Part shown: positions 1 through 64,000 of the stretch, piece after piece
Position numbering within the stretch: position 1 is the first letter of the stretch
How the letters are laid out: the number at the start of each line of letters is the position of its first letter
DNA from: Loxodes magnus
Taxonomy: Eukaryota > Ciliophora > Karyorelictea > Loxodida > Loxodidae
Direction: 5' to 3'
DNA: 64,000 nt
Assembly: GCA_946699065.1 (NCBI GenBank)
Contig: CAMPDV010000511.1
Span: 62,001-126,000, forward strand
Program-made: the position numbers and the translations under genes
Notes under the pieces: generated by a model
Told to the model about the DNA's origin: nothing
Seen by the model: only the letters and a program-made list of their open reading frames with translations
Database searches by the model: none

Positions 1-345
1 CCTATCGTCTCGCCTGGACCCATTTCTCGGCTTTATAGGCGAATATCGCCATCCAGTCCGTCTTCAACTGGCAGAAACCGCCGATCTGCCTAGGTAGCTC
101 CTAAGAGGTGGAGAGATCACTCCAAGGCGGCACCTCGGTCTGAGTTAGTATGAGGTGTAATTGAGTCCCTTAGTTGGGAAGTCCAAGGATGAATGCACCA
201 CAGAATGCACAAGTTGTTGAGGGAAGATATCTAAGCCTTTCTGCGGCTTATTTCTCAGCACGGAGGATTGCATCTTCATCGCAAGTCCCTTTAAACCTGC
301 TGAAGGTCCCTTGTGCATCTCAGGTCCCATTTACACCCTCTTTAA
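1..345. other. GC-rich island at window edge, gene end or RNA
   Basis: This stretch is clearly richer in G and C than the AT-rich DNA that starts at about 345. It continues past the window edge. With TAA/TAG/TGA read as sense, two forward frames and the reverse frame all give protein-like translations, so the coding strand cannot be chosen. No rRNA, snRNA or tRNA core motif was recognised. It may be the end of a gene, a structured RNA, or a mobile-element fragment like the other GC-rich islands in this window. Confidence 0.3.
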
Positions 346-1015
346 TTTCAATTATATATTTATAAAACTTAATAATATATTAAAATAAAACTTTAGTACT
401 TACTATCTCTGTTAATTGTTTTTAAAAAATAAATAAAATACAATTTATTTGATAATACTTTAGAATATTTAAAATAAAAATAATAATATAAATATTTTAG
501 ATTACTATAAAAGTGTGGGTATTTATAAAATCTAAATTTTAAAATTATTTATTTAATTTTATTAAAAATATAAAGTACAAAATGTTTATAACTTAAGTTT
601 TAAAAGAATTAAATCTAGTTCATAAGCCAATAATTTTTATAAATTAAAATGAGATAATTTTAATTTTCTTTTATCATTAAAATAAAATTATTAAAAATTA
701 TCTATTTAAATAGAAATTAGCATTATTAAGTATAATCTAACATAGAATATTTTCTAATTAAGTAATATTTTATAAATAAATAAAAATAAAGTTACTATAT
801 GAAAAATTAAATAATTTAGGTTCCAACAATAACTAAATATATAAAATTTTTTCTAATATTTAGTAAATATTAAGAAAGAAAAAGCAAGATTATTAATCTA
901 TTTTTAAAACTAAGAATCTTTTTTATTCTACTTTTAAATATTATTTTTAATTAAATTAAATTTTAAATTGCTTTTTGAAAAGTGTAACTATTTGGGGTTT
1001 TAGTTTATAAGTTAA
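346..1015. other. AT-rich intergenic stretch
   Basis: Very AT-rich sequence with short A/T runs. No reading frame of normal composition and no RNA motif was seen. It separates the edge island from kelch copy K1. Confidence 0.5.
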
Positions 1016-1457
1016 ATGATATAAAAAGGGGAAAAATACTTCAATCATATAAATTCTTTTATAAGTAGTTATTAAAGTCACTCTAGATAACTAATTCAAA
1101 CTAAATTTTTCAGAAATTTTGCATAGGAATTGTGTAATATTAAATTTTTCTAACCTTCCCCATCCGCCATAATTTTCAAGAATACTTACCTTTAAGAAAA
1201 AACTAAAATATTACAAGGATTTATAATACTACCATTAAAAAGCAAAAAGAAGAACTTTCAAATATGAAATAGATTGATGAACATTTTACTTCTATAGAAT
1301 AAATAGATGATGAAAGTTTAATAATTTCAGGAGCTATAATAAAGATTAAAAAATATTTAATTTAAGGAAATAAAATAGAAAATTATAAAATTAAAGAAAA
1401 AAGATTCTTTCATAGAACAAAATTTAATAGATTAAATTTTATTTATATTTTATCTTG

Positions 1458-2514
1458 AAAAAACGGCTGGCTTCAAGAAGGGTTTTTTTAACACCTCCTT
1501 AGAACAGGAGAGAAAACCAGAAGCTCTTACTCTCACCACATCTTCTTCAACTTAACGCTCTTCTTAATAAAAATAACCGGAACTTTCTATTAGATTAGAA
1601 GAACTTATAAAAAATACTAACTCCTACAATTAAAATAAAGCGGATCCCTTCCATCAAAAGACAAATAAGAACTGAGATAAAAATTCAGAACAGAAAAATT
1701 AACACAACTCTCAACACCTCCATTGAAAACTGAAAAAAGAGACCATTCAACTGAATCGATAAAAATAATAACGAAAAAATAAAAAATAAACGAAGAAGGT
1801 AAAGTACGATAATTCAATATAGATCCTATTACCTTTGATTTAGACAATACCGAAATAGAACAAATGGACTCTGAGTAGATGAAACAGCTGATTCATCAAT
1901 TTATTAGAAACATAAAAAAACTTGAAGAGGAAATAAACTCCCAGAAGGAAGAGATGTTTGTATTAAGTCAAGATTAAATAAATCATGAAGATGATGATGA
2001 AGCCCATATGGTAGACCGAAGAGCTAAAACCGGAGTTTATGAGTAAATGACAAGTTTAAAGAATGATATCTGAGTAATGCAAGAGCAAAACGAGAAAAAG
2101 TGAGTAAAATTAGATTCTAGACTCAAATTAATAGAAGAAAACCTGTAGAAGCCTTCATAAGGAACTCCAATGGAAATAGAGAAACAAGAAAAGACATTTC
2201 CGAGAGTAAGAAAAAGATGTTATATTTGCAACAGCACTTGACATTTATGGAGGAAATGTCCCCAATTGAAAAAGATAAGAATGAATATCTGGAGAAATAT
2301 TAAATAATAGCAACTGAAGTAGCGAGCGATGAAATTCTTCCCATCGGGAAATGGTAAAATCTGAAAAAAAATTCTCAACTCCGATTATTCAAAAGAGAGA
2401 AATTAAGGAAAAGGAACAATGCAAGGAACGAACATGCAGGAAAGGAGATCATATATATTTAAAACTTCAATTAAGTCGGAAGGCGAACATTTATTTTAAT
2501 GTTTTAATAATTTA
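1458..2514 (+). mobile_element. Short ORF1-only retroposon (copy R1) with 13-bp target-site duplication
   Basis: The 1,057-bp insert lies inside kelch copy K1 between two copies of ATATTTTATCTTG (1,445-1,457 and 2,515-2,527). That is a target-site duplication of the size left by target-primed reverse transcription. The insert starts with an A-run and encodes only a gag/ORF1-like protein. No reverse transcriptase is present. Its first about 150 bp resemble 11,545-11,700 at the LINE near 11.5 kb. It is probably non-autonomous, mobilised by a LINE of that type. Confidence 0.75.
1600..2500 (+). CDS. ORF1/gag-like protein with coiled coil and CCHC zinc knuckle
   Basis: The single ORF of retroposon R1, read with TAA/TAG as Gln and TGA as Trp. 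An acidic and basic N-terminal part leads into a probable coiled coil (Met at 1,864, QLIHQFIRNIKKLEEEI). A zinc knuckle follows at about 2,218-2,260, CYICNSTWHLWRKC, with perfect CX2CX4HX4C spacing; its first Trp is TGA. After the knuckle comes a basic, low-complexity tail. The family role is nucleic-acid binding and RNP formation for retroposition. The start codon is not resolved; a frame change near 1,600 may be a mutation or an intron. The frame is open from about 1,626 to the element's end. Confidence 0.65.
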
Positions 2515-2568
2515 ATATTTTATCTTGGCATGAAACTTATCAAACAGGTTAATGTGAAGTTTATGATA

Positions 2569-3309
2569 TCAGAACTAAAGCCCTAATAATATCTCATCTA
2601 TATTAGGATCAGTATCTCTTTTCGAATGTGCAGCAAATTTTCCCTTTATGGTCTGGTCACTTACAATATCATCATATCATTGTTTTACGATAGTGAATAT
2701 AATTTAATAGGTTTTTGCTCTACGTTCATAGAGTCTTTCATTCACATATTTGTAAGAAATTTTCCCTCAACTCCGTGAATTAATTAAATTTAGTTTCTAA
2801 TTGCTTTATTCTCTTACTTCTGAATATTCATTTTCATTTTTTATCCTTAAGCGTTAGAAATCAGGTATGTATTTTTCCTTCGAGTTCTTGTTCATATTTT
2901 TAAAGTTTAAAATTTTCTCTTGTATATTCTTAAGTTCTCGAAGTATAGTTTGCTAATTTTAGTTTGGTTAAATAAATAGAATTTAGAAGAAACTTTTCGC
3001 AAGAACATTTCCATAATGTTCTAATAGATGAAAACTAAAATAGCTTATATTTTATAATTATGATATTTTCTTCACTAGCTCTAAAATTATAACTAATATT
3101 TTTTGAGAAATCTAATTAAATTAAAAAACCTTGTCAATCTTAAAATATTTAATATATATATTTATTAAGGCAGTTTCTATTAAAAATTATTACAAAAGAT
3201 AATCTCTTTGTACTTTTAAATCAATTTATTTATTTATTTCTAAGAAATGCTATGATAAAATAAATATTATGAATTTCCTAGTTAATCTTAATTTACTCAA
3301 AAAAATCAT
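2569..3309 (-). CDS. Unrecognised 246-residue protein
   Basis: Reading starts at ATG 3309-3307 (MIFLSKLRLTRKF) and stays in one frame for 741 nt to a TGA at 2571-2569, with TAA/TAG as Gln and two internal TGA as Trp. The N-terminal half is hydrophobic and Ile/Leu-rich. The C-terminal half is charged and looks like a soluble fold (VNERLYERRAKTYQ, KGKFAAHSKRDTDPNIDE). No known motif was recognised. Its 3' end runs convergently into the right remnant of kelch copy K1, so the K1 disruption may have brought them together. The gene is likely real because composition and codon periodicity are consistent through the frame. Confidence 0.55.
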
Positions 3310-3334
3310 ATTTGTAATCACCAAAAGAATGGTG

Positions 3335-3560
3335 GCAGCAAGATTTTTAATTGTCTGATTATATCTCTAATCTAAGAGAGTCCACTGGTTGGATCTAAGA
3401 TCTTGAAGGCCGACTCGGTAGAAATTTTAAATCTTCGATTTTGAAGTATATATTCATTATTAATGATAATCCCTGTTGTAGAATTGATCATTAATATCCC
3501 CGTCAAGTCCACAAGAGACCATTTAGAGAAAGCAGCACGGCGAGAGCTTAGTTATCATAA
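3335..3560 (+). ncRNA. Candidate structured RNA, unidentified
   Basis: A GC-richer block in AT-rich surroundings with many local hairpins. Examples are TCTCT/AGAGA near 3,371-3,388, CTTC/GAAG near 3,433-3,444, and a long stem ATTAATGAT/ATCATTAAT near 3,458-3,497. No protein frame is convincing. Motifs of SRP, RNase P/MRP, U1, U2, U4, U5, U6 and 5S RNA were looked for by eye and not found. Strand is a guess. Confidence 0.35.
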
Positions 3561-3990
3561 AAGATTGAAAGGTAATAATTAATAATAAATTTCATATAAT
3601 AGCTAAATTAAAAGGATTAGAACTTTATTAATTTTCTCTCTAAAGAACATTGAATTTCCAAACTCTGATAATCTTTAGTACTAAGGAAATAAGTATAAAA
3701 TAATTTAAATAATAGCTTTAAATATCTTCTACCATATCTATATTAAATAGAGTAAATACTATTTTAATATACTAAATATATATCTAATTAAACTATTCTA
3801 ATATTATATAATACAAAATATTAAACATACATTAAATCTCTTATCTATATTTTAAAATAAAACATACTTTAATTATATTAAAACTTATCTTATTATTTTA
3901 TGCTTTTATATATACTTTTAATATAATCAAAAAACCCTAAAGAAATACAAAGAAAATATAATAAAAGGAGTAAAGAAAGAAAATAGTAAG

Positions 3991-4119
3991 AATGCACTCG
4001 TAAAGGATCACTTCTATAGCAGATTCTACTCCTTTGCTCCAATCTAGGAAGATGATTAACGCCCTTTTCCCAGCAGGAGGTTTCGATGACGCTTCGGAAA
4101 GAAGTGGTTCTGACTAGAT
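3991..4119 (+). ncRNA. U3-like box C/D snoRNA
   Basis: The 5' part contains AGGATCACTTCTATAG (about 4,004-4,019). This differs by one base from the conserved U3 box A element AGGATCATTTCTATAG that pairs with pre-rRNA at the 18S region. Downstream are a C'-like GATGAT (4,051), a box C-like CGATGAC (4,084) and a box D CTGA in GGTTCTGACT (4,106-4,115). The order is as in U3. U3 guides early cleavages of pre-rRNA in the nucleolar SSU processome. At about 129 nt it would be short, so either the 3' domain is reduced or the ends are misplaced. The surrounding AT-rich DNA gives no clear promoter. Confidence 0.7.
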
Positions 4120-4559
4120 AATTATCAAAAATAAACAAAAGAAACAAAATTATAAATAAAATGTAATAAAAATAGTATAAATTAAAATTAATCCTAAAAT
4201 AAGATAATTTATTATTTATAGTATTTATAATAAATATCTTTACTGAATGTATTATATGTAGTAGAAAAATTACTAATTTATTTAGCATACTTTTTAAGAT
4301 ACAAAACTAATTAATAAAAATAAACTTTATCAATCAAAATTACACCTTAAATATATTTAAGAATTGCTAGGCCTCACTTTTAAACTATTTCTATGAGTTT
4401 TGGGTCACTGAGTTCTTAATTGACTCTGACTTATTAAATACAATACTGTAAATAGGTTTTAACTTTCTATTGGTTTCAAAGTGTCGAAAACCTATTTTTT
4501 CAACCTCTTAAGAAAAAATTAATTAAAAGCATGAATTTTGTCTAAATTCAGCATAAAAA

Positions 4560-6250
4560 ATGCAAGCAGAAAATAATTTAATAAGTTCTCTTTATCTTAG
4601 AAAGATCTTAAGGTAACTTCCATTTATTAAATTTTGGCAAAGCTTGGTATTGGAATTGATAAATATGAAATATGTTATAATCTTAGTAATTAAATGAATT
4701 TAGCAAGTTTAACTACAATGTGCTTAAATACTAAGGTAAAAAATAAATATAGTGATAATAAGTAAAAATTTACAGAAGAGCCAATCGATATCAAGGAGAT
4801 TGGTATTTATAATACTTTTATAGAGCAAACTTCAGAAGATACTTTAATAATATGAGGAGTTTAGAATGTACAATAATAAAGGTTTATTATTCACTCTAAT
4901 AATAAAATTGGAAATTATGAGATGTAACATAAAAGATATTTTCATAAGACTAGGTTCAATAAAGAAACCTAGTTTATATTTTATCAAAAACACATTAATA
5001 AAGTGATAGAGAAGAGTATGAGATCTTCAACACAAATACTAAAGCTTTTAGAAATATTGAGAAGATTAAAGAGCCTGTGTTTATTTTTAGATGAGACTAA
5101 GTTAATTAAAATATTTATACTTTCGGAGGATGAAATTTTGAAAAATATTATTAAAATTTAATTTAAATGTATGACTAATTAAGAGACGAGTGAAATATAA
5201 GTAACTATGTAATAACTAGAAAAGTTTAGACTTCTGCTATTTTTATTCCTAAACTATAATCCTTTCTTATATACTCTAATAACAACTCTATTGATACTAA
5301 GATATTTGATTTTGAGGAAATTAAAATTAAAGGAGAGAATTGTTCAGTAAGTAGATATGTTGATTATACTTAGCCATTATTAAGTAGAAGTATAGTTTTC
5401 TAATACAAAAGCGATAATGGATTATTTGGCTGCTATATAAGTAGTGAAAGATGGATTGAACTTTGAGAGCTTTATATCAAATAACTCTTATATTCCTATT
5501 AATGAATTAATTCTGAAATAGATATAACCATAGTTTCATATGAAGGTATGTATATTAAAGCATCTCTTTATAATTTACAAAGCTAACTTTTTAGTTTGAT
5601 TAGCTAAGTTTTGCTAATGTAAACTTATTTTACGTGGTTAAGCAATTATTTGCATATGGAAAAAGTTTAAAAGCTAAGCACTGATAATCTTTATTTTATT
5701 AATCTTGCAAAGCCTTGAAAGTTATTTGAAGGATTTTAAATTTATATAATGAATTTTTTAGAATTAATTGGATCATAAGAAGATAGAAAAAGGTTATCTA
5801 TACTGGATTTATTAGATATTAGTATAAAAGTAAACATATTTGATAACCTTTTATGGCTTAACTTGTTTATTTTATTTATTATATTCTCATAGTAAATTAA
5901 CTTCATAGCTAATGCTCTAATATCTATATTTTGATATAGCAAATATATAAACTTACTTGATTAAATAGATAGATCTTTATAATTCCTTTATTTATAATTA
6001 AGTTTAGACAATGCTTTATTTAACTAATTACTCTTATTTTATTTTTAGCACTTTTTATAAGATATTTATGTGATTTTTACCTATTAAGATAGTAGATATT
6101 ATAACTAGAAATTTTGATAGCTGAATTTCTTATTTTTCTTACCTTGATCTTAAGTTAATTGTGGTCTTTTTGAAATTGAACATATCGAGTATACCTAATT
6201 TTCAGCTGTGTTTTAATTTAGCATTATATATTAAAAGGTTAGTTTTAGCC
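4560..6250 (+). pseudogene. Kelch-like gene copy K2, frameshifted, with C-terminal membrane region
   Basis: It starts at ATG 4560 (MQAENN, LYLRKILR), matching the start of K3/K4 (MLSENQ, LYLRKLLR). Kelch-type motifs follow: NIYTFGGWN (about 5,110-5,140) and DEWNIS. A short deletion near 4,625 and a lost A in an A-run near 4,962 break the frame relative to K3-K5. Past the kelch part, one frame continues (about 5,490-6,250) as a hydrophobic, membrane-type sequence with GSQEDRKRLS before strong Leu/Ile/Phe segments near 5,850-5,900. DNA similarity to K5 on the opposite strand runs from about 4,265 to 5,832. If the frameshifts are sequencing errors, this could be an intact membrane-anchored kelch protein. 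Confidence 0.6.
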
Positions 6251-6599
6251 TTTATAGTTTGTAGTTTGTTGAGAGATGATTTTCTAGATTAGGAGACTTA
6301 AATAATTTGAATATAAAGGATCTAGTAGGAATGACTTAAGTTTTAGTAAATAGGATGGTAAAATGATGTAAATATGTAGTAATATGTTAGTAAAGAAGTA
6401 AATAAATAGATATAGTATTATAAATATTTGATTTATAGTATTCTAATAATTAAGAGTATAATATAATAGTTCTTATTTCTTTAGAATATATTTGTAATAT
6501 AGCTATATTACTTTATTATCATCCTTTATTATTCAAACTAACTACTATCTATACTTTTACCTTCCAACTATTTCTTATTAGATATCACTATTACACACT

Positions 6600-7470
6600 A
6601 AAATATGAAGGAACAATAATTCAAATCAAACAGATTCTAAACCAGTAAAACGAATAATTACTAAATCAATTAAAATTAGTGAAACAAGAGATTTAATATC
6701 AATAATTAAAACTAACGGATTATACACAAATAATTAGTATGATGCATAAATAGATTGAACATTGAATCATTAGGAATATTGAAAGGAGAAGAACAAATTA
6801 AAAGAAACTATTAAACTGCTACAATTAAAAGAAAATAACATATTAAAAAATTTAAATTAATTGAAACAAATCTTATCACTAAAACTAAACCTACCATTAT
6901 GTTAAGATGCAATATAATTGGATGAAGAACGATAACAATATTATATTAAAATAGTGAATATCTATTTATAAAATCCTTATATCTTGTTATGCATCTTTCA
7001 GAATGCTGGATGGAAAGCAGTAAAAAATTATTTAGGAGCAGGTGTAAATAAATAAATTAACATGGTTCCTCCATTATTAGGTTCATCAAAATAAAAGCTA
7101 TTAAATTCTCTTTTTTCCGTTTTTAAATCAAAAAATTGATTTCCTTTTTATTTCTTATGTCTTGTAATTCTTTCTGAAGGTTGAGTGAGTGAATAACAGA
7201 GGAGTCCCAAATATTGAAGTAAATACAGCAGCTGATTTAAATCCTTCTGAGATAAAAAAATTAAGATTTTAATTAATTTTAGCCACCAAAAGTCATTTTG
7301 ATCCAGGTTTCGTGAATAAACAAAACAGTGGAAGAAATAGCCAATTATGGGTACTTAACTTCCCAACCTCTGATGAAGCTATTCCTTTCTTCATCCCTCG
7401 ACTAATTACCTAAGTTCCTGCGGAGGTTATCAACTAAGCAAGCTTAAACTAGGGAGCCTCCATTAATAAT
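6600..7470 (+). CDS. Unrecognised protein with coiled coil, one 22-nt intron
   Basis: With TAA/TAG as Gln and TGA as Trp, one frame runs from about 6,610 to 7,470. It has an Asn/Ser/Lys-rich start (the initiator is not certain), then a coiled coil (EKNKLKETIKLLQLKEN), then a globular-looking region with NAGWKAVKNYLGAG. A GT...AG stretch at 7,180-7,201 (22 nt) must be removed to join SEG to VPNIEVNTAADLNPSE. The C-terminal part contains QLWVLNFPTSDEA, a peptide whose DNA recurs, altered, at 10.1 kb and twice at 38.3-38.5 kb. No family was recognised. The end is unclear; TAA codons near 7,470 may be read through. Confidence 0.55.
7180..7201 (+). other. Predicted 22-nt intron
   Basis: GT at 7,180 and AG at 7,200-7,201. 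Removing it restores the frame and the residue run SEGVPNIEVN. Length and ends agree with the other miniature introns in this window. Confidence 0.5.
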
Positions 7471-7499
7471 TAATATGTAATATAAAAAAGGAGAAAATG

Positions 7500-8003
7500 A
7501 GAGCTTTCAATGATTTGTTAGCTTAATTATTTAATTTTCTTATTAATTGCTTAGCAATAATTTTAGCATATTGTTTAAATTAAAAATATATCTTATAAAG
7601 CTTAATTATTATATTTTGTATTGCTTGCTTTTAATTAAATAGAGCTATATTAAAAATATAATTAATCAATTAAATTTGAATGTTTGAGGAATGTTAAGAT
7701 CTTGCTATATTGCTTATGATTAAAAGACTTTTATTGGATACAGTTTGGAGATATTCTGCTGATTATTTTCTCCAATCGTTGGCAAATATGAATAATCAAT
7801 GCATACTTCAAATCGTAGAATTCAAGTCCTAACAAAGCCAGAAAATTATCCAGATTCGTTCCATCAATGATCTTAGATCTTGCTAAGGATTTATTGAACT
7901 TTAGAAATATAATTGGAAAATTCAAAATCTTACTTCTGCCTTTCTTTTGGTTATTTATTAAATCATGTTGGATTAAGTTAACACATATAAATTTATTTAT
8001 CAT
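7500..8003 (-). CDS. Small hypothetical ORF after kelch copy K3
   Basis: Ninety codons without TAA, TAG or TGA start at ATG 8003-8001 (MINKFICVNLIQHD) and run to 7,731. In the ciliate code the frame continues to about 7,500. The ATG overlaps the TGA that ends K3 (ATGA). The sequence is charged and mixed in composition, unlike random AT-rich DNA, and holds no recognised domain. It may be a separate gene, or a 3' exon of K3 reached through an unseen intron. The plus strand gives a weaker alternative translation here. Confidence 0.35.
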
Positions 8004-9046
8004 TCCAATTTATTAGTTATTAGTTTCCTTAATAATATTTAACTCTTTCTATATAAATAATTTTGATAAAACTTATATTTAAAATATTTAGAGTAAATAT
8101 GTTCTTTATTAAAGTCTAAATGTACTTAACATTCTCAAAGTTTAGTCCATTTTTCACTTCTTAAATCATAACTTAATAGTTAATCATCACTTCTGTATTA
8201 ATAAACTAGATTCCCATTTCATATTGGCTAAGTAAAATCACTATGAGTACTCACTGGATATTTTTAACCTTTAACCTATATTGTTTTAAAATCGAATATC
8301 TAAGTATCTATAGGATTTAGATTAGAATAAATAAGATAAGACTTTATTTAAGGAATGAAAATAGCTGAAGTTTATACCTTTCTTGTTATTACTTGATCAC
8401 ATATATTTCATTCGTTTCTTCTTTAATCGAACACCTATATTGTATCTTGACCTCCTTTTTTATTATTTCAACCTCCAAAAGTATAAATTTTTTAATAACT
8501 GTAATCGCATCCAAAAAGATTTACTGGGTTTTTAATTGGTTAAATGTTTCTAAAACTTTTACTGTTTATATCAAAAATTTCACATTAAATTATGTCATAG
8601 TCGTATCTCCCAGATAATATATAAATTAAATTTCTTTTGTTAAATTTAGTTTTGTGGAAATATCTTTAGAATTACATCTAATAATTCTCAATTTTATCTT
8701 TGGAATATATAATAAATCTCTTTTATTCAATACTATATGCTCCAGATAAAACATAATTATATTAAGTTATTTATTCTATTGAAGTTTTATGATTATAAAG
8801 GCTCTAAATATCAGTCTATTCTTCTTAAAATTGTTAGGCTTTAATGTTATAGTTCTTTCTTATATTTGAATTATATTTAAAAGTAACTATATTTCCAAAG
8901 TTTTATTAATGTAGATTTGAGCAGATTTCATATTTAACAATTCCTATTCCAAACTTAGATAGAATTTAGCTATCTTGACTGCATTAGATTGATCTTAAAA
9001 GTTTTCTAAGGTAAAGAATTTTAATGCATTAGTTTTCGCTTAGCAT
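8000..9046 (-). CDS. Kelch-like repeat protein, copy K3 (intact)
   Basis: From ATG 9046-9044 one frame of 1,047 nt reaches a TGA at 8002-8000 (348 residues), with TAA/TAG as Gln and internal TGA as Trp. Kelch-type blades are visible: LIYILSG, then CEIFDINSKSFR, then FGCDYSYQKIYTFGGWN with DTIQVFDQRRNEWN, the double-Gly and spaced Trp pattern of kelch repeats. A beta-propeller for protein-protein contact is expected. K4 on the other strand is the closest copy; similarity reaches past the coding part, from about 8,065 to 9,098. Only a few propeller blades are present, so the protein may be part of a larger original or pair with itself. The exact C-terminus is uncertain. Confidence 0.7.
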
Positions 9047-9099
9047 TTTATTTATAATTTTAAAACTTAATAATCACTTAAATAAAATCCACGTAATAA

Positions 9100-10045
9100 T
9101 ACATCATTTATAGTTCAGAATAATTAGAAATAGTAAATTAAACTTAGTTTAATTTACTTTTTTTTCTAATATAAACATTTACTTTCTTTTTAATTTTTAA
9201 CACTTTTCTAGCTTTATTTTAAAAGAACAGTATAATTTTTCTGTAATATAGTGCCAAATTAAATATAATAAAAACTAATTAATAAAGCTTAAAATTGAAT
9301 ATTTATATATTCTTTTAAAGCTCATTAAATCTTTTTACTACTCTTAAATTTTAAACCTTTTAAATAATAATAAATAAAATAATTAATATCTAAGTATTTT
9401 AATTAAATCTAATTATCTTTAAAAATTACTATTTAGCTATTATTAACATAACTGCTTTTAGTAATTATATAATATAGATAATATATTATAATAATAGTAA
9501 GTAATTATTATTATCTTATAACTTTTTATTTTATACATTATTTATTTATTTTTTATATATTTCATAAGTAGAAATTAATTTATTTCTATTCACTCTAATA
9601 TAGAAAAGTTATATTCAAGTTATAATTACAAGATTAAGTATTTCCTAAATATGCATAAATCTTTAAGTATTTAGAACTTTAGAATAGTTTTACTATTTTG
9701 TTATTGCTTATTCAGTTAAGTAAATTACTAAATAAACCCTATGTTTTTGCATAGGCAATATAGTTATATTAATAAATAAAGTAGTTTGTTAGTTTATTTT
9801 AACTTTTATTTATTTACTTTTAGTTTAATTTCTAAATTCTCTAATATATAAATAATATTTAAAGGTTTAAATAAAGAAATTAATTTTAGATTAGTATCTT
9901 AATTATAATATATATCTAATTTAATTCTTAATAAAATATTACAAAATTATAATTATTTATTTTACTTTTATAATCCTTTTGGAAATTAATATAATACCAT
10001 TAAACATTTTAATAAACAGTAATTTAACTTTATTTATAATTTAAA
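9100..10045. other. AT-rich stretch without visible genes
   Basis: Very AT-rich, with long runs of A/T words. Neither strand gives a translation of normal composition. It lies between the K3 start and the GC-rich island at 10.05 kb. Confidence 0.4.
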
Positions 10046-10049
10046 TAGG

Positions 10050-10277
10050 GTAGACCTTATCTTTTAAGGTCGAGAGAAGAATTCCCCAGAGTTGAACTGA
10101 CTGAGAACCAATCTGTTCTAAATGTTGGACCTGACTAATTTCTTCATCATGGGTTGGAAATTTCCTGTAATCGCCCGTACTTTGGTGATTTTGAGCCGCA
10201 ACCTTGCCCACAATTAGAAGAGAGAATGCTTTGGGAATATTGGAGACTGAAGAGACTTATAAATTGACTTTTTTAAA
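10050..10277 (-). other. GC-rich island carrying a decayed FPTSDEA-type repeat
   Basis: On the minus strand, reading away from the hairpin at 10,278-10,308, it contains CACCAAAG followed by TTCCAACCCATGATGAAG. This matches the repeat at 7.34-7.38, 38.33-38.37 and 38.48-38.53 kb (CCAAAG ... TTCCCCAACCTCTGATGAAG). One minus frame translates to RKFPTHDEEISQ. The far end holds a hairpin GACCTT/AAGGTC (10,054-10,072). It may be a mobile-element remnant or a structured RNA. Confidence 0.4.
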
Positions 10278-10308
10278 GAGATGCGCCCTATTGTAGGGCT
10301 ACGCACTC
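10278..10308 (-). repeat. 31-nt hairpin repeat, copy H1
   Basis: Minus strand begins GAGTGCGTAGC and ends GCGCATCTC, followed by TTTAAAAAAG. CCCTA/TAGGG and GCG/CGC close the stem. It is the same hairpin family as 11,749, 17,255 (minus) and 38,085. Confidence 0.6.
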
Positions 10309-10509
10309 TTAAATATAATTTTTTAATATAAATCTAAGCATTTAAATTTTTAATTTTATTAACTTAAAAATAAGCCTAAATATTTTATTAATATCAGAAA
10401 AAAGTAGCACTGATATTGTAGAAAATTTGGTTATACTAAAAATAGTTTTAAAAAAGATAATAACAAGAAAATTAAATTTATACAATCAATTAGTAATAAT
10501 ATATAATAT

Positions 10510-11290
10510 AATATAATATTTTACTTAAAGCTTTAAAAAAGCATTTTGATTTCCCCAGAATTTCAAACTATTTGAAACAGCCCAGATTTATACATGGTTG
10601 ATTTCCACAGTCTTTTTGATAAAGAAGACTATCCAGAAACTTATTTTTCGTATGAGATTCATTAAAAAAATTGTCTTATATACACTTCTTATTTTGTAAG
10701 GTATATTCTTATTATTTCTTTTAATGTTTTTGCTTCCTCCTATTTTTATTATTTTAATAAGGGTATCTAATCTAAATTGATCTCTTATAAATCTTGATAT
10801 TAAAGAGCTAGTATGTGTGATAATTAATTTAAATTAGCTTCTATTTCCATTTTTACATATTAAGATGGTGGAAGTTAAGTCTGAAATCAGATTTATTCTC
10901 GCAATACGATTTCATTTTATTAATAAATCTTTAATTTAATCAATTTCAATGTTTAGTTGAACATAATTGGCTAAAATTTCTCTTGTCTAATTGGAAAGAT
11001 TAAAGATTGTTTCCTCTTGTTTAAATATTACTTATTTAAAGTTTTCAATTTTTTCCTTTTCTAGATTATCAGGTTCGATGTTTGCTAGTTTGCTTGCCTT
11101 AAGAAGAAGATGCAGATCTTGATTAATCAATAGCCTACAGTTTTTATTTTTAGATCTTAAGGGTTTTTCTTCTAACCTTCTTGATTTATCCTTTGGTATG
11201 ATGTTATCTAATATTAAATTCCATTTTTTAATCAATTAGTTATTATTGTACTCCAAGCGGAATATTATTAGAAAGAAAGCGTGTAGAAGG
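10510..11290 (-). CDS. Unrecognised basic protein
   Basis: A 67-codon stretch free of all three stop codons (11,235-11,032; NIIPKDKSRRLEEKPL, LLKASKLANIEPDN) continues in the ciliate code to about 10,510. The continuation is Lys/Asn/Gln-rich and includes CENKSDFRLNFHHLN, NNKNRRKQKHQKK and a Cys-rich end (KDCGNQPCINLGCF). The strong charge suggests nucleic-acid binding, but no domain was recognised. A better start may lie upstream (MQMLCFSKFNPF near 11,320) if a short intron near 11,270 is removed. The K3 and LINE neighbours give no clue to function. Confidence 0.5.
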
Positions 11291-11748
11291 GATTAAATTT
11301 TGAAAAACATAGCATTTGCATAATAAAGTAGGAATGAATAAATGCTAGACAGTGAACTTGACTGAAGCAAGATTCCAATAATAAAAAAATGTTAAATAAG
11401 AACGAATAGATATTACTTTAAGGAAAGCGATTAAGACAAAGACTTGAAATTAAAAATCTGTCAAAACAATTAAACTTCAATGCAGTGATATCTTTTTAAA
11501 GGCGGAATAGCAATAATTAATTATTACTATAAAAAAATAAAAAATGATTAACTTCAAGAAAGGCTTTATAACACCTCCTCAAAGTAGATGAAAAAATCTG
11601 AAGCACTTTCTTCTACCACTTCTTAATTTTAATTAGTCCAAGCTTCTTTATTACGAATGGAAATTAGACTCATAACACAAGCACTCAGACTACACAGAAC
11701 CAAATTCACAGATGAATGAACATGATATAAATAAATAATGAGATTATT

Positions 11749-11779
11749 GAGGGCGTAGCACCTCAATCACGCCCAGCTC
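11749..11779 (+). repeat. 31-nt hairpin repeat, copy H2
   Basis: GAGGGCGTAGCACC at the 5' side, GGCGT pairing with ACGCC, and AGCTC at the 3' side followed by TTTAATAAAA. A GC-richer stretch follows from 11,815 to 12,060. Confidence 0.6.
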
Positions 11780-11814
11780 TTTAATAAAAAATTTTAAAGT
11801 TAAAAAAATTCTTT

Positions 11815-12060
11815 GCTGAAATCTTCTACAGTGCTAGCATTCCCTTGTGAGTTTTGTCTTCTATAGGGCCACGATCGTAATGCTACCCTAAGAGACCTTA
11901 GTATCTGGCATCTTTTATCATGAATGCTATTTGATGCCTCTTCAATCTTGGCTTGTTTTCTCTAGCTCCTACAAAGATTTTTGATTGGTTCTTCGTCCAT
12001 GGGTACTTCCTGGTGCTAGAGTATAAGTCAGCTTCAGTTGGAAGCAGCTCCTCCCTATTT
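11815..12060 (+). other. GC-richer island downstream of hairpin H2
   Basis: Balanced composition in an AT-rich background. One plus frame translates well (APTKIFDWFFVHGYFLVLEY), but other frames are also open because stops are sense. It sits in the leader of the LINE, before ORF1. It could be 5' leader or coding sequence of the element. Confidence 0.3.
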
Positions 12061-12199
12061 ATTTATATATAATAATACACTCAACGGGAAAAGGATATCA
12101 TTTTATCTATGATTGGATAGACTTCAATAAAAGGAAGAGCATAAAATAAGAAAAGAATGAAATGGTAAAAAAAATCACAACCTAAGCAATAATTTAACA

Positions 12200-13000
12200 A
12201 AAAGTGAACAAACTATTTCAGCTAACGTACCTGAAGACTAAATGGTAAGAATCTACTAAAATGAATATGATGATCTATCAGATATGACGACCGTAGTTTA
12301 TTTTAACCACTATCTGGAATATACTGATTTAGTAGAGAAAAAAGTCAAAGACGAAGAAGTGATACAAGTGCTTAGGAATCAAATATGGAGCGAGTATGGA
12401 CAAGCATGGCCAAATTAATTGCTACAAAAAACGGAATAGTATATTTGGACTTCAATGATGAAAAAGACACTAGCAATTCGTTTAATTCAGGAAATGAACA
12501 TTCAAAGGTGTTAGATTTTTCCTATTCAAGCAAGAAACTAATTAGAAAACTTTGGCATTCATAACTACCCAGTTTACTTCAAAATAAACGAATATTTAAG
12601 CACGAAGGAAGTAATGGAGAAAATGAGGTAATATGAAAAACCTAGAGGTATAGCATACATATCCAAGCACAAAAATGCTAACAGGTAATAGTGTAGTGTA
12701 CTTAGATTTACAGGATATAGATGAAGTAAAGAGGATATCAGAAGTAATAGACCTGAATGGAAACAAAATGATACAGCACCCAGTAAATTTTATCTGCTAT
12801 CTATGCAAATTGAAAAGGCACACCGACCAACAATGTAGAAGGGTGGAAGCTGCAAAAACGAAAATACTACATGCAAGAGAATTAGAGATGCATGAAAGAT
12901 AAAATTAACAATAAAAAAGCCAGATTTAAAAGCAAATAAGAGGATAATTGAAGAAGGAGAATAAATGATTATAGAGGAAGCAAGGGAAGAAGAGAAGAAA
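12200..13000 (+). pseudogene. LINE ORF1 with CCHC zinc knuckle
   Basis: Forward translation gives a mixed alpha/beta region ending NFGIHNYPVYFKINEYLST (about 12,545-12,605). After a one-frame shift near 12,670 it continues as MLTGNSVVYLDLQDIDEV and reaches a zinc knuckle at about 12,795-12,836: CYLCKLKRHTDQQC, CX2CX4HX4C. ORF1 proteins of this type coat LINE RNA and act as chaperones. The region before the knuckle is in the place where an RRM-like fold is common, but this is not proven. The frameshift suggests decay. The 75-codon segment 12,675-12,902 is free of all three stop codons. Confidence 0.65.
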
Positions 13001-13559
13001 ATAATTTGAGGAGAATAGAAAAATTATTAAAACAACTAAACAATCAAATAATAAAAATAATTTTTATGCTAAATGAATAAATAATTATTATTTTTCATCA
13101 AAAATGGAATTGGACATATGTAAGGTAGAAGAATAGAGAAATATTCAAAAACTAAACGAAATAGAAAGCAATCAACTATATAATAAGATATAATATAAAA
13201 AATCAGAGAAAAGGATAGGATAAGTGATGGTAAAAACGCTAAACCCTAATAGAAGAAATAAGAAACAAAAAAATAGGGTAATGGAGTATGTAAGGAAAAG
13301 CTTAAATAAAGAAAAAAAGTAAAAAGAAATAGAACAAGTTTAAGAAGAAAAATAATAAAATACAAGATAAAATTGAGTAAGAAGCAAACTGAAACAAATT
13401 TTAATTAGAATTTACTATGATAAGAAAAGAAAATAAACAATTATCCAACAACAATTAATTAATAGGAAAAGGCAAAAGAAGAAGACTAGAATAAATAAGA
13501 AGAAGGAAAAGATAGATAATAAGTGGAAAAAGATAAAAAAGGGGAAAGAATTAATAATG

Positions 13560-16500
13560 AAAATAATATAGAAGCAGAGAATGATAGATAGGATGAAAGA
13601 AAGGTGGAGAAGGAAGATGAATAAAATGAAGAAAGTGGGATGAATCAGCAGAGGAGATGAGTGAAAAAAGAAGAATAAGGATAAGTCATAAAAATAGGGA
13701 CAGTAAATGTTAGGGGAGTTAGAAGTGCAAATGGGGCACATATCAAATTCATTGATTCAAAAAATCATCGTATAATGGCAATTTAAGAGATTTAGATTAA
13801 AGATTAAAAGATATGTGTAATATAGCAGGATATAGAAATAAATATATTCTATATTAGAAACGACATATTTAAGGAGATTAGAGAAATGTAGAATGAAATC
13901 AACCAAATGACGCTTTTTAGAGGAGCGAGAGTGATGGTCATTGAAATAATGAAAAAACTGACAGTAATAAATATATATACACCTGTGGCAAGAGACAGCT
14001 AATAATATGAGACATTCTATAACTTAGTGATCGAATTCAAACTATAAGCAACAGAAAAAAGACTTAATGTAATGATCATAGGAGATTAAAATATGCACAT
14101 AGAGTGGTTACCGAAGAAAACAAACTCACCTGGTAAGAGAATGCTACAGTTCATGGAACAGAATAATTTAATGTGCCTAGACCCATTGAAATAGGTACTT
14201 TTGTACACTAAAACAATGAATATAGAATAGATTACTTTTTAAATGAAGATATAATGAGAAAAATTGTGATAAAAAGTGATTTTTATTATTCATACGTAAT
14301 AGGAGATTATAGACCCGGTATAATAAAGGAAAAGATTGCTAAAGAAGTTAGAAAACCATTAAAAATAACAAAAATAAATTACCTACTATTAAAGAAAAAG
14401 AGATCTACAAAAAATTTGAAAGATTTATGCAAGAAATGTCATAGAAGAAGAAATTGATAACTACTAAACGGTACATAGACTTATAAATGATGAAAGAAAA
14501 AGACATAAGATATAAGAAGGAGTTTAAATGGTATGTACAACAGTTAAAATATAAAATTTAGGATATTTAAATACTCAGAAGCAACAAAATAATGTAATAA
14601 AAAATTCAGAAAACGTAGCAAACAAATAAAATAAAGGATAAAGAACAACGAAGAAATAAATGAAAATCAATAAAGCTAGAAATATAGAGAATATCAAAGA
14701 GTAAGACAAAAATAATTTAATCAAGAAAAAAAGATAAAAAAATTAACTTAACCTATTTATGGACAACGTAAATAAAGGAATCCTGAAAGAAATGTGGAAG
14801 AAACTAAAAAGCCTGCTTAATAGAAAAAATAATTAGTGAGTACCCTTATCAAAAGAAGATGTTAAGACTTTCAGGGACGAATGATAGCAGTTATATGAAG
14901 ATGGCGATAATATGATACTAAATAAATTATAAAGCAAGAGACAAATAATGATAAATGAATATGAAATTTGAGAAAACATTAACTAATTGGAGAAATAAAA
15001 GCACCAGGACCTGATGAAATATAAGTAGGAGCAATTTTAATAAGCGGGAAAAAATCAATTGAAGTAACTCGAAAAATAATAGCTAAGAAGATTTAAGAGG
15101 GAGTAATACCTTAGGAGATGAAATAATAATACATAAAATTAATATAAAAAAAAGGAGGATAGACGAACCCGATAAACTATAGACCAATCTCTTATTGAAT
15201 CATGCTTTAAAAATTGTAGACACTTGAGTTTTCTAGTCAATTGTAAGGATATCTACATAATGATGAAAGCGAATATTAATATGGTTTCAAAAAAGGTAAG
15301 TCATGAGACTATGAATCTTCAATCTAAGAACAGTATAGGAATAATCAATGCGGAACAAAAAAGATGTTTTTGTAATGCTTGTTAATATTAAGAAAGATTA
15401 TGAATCAGTGTAAAGAAGATATATGAGAAATCCTAAACAATCTAAAAGTACAGGAATAGATAATTAAACTTCTAGAAAACTTCTTCAGCGAAGAAGAAAT
15501 TAAACTGAAATTTAATGATTAAATAGCAAAATCATTCGCGACAAATAAAGGGCTAAAACAGGGAAGCATAGCGTCGATGAGATTATTTAGCTTGATAATA
15601 GCAAACTTTTCCATAGCTTGGAAGATTAAAAGCTAGGAATTACGATAGACTATAAAAATGAAGAGGGATGAACATAAGAAATATATGTAGGATGTTTTGC
15701 ATATGCAGATAACCTACCCTTAATAAGTGAATGGGAATAATTAGAGGAAGTAATAGAAAATTTAACCTAATGGGCAGAAAAGATAAATTGGAAATTGCAG
15801 ATAAAGCAAAATGAATAGTGTGAAAATCAGCAGAAAATAGTAACTGAGAAAGTATTGGAAATACTATTGAGATGGGAAATTTATGGATCGAAAGAGTTAC
15901 GACCTTTTAGTACCTAGGTCATATAATAGAAGAGAACATCAGTTTTGAAAAACACATGGAGCTAGACTAGAAGCAGCATAAAAATGCATGAATATTGGAA
16001 AAAATAGCAATGAATAAGGGATTAACACCATATAATGAAGAATAATGATAAAATCCTTCGTAAGCTCAGTTTTCAGTTATGGGACAGAAGTGATCTCATA
16101 TTGCGAATAATTTGTAGGAAAATAAATAATGGAGAAATTAGAAATATTATAGAGAAGGTCTTTACGAATAATCATAGATACCCCTTTTTAAGTGCAAAAT
16201 GAGATGTTAGAACATGAATTGCAGTTTATGAAATTTAAGCATTATCTATGACAAAAAATGCTGAGATTAAGAGGCAAATTAATAGGAAACTAAAGAAAAA
16301 AGTAGACGGAATAATGATCGACCTAAGTAAAGAAGAGAATTTTATATATGAAAAATATTGCACAGCAATAAAATTAGAATTAAAAGTTGAAGACAAAGAA
16401 ATATTTATAGATGATGCAGCAATTAAAAAGGAAAGAAAAACACTAATCGTGTAATATGAGAATATAGAGTATACGTAGAAGATAGAGAAAGAATGGAGTA

Positions 16501-16800
16501 AATGATAGCAACATTACAATATAGAAAAATATATTTTGATGAATATGTAGTAGGACCACCCTACTATCCAAGATAGAATAAAAATAGAGAAGAAGAAATA
16601 AGTTACATATTTAGAATAAGAACGAGATGTAATAGAAGATAGGATTCCTTAAAGAAAAACATCTTGTGTGGCAAGTCAATGCCCTTTCTGTAATGAGGCA
16701 AGAGAAAATGAAAGGCATATCATAGAAAAATGTGCAGAATACAAAGAAGGAAGATAAATATGTTTTGAAATCTAAGAGCTATAGGAGTAGAGAGATAAGG
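13560..16800 (+). pseudogene. LINE ORF2: AP endonuclease, reverse transcriptase, C-terminal finger
   Basis: An acidic/basic linker leads into an APE-type endonuclease: IGTVNVRGV (about 13,694), IMAIQEI, NIYTPV, MIIGDQNMH, then RIDYF and SDFYYSYVIGDYRP after a frameshift near 14,190. The RT has KAPGPDEI (about 15,000), NPINYRPIS (about 15,170), motif A LVNIKKDYESV (about 15,380), motif B KGLKQGS (about 15,548) and motif C FAYADN (about 15,693). The end has CPFCNEARENERHIIEKC (about 16,680), the usual LINE Cys/His finger. Motif A has Asn where the first catalytic Asp is expected, and motif C has AsD-Asn instead of Asp-Asp. With the frameshifts this means no active enzyme. Confidence 0.75.
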
Positions 16801-17224
16801 AATGGAACTATTTGATATAATATGAGGTACGGCCAAATTCAAAAAATTCATTAGAACCTAAAAAGAGTTCAGCTGACTTGATAATAAAAGATTATATAAA
16901 AAATATATTAGAAAAAAGGATAAATAGAAAGAAAATTGAATGAATAAAGAAATAGTAAAAGACTATAGAGCAGGAAAAGGATAATTATTATGAATGTATA
17001 AAAGCTTGATAAAGAAGAAAAGAATTAGAAATGAAAATTAGTAAGATATGTAAGAAAAAATAAATTAAGCTTGCAATAAAGATATAATAAAGCTTAATAG
17101 ATAGAAGAAAGAAGAATAAGAGATAATGTTGAGGAAAATGAGGAAGATATGTAACTAATAAGGAAATAATTTTTATTACCTGAAGGCTTACTTGAAAAAA
17201 CAGTAATATATTGAGATATGGAAA

Positions 17225-17255
17225 GAGCTACTCATCAACGAGGTGCTACACACTC
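17225..17255 (-). repeat. 31-nt hairpin repeat, copy H3
   Basis: Minus strand begins GAGTGTGTAGCACCTC and ends AGTAGCTC followed by TTT. It is inverted relative to H2 at the other end of the LINE. Confidence 0.6.
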
Positions 17256-17327
17256 TATAATTAAGTTTTTTTATTTATTACGTGGATTTTATTTAAATGA
17301 TTATTAACTTTTAAAATTATAAATAAA

Positions 17328-18476
17328 ATGCTAAGTGAAAACTAATGCATTAAAATCCTTTACCTTAGAAAACTTTTAAGATCAATCTAATGTAATCAAG
17401 ATATCTAAATTCTATCTAAATTTGGAATAGGAATTGTTAAATATGAAGTCTGCTCAAATCTAAGCTATCTAAAAAACTTTACAGATATAGTTACTTTTAA
17501 ATATAATTCAAATATAAGAAAGAACTATAACATTAAAGCCAAACAATTTTAAGAAGAGAAAATTGATGCACAAAGCCTTTATTATCATGCTACTTCAATA
17601 GAATAAATAACTTCGAATACTTTAGTAATATCTGGCTCACATAGTATAGAATGAAAGAGATTCGATATAAACTCCAAAGATAAAATTTAGAATTATTAGA
17701 TGTAATTCCAAAGATACTTCCACAAAACTAAATTTAATAAAAGAAACTTAATTTATATATTATCTGGGAGATAAAAAAGAGATATATTTGAGTGTGAAGT
17801 TTTCGATATAAAAAGCAAAAGTTTTAGAATCATTTAGCCAATTAAAAACCCAGTAAATCTTTTTGGATGCGATTACAGTTATTAAAAAATTTATATTTTC
17901 GGAGGTTGAAATATTAAAAAAGGAGGTCAAGATACAATATAGGTGTTCGATTAAAGAAGAAACGAATGAAATATATGTGATTAAGTAATAACAAGAAAAG
18001 TACAAACTTCTGCTATTTTCATTCCTTAAATAAAATCTTATCTTATTTATTCTAATCTTAATCCTATAGATACTTAGATATTCGATTTTAAAACAATATA
18101 GGTTAAAGGTTAAAAATATCCAGTACATAGCTCAAGTGATTTTACTTAGCCAATATGAAGTGGGAATCTAGTTTACTAATACAGAAGTGATGATTCACTG
18201 TTAAGTTACGATTTAAGAAGTGAAATGTGGACTAAACTTTGAGAAAGATAAATACATTTAGACTTTAATAAAGTACATTACTAATCTAAAATTTTAAATT
18301 TAAATATTATAAACATTTTTATGGAAGAAATAGTTAAAATGTTTAAAGGGAGAATATCATTAAAAATGGTTCAATAAATAGGTTTATATGTGATAATTTA
18401 ATATAAAATGATTTAATAATTTAAAATTAAAGTAGTTTTATAATTATTTTATAATTAGGCTTAATCTTTTTAATGA
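17328..18476 (+). CDS. Kelch-like repeat protein, copy K4 (intact)
   Basis: From ATG 17328 (MLSENQCIKI) one frame runs to a TGA at 18,474-18,476 (382 residues); conserved sequence with K3 ends near 18,290, so the true stop may be earlier. Motifs in order: KFGIGIVKYE, TSIEQI, RYFHKTKFN, LIYILSG, CEVFDIKSKSFR, FGCDYSYQKIYIFGGWN, TIQVFDQRRNEWN, AIFIPQ, SDFTQPIW. This is the kelch beta-propeller pattern. Many Gln are TAA/TAG and several Trp are TGA (for example in GGWN and NEWN), with aligned residues in K3 using the same codons. It points away from the LINE and is the mirror image of K3 across it. Confidence 0.7.
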
Positions 18477-18479
18477 TAG

Positions 18480-19010
18480 AATTTTCAAAAAGTGCTTTTA
18501 CATAACCTCTAAGAAAAAGATGAGGAAGAAAAAATGAAGAAAAATACCACAACTTTCTTATTCATGTCTTCTTTTAAAATAGATTCTTCAATTAAAGTCA
18601 CATAAGAGTAATTACAAATAATCACTCCTAGATAATCTAAGAAGATTAACATGCAACTGCATCAGCTGAGAACCTGCTATAAAAGAAGAAGGATAGTGAC
18701 AGCCAAGAATCACAACATTAAATTCTTACATATATCTTGGGGATCTCATCAAGGAACTGATTTTAGGAATGACTAGGGAAGATATGGCGAGAGTAATTCC
18801 TGCGCTCACTTGGTTACTTACAAGATGAAAGGAAAAGCATATAAAGAATGGGCGACTAAAGCCTATAAGGGCAGAAAGTTTTAGGATCATTTCGAAGTTG
18901 ATTTTCCCCATAAAGGATTATAGATTAAACAAGAGTAACTTTAAAGATCAATGGGGATATAGAAATCCTAGGAGAACAACAAAAGAAGGAAGTTTTTAAA
19001 ATGAAAAATG
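18480..19010 (+). other. Unrecognised coding-like remnant
   Basis: From about 18,640 the composition becomes balanced. One plus frame gives SYIYLGDLIKELILGMTRED (about 18,724-18,783) and a basic continuation (KPIRAESFRIISKLIFPIKD). The YLGDLI peptide resembles the end of LINE reverse transcriptases (YLG motif), so this may be a second LINE fragment. The evidence is weak. The other frames are also open. Confidence 0.3.
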
Positions 19011-19059
19011 CATTTTTGTTCATAAATAATAAGATCGAAAAGAAGCGAATCAATAATAA

Positions 19060-19145
19060 GCACCAATAATGATGGAAATTGAACAACTAGAACTTGCCTG
19101 TCTCGCAGACGACCCAGTTTCAATCCCCGGCCTCTGAATTTTTCT
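19060..19145 (+). other. Possible tRNA relic
   Basis: GTTTCAATCCC resembles a tRNA B box (GGTTCGANTCC) and is followed by CCGG and, shortly after, TTTTTC. Upstream a GTCT/AGAC stem sits where an anticodon arm could be. The T-stem does not pair, so it would be a decayed copy. It lies about 150 bp from a good tRNA gene. Confidence 0.25.
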
Positions 19146-19297
19146 TTTATTTTTCCGATATTTAAACAATACAAAAATCTTAAGTCATTATTGCAAAAAT
19201 ATTTATGAAACTTTTCTACATCAACCTTATTACTCACATATTTCTTTATCTAAAATAAATATTTTTACATCAAAACTTTTAAATGATATCTAAAAAA

Positions 19298-19371
19298 CGC
19301 CACCGGGTGGACTTGAACCACCGACCTTTTGGTTAACAGCCAAACGCTCTAACCTATTGAGCTACGGAGGC
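19298..19371 (-). tRNA. tRNA-Asn (anticodon GUU)
   Basis: The minus strand gives a full cloverleaf: acceptor GCCTCCG, D-arm with TAGCTCAATAGG, anticodon arm TTGGCTGTTAACCAA with GTT, T-arm GGTGGTTCAAGTCCACC, and discriminator G. A run of T (plus-strand A at 19,292-19,297) directly follows as Pol III terminator. The fourth acceptor pair is U-U, the only irregular pair seen. The length is 74 nt before CCA addition. No intron. Confidence 0.92.
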
Positions 19372-19471
19372 TTATAATATATATATTAAATTATTATTTA
19401 TATCTTATAAACTTTTTTATTACATTTTATAAACTTAAGTTATATTTAAACTTTTTATAGAATATATTATA

Positions 19472-19553
19472 AGATCCGAGGTAGTATAGTGGCTAGTATT
19501 TCTGTTTGAAGGAATTTCTACTTCGTTTAAACTAAATTCCATTGTCTGGAGGC
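19472..19553 (+). other. tRNA-like sequence, probably a decayed tRNA gene
   Basis: GGTAGTATAGTGGCTAGTAT is a near-perfect A box/D-arm of the tRNA-Asp/Glu/Gly kind. The anticodon arm is not regular and the B box is poor (TTTAAACTAAATTCC). It lies 100 bp from tRNA-Asn on the other strand. Either a relic, or a tRNA altered beyond sight recognition. Confidence 0.4.
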
Positions 19554-19659
19554 AAAATAAATATTTAAAAAGTCTTTTTCCAATATTTTAAAATCTTATT
19601 TAGTTCTCTTGATAATTAGCTTTCCTTTGTTAATCTTATTATACTTACTTATATATTAT

Positions 19660-20342
19660 ATTATTCTTTTAATCTTTATTATTTTTATTTTTAAGTAAAT
19701 GTTTTATTTCTATAAACTTCTCCTAGATTATTGAAGTAAAGCTGTTCTTATTCTCTCCTTGTTCTTCTTCATTATTATATTTTAATGTTTTTTACTTTTT
19801 CTAGTCGCTTTTTATTTTTTTTCATTGGATGTCAAAAACATTTTGCATCTCCTATATAGATATTTTCGCTAAATTACATTTTTAGAATTATTTCTTCCTC
19901 CTTTTCTAATTTAGAAATTAATTACCTTCTATATATATTAGATTGACTTGTCCTTCAATTAGTAAGATATTTCTTTTTAATGTTTAATTTTCTATTTATT
20001 TATAAAATTTGTAATTCTATCTTCTAAGGTTGGATATAGATTGACTATTTTGTTTTATTGCTCACTTCATAAGACTTTTAAATATCTTCCTAAGACATAT
20101 ATTTATTTCTTTCTATTTGCTAAAGTATTCCATATATCTTACATTTTCCTTTAAATTCTTGATCTCTTCTTGCAATTTTAATATTAATTTTATTATCTGC
20201 TTAAAGTTTAATTTTTCATTTGTAAAGATCTCAAATGCTTGCTAATGGAAATCTGACTTTACCTATTTTCGAAGTTTTCTTCTGAGGTAGAATATGCCTA
20301 TGTAAAGATGCTTTTGTTGTTAATAATTAATTATTCCATTTA
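19660..20342 (-). CDS. Unrecognised basic protein
   Basis: Starts at ATG 20342-20340 (MEQLIINNKSIF, AYSTSEENFENR). In the ciliate code the minus strand is protein-like to about 19,660. Two frames alternate in quality: one reads YPTLEDRITNFINKQ, the other KIARRDQEFKGKCKIYG and LEKEEEIILKMQFSENIY, so at least one small intron or frameshift is likely. The protein is rich in Lys, Arg and Gln, in line with nucleic-acid binding. YPTLEDRITNFINKQ faintly recalls the helix-turn-helix of CENP-B/pogo-type proteins, but this is too weak for a call. Retroposon R2 is inserted just upstream. Confidence 0.45.
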
Positions 20343-20478
20343 ATCCTATTTCTTTGAAGATAGATGAATCCTTTATTCTTCCTTATACTTTTCACTAATT
20401 TGATTAGTTACATCTTTAATAAGTATTTTAAGTTTTATTTTATATGCACTTTCTATCTACTATATTCAAACTCCTCTC

Positions 20479-21318
20479 TCAATAATAATAATAATAATAG
20501 TAAACTAAATGTTAAAAAAATGTTTTGGCATATTCTGGACTTTCAACCAGTTCCTGCCGCCATTTTTTTGACTCGGATGGATACCGCGACCATTTTTTTT
20601 ATGTGGATGGTTACCACTGATTGCTTTCAAAAGAGCGCATAGGCAGTTTTTATTTGTATATTCCTGTTGGAGTTATCCATAGAAAATTCAATGCTCTTCA
20701 TGTTCTTTATTATACCTTTTCATTTAATTTTTTTCATTCTCAGCATCTTCTTAATAAGTGGTAATTGGATTGGCAATATCAACATTATTTTTTAATCTTC
20801 TTTTGACTAATATGTTTTTTAAATAGCTTATTTTCAATATTTTCTAGTCTTTTAATTAAGTTATTATCATATCTAATTTCTTTCTGTTCTTAAACACTTT
20901 ATAATGGAGTGAAAGTTTTTTCGATTTCCATCTTTGATGTACGTTAAGATTTTTATTGCGATTACATTCAAAGTTGTTCTTCCGTTATTACCTTGTTTTC
21001 TATTAGCTGATTCTTAAGGATTTCCATTTCATTATTTTGCACGTCAATGTTTGTTGTAAGTTCCCGTATTAATAAGTCTTAATTATATATTGTTTCTTCG
21101 TATCGGGATATAATTTTTTACATTTGTTCGATCTTTTGTCGTAGTTCCTCTGAAATATCTGATTTAAATTCCTCAGCTTGCAAAGTTCCGATCATTATTT
21201 TACCTTATGAGTCGGAGCTTGATTCTTCTTATTGTTTTGCTTTTTATCGAAGAACTTAAGCAGCCTTTTTCCGAGCATTTCTTATTTGATTTTTATTTAA
21301 TCTAATGTTCTGCTCCAT
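20479..21318 (-). CDS. ORF1/gag-like protein with coiled coil and CCHC zinc knuckle
   Basis: ATG 21318-21316 opens a 280-codon frame (MEQNIRLNKNQIRNARKKAA) ending at TGA 20481-20479. The stop itself lies in the target-site duplication, so the host target supplied it. A basic N-terminus precedes a coiled coil (EELRQKIEQMQKII, NNEMEILKNQLIENK), then the zinc knuckle CWYCQSNYHLLRRC (about 20,770), CX2CX4HX4C, and a Trp-rich tail. Internal TGA and TAA/TAG codons read as Trp and Gln. Related to R1 by layout and knuckle; the N-termini differ. Expected role is binding of retroposon RNA. Confidence 0.7.
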
Positions 21319-21333
21319 CTTTTTTTTTTTTTT
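20487..21333 (-). mobile_element. Short ORF1-only retroposon (copy R2) with 17-bp target-site duplication
   Basis: ACTCCTCTCTCAATAAT occurs at 20,470-20,486 and again at 21,334-21,350, a perfect 17-bp duplication. Between the copies, on the minus strand, an A-run is followed at once by an ATG, one ORF, and a short (ATT)n tail next to the other duplication. Size is 847 bp. Like R1 it has only an ORF1 with a zinc knuckle and no RT. The intact ORF and perfect duplication suggest a recent insertion. It landed at the end of the similarity between K5 and K2. Confidence 0.8.
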
Positions 21334-21348
21334 ACTCCTCTCTCAATA

Positions 21349-23312
21349 ATTTAACTCTTATTCTAATATCTAATAGATCCAGTTTAAATAACCTTTTTCT
21401 ATCTTCTTATGATCCAATTAATTCTAGACGATCACTATATAAATTTAAAATCCTTCAAATGACTTTCAAGGCTTTGCAAGATTAATAAAATAAAGATTAT
21501 CAGTGCTTAGCTTTTAAACTTCTTCCATATGCAAATAATTGCTTAATCACGCAAAATAAGTTTACATTAGCAAAACTTAGCTAATCAAACTAAAAAGTTA
21601 GCTTTGTAAATTATAAAGAGATGCTTTAATATATATACCTTCATATGAAACTATATCTATTTCAGAATTAATTAATTAATAGGAATATAAGAGTTATTTG
21701 ATATAAAGCTCTCAAAGTTCAATCCATCTTTCACTACTTATATAGCAGCCAAATAATCCATTATCACTTTTATATTAGAAAACTATACTTCTACTTAATA
21801 ATGGCTAAGTATAATCAACATATCTACTTACTGAATAATTCTCTTCTTTAATTTTTATTTCCTTAAAATCAAATATCTGAGTATCAATAGAATTGTTATT
21901 AGAGTATATGAGAAAGGATCATAGTTTAGGAATAAAAATAGCAGAAGTTTAAACCTTTTTAGTTATTACTTAGTTACTTATATTTCACTCTTTTCTTAAT
22001 TAATCATACATTTAAATTAAATTTTAATCATATTTTTTCAAAATTTCATCCTCCGAAAGTATAAATATTTATTAGCTTAGTTACATCCAAAAATAAACAC
22101 TGGTTCTTTAATCTTCTCGATGTTTCTAAAATTTTAGTACTTGTATTGAAGATCTTACACTCTTCTCTATTGCTTAATTAATATGCTTTTGATAAAATAT
22201 AAGCAACTTTTATTGAATCTAGTCTTATGAAAAATATTTTTTATGTTACATCTCATAATTTCCAATTTTATTACTAGAGGGTACGCGTCAATAAACACAT
22301 AAAATGGGATTGATTGGGCATGTGGTTTAGCTATGACGAACTTAATCATATATTTGAATGTACTTTCTATAAAAATGTCTGCTAGGAATTATCTAATCGA
22401 AAAACACTTTATGAAAAAGATTATAAAAAACTAATTATGTATTACTAAAATTATATTAATTCAAACTTTATAAAAAGTAAAATCCCTAAGATTGGCAAAT
22501 ACTTTAAAAATTTTCATCAACACATATTATAACTAACATAGAAGAAACAAAAGAACAGGAGCAGGAAGAATTAACTAGAGGTTGACTATAAACCTACATA
22601 AACTCTTATACTTAACATAATTCGCATGAAATATAATTATAAGTAGTGCAGTAATGTCCCAATAATCAAAGTATTGAAACTTTTTTATCTTATTATTATT
22701 ACTGGAGTGAATAATAAGCCTTTATTATTGAATATTCTAAGCTCCTGGTATTATTAAAGCATCTTCTGAAGTTTGCTCTATAAAAATATTATAAATATCA
22801 ATCTCTTTGATATTAGTTAACTCTTCTGTAAATTTTAATTATTAACGCTATAATTCTTTTTGACATTAGTATTCAATCACATTGTAATTATACTTAATAG
22901 ATCCATTTAATATCAAAGATTATAACATATTTCATATTTAAATTTCCTATACCAAGCTTTGCTAAAATTTAGCTTTCTTTAGTAAATGGAAGTTACCTTA
23001 AGATCTTTCTAAGATAAAGAATACTTATTAAATTGCTTTCTGCTTGCATTTTTATGCTTGCTTAATTTAGACAAAATTCATGTTTTTATTAATTTTTTCT
23101 TAAGAGATTGAAAAAAATAGGTTGCAAGCACATTGAAAGTAATAGAGAATCAAAATCTATTAATAGTATTGTATTTAATAAGTCAGAATCAATTAAGAAC
23201 TCAGCGATCCAAAACTCATAGAAATAGTTTAGCAAGTGAGGCATAACAATTTTGATTGATAAAGTTTTCTTTTATTAATTAGTTGTGATCTTAAAAAGGT
23301 ATGCTAAATAAT
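21349..23312 (-). pseudogene. Kelch-like gene copy K5, decayed, with a nested insertion
   Basis: The start at 23,049 on the minus strand (MQAESN, LYLRKILRQLPF) matches K2 best, and DNA similarity to K2 extends from 23,312 down to 21,349, the edge of retroposon R2. Frame breaks are present in several places (for example after LAKLGIG and in the block equivalent to GGWN). About 420 bp at 22,275-22,692 are absent from K2 and are flanked by TTATTACT-like repeats. As it stands it cannot encode a full kelch protein. Confidence 0.6.
22275..22692. mobile_element. About 420-bp insertion in kelch copy K5
   Basis: K2 is continuous across CCAATTTTATTATTAGAGTG (in K5 orientation), while K5 has TTATTACT, then about 420 bp, then TTATTACT again before GGAGTG. 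The repeated 8-mer looks like a target-site duplication. The inserted DNA starts with a small GC-richer part (GGGTACGCGTC, GGGCATGTGGTTTAGC). No protein domain was recognised. Possibly a SINE or other small element. Confidence 0.5.
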
Positions 23313-23464
23313 GATTTAGAAGGCTCATCAAAAACTTTTTAGTATTAGTACATTAATTATAATATGAAATAGCATAGTAAATAAAATACAACAAAAATAT
23401 AACTATAAGAGTATCAAACTTATTTAAACTATAACCCTTTTTACTAGTAAGCTTCATACTATTG

Positions 23465-23760
23465 TACTCAAAAAGTCTTTGGACCGGAAACTTCTTTTTG
23501 ATTGCACGACCCGACGCTCTCTTTTTATGGAATAACGGGGATATCCTGTTGTGCTCCAGGCACAGCTGCTAGGGAGCTCCATCGCTATGAGCATCCAGGT
23601 TTCAAGCTCCTACCAAGAGAAGATAATCTCAAAGACAGCGTTCCCTTCAGAAAATGACTCTGACCAGGGACTTTCTCAGCGACAGGAATGGAACTTGTTC
23701 CTAGCCATAAAACCAGAAAGATTAGTCACGAAGGTCATTTTCAGCTCCCACCATCTTTTC
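23465..23760 (+). other. GC-rich island, coding status unclear
   Basis: A sharply bounded block of balanced composition. Two plus frames read as plausible protein (one open without any stop codon from 23,551 to 23,907), so neither can be preferred. No RNA or domain motif was recognised. Similar in size to the islands at 1-345, 10.05-10.28 and 38.27-38.56 kb. Confidence 0.3.
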
Positions 23761-23929
23761 AATTTAAATTTATCTAAAGAAATCAAATTATTAGATATAG
23801 TAAAGGTAATTTTATTTCTTAAATATGCTAATTTTGTAGTTATAGATGTTCTAGTTTATTTAAGTTTCTATTACACTGATTTTATTTTTTATTTGGAAGC
23901 AATTGTTTAAATATTTTCTAATTAGATGT

Positions 23930-25440
23930 TATATATTTTAAGATAAACCTTCTGAATATATTTCTAAACCAACTCTATTATTAGTAATATATCTTAAAGC
24001 TCAGTTTATTTTATTTTATATTCATTAATTTTCAAACTTTCAGGTTTTCTCTATTTTTAGCAAATTAAATAGAAATTAAATTGGATCAAGTATTTATTAA
24101 CTTTATACAATTTACAAATGTCCATATTTTTGAGAAATTCTTGAATCAAACATTAAATACTGCTATTAGTCCATATATTAAACTTTAACTAGCTTTGGAT
24201 TTCTTATTTAACTAATATTCTTACCTTCATTTGCAGTTTATTTTTAACCTTCTTTTGATGATAAGCTAATGATCTTGCTTTATTGTGTCTATTAGCATTC
24301 ATTACGCATTGCTTGAGTTTCTTTTCTGCTGGATAAACTTTCAGACTGATTATTTTCTAAGGTCTCTGATAATCCTTAGTGGTAAAAGTTTTATTTACAG
24401 ATAGAATATAGATTGACTTGAGTTGATTGCCTTTATAATAACTTTAATATTCCTTTATTAAAAATCTATATCTAATATCACTCTTAACTATTTATTATTT
24501 TAACTTGCAATAGTATTAAAAATTTAATTATTAATATAAAAGAAATAAATATAAGCTAGGCTATTTTCGTGAATTTATAACTCTTAAGATAGTTATAAAT
24601 AACTTGATTTTGTAAATAAAATAATACTGAAATAAACAAAAAGCTTAAGATATAAATAAATAATAGCTTCATTATTCTATGGTTATTTTTTATAGAATTA
24701 TGAGCTAAATTTAACACTCAGAGATAACTTCTGGTGATTTAAAAAATAAAAATCTTTATTTTTTTATAAATTCTAACATTAACATTGTTCAGCTATAATT
24801 TCGATTAAGTTTCGCAAATCTTTAGTTTTTATAATTCTTTCTATTGTTTTATCTATATTCTATTTAGTAATTTTTGTTTTATGAGAATATATAAACACAT
24901 ATAGTATGCTTTTTTAAAGTTGATTAAATAAGCATTTAAGAGATTCTTAAAAAGTTTCTATTTTCAACTGAATAACTACCAGATTTATGAATGTAGCATA
25001 CTCTCTTAAAACTTTTTTATGGAATAAAGGCTTTTCTTAAATTTAGGTTTAGTTAGATTTAATAAATTTACTTTTCTTTCATATTCAAGTATTTTTTCTT
25101 CAATATTAGCAATTATTTGCAAATTTTATCTCCTAAAGTGCCTTTATTATATTCTTCATTACTTTATTATAAATCTGAGGATCATTCACATTTTACACTC
25201 TTATTTTTAAGGTTTAATAAATTTTTATTTAAAATGTGCTTTTAGTTCCAATTGATCAAAAACAATCTTTAATCAGCTAAATACAAAAGACTTACTTTGA
25301 CTTGCTCATCAAATTTTAGTCTATTTTCTATTATCTTTTTTATTATTATAGCTGATTATGTTCATAATGATATCATTCTAGTTTTCAGTATTGCTATACT
25401 TGGATTTTGATAAGTAGCCTATTTTTGCCTCACTAGTCAT
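23930..25440 (-). CDS. Unrecognised protein with two predicted mini-introns
   Basis: Starts at ATG 25440-25438 (MTSEAKIGYLSKSK). Removing a 22-nt GT...AG stretch joins this to MISLWTQSAIIIKKIIENRLKF-type sequence, and removing a 19-nt GTAAGT...TTTAG stretch (about 25,264-25,282) joins DEQVK to LIKDCFWSIGTK. The frame then stays protein-like to about 23,930: NVNDPQIYNKVMKNIIKALQ, KKVLREYATFINLVVIQ, SDIRYRFLIKEYQSYYKG, NRHNKARSLAYHQKKVKN. It is mixed-charge and helix-rich with no recognised domain. Downstream of the 27.3-25.9 kb gene on the same strand. The C-terminal end is not resolved; another GTAAGA...TAAG candidate intron lies near 24,190-24,230. Confidence 0.55.
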
Positions 25441-25889
25441 AAAATAATAAAATTTTTATGAAATTCATCCATTTTATAAATTCAGTCTAAAGTTAAAATA
25501 ATTGAATTTCTGATCTAATAGATGATTTAAATTAGATTAATCTAAAAATTAAGCCTAAATTATTATTCTTCTTTAAATAAAGGATAACTAGTATTTATTT
25601 TATTTATCAATATTAACAAAGATAGCTAAAATAAAGTTAAGAAATAAGGCTAATTTATTCTAATTATTTTACTTTTTATTCAAAAACTTTATAGAAAAAT
25701 ATAATTATAAATTTTGTGTTTTTAACTCTTAAACAAAGAAATTTGTATAAAAGCTCTAAGGAGATATTTTCTTAATGAAAAGGTTTGAATATTAGGAGTT
25801 ATTATCTAGATAGTCTAATAATAGATAAAATTATATGTTTTATAATTAAAAAATTGAAAAATAGAATTAGAGTTGTGACTTTAACAAAA

Positions 25890-27267
25890 TTTATTACTAA
25901 AAGAACATTTTATAAATTCAAATGCTTTTACCTTTTTTAGATTTTTGAATTTCTATATTTTCTTCCGTTTTTTAGATTTATTTTTTATTTCCTTATGCTT
26001 CAAATATTATTAATAAACTCTGAATCATTTTAAAAGCTTCTAATCTTCATTCTTTTAGCTTTTAAATTGTTTTTTTATATGTCTGCTTAGATAATTCTTT
26101 CTAATTTAAATGCCCAAAATAATTTTTTCTAGTAGATTATTTACCTTGAAAGTTAATACAAGCTCTTTTGTAAAAGTTAACTGATATAGCTTCATTCATG
26201 TTATACGAAAGCTCAAAATTAACTAAATGCATATTCATCTCATCTGTAAGAATAAATTTTTATTAATTTTCTTTAGATTTTTTTGAAGTTCTTAAATCAT
26301 CAGGAATCTATTTAAATAAACTCCTACTTTTCTTCTTGAATAGATTGATTGCATTGCCTAATTAATTAATTATTACTTACTAAATATTTACTGAATCTAC
26401 TCTAGTCATTTAGGAGTAAAAGACTAAATTTTGTTTTTAGCAAATTATTGTTTTCTAGGACTTTGTATAACTTGGACGTAATAATAGATCATAAGACTTT
26501 TCTGAATTTAGTTACATTTTTGTTATAAGGAACACGCTTACTATTTTATTCAGCTTCTAGTATGCTTTTTATTTATTTTATCAGAGTTTCTTCACTACAA
26601 GTAATCATCTCTATCAGTTAGCTATGGATTTATTGCAGTTACTTTGAGGATTAACGTATTTCATTCTTTCTAAAGTTGCTATTAAATTATTTCTAAGTTT
26701 ATGGTTCATAACAACCTTGTAAGCAGCTTTCTAATATTTTTCTTAGTATTCAAATTCAGCTTTAAGTTTGTCAATTATTTCCAGATTTTAAAATAGGTTA
26801 AATAAGAAATAGCAATAAATAATACTTAGAATAGAAAAATACCTGAGTATCTAAGAAGTTAAATCTTATATCTAAGCTAATTTCGAGGAAATCCATTTAT
26901 AATTTAAGACACAGTATATAGAACCAACCCCATAATAGAACTTTACTGGCTTCTGTGCTTCTTTTTTTACCACTACAATTGGGTTAAAAAAAGCAATGCA
27001 ATGTATAATAGACCAAGGAAGTTAAAAAAAATAAATAAAGAGCAAACTTATTAACATGACAAGGCTCTTATGTTTATACCATACAATTTATATTCTTAAT
27101 TGAATAGACTTTATAATGAAATATATGCTTCATACTTTCTAATTAAAAGTTAATGAATCTTCATTATAATTTAGTGAAGAGAAAGTTCCATATAACTCTC
27201 TATTAAAGTAACTAGTTTGCTATTTTACTAACTGGCGATTAATTTATTACATATCCCTTTTTTCCAT
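25890..27267 (-). CDS. Unrecognised protein with N-terminal membrane segments
   Basis: Starts at ATG 27267-27265 (MEKRDMQQINRQLVKQ). About 60 residues later strongly hydrophobic segments follow (VMLISLLFIYFF, IIHCIAFFNPIVVV), then EAQKPVKFYYGVGSIYCVL. A probable 20-nt intron near 26,700 joins a coiled-coil part (KLKAEFEYQEKYQKAAYK) to ETLIKQIKSILEAEQNSKRV. The C-terminal half is soluble-looking: FKQIPDDLRTSKKSKEN, LTDEMNMHLVNFELSYNMNE, and a Lys/Glu-rich tail. Probably a membrane protein with a large cytosolic part. No family was recognised. Exact exon borders and the stop near 25,890 are estimates. Confidence 0.55.
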
Positions 27268-27555
27268 AATCTAGATATTTTCAATTAATTTGCTGCTATT
27301 TTAAATAAAAGAATCTAAAAGAAAGCAAATCTAATTTATAAAAGCTAAAATTAATAGAATAGGTTCTTTAATTTATTCCTTTTAAACTATTGTTAAATTA
27401 GATATTTTAAAACTAAAGATGTAGTTCTAAAAGATAATTACCAATCTCATTTGTATCCACAAAGCAAGAAATATTCCATTATAAACCCTGTTTATTATGA
27501 TATTATAATAAGGTAAAAATAGGAAAAATACTCGAACAAGTTAATTATTATAATT

Positions 27556-30500
27556 ATGTTCAACTTTAAGAAATTATCAGCAAGTAGAATTAATGATGAC
27601 GAAATATATCTAAATTTTATAAAAGATTCCTTTAGAATTGTCTCTTATTGTCCTAATAATTGTAGAAACATAAAAATATTCCTTTGAAAATTAGAAGAAT
27701 TTTAATTAATTAAGAGAATATTTCTTTGATTGTAAAAATTTCTTAGATAGGATTTGCAAAATGAATATTAGTAGAAATATTAATAATTGGCTACCTAAAT
27801 AATAATTTAAGAAATTTAGAAAAGAAAAGGTTTTATGAAGAATGTAAATACTTGATAGCTTAATTATATAATTAATAGAACTTTATCCTATTACATTAAT
27901 AATACTAACTTTAGAATAATAATAATAAAAGTAAGCTTATATTTAAATTTTTTTTGGAGGTTCTATTAATACAAACACATAAGAATCCATGTAATAAATG
28001 AGTAATTATTCTTCTATTTATTAATAGATTTGGTTATTGCTAATCTTAGTAATAATCTTCTTTAATTTATTAAATTTTAATAAATTATTAATTTAACCTT
28101 TAGTAATAAACAATAATATCTTAGCTAAGTTTTATAAAATATAAACTTATAATAACTACATCTAAGTTATTAATAAGGCTATTATTTTAATATCCAGAAT
28201 ACTAAAACTTGCTATTTATTATTTATAATCTAATTATAATATCCTTTTTTAATCATTTTGATATAAAGAGTTAAGAGTTTATAATTTTACTAATCTCTAT
28301 TTCATTTAATAATTATCGTTTACTTATTATCTATTAAAGATTTAATATTTTGCTCTTTTATATTTATGAATTGTTAAAGGGAATTAATTTAAGATCTTTT
28401 AGCTAGATTTGATTTAAATTTTAAAATGTAAAAGATTATCAGACTCTCTATTATCTAAATTAGTTCCTTTAGTTACTAAAACCTTGTTTATTATTATTTT
28501 TATTATAAATGAATGTGAATTTTAATCCCACATTTAAATATTAATTCCCTAATTGCTAGACTCCTAAGAAAAAATTAAAAGTTACTATGAAGTCACTAAC
28601 ATGAATTTAATAAGAAAACATTATTAAAAGGTTGTGCTTATGAATCAGACTCTTTTAGTCCTATTTAAGCCTAAAAGACAAGATGAAAAAGGTATTTTAG
28701 TTTTTTTATTAGAATCGTAGGTGAATATGAGTAAAAGCTTATGTTGCTATAAATTTACAAAAAGACAAAAGCAAATATTTGAAATTGACTTGAGAGCTTA
28801 ATTAGCAGAGCTTAAAAATATTGCTTCAAATAAAGACTAGAAATAGCGTAAGCGAGTTAAGAGAGACTTTTTAAAAGCCTTTACTAGGCTCATAAAGTTT
28901 CCTGCTGCTTAAGAATTCCTAGAGATTTTACTATTTCTACTTTTTCTATTTGAAAGTAGGAAATATAAAAAGTTATTGCTTCTTCAAGATTTTGCCAGCT
29001 AAAGTTCTGAAATAACGCTAAAGTGTATCAAGGCTTTTTATGAAGTTAGTACTATTTCTTGAAATAGCTGAAAGTATATCTAACTTCGCTTCTAAGTACA
29101 ACTAGGAAATCTTAGATTTGAGCTTTTTTGCTTCTTTTTTAGAGGGCTTGCTTACTTTGATAGCTCTTGTATTTTATTTGATATTATTTTTTTATCTTTA
29201 TTTCAGACTTGATCACGAGAAGCATAATGGAACCCATTTGTTCTTAAGTGAACATATCTCTTCATTTAAGAAATCCAAATATGTTGTTATAGATCTTTCA
29301 TATTTCTCAAATCTTCCCTCGTTACTTAGTAACTAATAGTTCTTAAAATAAATTGAGGTATTCTTTAATTGACTACATCTATTTGCAAGCTGATTTAAAG
29401 CGAATAGCTAAATTTTGTCTCAGCAGACAGAAGAATAATTAAATAGGCTGAACTAAAAGAAAAAATCGCTGGAAACTGCTAATTTCAATACTGAAAGTAC
29501 TTAAAGTACAAATAAGTACAAAATTAATTTTTTTGTCGTGCTATATCGTAGAAAAATTTCTGTTTCTGAAGGATTTACCAATCATTAGTTTCTTCAATTA
29601 TCTAATTCTCTCTTCCTTATTTATTTAACGTATTTTTGGCTTTTATGTTGAGCTTTTCAGATTTTTTTATAAATAAAAGAAAGAATTTTCTTGTTAATTT
29701 GGTTTCTATATCCGTTTAGTAATCTTAGTGTTTTTTCTGTTTTCTTCTCTTTTTATTTTATTATTATTCTGTCTCTGCTTTTCCTTTTGATTATCTATAT
29801 CTGATTTAGTTGTTTAACCATTTTTGCTGTATTGGCTTTTAAAATAAGTGATCTATATGTTTATTTCTACTCTATTAATTCTTACTTTAAAATTCTTCTT
29901 TTAGCCAGGCAAAAGACTAATGAGAGTATTCTATAATTGAGACATAATTGAATTGCTAACAATTCCTTAAATATGAGTACTAAAATTTTTCCGCTTGAGG
30001 GTTTAATTTTATGAGTAGACTTTCAAAGCATAATGTAAGCAACTCCTTGCAATTCTAATGAATTTATATCTCTTTCTGTTTAGATTTCCAAAATTATTTA
30101 TTCTAGTTCCTGCTTAATTAGTGCTAAAATCAGGGTTATTTTTAATAGAGAATAGCTAATCAAGAACTTAATTATAATTCTTTGATATACTCATATTCAA
30201 TTTCTCCAGGAATTAAGCATAAAGTTAGTAGCAATAAATAAAAGTTTTCAGTAACTCTTGAAAGAACGTCTCAAGTAACTTTAGCCAAACTTAATCAAAG
30301 AATTATTAGCAAGTAATGTTATTATTTTTAAGCTTTTGCTTTTAATTAGTCAATGTGAAAAACTAAATTTGTTGTTTTCAATCCATGATTAAGCTAAACT
30401 TTCTCTACTTAATTAGTAAAAGTGCCTGAAGATAATTTTTGAATAAGTAACTAAATTTCTTATTAGCAGTTATGAACTCTTGCAGTTTAGATATTTAAAC

Positions 30501-33500
30501 AAGAATGATTTGCTTCTTTTATAACCCTTCAAAAGGCAAACATTTTTGCTTTCAATTTATAATTTGTTCTATTTAAAAAAAGTTGTATTACCTTATTTGC
30601 TTATTAGATTTAATAAACTGCAATTATTGTCTGCTTGCTACAATACTAGTTCTTTTGATCTTTTAAGTTGTAAAACTTATCTATTTCTAGAACAAAATCA
30701 ATAATTTCCTAACTTTTTAGTAAACTTACTTAGGAAATTCTTTATTTTCAGACATAAATTATGGATAAATCTACTGTGTTAAGAATTTCATTAAGCTTGG
30801 TATTAGCAAGAAGCATTATTGCTTTTCAAGCTTTAAAGTGCTAAGGAAAGATCGAATTTTCCTAAAAATATCTTAAAATTTGATGAAAGTAATTGACATA
30901 TTTCAATGTCAGCTATGGTTGGTTTAGCTATAATTCACTAAACTGGTTCTTCTCTAACAGGAATCTACTATCTTGGCAATCTTTTACTCACATTTTATTT
31001 TTTGGCTGAAATAAAGGAAATCAGTACACTTTTATTTTCACGGATATTTAATAATACGAATATTCAGCTATTTAAAAGAGCCTTTCTGGGTTTTTTAAGA
31101 GATAAAAGGTAATTTCAATATTGAGTAATCAGAAGCCCAAGTATTGAAGAGTAATCCCTTTATTTGCTAATTCTAAAATGACTATAGCTAATTTTACTCT
31201 GGCTGGTTAATCCTTCTTTATAATATTTTAGGAATAAAATAATAAAGAGGCTATTTATCCTTAAGATATTTAAGATATTTAAGATATTTAAGATATAATA
31301 TCAAATATGTGAAACATTTTGATTATTATATAATACAGAAATTTTACTATGCTTCTAAGCAAATTAACAAGAAGCTATTTTAACTGAAGTATAGTTATAG
31401 AAATTAATTATTGGCTTATTATTACTAAAGTTTCACAAAGAGCTAACTTACAAAATAAAATCAATACTAACTAACAATTTAATGGTATGATTTAGCTTCT
31501 TAGATTGTCTTTAACAATAGTATAACATTCTGTAGTAAAGGAGAGCTTATGCAATGCAGGCTATTACAATAACTAATTTTATAGCTGAACATATCTATTA
31601 AGCTTAATCCTTTCATAGCTTCAGCCTATTGTAATAAGGACCTACTTATAATTTTCAAGAACAGTAAAGAAAAGATTAAAAGCTTTATTAAGTTATAAAG
31701 TTCGATTCAGTTTTGCTTCTGCTCAATACAATGTTGGATTTGCTTTCTCAAAATTAATAAATTTGAAGGAAAAATAGAGCGTTTGAGCAATATAATAAGA
31801 ATAGATCCTATGCTTGTTGACTCTCATTATAGTAAGGAGCTATACTGAAAAAATTTAATAAGAAAGAAAGAACTATTGAGATTATAAAGTAGCTCTTTAG
31901 CTAAATCTTAATAAAGGTATTGCTTGAAGTTATAAAAGAAGAACAGTAAGAAACATAGGCAAATATGACGAAACTACAGAATGCTAAATATATCTATAAA
32001 AATAAATCCTGATCTGATTATTACCTATGCTATTAAAGGATATTATCTTTAGTTACAGTGTAGAAAAAAAAAGAAATTTAAGATTTGAACTGAGCCTCTG
32101 GCTAAACTTTCATATAATGAAGCATTTAAAAAGAAAATAACTTGCTTTAAATTAAAAAAAGCAAATTCGAAGAAGAAATTGAGTTTTAATATTTATCCAT
32201 AAAGCTTGTTCCAATCAACGCTTCTTTCTACAATAAGAAAATAATTTCTCAGAAAGGATTAATAAGTACGAAATGCAATCAAATGCTAGCATGTAGCTAT
32301 TTTAACTAGATTCATACAATAAAAAGCTTAATACAATAAATAATCGTCTCTGAAAAGTTTGATTAAAATATCAATTTATAAGTATATTTTGATATAATTA
32401 TGAGATGGGACGGACATTAGCAAATTTAATATCTTATTTTAGTAAGTTTAATGATAATAAGATATGTCTATTATTAAAAGAGTAACTTGTAAAGATATTA
32501 GTAATAGTCTTTTAATAAATAAACTTCTGCTATCAGATGTATATTTAGCTTAAGTCATTAAATTAAAATTAAAATTAAAATAACTTTTGCGAAAATACGA
32601 AGAAGTATCTATTTCATTTTTTCAAATTTTTTAATCATTTTAGTTTATGGCCTAAATACTTATTGTAAGGCAATTTATTAAAATACAAGAAATATTTATT
32701 TTTAGCAGCTTTTATTAAAGAAGTTTGAGGTGGTATTGGAACAAGATTAAAGGATCTAATCTTAAAGCTAAGCTAAAAGTTCACAAACTGGATAAAAGTT
32801 AAGAATGCTAATTTAAAGTTCAAAGAGTAGGTTAATTTCAGTATTGCTGGAAGGACTTAATTAGACTTTAAAAATTTACTCGAAGTGTTTATTGTAAATT
32901 CTTTTAATTTTGAATAAAGCAGTATGATAAAAAATATAATCTCTGATATCTAGTTTCTATCTTGCTATTTTCTCAAAGAAAATTTAAATTAATCTGAAAA
33001 AGAAATTTAAACTAAGCCATATAAAAATTCTCTTCCGCATTGCTTTTCTTTTACTAGGTTAACTATTACTATAAGCATCTTAAGTTCTGAAATTACTGAC
33101 CTTTCAAACTATTTGAAGATACCTAAGCTTAAAAATTTGAAAATTAATAGATTTATAGAAATAAGGATAATCAAATAAATATATCAAATATAGATTTCAT
33201 TCGTATAATGATTACTTTTCATTAAGTACGAGATCTTTTCATTATATCCTTCTATATCTCAAGATTTAAATTACAGTATTTTTAGCCTTTTCTTTCTTCG
33301 TAATAAAAAGTTATCAACTTCCTATTTAGAATGTAGATTTTTAGGAAAAAACTTTGAGTATAAAGGAGTGATTGTTTCTTCTTAATTTTTCACATAGATT
33401 AATATTTCTTCAGATTATCCGGTATTTTCTTTCCATTATTTTTATAGGATAACAATTTTATCACTCTTTCTGCTTTTTCCTTTATTGTCTCATCGTTCAT

Positions 33501-35163
33501 GATTTGCTAATTATCCATATAATAATCTTGACGTATAAAAGATTCCATTAATCAACAGATTATGCAGCAATTTAGGATTGTTATAAAGTGTTTTTATTCA
33601 AGGAAATATAGCAATATTCAGTCAAAGCATAGATCTATAAATCACTCGTTAGGTTGGTTAGCTAAGACACTCTTTTTCTAACATTCATTAAATTGATTAC
33701 CATCTTAAGATTGATGAATAATTTATGATACTTAAAATTTGTTTTATTCACTAGTAGATCTTAAAATCTTGCTAGGATATTAAATCATATTAAAGAAAAA
33801 AATTGATCAAAAAAGAGATAGTGGAAAAAGTAGCTGATAAAGAGACAAGGAAGCCAAAAAAGAGTTTCTTTTGTGATAAAAAAAGCGCAAACAAAAAAAA
33901 ACGAAATTTAAGCATAAATATAGTAAATAAATTATATGATTTACTGTACTTTCTTAAACCTGTGCAAGATATTTTTACAAATCTACTTCCATCAGTAATC
34001 CTAGATTTACTAAAACAAACTCTAAAATCTTAACCTTTAAATTATCCTAATCTTCTTATTAAATAAAATTATAAGGTTTATCAATAAGCATCAAAATTAA
34101 AAGTATAGTTTTTATACTTCAGTAAAATTTTCTTATTGTTTGAAATCAATTTTTATTAAAAGATCTATTATGGAAGATAAGTTGCTAATTGGGATAATGC
34201 TGAAAAATTATAGGATTAAAACCTATAGCTCTATATAAATTAATTCTGCCTTTTGTACTGAAGAAGAATTGCAAACCTTTTAGTTAAATAAAATAAAACA
34301 TAAGATTAATAATGAGTAAGCAGTTACTGGCTGCTTATAGCTTGATAATTTTCATTATTCTCTCATTTTTTATTTTAAATCAATCTCTTATTTTGATTCT
34401 CCCACATTTTGCATTTATTATTTTAAGTCTTCTTAAACTTAAACTTATTCTTAATTTTACTCTTCTTCATTCCTTCCTCCATCTGATCATCATTTTCTTA
34501 TTCTTCAAAATTTTACACAAATGAACTAATCCTAAAAAATAGCATTTAAATTAATAATAGTTAATTAGATAGGCTTTTTCTGTAGAGCATGTTGTTTCTT
34601 TACGTTACGCTTATTAGTTGATATTTCCCATTTGATATACTATAAATAGAAATGTCCAAGCGTTGGTTTTATTTAGAACGAATTCAACATAGATATTTAC
34701 ATTCCTAAGATTTCTTTCATGATATAGAATTATTCCTTTAATCCCTCAGAAATTTAATATTCCTCATGACTTAAATCATCCATCTTACAAGAATTGCTTT
34801 TTAAAATATTAGAATTACTTCAAAGATTTATCAAATTGAGATATTAGAAGTTTAATAGGTAAATGTATGACCAATTAAATACTTAAAGGTATTTTCTCTA
34901 ACTTTTAGACTATTCCTTGTATCTTGCTCAATGTTAAACTTTAAATAGTAGAATTATTTAGTGATTCGCATAAGCTATGAATCTAATTTTAGGCATTCTG
35001 ATACTTTATTTACTAGTTAAGATACTGGTAACTATTTCTATAAACTTCCCGATGTTACTTTAATGTTATTTCATAATAACTTGAAATTGCTATAGCGGTT
35101 TATTTTTGATTGTTTGATTTTAAGATAGATACCTTAAGAACTATCTCATATTTTGAGGAGTGA
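27556..35163 (+). CDS. Very long Leu-rich multi-pass membrane protein, unrecognised
   Basis: A long run of protein-like frames from ATG 27556 (MFNFKKLSASRINDDEI) to a TGA at 35,161-35,163, over 2,400 residues if one gene. Frame switches fit mini-introns: 19 nt at 29,049-29,067 (joins YEV to TESISNFASKYNQEI), 23 nt at 32,060-32,082, and 20 nt near 34,109-34,128. Clusters of membrane segments are at about 29,140-29,200, 29,620-29,860 and 34,330-34,510. Between them are soluble parts such as MSAMVGLAIIHQTGSSLTGI (about 30,900), LKFKEQVNFSIAGRTQLDF (about 32,810) and the basic VADKETRKPKKSFFCDKKSA (33,825). No family was recognised. It may be two or more genes; TAA/TAG/TGA being sense makes ends hard to see. 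Confidence 0.5.
29049..29067 (+). other. Predicted 19-nt intron
   Basis: GTACTATTTCTTGAAATAG. Upstream and downstream translations are in different frames and become one continuous sequence (AFYEVTESISNFASKYNQ) when it is removed. Confidence 0.55.
32060..32082 (+). other. Predicted 23-nt intron
   Basis: GTAG...TTTAAG borders. Removal joins LVTV to FELSLWLN and corrects the frame change between the 31 kb and 32.2 kb parts of the long gene. Confidence 0.4.
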
Positions 35164-35495
35164 GTTTTAGTTTGAGATGTAGTTATTAGTTAGTTTAGTT
35201 AAGTGTTACCTAAAATAGTTAAATTAGAGGTGTATAAGGAAGTTAAAATGGTATATATTTATATTAATATGATAGTTTGAATATAGTTAGTACTTAAATG
35301 CAAGAAAATATTAGAGTATGTGCATTTAAATAGTGACAGCTAGTAACACCTACTATTAATTAACTATTTCATCCTACTTAAGTTAACTTAAACCTTCTGA
35401 TATTATATTTCTCTATCTTAATTAAAGGAAACTCTTATTGATAGTTATTAAGTATATAATAGTATCTTAAAGGATATGTTTTTTCTTAATAAAAA

Positions 35496-36790
35496 ATGCC
35501 ATCAAATTTGGATTAGAAATAACTGCATACATTATAAAGACATTAGTTTGATTTACTATGTTATATTCATTAGTCTGTATTTCTACAGAAACTTCAGTTA
35601 TCTTACTACGCATTATATTTAAGACCACTTTAGTAGAGTCTTATTTAGGCTGCTAAACCAAATAATGAATTTAAGTTCTAGGAATGCTTATATAGAAATG
35701 ATTATCCTTATGTTGTATGTGGTAAAGAAATGAAACAGTTGTTCAACTTCTTTTTAATTACTCACTTTATGAAGCTTGCAATAGTTAAATATCTAATTCA
35801 ATATTTTTTAATTGATTTCTGCTTGTAGATTCCCAGATTTTATTGATGAGCAACCTTTTGTTTTTTCTAAGCTTTTAGATAACTAATTATGAGAAATACC
35901 AATATAATTAAAACTATTAATCTTACATCTGTGAGTTTAATATGATCTAAAATCAGAGGAATTGAAACTGTATATTATTAGAGTCAGTTAAGGTATATAA
36001 ATTATATTTGACTTGGTAATTTAATAAATGTATTAAAGAAGCTTATACTAAATATAGATTTAGTAAAGCTAAGTTACCAATTAACAAATCCAAACTACTT
36101 ATTTATCTTATTTAAAAGCACCAAGACAAAAAGCTTTTAGTAAACTAAAATACAAACTAACTTTTAATTATAAGCATTCCAATTACCATTTTATTACTAC
36201 TTAAATAGCAATAGATAACACTAATAATAATCAATACCATTCAATAGCTAACTAGTATAACTAAAATTCCTAATTAGTACTAATTACCATTTTGTTTATT
36301 ATTAACCATAAATTCATATCAATAGTCTGCCTTATTTTAACCTAATTTATTGCTACACTTAATAAAATTTAATTATCAAACTAGATAACCTTAGTTATAC
36401 CTTCTATTATAAATCAAACTACCTTTATTACTTTATTATCAAAAAAGGATATATAGACATCTTTAAAACATTAAATGCAGGGAAATAAATCCAGAAATAA
36501 CTTTAGAATATTCAAATCTCTAATAGAAAAGAAGGGAAATATATGGTAATCTCTAACTAATAAATAGCAACTAAGCAGCAGTTTAAAGTGTTCAATTAAA
36601 TTAAAATCTATCAATTGAATGAAAAATAATTAAAGGAGGTTAAGAAAGAAAACAAAATGAGAGACGCTATAGAACTAGCATGGAAGGTACCTGTAGAATA
36701 TTGTGCAATAATAAAAACTAAAAAGAAAGAAGAAAAAACCTAGCTATCTAGAGAATTGAATTAAAAATAAAAAAATATATATAGGAAATT
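35496..36790 (+). CDS. Unrecognised protein
   Basis: ATG 35496 (MPSNLDQKQLHTLQRHQF) opens a protein-like frame. Segments include EFKFQECLYRNDYPYVVCGK (about 35,660), then, after a frame change near 35,820, FPDFIDEQPFVFSKLLDNQL, and near the end FNQIKIYQLNEKQLKEVKKE and MRDAIELAWKVPVEYCAIIK (36,657-36,716). The tail is Lys/Glu-rich. No domain was recognised; the middle (35.9-36.5 kb) has two equally good frames, so exons are not resolved. It may be continuous with the long gene upstream. It converges on the minus-strand gene that starts near 37.6 kb. Confidence 0.5.
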
Positions 36791-37620
36791 TTTCTTATTT
36801 ATTTGATTATTTTATCCTTCATAAAAACAACTTTAAATTCTTTTTATACTTCTTTAATGAATTTTTTTAAGCAGGTAAATTTTTCTTTGAGGCTGTTTTT
36901 TCTAAAGTTTAGAATTTTTATTTTTTCTTAAAATTTTTTTATATGCCCCACCTTCATACTTAATACTGTAATCCTCTTATTAAATTTTCTTATTTTCAAC
37001 ATAACTTTCTTAATTCAACTAATTACTTATTCTCCTTTTTAAAATGCAAGAATGTATTTAGGATTTTATTAATTAATATAAATATCTCTAAATGAAAGTC
37101 CAGAATCTATTAGAACAGAGTCTTTTTTCTCGTTAATCATATCATAAAAATTCTCTTTACTGCTCTTCGCACGCTTGTAAAGAGATTTTTTCATCTAAAT
37201 CCAAAATATGAAGAGACATTTGAATTACTAAAGAGAAACTTAGTTACTAATATCTTTTTTATGCACTTCATTAAATTTTAATGATAATAATGAGAATTTA
37301 TTCTGAAATAATATGCTGTTAAACTATATCTAAATAGAATTTGCTTTAATTAAACAGTTCGATTTTCCAACCGATTCAAATATGAGGAAATCACTACACT
37401 AACGAAGATAATCATACTTTTGTTGCAATTAGTTTCTTAGATTCTATAATTATATAAACTTTATTTAATTTCAGATCCAATATTTTCTCTAATATACGAA
37501 TCTAATTTTAGACTTTCATAATCTAAGTAATCATACTTATTAAAATTTATAACCTTGGAAAAATGCCACTTTTTATACTAATAAATAGGATATAAATTTT
37601 AAAATTTTATATCCTCATTA
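36790..37620 (-). CDS. Unrecognised basic protein with mini-introns
   Basis: Minus-strand translation from about 37,600: YDYLDYESLKLDSYIRENIG, then RTVQLKQILFRYSLTAYYFR, then SLYKRAKSSKENFYDMINEK, DSVLIDSGLSFRDIYINQ and NPKYILAFQKGEQ. A 17-nt GTTATG...ATAAG stretch near 37,000 has to be removed to continue as KIQQEDYSIKYEGGAYKKIL and a very basic C-terminus. ATG 37194-37192 is a second possible start for the well-behaved C-terminal half. The basic tail suggests nucleic-acid or ribosome contact. No family was recognised. The 3' ends of this gene and its convergent neighbour nearly touch. Confidence 0.5.
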
Positions 37621-37675
37621 CTTTTTTATCTATTGTTTTCTTTTTTCAGATTTCACAATATTTATCGCTCTTTTT

Positions 37676-37829
37676 ACATTTTCAATCTTATATCATTTTA
37701 CTATTTTCAATCTTATATCATTTTACTATTTTCAATCTTATATCATTTTACTATTTTCAATCTTATATCATTTTACTATTTTCAATCTTATATCATTTTA
37801 CTATTTTCAATCTTATATCATTTTACTTT
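37676..37829. repeat. 25-bp tandem repeat, about 6 copies
   Basis: TATCATTTTACTATTTTCAA plus TCTTA is repeated head to tail with almost no change. It sits upstream of the minus-strand gene that ends near 36.8 kb. Confidence 0.9.
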
Positions 37830-38084
37830 GTAATATTCTACTTCGAAGTATTTGTTTTTACATTGTCTACTCATTAATTTCATGCCCTTTATTTTATTAT
37901 GTATTATATTAATTACGATTGCGATTAATTTTAAAATTACTTCCTTTATTTGCTGATCCATAAGCAAAGCATTTTTAATCTAAATTTTATACTTTTTATT
38001 AAATTTTTATAATCAAATGATATTGCTCAATTATTATCCTTATTTATAACAAAATAGTTTAATAAATAAATAAATTTGATTATA

Positions 38085-38116
38085 GAGCGCGTAGCACTCT
38101 CATTGGTGCACAGCTC
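38085..38116 (+). repeat. 32-nt hairpin repeat, copy H4
   Basis: GAGCGCGTAGCACTC at the 5' side with GCAC pairing to GTGC and GAGC to GCTC; followed by TTTAAAAAAAAA. Same core (GCGTAGCAC ... CTCTTTAA) as H1-H3, with different but still pairing stem bases. Confidence 0.65.
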
Positions 38117-38135
38117 TTTAAAAAAAAATGTTTCA

Positions 38136-38262
38136 TACTGACAAGAATGTTTGCTACTGATAAAATTATCAGATACTGGTAGACCTTGTTTAATACTGGT
38201 ATAATTATTTAGTACTGATAAAAATGTTCAATACTGATATAATTTTAGAATACTCGTAATCT
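38136..38262 (+). repeat. About 19-20-bp degenerate tandem repeat
   Basis: Six or seven units begin TACTGATA or TACTGGTA and continue with A/T-rich sequence (TACTGATAAAAATGTTCAA and variants). They lie between hairpin H4 and the FPTSDEA-type repeats. Confidence 0.7.
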
Positions 38263-38264
38263 TT

Positions 38265-38560
38265 TCTACTTGTTGGAGGTCCAAGGACATGGCAGGATTG
38301 CGTCTCATTGCATCACCAAAGCAGAGGACGATATGTGTCAATTAAGGGTACTTAAATTCCCCACCTCTGATGAAGCTCGCAATATTATTTCTTTTTCGTT
38401 CCAGAATTAAATCTAAACTAAGCCAGTGCCGAAGGTCTAATAATCTTATGTCTCGAGGCCAAACCAAAGCAGAGGAAGAGATAAAGTCGATTATGGGTAC
38501 TTAACTTCCCCAACCTCTGATGAAGATGACCTTGTTGTTCACCTTCGAACAACTATGACG
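38265..38560 (+). repeat. Two tandem copies of the FPTSDEA-type repeat
   Basis: CCAAAGCAGAGG ... GGGTACTTAA ... CCCC(A)ACCTCTGATGAAG occurs at about 38,318-38,374 and 38,466-38,526, about 150 bp apart. The same block, inside the protein frame, is at 7,324-7,384, and a shorter form is at 10.15-10.2 kb (minus). The first copy translates to LRVLKFPTSDEA. The second needs a frame change. Probably pseudogene or retroposon remnants of the gene at 6.6-7.5 kb. Confidence 0.55.
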
Positions 38561-38794
38561 GTTTTAAAAAATAATATATATAATAATACTATAGCGCCAC
38601 TTTTATTGATCTGCCATGAATCTTCTTCTTCATAATTTCTATACTTTACTATCTTTCTTCATCCATATAATTTCTAATATAACTTAGTTATGTTAGCTTT
38701 ACAACATTTATCTTAAATTTTAAAAATTAGTTTAATCTTCTTATAAATTTTTACCTATATTTTCATTTTAAAACCATTATCTATCTATGGAAAT

Positions 38795-41700
38795 ATGAGA
38801 TTCAATTTGTATATATCTGAAGCAAATTATAATTAAGTGCTTCATTTATTAGGTTCGGAGGAAAAATAAGGAAAATATGATGAGTTAGTTTATCGTTATA
38901 TTTTTGTTAAATATTTGAATAGAGACTAACAAATGGGAAGGTAAGTTTTATTAGAAATGTAGACTATCAAATTAAAATGATTAAAGGATTTACATAAATA
39001 TTTTATAAAAGCTTCAAGCTTTTAACTATAAATTGTCTGCGCGATCAAGTTTGATTAAATTCTAAATTAAGTAAATAACCAGCTTGAACCATAAATTGTT
39101 CTTAATGATTAGATGGATATTAAATATTTAGTTCTAATTTGCAATAAAGAAGGGAGAGAACTGAAAAATGCAGACACTGAAAGTTAAAAATACAAATAGT
39201 AATATTTTGTAGATTATCAAGAGAAAATGAAATCTAGATTAAATAAAGCAGACTAATAATCTATGTGTAATTTGTTTTTCAGTCTGAAAACTTTAAAGAA
39301 GAAGTGTAATAAATGAAGTTGAAGAAGTATACCCAGAAGTTTTAAACCTACAATAAGAGCTTATAATTGTATAATCAATAAAAGGAAGTAGATGAGAAAC
39401 TTATAGTATAAAATTTGAATGCTAACCTATTGATGACTAATGTAGCTACTATAATTAAATTGTATTAATAATATCATTATATCTTATTTTAGATTGATTA
39501 AAAAAATTAATAAAAAAAAGTTGATAGTTTAGGTCAAAAGAATGATGGAAGCAATATTTCTAACTATTTTATTACGCTTCCAAATCTTAAAATTGTTATT
39601 AATTGGATTCAATATTTTGAAAATAATTTATCTAAACATTTATTTGATTGATAAGTGTTCAATGTCTACAATTAAGGAGTATTCTCCTTTTTACTGCAGT
39701 TCTTGCTTACAGAAAAGGGTCAGAAAATGTTTCTATTTATTTTAATTAAAAGACTGTACAGAGTAATCAGCACGAAGAGAGTTCTTTTTTCTTAAAGAAT
39801 TTAAAGTTACACACTATCATAATAAATTGGTAGATTGATTTATTTATTACTGATCACTTAAATTAAAAAATTTTAGTTAAAAACATGATGCTTAGCTTAA
39901 TATGTAAATATGATGTTAATGTAAGAAAATATAAAGATTAATCACTATAAAATTTACTATTTGATATTTTTAATATCTAATATTGATAAATATGGTGATT
40001 AAAGTATAATATAATTATTAAGTTTGGGATTCTAGCTTATAAGATGTGTTTAGATTATAAACCATATATTAAAAATTTTCTTTCATTTAAGCAGAATTCT
40101 GATAAGATTGATATGTATTATCTTAAATTTTAATGGTAAACAATTTATTTAATTATTATAAAACCTAACTTTTTGTTCATTAAAAATCATAAAAATAAAA
40201 GAAAATTATTTAAAATATTAAATCTCACTACTGAATTACTTAAAATAGTTTTATTTCAATAAAATTAAACTAAGATTGTTATTTTTAAGATATTTCAAAT
40301 TAATTTTAGCTTATGCAAAATAAATTTTCTATCAATAAATTAAAAAATCTATAAAATTTGTACAGTTATAAGCTTCACTAATTCAATCTGACATTGTCAG
40401 CTTTTTCCAACTATATCTTTTTTATACCTAAATTTAGAATCGGTCTTACTTAAGTTAGATAGTAGATAAAATTTTTTGGTATTCTTTAGAATTTAAATCT
40501 TTTTCCTACTGATTTTCAGTGCTACCTGGATTTCAATCAAATTTTTAAAGTACTAATATCTTTATTTTTTATTACTTAATGAGATATCTTATCTTTTGGA
40601 AATTTCTCAGCAATAAATTACTTTCTGAGTCTATAAATCCTATTTTAGTAACTACATTGTAATTGTTATCGATTTCTTTTTATTATTTTCAATTAATTTT
40701 AATATTTATTTTATATTATAATTTTTTTCTTTCATAAATCTGTGTGAATCTATTGAAATTTTTGTCATTTTTTATAAAATATATATTCGAATATCATCAA
40801 AAGTTTTTCTTAATTTTATTTATATGTTTATCAATTTTTTATTTTTCTATTTTCTTTTTGTCAACTTCCTTATTCATGTAGAACTATTATTTTATATATA
40901 TTTTATTTATTATAATGTTAATTTATATATTTTATATTTTAGGTTATTAAATTAGTTTTTGAGTAACTATTTTAACTTTATTAAAGGAAATATTCGTAAC
41001 ACACTTTAATGATATATGTCTTGAAACTATTTAATCTTTTTTATTAAATTTTACAATTATTTATATCTGCTTTTTAGCGTTTTATTTCACCCTTCAGTTT
41101 CAAAAAAGCTAAATTAGTTATCTCAAACCCATTTACTCAGTTGCAAAAAATTCTGAAGCCTTTTAATGTAAGAATGATTTTATTTATTTACACAGTTTTT
41201 CTTAAAGATAGGAGTGACAATTCTATGGTAATTTTACTGCTCTGCTTTTAAATTAAGCAAAACCTTTAGGAAAATTATTCGTTTTATTTTACAAGTTATA
41301 TAAATTATTTTTCTAACATTTCAGATTTTTTTTTCAATATTTAGCCTAGTTTTATCCTTAAAATTTTATTTTATTTATTAGATTATAGTTTTAAATCTAA
41401 TTTCAAAGATGACATCATTAGAAATTTATTAATTCAAATTCTATTTCTATTCCTTTAATATTAATCAATCAAATTGGTATTTTTATATTTTTATACTATT
41501 AAAGTTTCTATATAGTTCTTTTGTCACATTTATGTCTTACTTTTCTTAAGAAATTGCTTTTCTTAATTCAAAGTAATTTTTATAATTTTTATAATTTTAA
41601 TACTCTATACTAGACTTTGAAGTTATTGAAACTCTTTAATAAAATGTTAATCTATTGTTTTCAAAATTTATAAAGGAAGCTTGATAAAACAAGTTATGCT

Positions 41701-42560
41701 ACTATTACCATTTTTTAAAATTATCAATAGAAGTTTTGGAGGAATATAATCGCAAGAGTCTATTCTTATCAACCTTTCTTTACTTAAAAATTTTTAAAGA
41801 TACTAGATAAAAAGATAAACATATAATAGGCTTGTCTATATTAAAGGAATATATTTGGAATAGATTTAACTATAGAGCGTTAAAGAAATTATGAACTGTT
41901 TAAAAAAATTTTAAGAAACATTAACTAGTAACTTATAAGTAAATGCCATCCGAACTCTTTTAAAATTACTAAGCATAAATCTAAAACATGGATATGTAAT
42001 TTAGATAATTTTAAAATAATATAAATATTTATAAATTAAAAATAGTTTACTGCATTGATACCTTCGTAAGATTCAAAAATATGTTTAAGAGATAGAATCT
42101 ATAAAAGATCTAGATATATTTGAAGATTAACATGCTAAAGATATATATGAAATAATTAATAGAATTCAATTAAAAATATCAATTAGGAATATTAATTAAG
42201 TCTTTAAGCAATATTTAAGTTTAATTTAAGCATATTCTTATTAGAAATAAATAATAAAATTTAAGTAAAAAAGCAATTACAAAGAACAACAGAATGATAA
42301 CTAATATAACAGTTGACTTAGCAATATTAAGATTTATATAATAATATTCAAGAATTTAAATAAGAATATAATAATAAAAGTAGATAAGTTTGGAGTTTTG
42401 TAGAATAGATTTAACATTTTTGATTATTTTAGTTGAATAATAGTATAGAAAAGCATGCTCAATTTTAAACTAATTTTTGAAAAAAATATTAAAAAGGAAC
42501 TATAGGCATAAACAGAAACACTTAAACTCAAATTCAATATTAAGATACTAAAAATAACTT
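38795..42560 (+). CDS. Long coiled-coil and membrane protein, unrecognised
   Basis: ATG 38795 (MRFNLYISEANYNQVLHLLG) opens a clean frame: GKYDELVYRYIFVKYLNRD, LNDQMDIKYLVLICNKEGRE, DYQEKMKSRLNKADQQ. Removing a 17-nt GTCTGA...TTAAAG stretch (39,282-39,298) joins NLFF to KEVQQMKLKKYTQKFQTYNK, a probable coiled coil. The frame continues through 39.5-40.7 kb (ITLPNLKIVINWIQYFENNL, FLLTEKGQKMFLFILIKRL) into a hydrophobic zone at about 40.75-41.6 kb with several possible membrane segments. After about 41.65 kb two frames compete (for example ARVYSYQPFFTQKFLKILDK), and coding seems to fade by 42.6 kb. No family was recognised; length and end are estimates. Confidence 0.5.
39282..39298 (+). other. 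Predicted 17-nt intron
   Basis: GTCTGAAAACTTTAAAG. Removing it makes the two coding frames continuous (NLFF-KEVQQMKLKK). Confidence 0.5.
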
Positions 42561-43435
42561 AGTAAAATAATAATAAACGATAATTTCTTATTAGTAAATT
42601 TTCAAGATTAAAATTTTTTAAATCTTTTTTAGTATTTTCAACATTTAAATCTTAATTTTACTAGAAAAAGTTTAAAAAAGTCAGTAAAAATTAATAAAAA
42701 ACTAAATAAAAATTTATAAAAATAAAAACTAAATCCTAGTTTAAAGATTAACAGAGTTAAATTAATATGAATCGAGTTCAAATAATATTTATATGAAGAT
42801 TATATTTGACATTAAAGTAAATATTTAAAAAGAAAATAGGAATAAATTTAGTATACATTTCTATAAAAAAGAAGTAAAAGTAAAAAAAAATGGAAAAATA
42901 TGCAACTTCATTTAATTTTACTTTCTACTAGAAATTTATTTTTTTAATTTTTTTAAAAGATTTAAAATATTATTTTGATTAAAAAAATAAGAGGAAAAAC
43001 GAGTTATCAAAAGCAAATTAAATTAAAATTAATCAAAAATACAACTAATAAATATCATATTTAATCAATAACTATGTAAGTTTTTAACAATCCATTTTAA
43101 AATGAAAAAGTTTTTGTAAGAATAATGGTGAAACTATAAAAGTAATTACAAATTAATAACTTAATCGTTCATTTTAAAAGTTATAAAGTCTAAGATAAAA
43201 TAAATTTAAATTTAAGAAGTTTATAATAATAATTATTATACTAAACAAATTAATGTAGTATTAATTTTTTTTAGGTTAATTACGAGTTTAAATTTTCAAT
43301 ATAGGTCATTATTTTAATCCTGAAAATGGATTCATAACAGATTGTGTAAATTGACTACTGAATATTACTCTCTTATCACCCAATTTCAACCCAAAATAAA
43401 AAATTAATATAATTGATATTCTTTAGTTATATGTT
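42560..43435. other. AT-rich, low-complexity stretch
   Basis: Long A-rich tracts with Lys/Asn/Ile-only translations. No structure was recognised. It separates the long gene from the Ty3-like relic. Confidence 0.4.
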
Positions 43436-43439
43436 TCGA

Positions 43440-44080
43440 GAATAAGCAAAAGCAGTTATTTATATAATTTATTACATGTATTTGATTCACCATCAGCTTT
43501 CTAAGATATTTTTTATTTTGTATCACGATTGATTAATTTATTTCCTTTAAAATTATAAATATCAAAGCAAGCTAAGTAAGTAAAAGTTTGAAAACTTTAT
43601 ACTTTCAATTATATAATATTTCGAATATTTAATATACTTAATTGAACAAATACTATAAGGGCGAATTTAAAGGTAAACTTGATGATTGAGCAAAAGTATC
43701 TTAACTTAAAAAAGTTAGAAGATATTGTTTAGTCAATTTACAAGAATTAAAAAATAAAATTAAGCTAGTTAGATTATTTTATTTCGTGAATTATTTACGT
43801 AAATATAAAAATACAATAGAAAAACATCTGAGTTTATTAACAAGAACGAATAAAAAATTAAATATCTTTTTTAATATTTGAGAATTTAAAAGTTTAATTT
43901 TTTATATAAATTTAATATATTTTCTATTTTAAAGTATTATGTCAAATACCAAGAATCTTATCAAACTTTTATAATTTAAATAAAGAGAATGATAGAGTGT
44001 TTTATTTATTAAAGATGAGATAAATTATTATTTATTGTAAGTTCGATTTTAGTTATTTTATATTTTAGTTGCATTTTTAT
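43440..44080 (+). pseudogene. Decayed Ty3/gypsy-like reverse-transcriptase relic
   Basis: A plus frame reads VFDSPSAFQDIF (about 43,478-43,515), like the (N)SP-A-TFQ motif of LTR-retrotransposon RT. About 70 residues later another frame reads LVRLFYFVNYLRKYKNTIEK, then HLSLLTRTNKKLNIFFNIWE (about 43,760-43,880). This follows the family pattern RxFLGLxNYYRKFI ... PLTxLTKKxxxFxWxxE. The YxDD box between them is not recognisable and frames shift, so it is a dead fragment. No LTRs, protease, RNase H or integrase were found. Confidence 0.5.
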
Positions 44081-44838
44081 TAATATTAATAAATTTTAAG
44101 AAGAGCTTGTAGAAGCCATAGCACGTAGTAGTGCGCAACATTTTCAATATTAATAATTAAAAATAATTATACGTACATCTTGGAATTATTTTAGCTGTAC
44201 AATGAGTTACTATCATCTTTTCGAATGGGAATCTATTTTTTTTTATTAGTTTTAAATAGTGAACTAAAGTTCAAGTCTTCCTGAATATGAATTTAAAATA
44301 ATTAATAATTAATTTAGAAGTTCAAATGAAAAAAAAATACTGATCGCGTTAAGTTTTTCTCTTTTAAGATTGGCAGTGTTTCTAATTGACGGCATCTAAG
44401 GCGAAATTAATCGCAATGAAGTATAAAATATATTATATATAAAAATAGTTTTGATAAACGCTATTGACAAAATGAATATATTTAATATATAAAAAGTGTA
44501 TATATTTAAACAAAGTAAATAACTTCAGCTTATTTTTAATTGATCATAGTAATTTAAATTTACAATTATCTGAAATTTTAAATTTAAAAATAGCAGTAAA
44601 AAAAAGATTTAAAAAAGTCTTTAATGAAAAAGGTAAATTATGGAACATATAAGAGAGTCTCATAAGATTAATTATTAACCTTGTTTTTTTAAATAAACAA
44701 TTTTAAATGTAAATATTATTCAGGAATTTTTTCATATCTTAACTATAGATAATTAAAATTTAATTTAATGATCAAAAAAAATATTTTATTAAATTTTATA
44801 AAAATTTTGACTTAAATTAAAAAAAAATTTTGAAAAAT
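44081..44838. other. AT-rich stretch with two small GC-richer patches
   Basis: Patches at 44,103-44,140 (GAGCTTGTAGAAGCCATAGC, with CGTAGTAGTGCGC) and 44,342-44,425 (CTGATCGCGTTAAG ... GACGGCATCTAAGGCG). The second could be a small RNA, but no known RNA motif was recognised. The rest is AT-rich and featureless. Confidence 0.3.
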
Positions 44839-45030
44839 AAAGATTAGTCGAAAGAAATTTTTCAATTCATGAAAAAAAATAAAAAAAAACTAAACAAAAT
44901 TACAAAATTAAAAAAAAAACTATTTTTGTATGAAAAAAAAATTTAATTTTTTTTATTTTGTAACTTTTTTTTATTTAGTTCTTTTTTTAATTTATTTCAT
45001 GAGTTAAAAAATTTGTTTCGAACAATCTTT
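44839..45030. repeat. Foldback element (imperfect palindrome)
   Basis: The left arm begins AAAGATTAGTCGAAAGAAAT and the right arm ends with its near reverse complement (ATTTGTTTCGAACAATCTTT). The arms stay alignable for about 85 bp around a short A/T loop, so the strand can fold into one long hairpin. It lies 46 bp before the ATG of the WD40-channel gene. MITE-like, or a regulatory hairpin. Confidence 0.75.
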
Positions 45031-45076
45031 AATCAAAAAAAAAGATTAAGCAAAATTTATCGAAAAATGTTACAAA

Positions 45077-48000
45077 ATGTTACAAAATACATTTATAGAA
45101 AAATTCTAAGAAAGTAAATTTTAAAACCAAAAAACTCTACAAGGACATAAAGATTGTATTACCAACGTTACCTTCAGTCCTGATGGAAATACTCTCGCTA
45201 GCTCCTCATATGATAACACCATCAAACTGTGAAACCTACAAACTCATTTAGAAATTATCACTCTGCAAGGACATAAAGATTGTGTTACCAACGTTAGTTT
45301 CAGTCCTGATGGAAATACACTCGCTAGCTCCTCAGATGATGAGACTATCAAACTGTGAAATCTACAAACTCATAAATAAATTATAACTCTGCAAGGACAT
45401 TCAAGTTATGTTACCGACGTTACCTTCAGTCCTGATGGAAATACACTCGCTAGCTCCTCATATGATAAAACTATCAAGCTCTGAAACCTACAAACTCATC
45501 AAGAAATTATCACTCTACAAGGACATTCAAGTTCTGTTACCAACGTTATCTTCAGTCCTGATGGAAATACTCTCGCTAGCTCATCAAGAGATAAAACTAT
45601 CAAGCTCTGAAACCTACAAACTCATCAAGAAATTATCACTCTGCAAGGACATTCAAGTTATGTTACCGACGTTACCTTCAGTCCTGATGGAAATACTCTC
45701 GCTAGCTGCTCATAAGATAAAACTATCAAGCTCTGAAACTTAAAAACTTATCAAGAAATTATAACTCTGCAAGGACATAAAGATTGTGTTACCAATGTAA
45801 CCTTCAGTCCTGATGGAAATACACTCGCTAGCTCCTCATAAGATAAAACTATCAAACTGTGAAATCTACAAACTTATCAAAAAATTATCACTCTACAAGG
45901 ACATTCAAGTTCTGTTACAGACGTTAGTTTCAGTCCTGATGGAAATTCACTCGCTAGCTCCTCATAAGATAAAACTATCAAAATGTGAAGCCTAAAAATT
46001 AATTTAGAAATTATCACTCTACAAGGACATTCAAGTTCTGTTAACAACGTTACCTTCAGTCCTGATGGAAATACTCTCGCTAGCTCCTCATATGATAGCA
46101 CCATCAAACTGTGAAACCTACAAACTCATCAAGAAATTATCACTCTACAAGGACATTCAAGTTATGTTACCAATGTTACCTTCAGTCCTGATGGAAATTC
46201 ACTCGCTAGCTCCTCATATGATAAAACCATCAAACTCTGAAACCTACAAACTCATCAAGAAATTATCACTCTGCAAGGACATAAAGAATGAATTACAAAC
46301 GTTACCTTCAGTCCTGATGGAAATACACTCGCTAGCTCCTCATAAGATAAAACTATCAAGCTCTGAAACTTAAAAACTTATCAAGAAATTATCACTCTGC
46401 AAGGACATAAAGATTGTGTTACCAATGTTACCTTCAGTCCTGATGGAAATACACTCGCTAGCTCTTCATATGATGAGACTATCAAACTCTGAAATTTACA
46501 AACTCATAAAGAAATTATCACTCTACAAGGACATTCAAGTTTTGTTACCAATGTTACCTTCAGTCCTGATGGAAATACACTCGCTAGCTCCTCATAAGAT
46601 AAAACTATCAAACTGTGAAATCTACAAACTCATTTAGAAATTACCACTCTACAAGGACATTCAAGTTCTGTTAACAACGTTACCTTCAGTCCTGATGGAA
46701 ATACTCTTGCTAGCTCCTCAAGAGATGAGACTATCAAACTGTGAAATCTACAAACTCATAAAGAAATTATAACTCTAAAAGGACATTCAAGTTTTGTTAC
46801 CAATGTTACCTTCAGTCCTGATGGAAATACACTCGCTAGCTCCTCATAAGATAAAACTATCAAATTGTGAAATTTACAAACTCATCAAGAAATTATAACT
46901 CTGCAAGGACATTCAAGTTCTGTTAACAACGTTACCTTCAGTCCTGATGGAAATACTCTCGCTAGCTCCTCAAGAGATGAGACTATCAAACTGTGAAATC
47001 TACAAACTCATCATGAAATTATCACTCTGCAAGGACATTCAAGTTATGTTACCGACGTTACCTTCAGTCCTGATGGAAATACTCTCGCTAGCTGCTCATA
47101 AGATAAAACTATCAAGCTCTGAAACTTAAAAACTTATCAAGAAATTATAACTCTGCAAGGACATTCAAGTTCTGTTACCAATGTTACCTTCAGTCCTGAT
47201 GGAAATACACTCGCTAGCTCCTCATAAGATAAAACTATCAAACTGTGAAATCTACAAACTTATCAAGAAATTATCACTCTACAAGGACATTCAAGTTCTG
47301 TTACAGACGTTAGTTTCAGTCCTGATGGAAATACACTCGCTAGCTCCTCATAAGATAAAACTATCAAACTCTGAAACCTACAAACTCATTTAGAAATTAT
47401 CACTCTGCAAGGACATAAAGATTGTGTTACCAACGTTACCTTCAGTCCTGATGGAAATACTCTCGCTAGCTCCTCATATGATAGCACCATCAAACTGTGA
47501 AACCTACAAACTCATTTAGAAATTATCACTCTACAAGGACATAAAGATTGTGTTACCAATGTTACCTTCAGTCCTGATGGAAATACTCTCGCTAGCTCCT
47601 CATAAGATAAAACTATCAAACTCTGAAATCTACAAACTCATTTAGAAATTACCACTCTACAAGGACATTCAAATTCTGTTAGCAACGTTACCTTCAGTCC
47701 TGATGGAAATACTCTCGCTAGCTCCTCAGATGATAATACTATCAAATTCTGGAATCTTGCGGTTTTTTATTCTCGATTTTCTTAACTCTTTTCAAGTTTT
47801 CCAAAATCTACTTCTAGATATTTATTTCTGTTTGACCTTTATTTTATTCCTTTATAATATGATTCTATGCTCAACATAGTTTCTACTTTATAAAGTTTGC
47901 TTTTAGGAAACTTTGCATTTTTTTCGACATGAAATTGCTAGTTTACTTATTTTTTATTCACCCCTCTTCATTTTTGTTGCTATTTAGGATAGACTTAATT

Positions 48001-49861
48001 TTTTAAATAAGTATTTAAAGAAACCTAAATATCTTTACTTGCTGATATTTTCGGTCATTCGCCTCTTTTTTACTCGATATTTTATTAACATCAAAGTACT
48101 ACTGATTTACTCTTGGAATACTTTTATTAACTTGAAGAAATTGACTTTATGGTCGCAAGAAATACTTATTAATCTTTATAACTTGATTTTACTGATATTA
48201 TACGCAATTCTTCTACTTTTTTAAACAACTTACTTAGCAACATTCTTTACTTCAACAAAAAACTGCGATAATTTCTTTATGTTGAGTTTGATTAACGTAT
48301 TAAATTCTCTGATTTTGCTGATTAAAGCTTTGAGTTATTTAAATAGCAAAGTTCTTTACCTAACTAATAATAAAATACTAGTTAATAAAATTTATCTCCA
48401 GAAACTATTTCTCAAATTGACGAATAATCTAAATAACATCTTAAAATATCTACATCTTGATTCCAATTTCCTTCTGTTGTGGGATCTGCTTAAAGCCTTG
48501 AATTATTGAAATCCTTCTTGGACTCTAAAGATAAAGATTTATACAAACATAAAATAATAAGAAGTTATATTAATTTAAAGTGAAATAGCTTATGATATGT
48601 AATCTTTGGCTTTTCTTGCTTGATATGATTTAATTTATTCCTTATTGTCACTTTGATAATTCAGCCTTTTTGCTTTTTTTACCTTACCTTGATTTTATTG
48701 GTGCTAATAAATGCTTGCTTGCTTGCTTGGGAATTTCTTTAAATTAAAGTAACTAGATTAGACTATTTTAAGGATGCTTGGAATATAATTGATATTACTA
48801 GAATAATTTGTATAGTTCCATGGATATTTTTCTGCGCTTTAGATATCTAAATAGAAACATTTAACTGAATTTTTCTACTGCTGAACGTATTACGAGGAAT
48901 TACGGCTTTTAGATCATTTGACGAAACAAGATATTACATAAAGCTGATTTTAGATTCCTTTTACAGAATAAGATACTTCCTTGCAATAATGGTTTACACC
49001 ACACTAGCATTTGGCCTTCTATATATTACAGCAAAAGGTGAAGAAATTTCATTTAAAAGCTTATGAATTTCATCTTTTGATTTGATAACAGGAGAATCAG
49101 GAGAATTTGATAGGGAAGGATTGGATATAATGTATATCACATTCCTATTAGCTGTTATTTTAAATGTAGTTATAATGCTTAATATGATAATCTCTATTCT
49201 AGGAGATTCCTTTGATGAGTTTTAAATTTAGCAAGTCTATTATGACTATAGAGAAAAGACTTCAATTCTTCTTGAGATAGAACAGATCACTTCATTATGA
49301 AAACCAGAAAATAAAGATCAATATCTTCATATTTGCGATAATTACTATCAAGAAGAAGGTTTTGGATGGGAAGGAAAAGTTGCCGATGTAAGAGAGTGCA
49401 TCAAAAAGACTGAAGATAAAATAAACGAAAAAATTGATTAAAACTCAAAGAAATTAGATAATCTTGAAGGAAAGATTACTAAAATAGAATCTCATGAAGG
49501 AAAAAATAATACATCAAATTCTCTTGAGAAAACAGCAAAAAAAATAGAAAATATTAAAACTTAAACAAGTTCTATGGATGGAAAGATGAATTCTATGGAT
49601 GGAAAGATGAATTCTATGGATGGAAAGATGAATTCTATGGATGGAAAGATGAATTCTATTGAGGAGAAATTGAAAGAAATAGAAATTCTTAAGACCTAAA
49701 CAAGCTCTATGGATGGAAAGATGAATTCTATTGAGGAGAAATTGAAAGAAGTTGAACTTCTTAAAGTTCAAACTTGTTCTATCGATAAAAAGATGGACTC
49801 GCTTGAATTAAAACTGGACTCCCTTATTGGGCTGCTAAGTGCAAAGTCCTAAATAAATTGA
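45077..49861 (+). CDS. WD40-repeat / TRP-polycystin-like ion channel fusion
   Basis: One frame of 4,785 nt (1,594 residues) from ATG 45077 to TGA 49,859-49,861, with no need for introns. Residues about 20-901 are 21 WD40 repeats of exactly 42 residues (GH ... [28 protein letters not shown]). A linker with an ankyrin-like patch ([10 protein letters not shown], about 990) follows. Then comes a six-helix channel core: helices from about 1,170, [27 protein letters not shown], the pore-like [20 protein letters not shown] (about 1,325) and the last helix [15 protein letters not shown], as in TRP/polycystin channels. The C-terminus is a coiled coil with four SMDGKMN repeats. Likely a membrane cation channel with a cytosolic propeller scaffold. 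In 20 of 21 repeats the WD40 Trp is TGA. Confidence 0.88.
45134..47779 (+). repeat. 21 tandem 126-bp WD40-coding repeats
   Basis: The start of the first unit (45,134) and of the last (47,654) are 2,520 bp apart, exactly 20 x 126, so there is no indel in the array. Units are nearly identical at DNA level, including synonymous sites. Variation is confined to a few codons: KDC/SSY/SSS/SSF after GH, and Y/D/R/Q before D.TIKLW. The last unit alone has TGG for Trp and more private changes. Confidence 0.95.
49571..49654 (+). repeat. Four 21-bp repeats in the channel C-terminus
   Basis: TCTATGGATGGAAAGATGAA plus T repeated four times in frame, coding SMDGKMN. A fifth, separated copy lies near 49,708. 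They extend the coiled coil by heptad-sized steps. Confidence 0.9.
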
Positions 49862-50545
49862 CTCTACAATTAAAATCAAAATTATTACTTATAAAAATGT
49901 CTTAAAATAAAGCTTTTCCATTAAATTCTCTTTATTTGAATACTCTTTTTTTAAATAGATAAAGTACTTAAAAGATTAGTTAAATATAATTAATTAAGCA
50001 ATTAATGCTTTTCTAAATAAATACTTTATATGAATTACTTTAAGTCTTTATTTATTCTAGCTCAAAAAAGTTTATTATTATATTTTAATTTAAAAGATAT
50101 TGATATAGTAAATAATCGAATCTTGTAAAGACCAAAAAAATAAAAAAAATTTTAAATCTATAAAATTTTAGTAAGTATTACTTTGAAATGTAACAGGGAT
50201 TTAGCATTTTAAGAAGCTTAATATAAAGAATCTAAGATATAAAATGAAATTGTTATTCGCAACAATCAGTCAGAATAGAAAAAACATATAAAATGTGATG
50301 AGTGTGCAATTTTTCATTTTTTGTATTAAAATTTTAAGACATAAAAAAAATTAATGAAAAGTTTTAATTATATTGAAGCTTAATTAATGAAATATAAAAA
50401 TTATTAAAAATTTAGTTCATCTGTACAAAAATTAAACTTCGTTATCTTACTATCTCATATAAAACCTCTCTCTATAAGAAAAAATAACAAATTTACTTAA
50501 TTTTAAATTGAAATGAAGTAAATTTCGTTATTTTATCTTGATAAA
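49862..50545. other. AT-rich intergenic stretch
   Basis: No gene or RNA seen between the channel stop and the decayed WD40 array. Confidence 0.5.
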
Positions 50546-50549
50546 AACT

Positions 50550-51780
50550 CCTTTAGCTGTGTTATTTACATTTCTTTCAGTACCGATGAAACTTTATGCA
50601 CTAACTCTTATGATAACACGCCTATAAAATTCATAAACCTTAAAATTTCTTAAAATAAACATCATAATTAAGGACTTTAAAAAGTTTATCTTTCTACTTT
50701 TATCATGTATGAAAATATGCTAGCTAGCTCTTCAATCGGCAAGATTATCAAAATCTGATTAAAATAAATTATAGAAACTAACATCTCTAGGGTACTCATA
50801 AAATGTTATTGATCTAAAATAATTCAAATATAAGTTTTTTATATAGCGTTGCTAGTAAATATTGAAATCTTTAAATTCATGAAGAAATCAACAATCTAAA
50901 TATGTTACGATTCTCTATTTATGTTATTTCATTAAGATATATCTTCTCGTTTTCTTTTCAAATGAATCATTATCTACTTAAAATTTAAAAATTCATAAAG
51001 AAATAATTTATCTCTCATAGTATTTATCTTTTTTATCTGTTTTATTTTTAGCTCTGATGGATCTTGATTTGATATTTATTTCTCATTTGACTCTGATATC
51101 AAACTTTTAAACTATAAAAATTCTCATATCTAAGTAATTTATAACTCTACAACCATTGTAACCCTAATGAATTTATATTTCTAGCATTTAAATGATGTTT
51201 TTATCAAACTTTTCATCATTTAACTCATAATGAGATTTTCATTTTTAATTCTAATTTTTGTAAGATAAAAGGAACTTTTGAATTATGATGGATCTACACT
51301 AACAATCTATTGATTTCAATAGTATAAAATTTTTATATCTAAAAATAAAAAAAGACGTTTACTTTATATGTATATTAACTCAAGTCAATTAAATTTTAAA
51401 TTCCCGATGTATTTATACTCTCTTGCTCTTCCTTGTCAGAACTAATAAATATGAATCCTTTAAAATTATACTTAAATTTAAGTTTAAAGTATAATAATTA
51501 CAATTTTATTCGCTCTACTTTTAGACCAGATGGATTTTAATTTTATTGCTTTTCAAATGTGCTACTATTGAACTTTGTTAAAATAAATACTTAAAAATCT
51601 TCACTTTTGAAAAACATGAAGGTTATGTTATGTTTATTACTTTTAACTTTGATTGGTCTTCATCTAAAAGTTATTATAATGACAAAGTAAAGCAATTTTG
51701 AAATACAAAGATAACTCAAAAATTATCTAGAACTTCAAAGATAAAAGATATGAAAAAATTAAGAAACAAAACCTTAATTA
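50550..51780 (+). pseudogene. Decayed WD40-repeat array
   Basis: The first part reads FSTDETLCTNSYDNTPIKFI, clearly derived from the [20 protein letters not shown] unit of the gene upstream. A second unit has MLASSSIGKIIKIW (about 50,718-50,760). Weaker traces (DGS, FDSDIKLLN) recur to about 51.7 kb. Spacing and frame are broken by indels. It is the eroded remains of another member or of a larger array. Confidence 0.65.
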
Positions 51781-52655
51781 GCAAGAATATTACAAATTTT
51801 ATCATGATATTTGATTATTATCACTGTTCCTGTTTGATTAATTAGAGATTGCTACTAAAATATAAAACGATTATTACAAATGTTATGATAAATATTTATT
51901 TCATCGATATTTCTTAATTTTTACATACTTTTTTATAATTTCTTGTTAATTTTTATCTTAAAAAATCAAAATACGCTAAGATCGAAATGCTTTTTCTTTA
52001 TTTTCCTATTAATTTACGATAAGAATCATTAATTTTGATTTTCTATAACTTAATAATCTTAGAATATTAAAAATAAAGTTATTTTATATGTAAAAAATTT
52101 CCACTTTAATAAATCGAAGACTTTTTTTCAATGGTTTATGTTAATTATAGTTATTTAATATAATTGAAATCTTATTGATTTTAGTAATTAGCTGTCAATG
52201 CAATTATTGCTTTTGTCAAATTAATTTAGTCCTATATTTAAAAAAAACTAACTTAATTATTATTTTTATTTTTTAGAAAGAGTTAAGCAAATATATGATG
52301 GCAAGTTTTATAATCTTGTTTAAATAATTAATAATGATTGCTTTTTGTGTGAATTCAATAAATAAGCTGAAATATTTTCAATATTACTTTAAAGAACTTT
52401 AGTTTTTGTTAAAAATAAGCATTTATCAAGCTTAGAGAGGTAGTTTTGACATTTATGAATTCACAATAAACTTACTATGAAAAAGGCAATTTAAGATTAC
52501 TAAAAATACCTAATAAATAAAAGTAATTTTATTTAAAGAATGGATATTTTAAGTATACAACTATCTGTGGTAGAGCTACTTTTTATTGATATTTACCTAT
52601 CATTAATATTAAGCTATTATATAAAATTTTATAATTTTTACCTAAATATTTATAA
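51781..52655. other. AT-rich stretch, possible upstream exon
   Basis: Mostly featureless. From about 52,280 a plus frame looks weakly protein-like (YDGKFYNLVQIINNDCFLCE), so it could belong to the gene that starts at 52,659 or be a separate remnant. Confidence 0.3.
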
Positions 52656-52658
52656 AAC

Positions 52659-53510
52659 ATGACTGTCAGACCATTTAATTTTCCCCTTAATATAGAAAGA
52701 ACGAATACATTAGCAATAACTTAAAATAGTTTAAGAAAGAAATTATGCGTAGCATCACACTCTTTAATAAATGATGAAATATAAGAAATGATAATCGAAT
52801 AAAAATAAATGGACAATAAATCATTTAAAAAAATAATAGTATTTAATATTTTCAAAATTTTCAAAAATTTGAAAATATTAATACAATATATTGTCATTAT
52901 GAATAAGGCTTTCTTAAGGATTTGAAAATATAAAATTCAAATATCTAGGATTAAAGTAATTTTGAAGATATTTAACGTTATTCAAAACGAAGATAATAAG
53001 AAAGAAAACTTAAGAAATTTTTATAAGGAAACTGTTGCTTTAATATCATATGAAATAATGAATGAACTTGATTGGTAAAATGCTTATTAAAAACTAGAAA
53101 AAATTTTTTGCTATTTGCTTCATATAAATGTAATAACTAGTTTTGAGAAATCCATGAACATATGATCTTTAAAAATTTGATAAGAAATTTGAAAATGAAT
53201 TAATTCAATTTCTTAAAATTTAATTAATTAGAAAAAATTTTACAATAAGAAGGAAATGATAGTAAAGAAAAAATTTATGTTATTTGAATAATTTCTATAA
53301 AAAAGCTAAATTAGTTTCAAATAAAAAAGCAAAAAACAGCTTTAGCAACAAACTAGATTATCATATGTAGCATATTTTATTTAAATAGTTTCTTGAAAAT
53401 TATAGGATGAATAATTTAAAGAATTATATCGATAATTTATCTACAGCAAATATTTTCATTTATTTACAAAGAAATAAAAGAAATACAAAAAAATAATTTC
53501 TTAGTAATTA
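52659..53510 (+). CDS. Unrecognised protein
   Basis: ATG 52659 (MTVRPFNFPLNIERTNTLAI) opens a long protein-like frame in the ciliate code: LRKKLCVASHSLINDEIQEM, NEDNKKENLRNFYKETVALI, YEIMNELDWQNAYQKLEKIF. It then becomes Lys/Gln-rich and ends near 53,510 without a clear stop. The N-terminal third is convincing; the C-terminal part is of lower complexity. No domain was recognised. Last gene before the A-rich zone and satellite. Confidence 0.5.
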
Positions 53511-54041
53511 CAAAATAAAAATTCAACAATAATTAAATTAATAATTACCTTTTAAAGATCTAAAAAAAATTCATCAATTGAAGTGGAAATATGATTTAAA
53601 TCTACAGCCATAAAGTAATAAAAGCAACTTCAAATGATGATACAAAGCAAGTATTAAAAATCGACTAAAAAAAAAAATAAAATACTAGTCGTAACAGAAA
53701 AATATAAAAAATATAAAAAATATGGCTTTTAAGAGTCACTTAATTAAAATTGAAAACAAAATAAAAATAAACAAGTAAAAAAAATGATTCTCATTAAAAT
53801 TTTTCAGATTTTAAAATTAAAATCCAAAAAAAAAGGCAAAAATAAATATAAAAGTTTATTTTATTGAAACTTTTCAAAAAAAAATTGAAAAAAAATTAAA
53901 AAAAATGAAAATTTTTAATAAAATATTTTTTAAATAAGAAAAAAGACAAATCATTTAAAATATTTAAAAAAACTTAAAGAATTTTTAAAAAAACTTGTAA
54001 AAAAAAATAAAAATCATAGAGAAATACTTTGAGATAATAGA
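53511..54041. other. A-rich transition to the satellite
   Basis: Very A-rich on the plus strand with poly-A tracts; no gene seen. It leads into the first satellite unit without a sharp border. Confidence 0.5.
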
Positions 54042-57000
54042 AAGAAAGAAAAAGTAAATTTTAAAAGTGCAAAATAAAAAAAAAGAAGAGTAAAAAGTGT
54101 GATTTTGTAAATTAGAAGGAAGGTGTGAAATGAAAAAGTGGTTTTAGAATGAGAGAAAAAAGTAAGTTTTAAAAGTGCAAAATAAAAAAAAAGAAGAGTA
54201 AAAAGTGTGATTTTGTAATTTAGAAGGAAGGTGTGAAATGAAAAAGTGGTTTTAGAACGAGAGAAAAAAGTAAGTTTTAAAAGTGCAAAATAAAAAAAAA
54301 GAAGAGTAAAAGTGTGATTTTGTAAATTAGAAGGAAGGTGTGAAATGAAAAAGTGGTTTTAGAATGAGAGAAAAAATTAAATTTTAAAAATTCAAAATAA
54401 AAAAAAAGAAGAGTAAAAGTGTGATTTTGTAAATTAGAAGGAAGGTGTGAAATGAAAAAGTGGTTTTAGAACGAGAGAAAAAAGTAAGTTTTAAAAGTGC
54501 AAAATAAAAAAAAAGAAGAGTAAAAGTGTGATTTTGTAAATTAGAAGGAAGGTGTGAAATGAAAAAGTGGTTTTAGAATGAGAGAAGAAAGTAAATTTTA
54601 AAAGTGCAAAATAAAAAAAAAGAAGAGTAAAAGTGTGATTTTGTAAATTAGAAGGAAGGTGTGAAATGAAAAAGTAGTTTTAGAATGAGAGAAAAAATTA
54701 AATTTTAAAAGTTCAAAATAAAAAAAGAAGAGTAAAAGTGTGATTTTGTAAATTAGAAGGAAGGTGTGAAATGAAAAAGTGGTTTTAGAATGAGAGAAAA
54801 AAGTAAGTTTTAAAAGTGCAAAATAAAAAAAAAGAAGAGTAAAAGTGTGATTTTGTAAATTAGAAGGAAGGTGTGAAATGAAAAAGTAGTTTTAGAATGA
54901 GAGAAAAAAGTAAATTTTAAAAGTGCAAAATAAAAAAAAAGAAGAGTAAAAGTGTGATTTTGTAAATTAGAAGGAAGGTGTGAAATGAAAAAGTGGTTTT
55001 AGAATGAGAGAAAAAATTAAATTTTAAAAGTGCAAAATAAAAAAAAAGAAGAGTAAAAAGTGTGATTTTGTAAATTAGAAGGAAGGTGTGAAATGAAAAA
55101 GTGGTTTTAGAATGAGAGAAAAAAGTAAGTTTTAAAAGTGCAAAATAAAAAAAAAGAAGAGTAAAAGTGTGATTTTGTAAATTAGAAGGAAGGTGTGAAA
55201 TGAAAAAGTGGTTTTAGAATGAGAGAAAAAATTAAATTTTAAAAATTCAAAATAAAAAAAGAAGAGTAAAAGTGTGATTTTGTAAATTAGAAGGAAGGTG
55301 TGAAATGAAAAAGTGGTTTTAGAACGAGAGAAAAAAGTAAATTTTAAAAGTGCAAAATAAAAAAAAAGAAGAGTAAAAGTGTGATTTTGTAAATTAGAAG
55401 GAAGGTGTGAAATGAAAAAGTGGTTTTAGAATGAGAGAAAAAATTAAATTTTAAAAATTCAAAATAAAAAAAAAGAAGAGTAAAAGTGTGATTTTGTAAA
55501 TTAGAAGGAAGGTGTGAAATGAAAAAGTGGTTTTAGAATGAGAGAAAAAATTAAATTTTAAAAATTCAAAATAAAAAAAAAGAAGAGTAAAAGTGTGATT
55601 TTGTAAATTAGAAGGAAGGTGTGAAATGAAAAAGTAGTTTTAGAATGAGAGAAAAAAGTAAGTTTTAAAAGTGCAAAATAAAAAAAAAGAAGAGTAAAAG
55701 TGTGATTTTGTAAATTAGAAGGAAGGTGTGAAATGAAAAAGTGGTTTTAGAATGAGAGAAAAAGTAAATTTTAAAAATTCAAAATAAAAAAAAAGAAGAG
55801 TAAAAGTGTGATTTTGTAAATTAGAAGGAAGGTGTGAAATGAAAAAGTGGTTTTAGAATGAGAGAAAAAAGTAAATTTTAAAAATTCAAAATAAAAAAAA
55901 AGAAGAGTAAAAGTGTGATTTTGTAAATTAGAAGGAAGGTGTGAAATGAAAAAGTAGTTTTAGAATGAGAGAAAAAAGTAAGTTTTAAAAGTGCAAAATA
56001 AAAAAAAAGAAGAGTAAAAGTGTGATTTTGTAAATTAGAAGGAAGGTGTGAAATGAAAAAGTGGTTTTAGAATGAGAGAAAAAAGTAAGTTTTAAAAGTG
56101 CAAAATAAAAAAAAAGAAGAGTAAAAGTGTGATTTTGTAAATTAGAAGGAAGGTGTGAAATGAAAAAGTGGTTTTAGAATGAGAGAAAAAATTAAATTTT
56201 AAAAGTTCAAAATAAAAAAAAAGAAGAGTAAAAGTGTGATTTTGTAAATTAGAAGGAAGGTGTGAAATGAAAAAGTGGTTTTAGAATGAGAGAAAAAATT
56301 AAATTTTAAAAGTGCAAAATAAAAAAAGAAGAGTAAAAGTGTGATTTTGTAAATTAGAAGGAAGGTGTGAAATGAAAAAGTGGTTTTAGAATGAGAGAAA
56401 AAAGTAAATTTTAAAAGTGCAAAATAAAAAAAGAAGAGTAAAAAGTGTGATTTTGTAAATTAGAAGGAAGGTGTGAAATGAAAAAGTGGTTTTAGAATGA
56501 GAGAAAAAAGTAAATTTTAAAAGTGCAAAATAAAAAAAAAGAAGAGTAAAAGTGTGATTTTGTAAATTAGAAGGAAGGTGTGAAATGAAAAAGTAGTTTT
56601 AGAATGAGAGAAAAAAGTAAATTTTAAAAGTGCAAAATAAAAAAAAAGAAGAGTAAAAGTGTGATTTTGTAAATTAGAAGGAAGGTGTGAAATGAAAAAG
56701 TGGTTTTAGAATGAGAGAAAAAAGTAAGTTTTAAAAGTGCAAAATAAAAAAAAAGAAGAGTAAAAAGTGTGATTTTGTAAATTAGAAGGAAGGTGTGAAA
56801 TGAAAAAGTGGTTTTAGAATGAGAGAAAAAAGTAAATTTTAAAAGTGCAAAATAAAAAAAGAAGAGTAAAAGTGTGATTTTGTAAATTAGAAGGAAGGTG
56901 TGAAATGAAAAAGTGGTTTTAGAATGAGAGAAAAAATTAAATTTTAAAAATTCAAAATAAAAAATAAAAAAAAAGAAGAGTAAAAAGTGTGATTTTGTAA

Positions 57001-60000
57001 ATTAGAAGGAAGGTGTGAAATGAAAAAGTGGTTTTAGAATGAGAGAAAAAATTAAGTTTTAAAAATTCAAAATAAAAAAAAAGAAGAGCAAAAAGTGTGA
57101 TTTTGTAAATTAGAAGGAAGGTGTGAAATGAAAAAGTGGTTTTAGAATGAGAGAAAAAATTAAATTTTAAAAGTTCAAAATAAAAAAAAAGAAGAGTAAA
57201 AGTGTGATTTTGTAAATTAGAAGGAAGGTGTGAAATGAAAAAGTGGTTTTAGAATGAGAGAAAAAATTAAATTTTAAAAATTCAAAATAAAAAAAAGAAG
57301 AGTAAAAGTGTGATTTTGTAAATTAGAAGGAAGGTGTGAAATGAAAAAGTAGTTTTAGAATGAGAGAAAAAAGTAAGTTTTAAAAGTTCAAAATAAAAAA
57401 AGAAGAGTAAAAGTGTGATTTTGTAAATTAGAAGGAAGGTGTGAAATGAAAAAGTAGTTTTAGAATGAGAGAAAAAAGTAAATTTTAAAAGTGCAAAATA
57501 AAAAAAAAGAAGAGTAAAAGTGTGATTTTGTAAATTAGAAGGAAGGTGTGAAAAAAAAGTAGTTTTAGAATGAGAGAAAAAAGTAAATTTTAAAAGTGCA
57601 AAATAAAAAAAAAGAAGAGTAAAAAGTGTGATTTTGTAAATTAGAAGGAAGGTGTGAAATGAAAAAGTGGTTTTAGAATGAGAGAAAAAATTAAGTTTTA
57701 AAAGTGCAAAATAAAAAAAAAGAAGAGTAAAAAGTGTGATTTTGTAAATTAGAAGGAAGGTGTGAAATGAAAAAGTAGTTTTAGAATGAGAGAAAAAATT
57801 AAATTTTAAAAATTCAAAATAAAAAAAAAGAAGAGTAAAAGTGTGATTTTGTAAATTAGAAGGAAGGTGTGAAATGAAAAAGTGGTTTTAGAATGAGAGA
57901 AAAAATTAAATTTTAAAAATTCAAAATAAAAAAAAAGAAGAGCAAAAGTGTGATTTTGTAAATTAGAAGGAAGGTGTGAAATGAAAAAGTAGTTTTAGAA
58001 TGAGAGAAAAAAGTAAGTTTTAAAAGTGCAAAATAAAAAAAAAGAAGAGTAAAAGTGTGATTTTGTAAATTAGAAGGAAGGTGTGAAATGAAAAAGTGGT
58101 TTTAGAATGAGAGAAAAAAGTAAATTTTAAAAGTGCAAAATAAAAAAAAAGAAGAGTAAAAGTGTGATTTTGTAAATTAGAAGGAAGGTGTGAAATGAAA
58201 AAGTGGTTTTAGAATGAGAGAAAAAATTAAATTTTAAAAGTGCAAAATAAAAAAAAAGAAGAGTAAAAGTGTGATTTTGTAAATTAGAAGGAAGGTGTGA
58301 AATGAAAAAGTGGTTTTAGAATGAGAGAAAAAATTAAATTTTAAAAATTCAAAATAAAAAAAAAGAAGAGTAAAAGTGTGATTTTGTAAATTAGAAGGAA
58401 GGTGTGAAATGAAAAAGTGGTTTTAGAATGAGAGAAAAAATTAAATTTTAAAAATTCAAAATAAAAAAAAAGAAGAGTAAAAGTGTGATTTTGTAAATTA
58501 GAAGGAAGGTGTGAAATGAAAAAGTGGTTTTAGAATGAGAGAAAAAATTAAATTTTAAAAATTCAAAATAAAAAAAAAGAAGAGTAAAAGTGTGATTTTG
58601 TAAATTAGAAGGAAGGTGTGAAATGAAAAAGTGGTTTTAGAATGAGAGAAAAAATTAAATTTTAAAAATTCAAAATAAAAAAAAAGAAGAGTAAAAGTGT
58701 GATTTTGTAAATTAGAAGGAAGGTGTGAAATGAAAAAGTGGTTTTAGAATGAGAGAAAAAATTAAATTTTAAAAATTCAAAATAAAAAAAAAGAAGAGCA
58801 AAAAGTGTGATTTTGTAAATTAGAAGGAAGGTGTGAAATGAAAAAGTAGTTTTAGAATGAGAGAAAAAAGTAAATTTTAAAAGTGCAAAATAAAAAAAGA
58901 AGAGTAAAAGTGTGATTTTGTAAATTAGAAGGAAGGTGTGAAATGAAAAAGTGGTTTTAGAATGAGAGAAAAAATTAAATTTTAAAAATTCAAAATAAAA
59001 AATAAAAAAAAAGAAGAGTAAAAAGTGTGATTTTGTAAATTAGAAGGAAGGTGTGAAATGAAAAAGTGGTTTTAGAACGAGAGAAAAAAGTAAGTTTTAA
59101 AAGTGCAAAATAAAAAAATAGAAGAGTAAAAGTGTGATTTTGTAAATTAGAAGGAAGGTGTGAAATGAAAAAGTGGTTTTAGAATGAGAGAAAAAATTAA
59201 ATTTTAAAAATTCAAAATAAAAAAAAAGAAGAGTAAAAGTGTGATTTTGTAAATTAGAAGGAAGGTGTGAAATGAAAAAGTGGTTTTAGAACGAGAGAAA
59301 AAAGTAAGTTTTAAAAGTGCAAAATAAAAAAATAGAAGAGTAAAAGTGTGATTTTGTAAATTAGAAGGAAGGTGTGAAATGAAAAAGTGGTTTTAGAATG
59401 AGAGAAGAAAGTAAATTTTAAAAGTGCAAAATAAAAAAAAAGAAGAGTAAAAGTGTGATTTTGTAAATTAGAAGGAAGGTGTGAAATGAAAAAGTAGTTT
59501 TAGAATGAGAGAAAAAATTAAATTTTAAAAATTCAAAATAAAAAAAAAGAAGAGCAAAAAGTGTGATTTTGTAAATTAGAAGGAAGGTGTGAAATGAAAA
59601 AGTGGTTTTAGAATGAGAGAAAAAATTAAATTTTAAAAATTCAAAATAAAAAAAAAGAAGAGCAAAAGTGTGATTTTGTAAATTAGAAGGAAGGTGTGAA
59701 ATGAAAAAGTGGTTTTAGAATGAGAGAAAAAAGTAAATTTTAAAAGTTCAAAATAAAAAAAGAAGAGTAAAAGTGTGATTTTGTAAATTAGAAGGAAGGT
59801 GTGAAATGAAAAAGTGGTTTTAGAATGAGAGAAAAAAGTAAATTTTAAAAGTTCAAAATAAAAAAAGAAGAGTAAAAGTGTGATTTTGTAAATTAGAAGG
59901 AAGGTGTGAAATGAAAAAGTGGTTTTAGAATGAGAGAAAAAAGTAAATTTTAAAAGTGCAAAATAAAAAAAAAGAAGAGTAAAAGTGTGATTTTGTAAAT

Positions 60001-63000
60001 TAGAAGGAAGGTGTGAAAAATAAAGTGGTTTTAGAATGAGAGAAAAAAGTAAATTTTAAAAGTGCAAAATAAAAAAAAAGAAGAGTAAAAAGTGTGATTT
60101 TGTAAATTAGAAGGAAGGTGTGAAATGAAAAAGTGGTTTTAGAATGAGAGAAAAAAGTAAATTTTAAAAGTGCAAAATAAAAAAAAAGAAGAGTAAAAGT
60201 GTGATTTTGTAAATTAGAAGGAAGGTGTGAAATGAAAAAGTAGTTTTAGAATGAGAGAAGAAAGTAAATTTTAAAAGTGCAAAATAAAAAAAAAGAAGAG
60301 TAAAAGTGTGATTTTGTAAATTAGAAGGAAGGTGTGAAATGAAAAAGTAGTTTTAGAATGAGAGAAAAAAGTAAGTTTTAAAAGTGCAAAATAAAAAAAG
60401 AAGAGTAAAAAGTGTGATTTTGTAAATTAGAAGGAAGGTGTGAAAAATAAAGTGGTTTTAGAACGAGAGAAAAAAGTAAGTTTTAAAAGTGCAAAATAAA
60501 AAAAAAGAAGAGTAAAAGTGTGATTTTGTAAATTAGAAGGAAGGTGTGAAATGAAAAAGTGGTTTTAGAATGAGAGAAAAAAGTAAATTTTAAAAGTGCA
60601 AAATAAAAAAAAAGAAGAGTAAAAAGTGTGATTTTGTAAATTAGAAGGAAGGTGTGAAAAATAAAGTGGTTTTAGAATGAGAGAAAAAATTAAGTTTTAA
60701 AAGTTCAAAATAAAAAAAAAGAAGAGTAAAAAGTGTGATTTTGTAAATTAGAAGGAAGGTGTGAAATGAAAAAGTAGTTTTAGAATGAGAGAAAAAAGTA
60801 AGTTTTAAAAGTGCAAAATAAAAAAAGAAGAGTAAAAGTGTGATTTTGTAAATTAGAAGGAAGGTGTGAAATGAAAAAGTGGTTTTAGAATGAGAGAAAA
60901 AATTAAATTTTAAAAAGTTCAAAATAAAAAATAAAAAAAAAGAAGAGTAAAAAGTGTGATTTTGTAAATTAGAAGGAAGGTGTGAAATGAAAAAGTGGTT
61001 TTAGAATGAGAGAAAAAAGTAAATTTTAAAAAGTGCAAAATAAAAAAAAAGAAGAGCAAAAAGTGTGATTTTGTAAATTAGAAGGAAGGTGTGAAATGAA
61101 AAAGTGGTTTTAGAATGAGAGAAAAAATTAAATTTTAAAAGTGCAAAATAAAAAAAAAGAAGAGTAAAAGTGTGATTTTGTAAATTAGAAGGAAGGTGTG
61201 AAATGAAAAAGTGGTTTTAGAATGAGAGAAAAAAGTAAATTTTAAAAGTGCAAAATAAAAAAAAAGAAGAGTAAAAGTGTGATTTTGTAAATTAGAAGGA
61301 AGGTGTGAAATGAAAAAGTAGTTTTAGAATGAGAGAAAAAAGTAAATTTTAAAAGTGCAAAATAAAAAAAGAAGAGTAAAAGTGTGATTTTGTAAATTAG
61401 AAGGAAGGTGTGAAATGAAAAAGTAGTTTTAGAATGAGAGAAAAAATTAAATTTTAAAAGTTCAAAATAAAAAATAAAAAAAAAGAAGAGTAAAAAGTGT
61501 GATTTTGTAAATTAGAAGGAAGGTGTGAAATGAAAAAGTGGTTTTAGAATGAGAGAAAAAAGTAAATTTTAAAAGTGCAAAATAAAAAAAAAGAAGAGTA
61601 AAAAGTGTGATTTTGTAAATTAGAAGGAAGGTGTGAAATGAAAAAGTAGTGGTTTTAGAATGAGAGAAAAAAGTAAGTTTTAAAAGTGCAAAATAAAAAA
61701 AAAGAAGAGTAAAAAGTGTGATTTTGTAAATTAGAAGGAAGGTGTGAAATGAAAAAGTAGTTTTAGAATGAGAGAAAAAAGTAAATTTTAAAAGTGCAAA
61801 ATAAAAAAAGAAGAGTAAAAGTGTGATTTTGTAAATTAGAAGGAAGGTGTGAAATGAAAAAGTAGTTTTAGAATGAGAGAAAAAAGTAAATTTTAAAAGT
61901 GCAAAATAAAAAATAAAAAAAAAGAAGAGTAAAAAGTGTGATTTTGTAAATTAGAAGGAAGGTGTGAAATGAAAAAGTGGTTTTAGAATGAGAGAAAAAA
62001 GTAAATTTTAAAAGTGCAAAATAAAAAAAAAGAAGAGTAAAAGTGTGATTTTGTAAATTAGAAGGAAGGTGTGAAATGAAAAAGTGGTTTTAGAATGAGA
62101 GAAAAAAGTAAATTTTAAAAGTGCAAAATAAAAAAAGAAGAGTAAAAGTGTGATTTTGTAAATTAGAAGGAAGGTGTGAAATGAAAAAGTGGTTTTAGAA
62201 TGAGAGAAAAAAGTAAATTTTAAAAGTGCAAAATAAAAAAAAAGAAGAGTAAAAAGTGTGATTTTGTAAATTAGAAGGAAGGTGTGAAATGAAAAAGTGG
62301 TTTTAGAATGAGAGAAAAAAGTAAATTTTAAAAGTGCAAAATAAAAAAAAAGAAGAGTAAAAGTGTGATTTTGTAAATTAGAAGGAAGGTGTGAAATGAA
62401 AAAGTAGTTTTAGAATGAGAGAAAAAAGTAAATTTTAAAAGTGCAAAATAAAAAATAAAAAAAAAGAAGAGTAAAAAGTGTGATTTTGTAAATTAGAAGG
62501 AAGGTGTGAAATGAAAAAGTGGTTTTAGAATGAGAGAAAAAAGTAAATTTTAAAAGTGCAAAATAAAAAAAAAGAAGAGTAAAAAGTGTGATTTTGTAAA
62601 TTAGAAGGAAGGTGTGAAATGAAAAAGTGGTTTTAGAATGAGAGAAAAAAGTAAATTTTAAAAATTGCAAAATAAAAAAAAGAAGAGTAAAAGTGTGATT
62701 TTGTAAATTAGAAGGAAGGTGTGAAATGAAAAAGTAGTTTTAGAATGAGAGAAAAAAGTAAATTTTAAAAGTGCAAAATAAAAAAAAAGAAGAGTAAAAG
62801 TGTGATTTTGTAAATTAGAAGGAAGGTGTGAAATGAAAAAGTGGTTTTAGAATGAGAGAAAAAAGTAAGTTTTAAAAGTGCAAAATAAAAAAAAAGAAGA
62901 GTAAAAAGTGTGATTTTGTAAATTAGAAGGAAGGTGTGAAATGAAAAAGTAGTTTTAGAATGAGAGAAAAAAGTAAATTTTAAAAGTGCAAAATAAAAAA

Positions 63001-64000
63001 AAAGAAGAGTAAAAAGTGTGATTTTGTAAATTAGAAGGAAGGTGTGAAATGAAAAAGTAGTTTTAGAATGAGAGAAAAAAGTAAGTTTTTAAAGTGCAAA
63101 ATAAAAAAAAAAAAAGAAGAGTAAAAGTGTGATTTTGTAAATTAGAAGGAAGGTGTGAAATGAAAAAAAGGTTTTAGAATGAGAGAAAAAAGTAAATTTT
63201 AAAAGTGCAAAATAAAAAAAAAGAAGAGTAAAAAGTGTGATTTTGTAATTTAGAAGGAAGGTGTGAAATGAAAAAGTGGTTTTAGAATGAGAGAAAAAAG
63301 TAAGTTTTAAAAGTGCAAAATAAAAAAAAAGAAGAGTAAAAGTGTGATTTTGTAAATTAGAAGGAAGGTGTGAAATGAAAAAGTAGTTTTAGAATGAGAG
63401 AAAAAAGTAAGTTTTAAAAGTGCAAAATAAAAAAAAAGAAGAGTAAAAAGTGTGATTTTGTAAATTAGAAGGAAGGTGTGAAATGAAAAAGTGGTTTTAG
63501 AATGAGAGAAAAAAGTAAATTTTAAAAGTGCAAAATAAAAAAAAAGAAGAGTAAAAGTGTGATTTTGTAAATTAGAAGGAAGGTGTGAAATGAAAAAGTA
63601 GTTTTAGAATGAGAGAAAAAAGTAAATTTTAAAAGTGCAAAATAAAAAAAAGAAGAGTAAAAGTGTGATTTTGTAAATTAGAAGGAAGGTGTGAAATGAA
63701 AAAGTGGTTTTAGAATGAGAGAAAAAAGTAAATTTTAAAAGTGCAAAATAAAAAAAAAGAAGAGTAAAAGTGTGATTTTGTAAATTAGAAGGAAGGTGTG
63801 AAATGAAAAAGTGGTTTTAGAATGAGAGAAAAAAGTAAATTTTAAAAGTGCAAAATAAAAAAAAAGAAGAGTAAAAAGTGTGATTTTGTAAATTAGAAGG
63901 AAGGTGTGAAATGAAAAAGTGGTTTTAGAATGAGAGAAAAAAGTAAATTTTAAAAGTGCAAAATAAAAAAAAAGAAGAGTAAAAGTGTGATTTTGTAAAT
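54042..64000 (+). repeat. Satellite array, unit about 107 bp, over 90 copies
   Basis: Head-to-tail units, each with GTGTGATTTTGTAAATTAGA, then AGGAAGGTGTGAAATGAAAA, then TTTTAGAA(T/C)GAGAGAA. Period is 107-108 bp, mostly changing through the length of A-runs; a few units carry an extra AATAAAAA block. Dividing the length by the period gives about 93 units. The array runs past the window end. The plus strand has only one or two C per unit. Common variants are GTGC/TTC and GTGG/GTAG. Minus-strand ORFs here are a by-product of the missing C on the plus strand. Confidence 0.97.

Follow-up and report, generated by a model that had tools for sequence, protein, structure and literature searches.

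A stretch of 64,000 nucleotides of the Loxodes magnus genome (hereafter the window) harbours, on its forward strand, one member of a large gene family and not a lone gene. Its members usually encode 21 WD40 units, probably folded as three propellers, followed by ankyrin repeats, six helices with a pore and a coiled coil, and with slightly better than even confidence we read them as predicted recognition-gated cation channel subunits. The domain order, the family, the exchange of units, the preference for 21 and an excess of amino acid changes at certain codons are borne out at the level of sequence.

The window gene and its reading frame

The gene spans positions 45077..49861 (+ strand), from an ATG at 45077 to a TGA at 49859–49861, and encodes 1594 residues under translation table 27. 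Its array makes sense only under this code, in which TGA is read as tryptophan: codon 33 of the unit is a TGA tryptophan in all 20 full units, and the ciliate table 6 was rejected, as it would place one stop in every full unit. Under code 27 every frame is devoid of dedicated stops, and openness of a frame was therefore rejected as a sign of a gene; the evidence for coding is homology, a junction fixed among paralogs and selection at the codon level. The TGA at 49859..49861 (+) was assigned as stop from a drop in GC (0.299 in the coil, 0.173 in the 3' flank) and from an end motif common to paralogs, which recurs in 18 of the 30 loci searched for it. The final in-frame TGA ahead of it lies at 49298, consistent with the reported depletion of coding TGA shortly upstream of the stop (PMC11441545).

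A short N-terminal tail (45077..45133, +), of the kind that also precedes the paralog arrays, leads into the WD40 array (45134..47761, +) of 21 units of 42 residues (126 bp), of which the 20 full ones end at 47653 and the truncated 21st matches the unit profile over residues 1–36 only. Tandem Repeats Finder reports a period of 126 at 45134–47746, with 20.7 copies and 0 indels, and Pfam WD40 matches 21 stretches (E 9.4e-269), in agreement with the 21 units of 126 bp counted in the initial annotation of this sequence. That annotation also described near-identical synonymous sites, wrongly: pooled pS is 0.195 against a pN of 0.091 (20 units), mean pairwise nucleotide identity between units is 88.5%, pairs differ at 0 to 26 of 126 bases, and units 5 and 16 form the single identical pair. 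Its statement that variation is confined to a few codons holds for the amino acid changes, which are indeed concentrated in this way, the median amino acid identity between blades being 0.83. An artefact of assembly is an unlikely source of the number 21, since a paralog (C1786) whose linker and channel show almost no difference from the window copy (C511) also has 21 units, its unit 7 carrying a 2-bp deletion.

The linker between array and channel contains ankyrin repeats (47945..48124, +), which the initial annotation missed; the WD40 array, channel and coiled coil that it described as fused do lie in one frame. For the single protein the Pfam Ank_2 match (E 3.5e-4) falls below Pfam's own cut-off; a family profile retrieved ankyrin-repeat proteins from the PDB at E 6.3e-15, designed ones on top. 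The predicted membrane region of six helices and a pore helix (48533..49297, +) includes a match to Ion_trans (PF00520) at 48596–49231, with E 7.8e-6 and scores of 25.7 and 26.1 bits, just over the cut-off of 25. The six-helix order was read from a model of low confidence (pLDDT 45.9, pTM 0.27), and hydropathy gives five segments above threshold, two of them overlapping. The C-terminal coiled-coil region (49370..49858, +) contains 21-bp (heptad) tandem repeats at 49570–49659.

A family of array-channel genes

Two protein searches place the family at a lower bound of at least 94 channel loci, including 10 partial ones (79 from the first search and 15 more from the second). A motif pattern was rejected for sizing the family as too narrow: it matched exactly at 24 sites, of which five (C223:1833, C225, C308, C359:310017 and C580:202434) were absent from both searches. 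Among 30 fetched channel loci, 28 have 12–15 matches to the unit profile in the frame of the channel, and nearly all matches at the fetched loci fall within the 1.5 kb immediately upstream of it. The fusion of array and channel proposed in the initial annotation is therefore upheld as one gene. The arrays are also internally alike: median blade identity exceeds 0.60 in 35 of 37 arrays of at least 17 units (0.57 in C691 and C110), 60% being the threshold for a highly repetitive propeller taken from PMC9218822. Alignment A5 excludes one out-of-frame row (L082).

We regard it as very improbable that the family consists mostly of repeat DNA in decay and that the copy in the window is not a working gene. 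Such decay is visible in four arrays with internal frame shifts (C150, C223, C1786 and C1163a) and in C13, which is down to two units. Against it, the window copy is free of frame breaks, the units have a pooled pN/pS of 0.56, which falls to about 0.1 at several core codons, and across the membrane part pN/pS is 0.07–0.48 in six of eight pairs and 0.00 in the other two, which are near-identical. A 17-bp insert in C150 was considered as an intron and rejected; it resembles a local duplication and lacks GT..AG.

The description of the channel as TRP/polycystin-like is not established. Ion_trans matches all 11 members scanned (E up to 1), PKD_channel (PF08016) matches two of the 11 weakly, and a PDB search with the membrane-part profile, up to E 10, retrieved no solved channel. 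When linker and channel were scanned with Pfam, PKD_channel was the one polycystin domain listed. The family shares with polycystins the Ion_trans superfamily and that weak match in two members, but departs from them in that the best PKD_channel E is 0.019. Ankyrin repeats followed by six membrane helices and a coiled coil are the order found in TRPA1, NOMPC and TRPC, and the Loxodes gene has the same order, although its membrane profile is without a sequence match to solved channels at that limit. We know of no WD40 array in ankyrin TRP channels, and no channel with a WD40-ankyrin-Ion_trans layout appeared among the publications listed in literature searches.

Exchange of units and the number 21

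Comparison of paralogs shows concerted evolution of the blades inside arrays. In all compared pairs except the near-duplicates C511/C1786 and C205a/C205b, units at the same place are about as alike as units at other places. For example, same-place and other-place identities are 0.851 and 0.849 in C2112/C306 (0.888 and 0.882 within each array; linker pS 0.156) and 0.910 and 0.908 in C580b/C1371 (linker pS 0.056), and both pairs keep 21 units although position in the array does not make two units more similar. In C511/C1786 the 21 units are in register and 12 differ by 0–1 bases, alongside units 5, 7 and 16, which differ by 19, 25 and 12 bases and have been replaced. These pairs support the ongoing gene conversion suggested in the initial annotation.

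Units were counted at 38 loci: 21 in 23 of them, 22 in four, 20 in three, 28 in two, at least 40 in two, and 18, 17, 33 and 2 once each; counts of 20, 22, 18 and 33 occur also in arrays without a frame break. The channel tree covers 23 of the 38, with C237 (22), C110 (20), C1870 (33) and C751b (28) outside it; 14 counted loci are in no tree, their channel DNA having been fetched only in part, and C13 stands in the first tree but outside its change count and is absent from later trees. In this tree the eight rows with other counts need eight changes, a number that fits separate changes at the tips alone; tips make up 38% of tree length. The chance of such a tip-only pattern is 0.0004 under even rates, or 0.003 for the six departures in arrays not classed as broken. 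Outside the tree, C751b (28 units) and C4200 (21 units) have channels 91% alike. Together the counts show that 21 is strongly preferred.

It is possible, though we think it unlikely, that 21 is simply an inherited number, preserved by gene conversion that leaves the count unchanged, and that ring closure is under no selection. Such conversion alone could maintain 21, and the replaced units of C511/C1786 left the number unchanged; assembly errors, moreover, would land on tips too. However, losses do happen (of 1 and 3 units in C275a and C275b) and longer arrays exist, yet the eight departures fit the tips only. The coiled coil likewise speaks against inheritance alone, its length varying from 93 to 238 residues among the 18 copies whose end was found (155 residues to the conserved end in the window copy, 162 in C1786). 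With its reshuffled arrays mostly at 21, rare 28s and recent-looking departures, the family amounts to a natural experiment in how propellers close.

Do 21 units form three seven-bladed propellers, as the initial annotation proposed? We consider that they probably do, on sequence regularity and modelling. First, 21 is the commonest count, although other counts occur. Second, regularity among the inner units is lowest at 14 and 15, where core deviations peak (p 0.0014 by permutation for the top inner position); this dip was noticed first and tested afterwards, a choice for which the any-position permutation allows. The 7/8 boundary did not reach significance in the same test (p 0.21). Lastly, structure prediction, which the initial annotation had recommended, gave an array model with confidence dips at residues 281–330 and 571–620, near blades 7/8 and 14/15 (propeller boundaries expected at residues 313 and 607), but with a pTM of 0.44. 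In the PDB, Foldseek matched the fold of the array best to 2ymu, a highly repetitive propeller of 56% identity that we take to be a WRAP structure, with whole-chain TM-scores of 0.29 and 0.44. Similarity by lag has no seven-unit period and is about flat, low only at lag 19, which is one unit pair per array, and a seven-unit duplication was rejected as the origin of the array. The lag and regularity tests used 21 of the 23 arrays of 21 units, leaving out C1786 and C205b.

Variable codons and possible recognition

The initial annotation singled out the variable codons for a dN/dS comparison, and pN/pS, obtained by counting over units that undergo conversion among themselves, exceeds 1 at four of them: codon 26 (1.91, 95% interval 1.57–2.37), codon 8 (1.79, 1.52–2.17), codon 7 (1.78, 1.51–2.17) and codon 28 (1.31, 1.07–1.62). 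These ratios come from 29 of 38 arrays, the last, truncated unit of every array being left out; C1786, C205b, C275a, C275b, C223, C150, C1163a and C260 (near-duplicate, broken or incomplete) and C13 (two units) were excluded. Codon 10 reaches 1.12, its interval including 1, and its pN is lower than its pS. Codons 29 and 3 are likewise above 1 in the seven arrays whose pS is below 0.15.

In the Podospora HET-D/HET-E proteins the WD40 codons described as positively selected are 7, 9, 25 and 27 (PMC1805685), which correspond to codons 8, 10, 26 and 28 of the Loxodes unit. For three of the four (8, 26 and 28) both the ratio and its whole interval thus lie above 1, codon 10 being the fourth, and codon 7, high in Loxodes, lies outside the four strongly selected HET codons. 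By comparison with HET-D/HET-E, the codons of high variation would sit on the top face of the propeller. That these spots are largely shared with a fungal self/non-self receptor suggests that recognition is what opens the channel.

Could the array instead serve to scaffold or localise the protein, perhaps at the cytoskeleton or the cilia, its variable codons just unconstrained surface? WD40 propellers are common scaffolds, and the Foldseek matches include axonemal doublet-microtubule chains. Relaxation alone would bring the ratio near 1, however, whereas at codons 7, 8, 26 and 28 pN exceeds the pooled pS with intervals above 1, and codons 38 and 39, which are likewise relatively variable, remain below 1; we therefore rate a scaffold as rather improbable. 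Less probable again is a mechanosensory channel with propellers and ankyrin repeats as a tether. Mechanical gating is known among six-helix channels with ankyrin repeats, NOMPC being an example. Loxodes possesses a gravity sensor, the Mueller vesicle (PMC10954788), in which such a tether might act. This reading does not predict diversifying codons on a binding face, nor so many diverged members.

Under the recognition-gated reading that we favour, in which ligand, gating and expression are what we infer, the propellers would lie on the cytosolic side and bind a ligand, protein or otherwise, that may differ from member to member. Binding would be relayed through the ankyrin linker to open the pore, a putative tetramer joined by the coiled coil. 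Copy-neutral gene conversion would reshuffle blades into new binding faces, and gains or losses leaving an incomplete ring would mostly be weeded out. A more specific version, tentative and in our view rather doubtful, is NLR-like recognition tied to ion flux, in which the shuffled WD40 faces of at least 94 loci would bind variable self or non-self ligands and directly open the channel, with 21 and 28 held by selection for ring closure. If recognition does open the channel, the family would be a compact counterpart, in a unicellular organism, of those immune receptors that are themselves channels. It would also bring together two things so far known separately, the shuffled, diversifying WD40 sensors of fungal HET and bacterial WRAP proteins and six-helix cation channels.

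Among the closest known systems are these sensors. The Podospora anserina HNWD genes (HET-D, HET-E and HET-R) are described as having 126-bp WD40 units of high internal conservation, concerted evolution in a gene family and an amino acid excess flanking two conserved codons, and are modelled as a double seven-bladed propeller (PMC1805685, PMC12222747). Their active alleles are reported to carry 10–12 highly conserved repeats plus cryptic ones, varying among strains, whereas 21 is commonest in Loxodes. Unlike HNWD, with its HET and NACHT domains, the Loxodes array leads to ankyrin and Ion_trans: scanned separately with Pfam, linker and channel gave these two only, with neither NACHT nor HET, and for the coil both were absent from the best 25 of 45 families. 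The WRAP protein Npun_R6612 of Nostoc likewise has near-identical blades, 14 of which fold as two sevens (PMC9218822), but it is bacterial and its blades are carried on a STAND ATPase; they are described there as free of synonymous changes, in contrast to the pS of the window array given above. In the published L. magnus assembly, 231 Mbp are classed as low-complexity tandem repeats (PMC11441545), and, as the tandem array described here appears to code for protein, this suggests that repeat masking could conceal protein-coding arrays in this genome.

A WD40 array and a predicted channel in one gene

The window gene (45077..49861, + strand; 1594 residues; contig C511, of which the window spans 62001-126000) harbours a 126-bp tandem repeat placed by Tandem Repeats Finder at 45134-47746 (20.7 copies, 0% indels). 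We read it with table 27, the code described for the Loxodes magnus macronuclear assembly (706 Mbp, PacBio HiFi (CCS) reads; PMC11441545), in which TAA and TAG encode Gln while TGA either encodes Trp or serves as a stop. In this frame the repeat gives 42-residue WD40 units, 20 full and a truncated 21st. The WD40 tryptophan at codon 33 is TGA in all 20 full units, and a standard or ciliate table would therefore give a stop in each. Mean pairwise identity among the full units is 88.5%, with no difference between units 5 and 16. Near-identical synonymous sites, as claimed in the initial annotation, were not borne out by the pooled values of the array (pS 0.195 vs pN 0.091); its claim that amino-acid variation is confined to few codons held across the units.

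In a Pfam scan of the protein, WD40 matched 21 stretches, the linker gave a weak ankyrin-repeat signal, Ion_trans scored barely above its cut-off, and the coil matched many coiled-coil models weakly, with one of them, NPV_P10, exceeding its cut-off. A profile built from 20 family members matched ankyrin-repeat proteins in the PDB (E 6.3e-15), and a PDB search with the family membrane profile gave zero sequence matches. Ion_trans was present in all 11 members scanned, with a weak PKD_channel match in two of them. The AlphaFold2 model of the channel is poor (pLDDT 45.9, pTM 0.27), its helix order being six long helices with a short helix preceding the last; by hydropathy alone, five membrane segments pass the threshold, two of them overlapping. 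The coil contains 21-bp heptad repeats (49570-49659, Tandem Repeats Finder) whose number varies among close copies, with 155 residues in the window copy (C511) vs 162 in the copy on contig C1786. Downstream of the gene, at about 50696-50773, lies a weak WD40-unit match (13 bits); weak matches also lie downstream in C1786 and C1371, and similar sequence was noted by eye in three further loci (L012, L014 and L015).

Because an open frame proves nothing in a code without a dedicated stop codon, the channel part was queried against the whole genome (705,730,643 bases, 7843 contigs). At least 79 matches were obtained, every one at E ≤3.2e-156 (the best 79 of 919 first-look candidates scored), and a diverged member used as second query (best 79 of 566 scored) contributed 15 absent from the first list. 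The two queries thus define a family of at least 94 loci, 10 of the 94 matching only part of the query and some probably representing two haplotypes of one gene; the exact C-terminal motif occurs at five further places. Among the 30 loci fetched first, 28 have 12-15 unit-profile matches in frame with the channel, nearly all in the 1.5 kb immediately upstream, although these counts take in a few weak matches elsewhere and the array of L013 has a frame break; the exceptions are L018, with 2 units, and L026, with zero in frame. For the membrane part, pN/pS was 0.07-0.48 in six of the eight pairs compared and 0.00 in the other two, which are near-identical. The upstream in-frame units and the low membrane-part pN/pS together show that array and channel are a conserved unit.

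Unit number and predicted propellers

Units were counted at 38 loci of this family of at least 94: 23 have 21, four have 22, three have 20, two have 28, and 18, 17, 33 and 2 occur at one locus apiece (the last a truncated array, C13), while two have at least 40 in arrays extending past the fetched stretch. Frame breaks interrupt the arrays of C1786 (21 units), C223 (22), C150 (17) and C1163a (at least 40). Once incomplete counts and arrays that are broken or truncated are set aside, 32 loci remain, with 21 units at 22 loci, 22 and 20 units at three each, 28 at two, and 18 and 33 at one each; no simple significance attaches to the fraction at 21, because the loci are related and include near-duplicates. 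On a channel tree of 24 rows, eight changes are needed for the eight non-21 rows (C13 excluded), which fits separate changes on the tips. Tips make up 38% of total length in the 23-row trees (36% using linker columns), and the chance of all eight changes falling there at even rates is 0.0004 (linker columns 0.0003), or 0.003 (0.002) for six changes with C150 and C223 excluded, although assembly errors would likewise land on tips. The trees cover 23 of the 38 counted loci, plus C13 in the 24-row tree, and the other 14 include C237, C110, C1870 and C751b; the last, with 28 units, differs clearly from C4200, with 21, their channels being 91% alike.

Regularity within the array was assessed in 21 arrays of 21 units, as deviations of each unit from the core consensus of its own array. 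After the two end units, units 14 and 15 deviate most (2.62 and 2.14; mean 1.12 for inner units except 7, 8, 14 and 15), with a permutation p of 0.0014 for the highest value at any inner position. No significant rise was found at units 7 and 8 in these arrays (p 0.21). Confidence in the AlphaFold2 array model (pLDDT 73.6, pTM 0.44) falls near residues 281-330 and 571-620, propeller boundaries being expected at 313 and 607. The best PDB match to this model in Foldseek was 2ymu (56% identity), a highly repetitive propeller, although whole-chain TM-scores were low (0.29 and 0.44). The 21 units likely fold as three seven-bladed propellers.

Exchange and variation of units

Between paralogs, units in the same place are as similar as units in different places (0.851 vs 0.849 for C2112/C306; 0.910 vs 0.908 for C580b/C1371). 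In the pairs compared, identity within arrays exceeds these between-paralog values, and unit order is kept only by the near-duplicates C511/C1786 and C205a/C205b. Since order is lost at a linker pS of 0.156 (C2112/C306) and 0.056 (C580b/C1371), reshuffling is fast. Similarity between units is independent of their spacing, the end pair excepted, and a seven-unit period was not found in the 21 arrays of 21 units. The window copy and C1786 both have 21 units, in register, and their linkers and channels are almost without differences; yet 19 bases separate the two versions of unit 5, 25 those of unit 7 and 12 those of unit 16, whereas 12 of the 21 units differ by 0-1, a pattern of count-neutral, patchy replacement. 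A rival explanation is that 21 is merely inherited and has been preserved by count-neutral conversion of this kind. Clean losses of one unit (C275a relative to C688) and of three units (C275b relative to C1186) are also seen. In each of the six pairs that differ enough for this comparison, pS in the membrane part is below that in the linker (about 2- to 7-fold, e.g. 0.081 vs 0.250), which suggests that the membrane part is likewise exchanged between paralogs.

Per-codon pN/pS over 29 arrays, with the pooled pS of 0.264 as denominator, was highest at unit codons 26 (1.91), 8 (1.79), 7 (1.78), 28 (1.31), 10 (1.12) and 6 (1.03); the remaining codons lie below 1, several core codons at ~0.1. On bootstrapping over arrays, the interval excludes 1 only at codons 26, 8, 7 and 28. 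The seven arrays with pS <0.15 gave 5.0 (26), 4.6 (8), 4.2 (7), 2.6 (10), 2.3 (28) and 2.0 (6), with codons 29 and 3 at 1.4 as well. For the units of Podospora HET-D/HET-E, PMC1805685 describes positive selection at codons 7, 9, 25 and 27, which sit on either side of two conserved codons, 8 and 26, at the propeller top face. The corresponding Loxodes codons, 8, 10, 26 and 28, are all within the six most variable, 10 being the weakest of the four. This correspondence is a +1 shift from our own alignment, in which V at codon 9 and D at codon 27, both conserved in Loxodes, are paired with the conserved HET codons 8 and 26, which we take to be V and D.

Proposed function and genomic context

The most economical reading of the sequence is that the window protein is a cation channel gated via its ankyrin linker by binding at a diversifying WD40 face. 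Beyond the demonstrated domain order, family, unit exchange, copy number and codon pattern, we postulate that a ligand binds the WD40 face, on the cytosolic side, and that this would act through the linker to gate a putatively tetrameric channel. Alternatively, the array could be a scaffold arm, or a mechanical tether, for which the gravity-sensing vesicle of Loxodes (PMC10954788) would provide a context. Among known systems, the sensor part comes nearest to HNWD receptors and WRAP propellers, and the channel part to ankyrin TRP channels. Evolution of the Loxodes sensor looks much like that of HNWD receptors; membership of that family was rejected, NACHT and HET being absent from the families listed in the Pfam scan (for the coil, the best 25 of 45). 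No channel with the order WD40 array, ankyrin, Ion_trans was found in our searches of open-licence papers, and similar proteins in other ciliates may already be annotated.

Elsewhere in the window are a 107-bp satellite (54038-64000, ~93 copies, 95% matches, reaching the window end), a 25-bp tandem repeat (37672-37827, 6.3 copies, 99% matches), a tRNA-Asn(GTT) (19298-19371, - strand) and a table 6 ORF (about 13661-14257) that by eye resembles the Exo_endo_phos endonuclease of LINE-type retroelements. A whole-genome search for the WD40 family gave 98,885 loose candidates at first look, of which 150 were scored; this is not a unit count, though such a number suggests that WD40 arrays are a notable share of the genome's tandem repeats. 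On contig C1503 (loci L001-L008), WD40 matches run from about 12.6 to 101.6 kb, ~89 kb of 104.6 kb. The unit here is a different 42-residue type, GHADSVLSIAISPDQKWIVSASYDKTIKVWDFQTGSCLRT, with a GC of 0.38-0.46 and TGG outnumbering TGA, and the frame changes within L001 at least, resembling a satellite-like spread of a WD40-coding unit.
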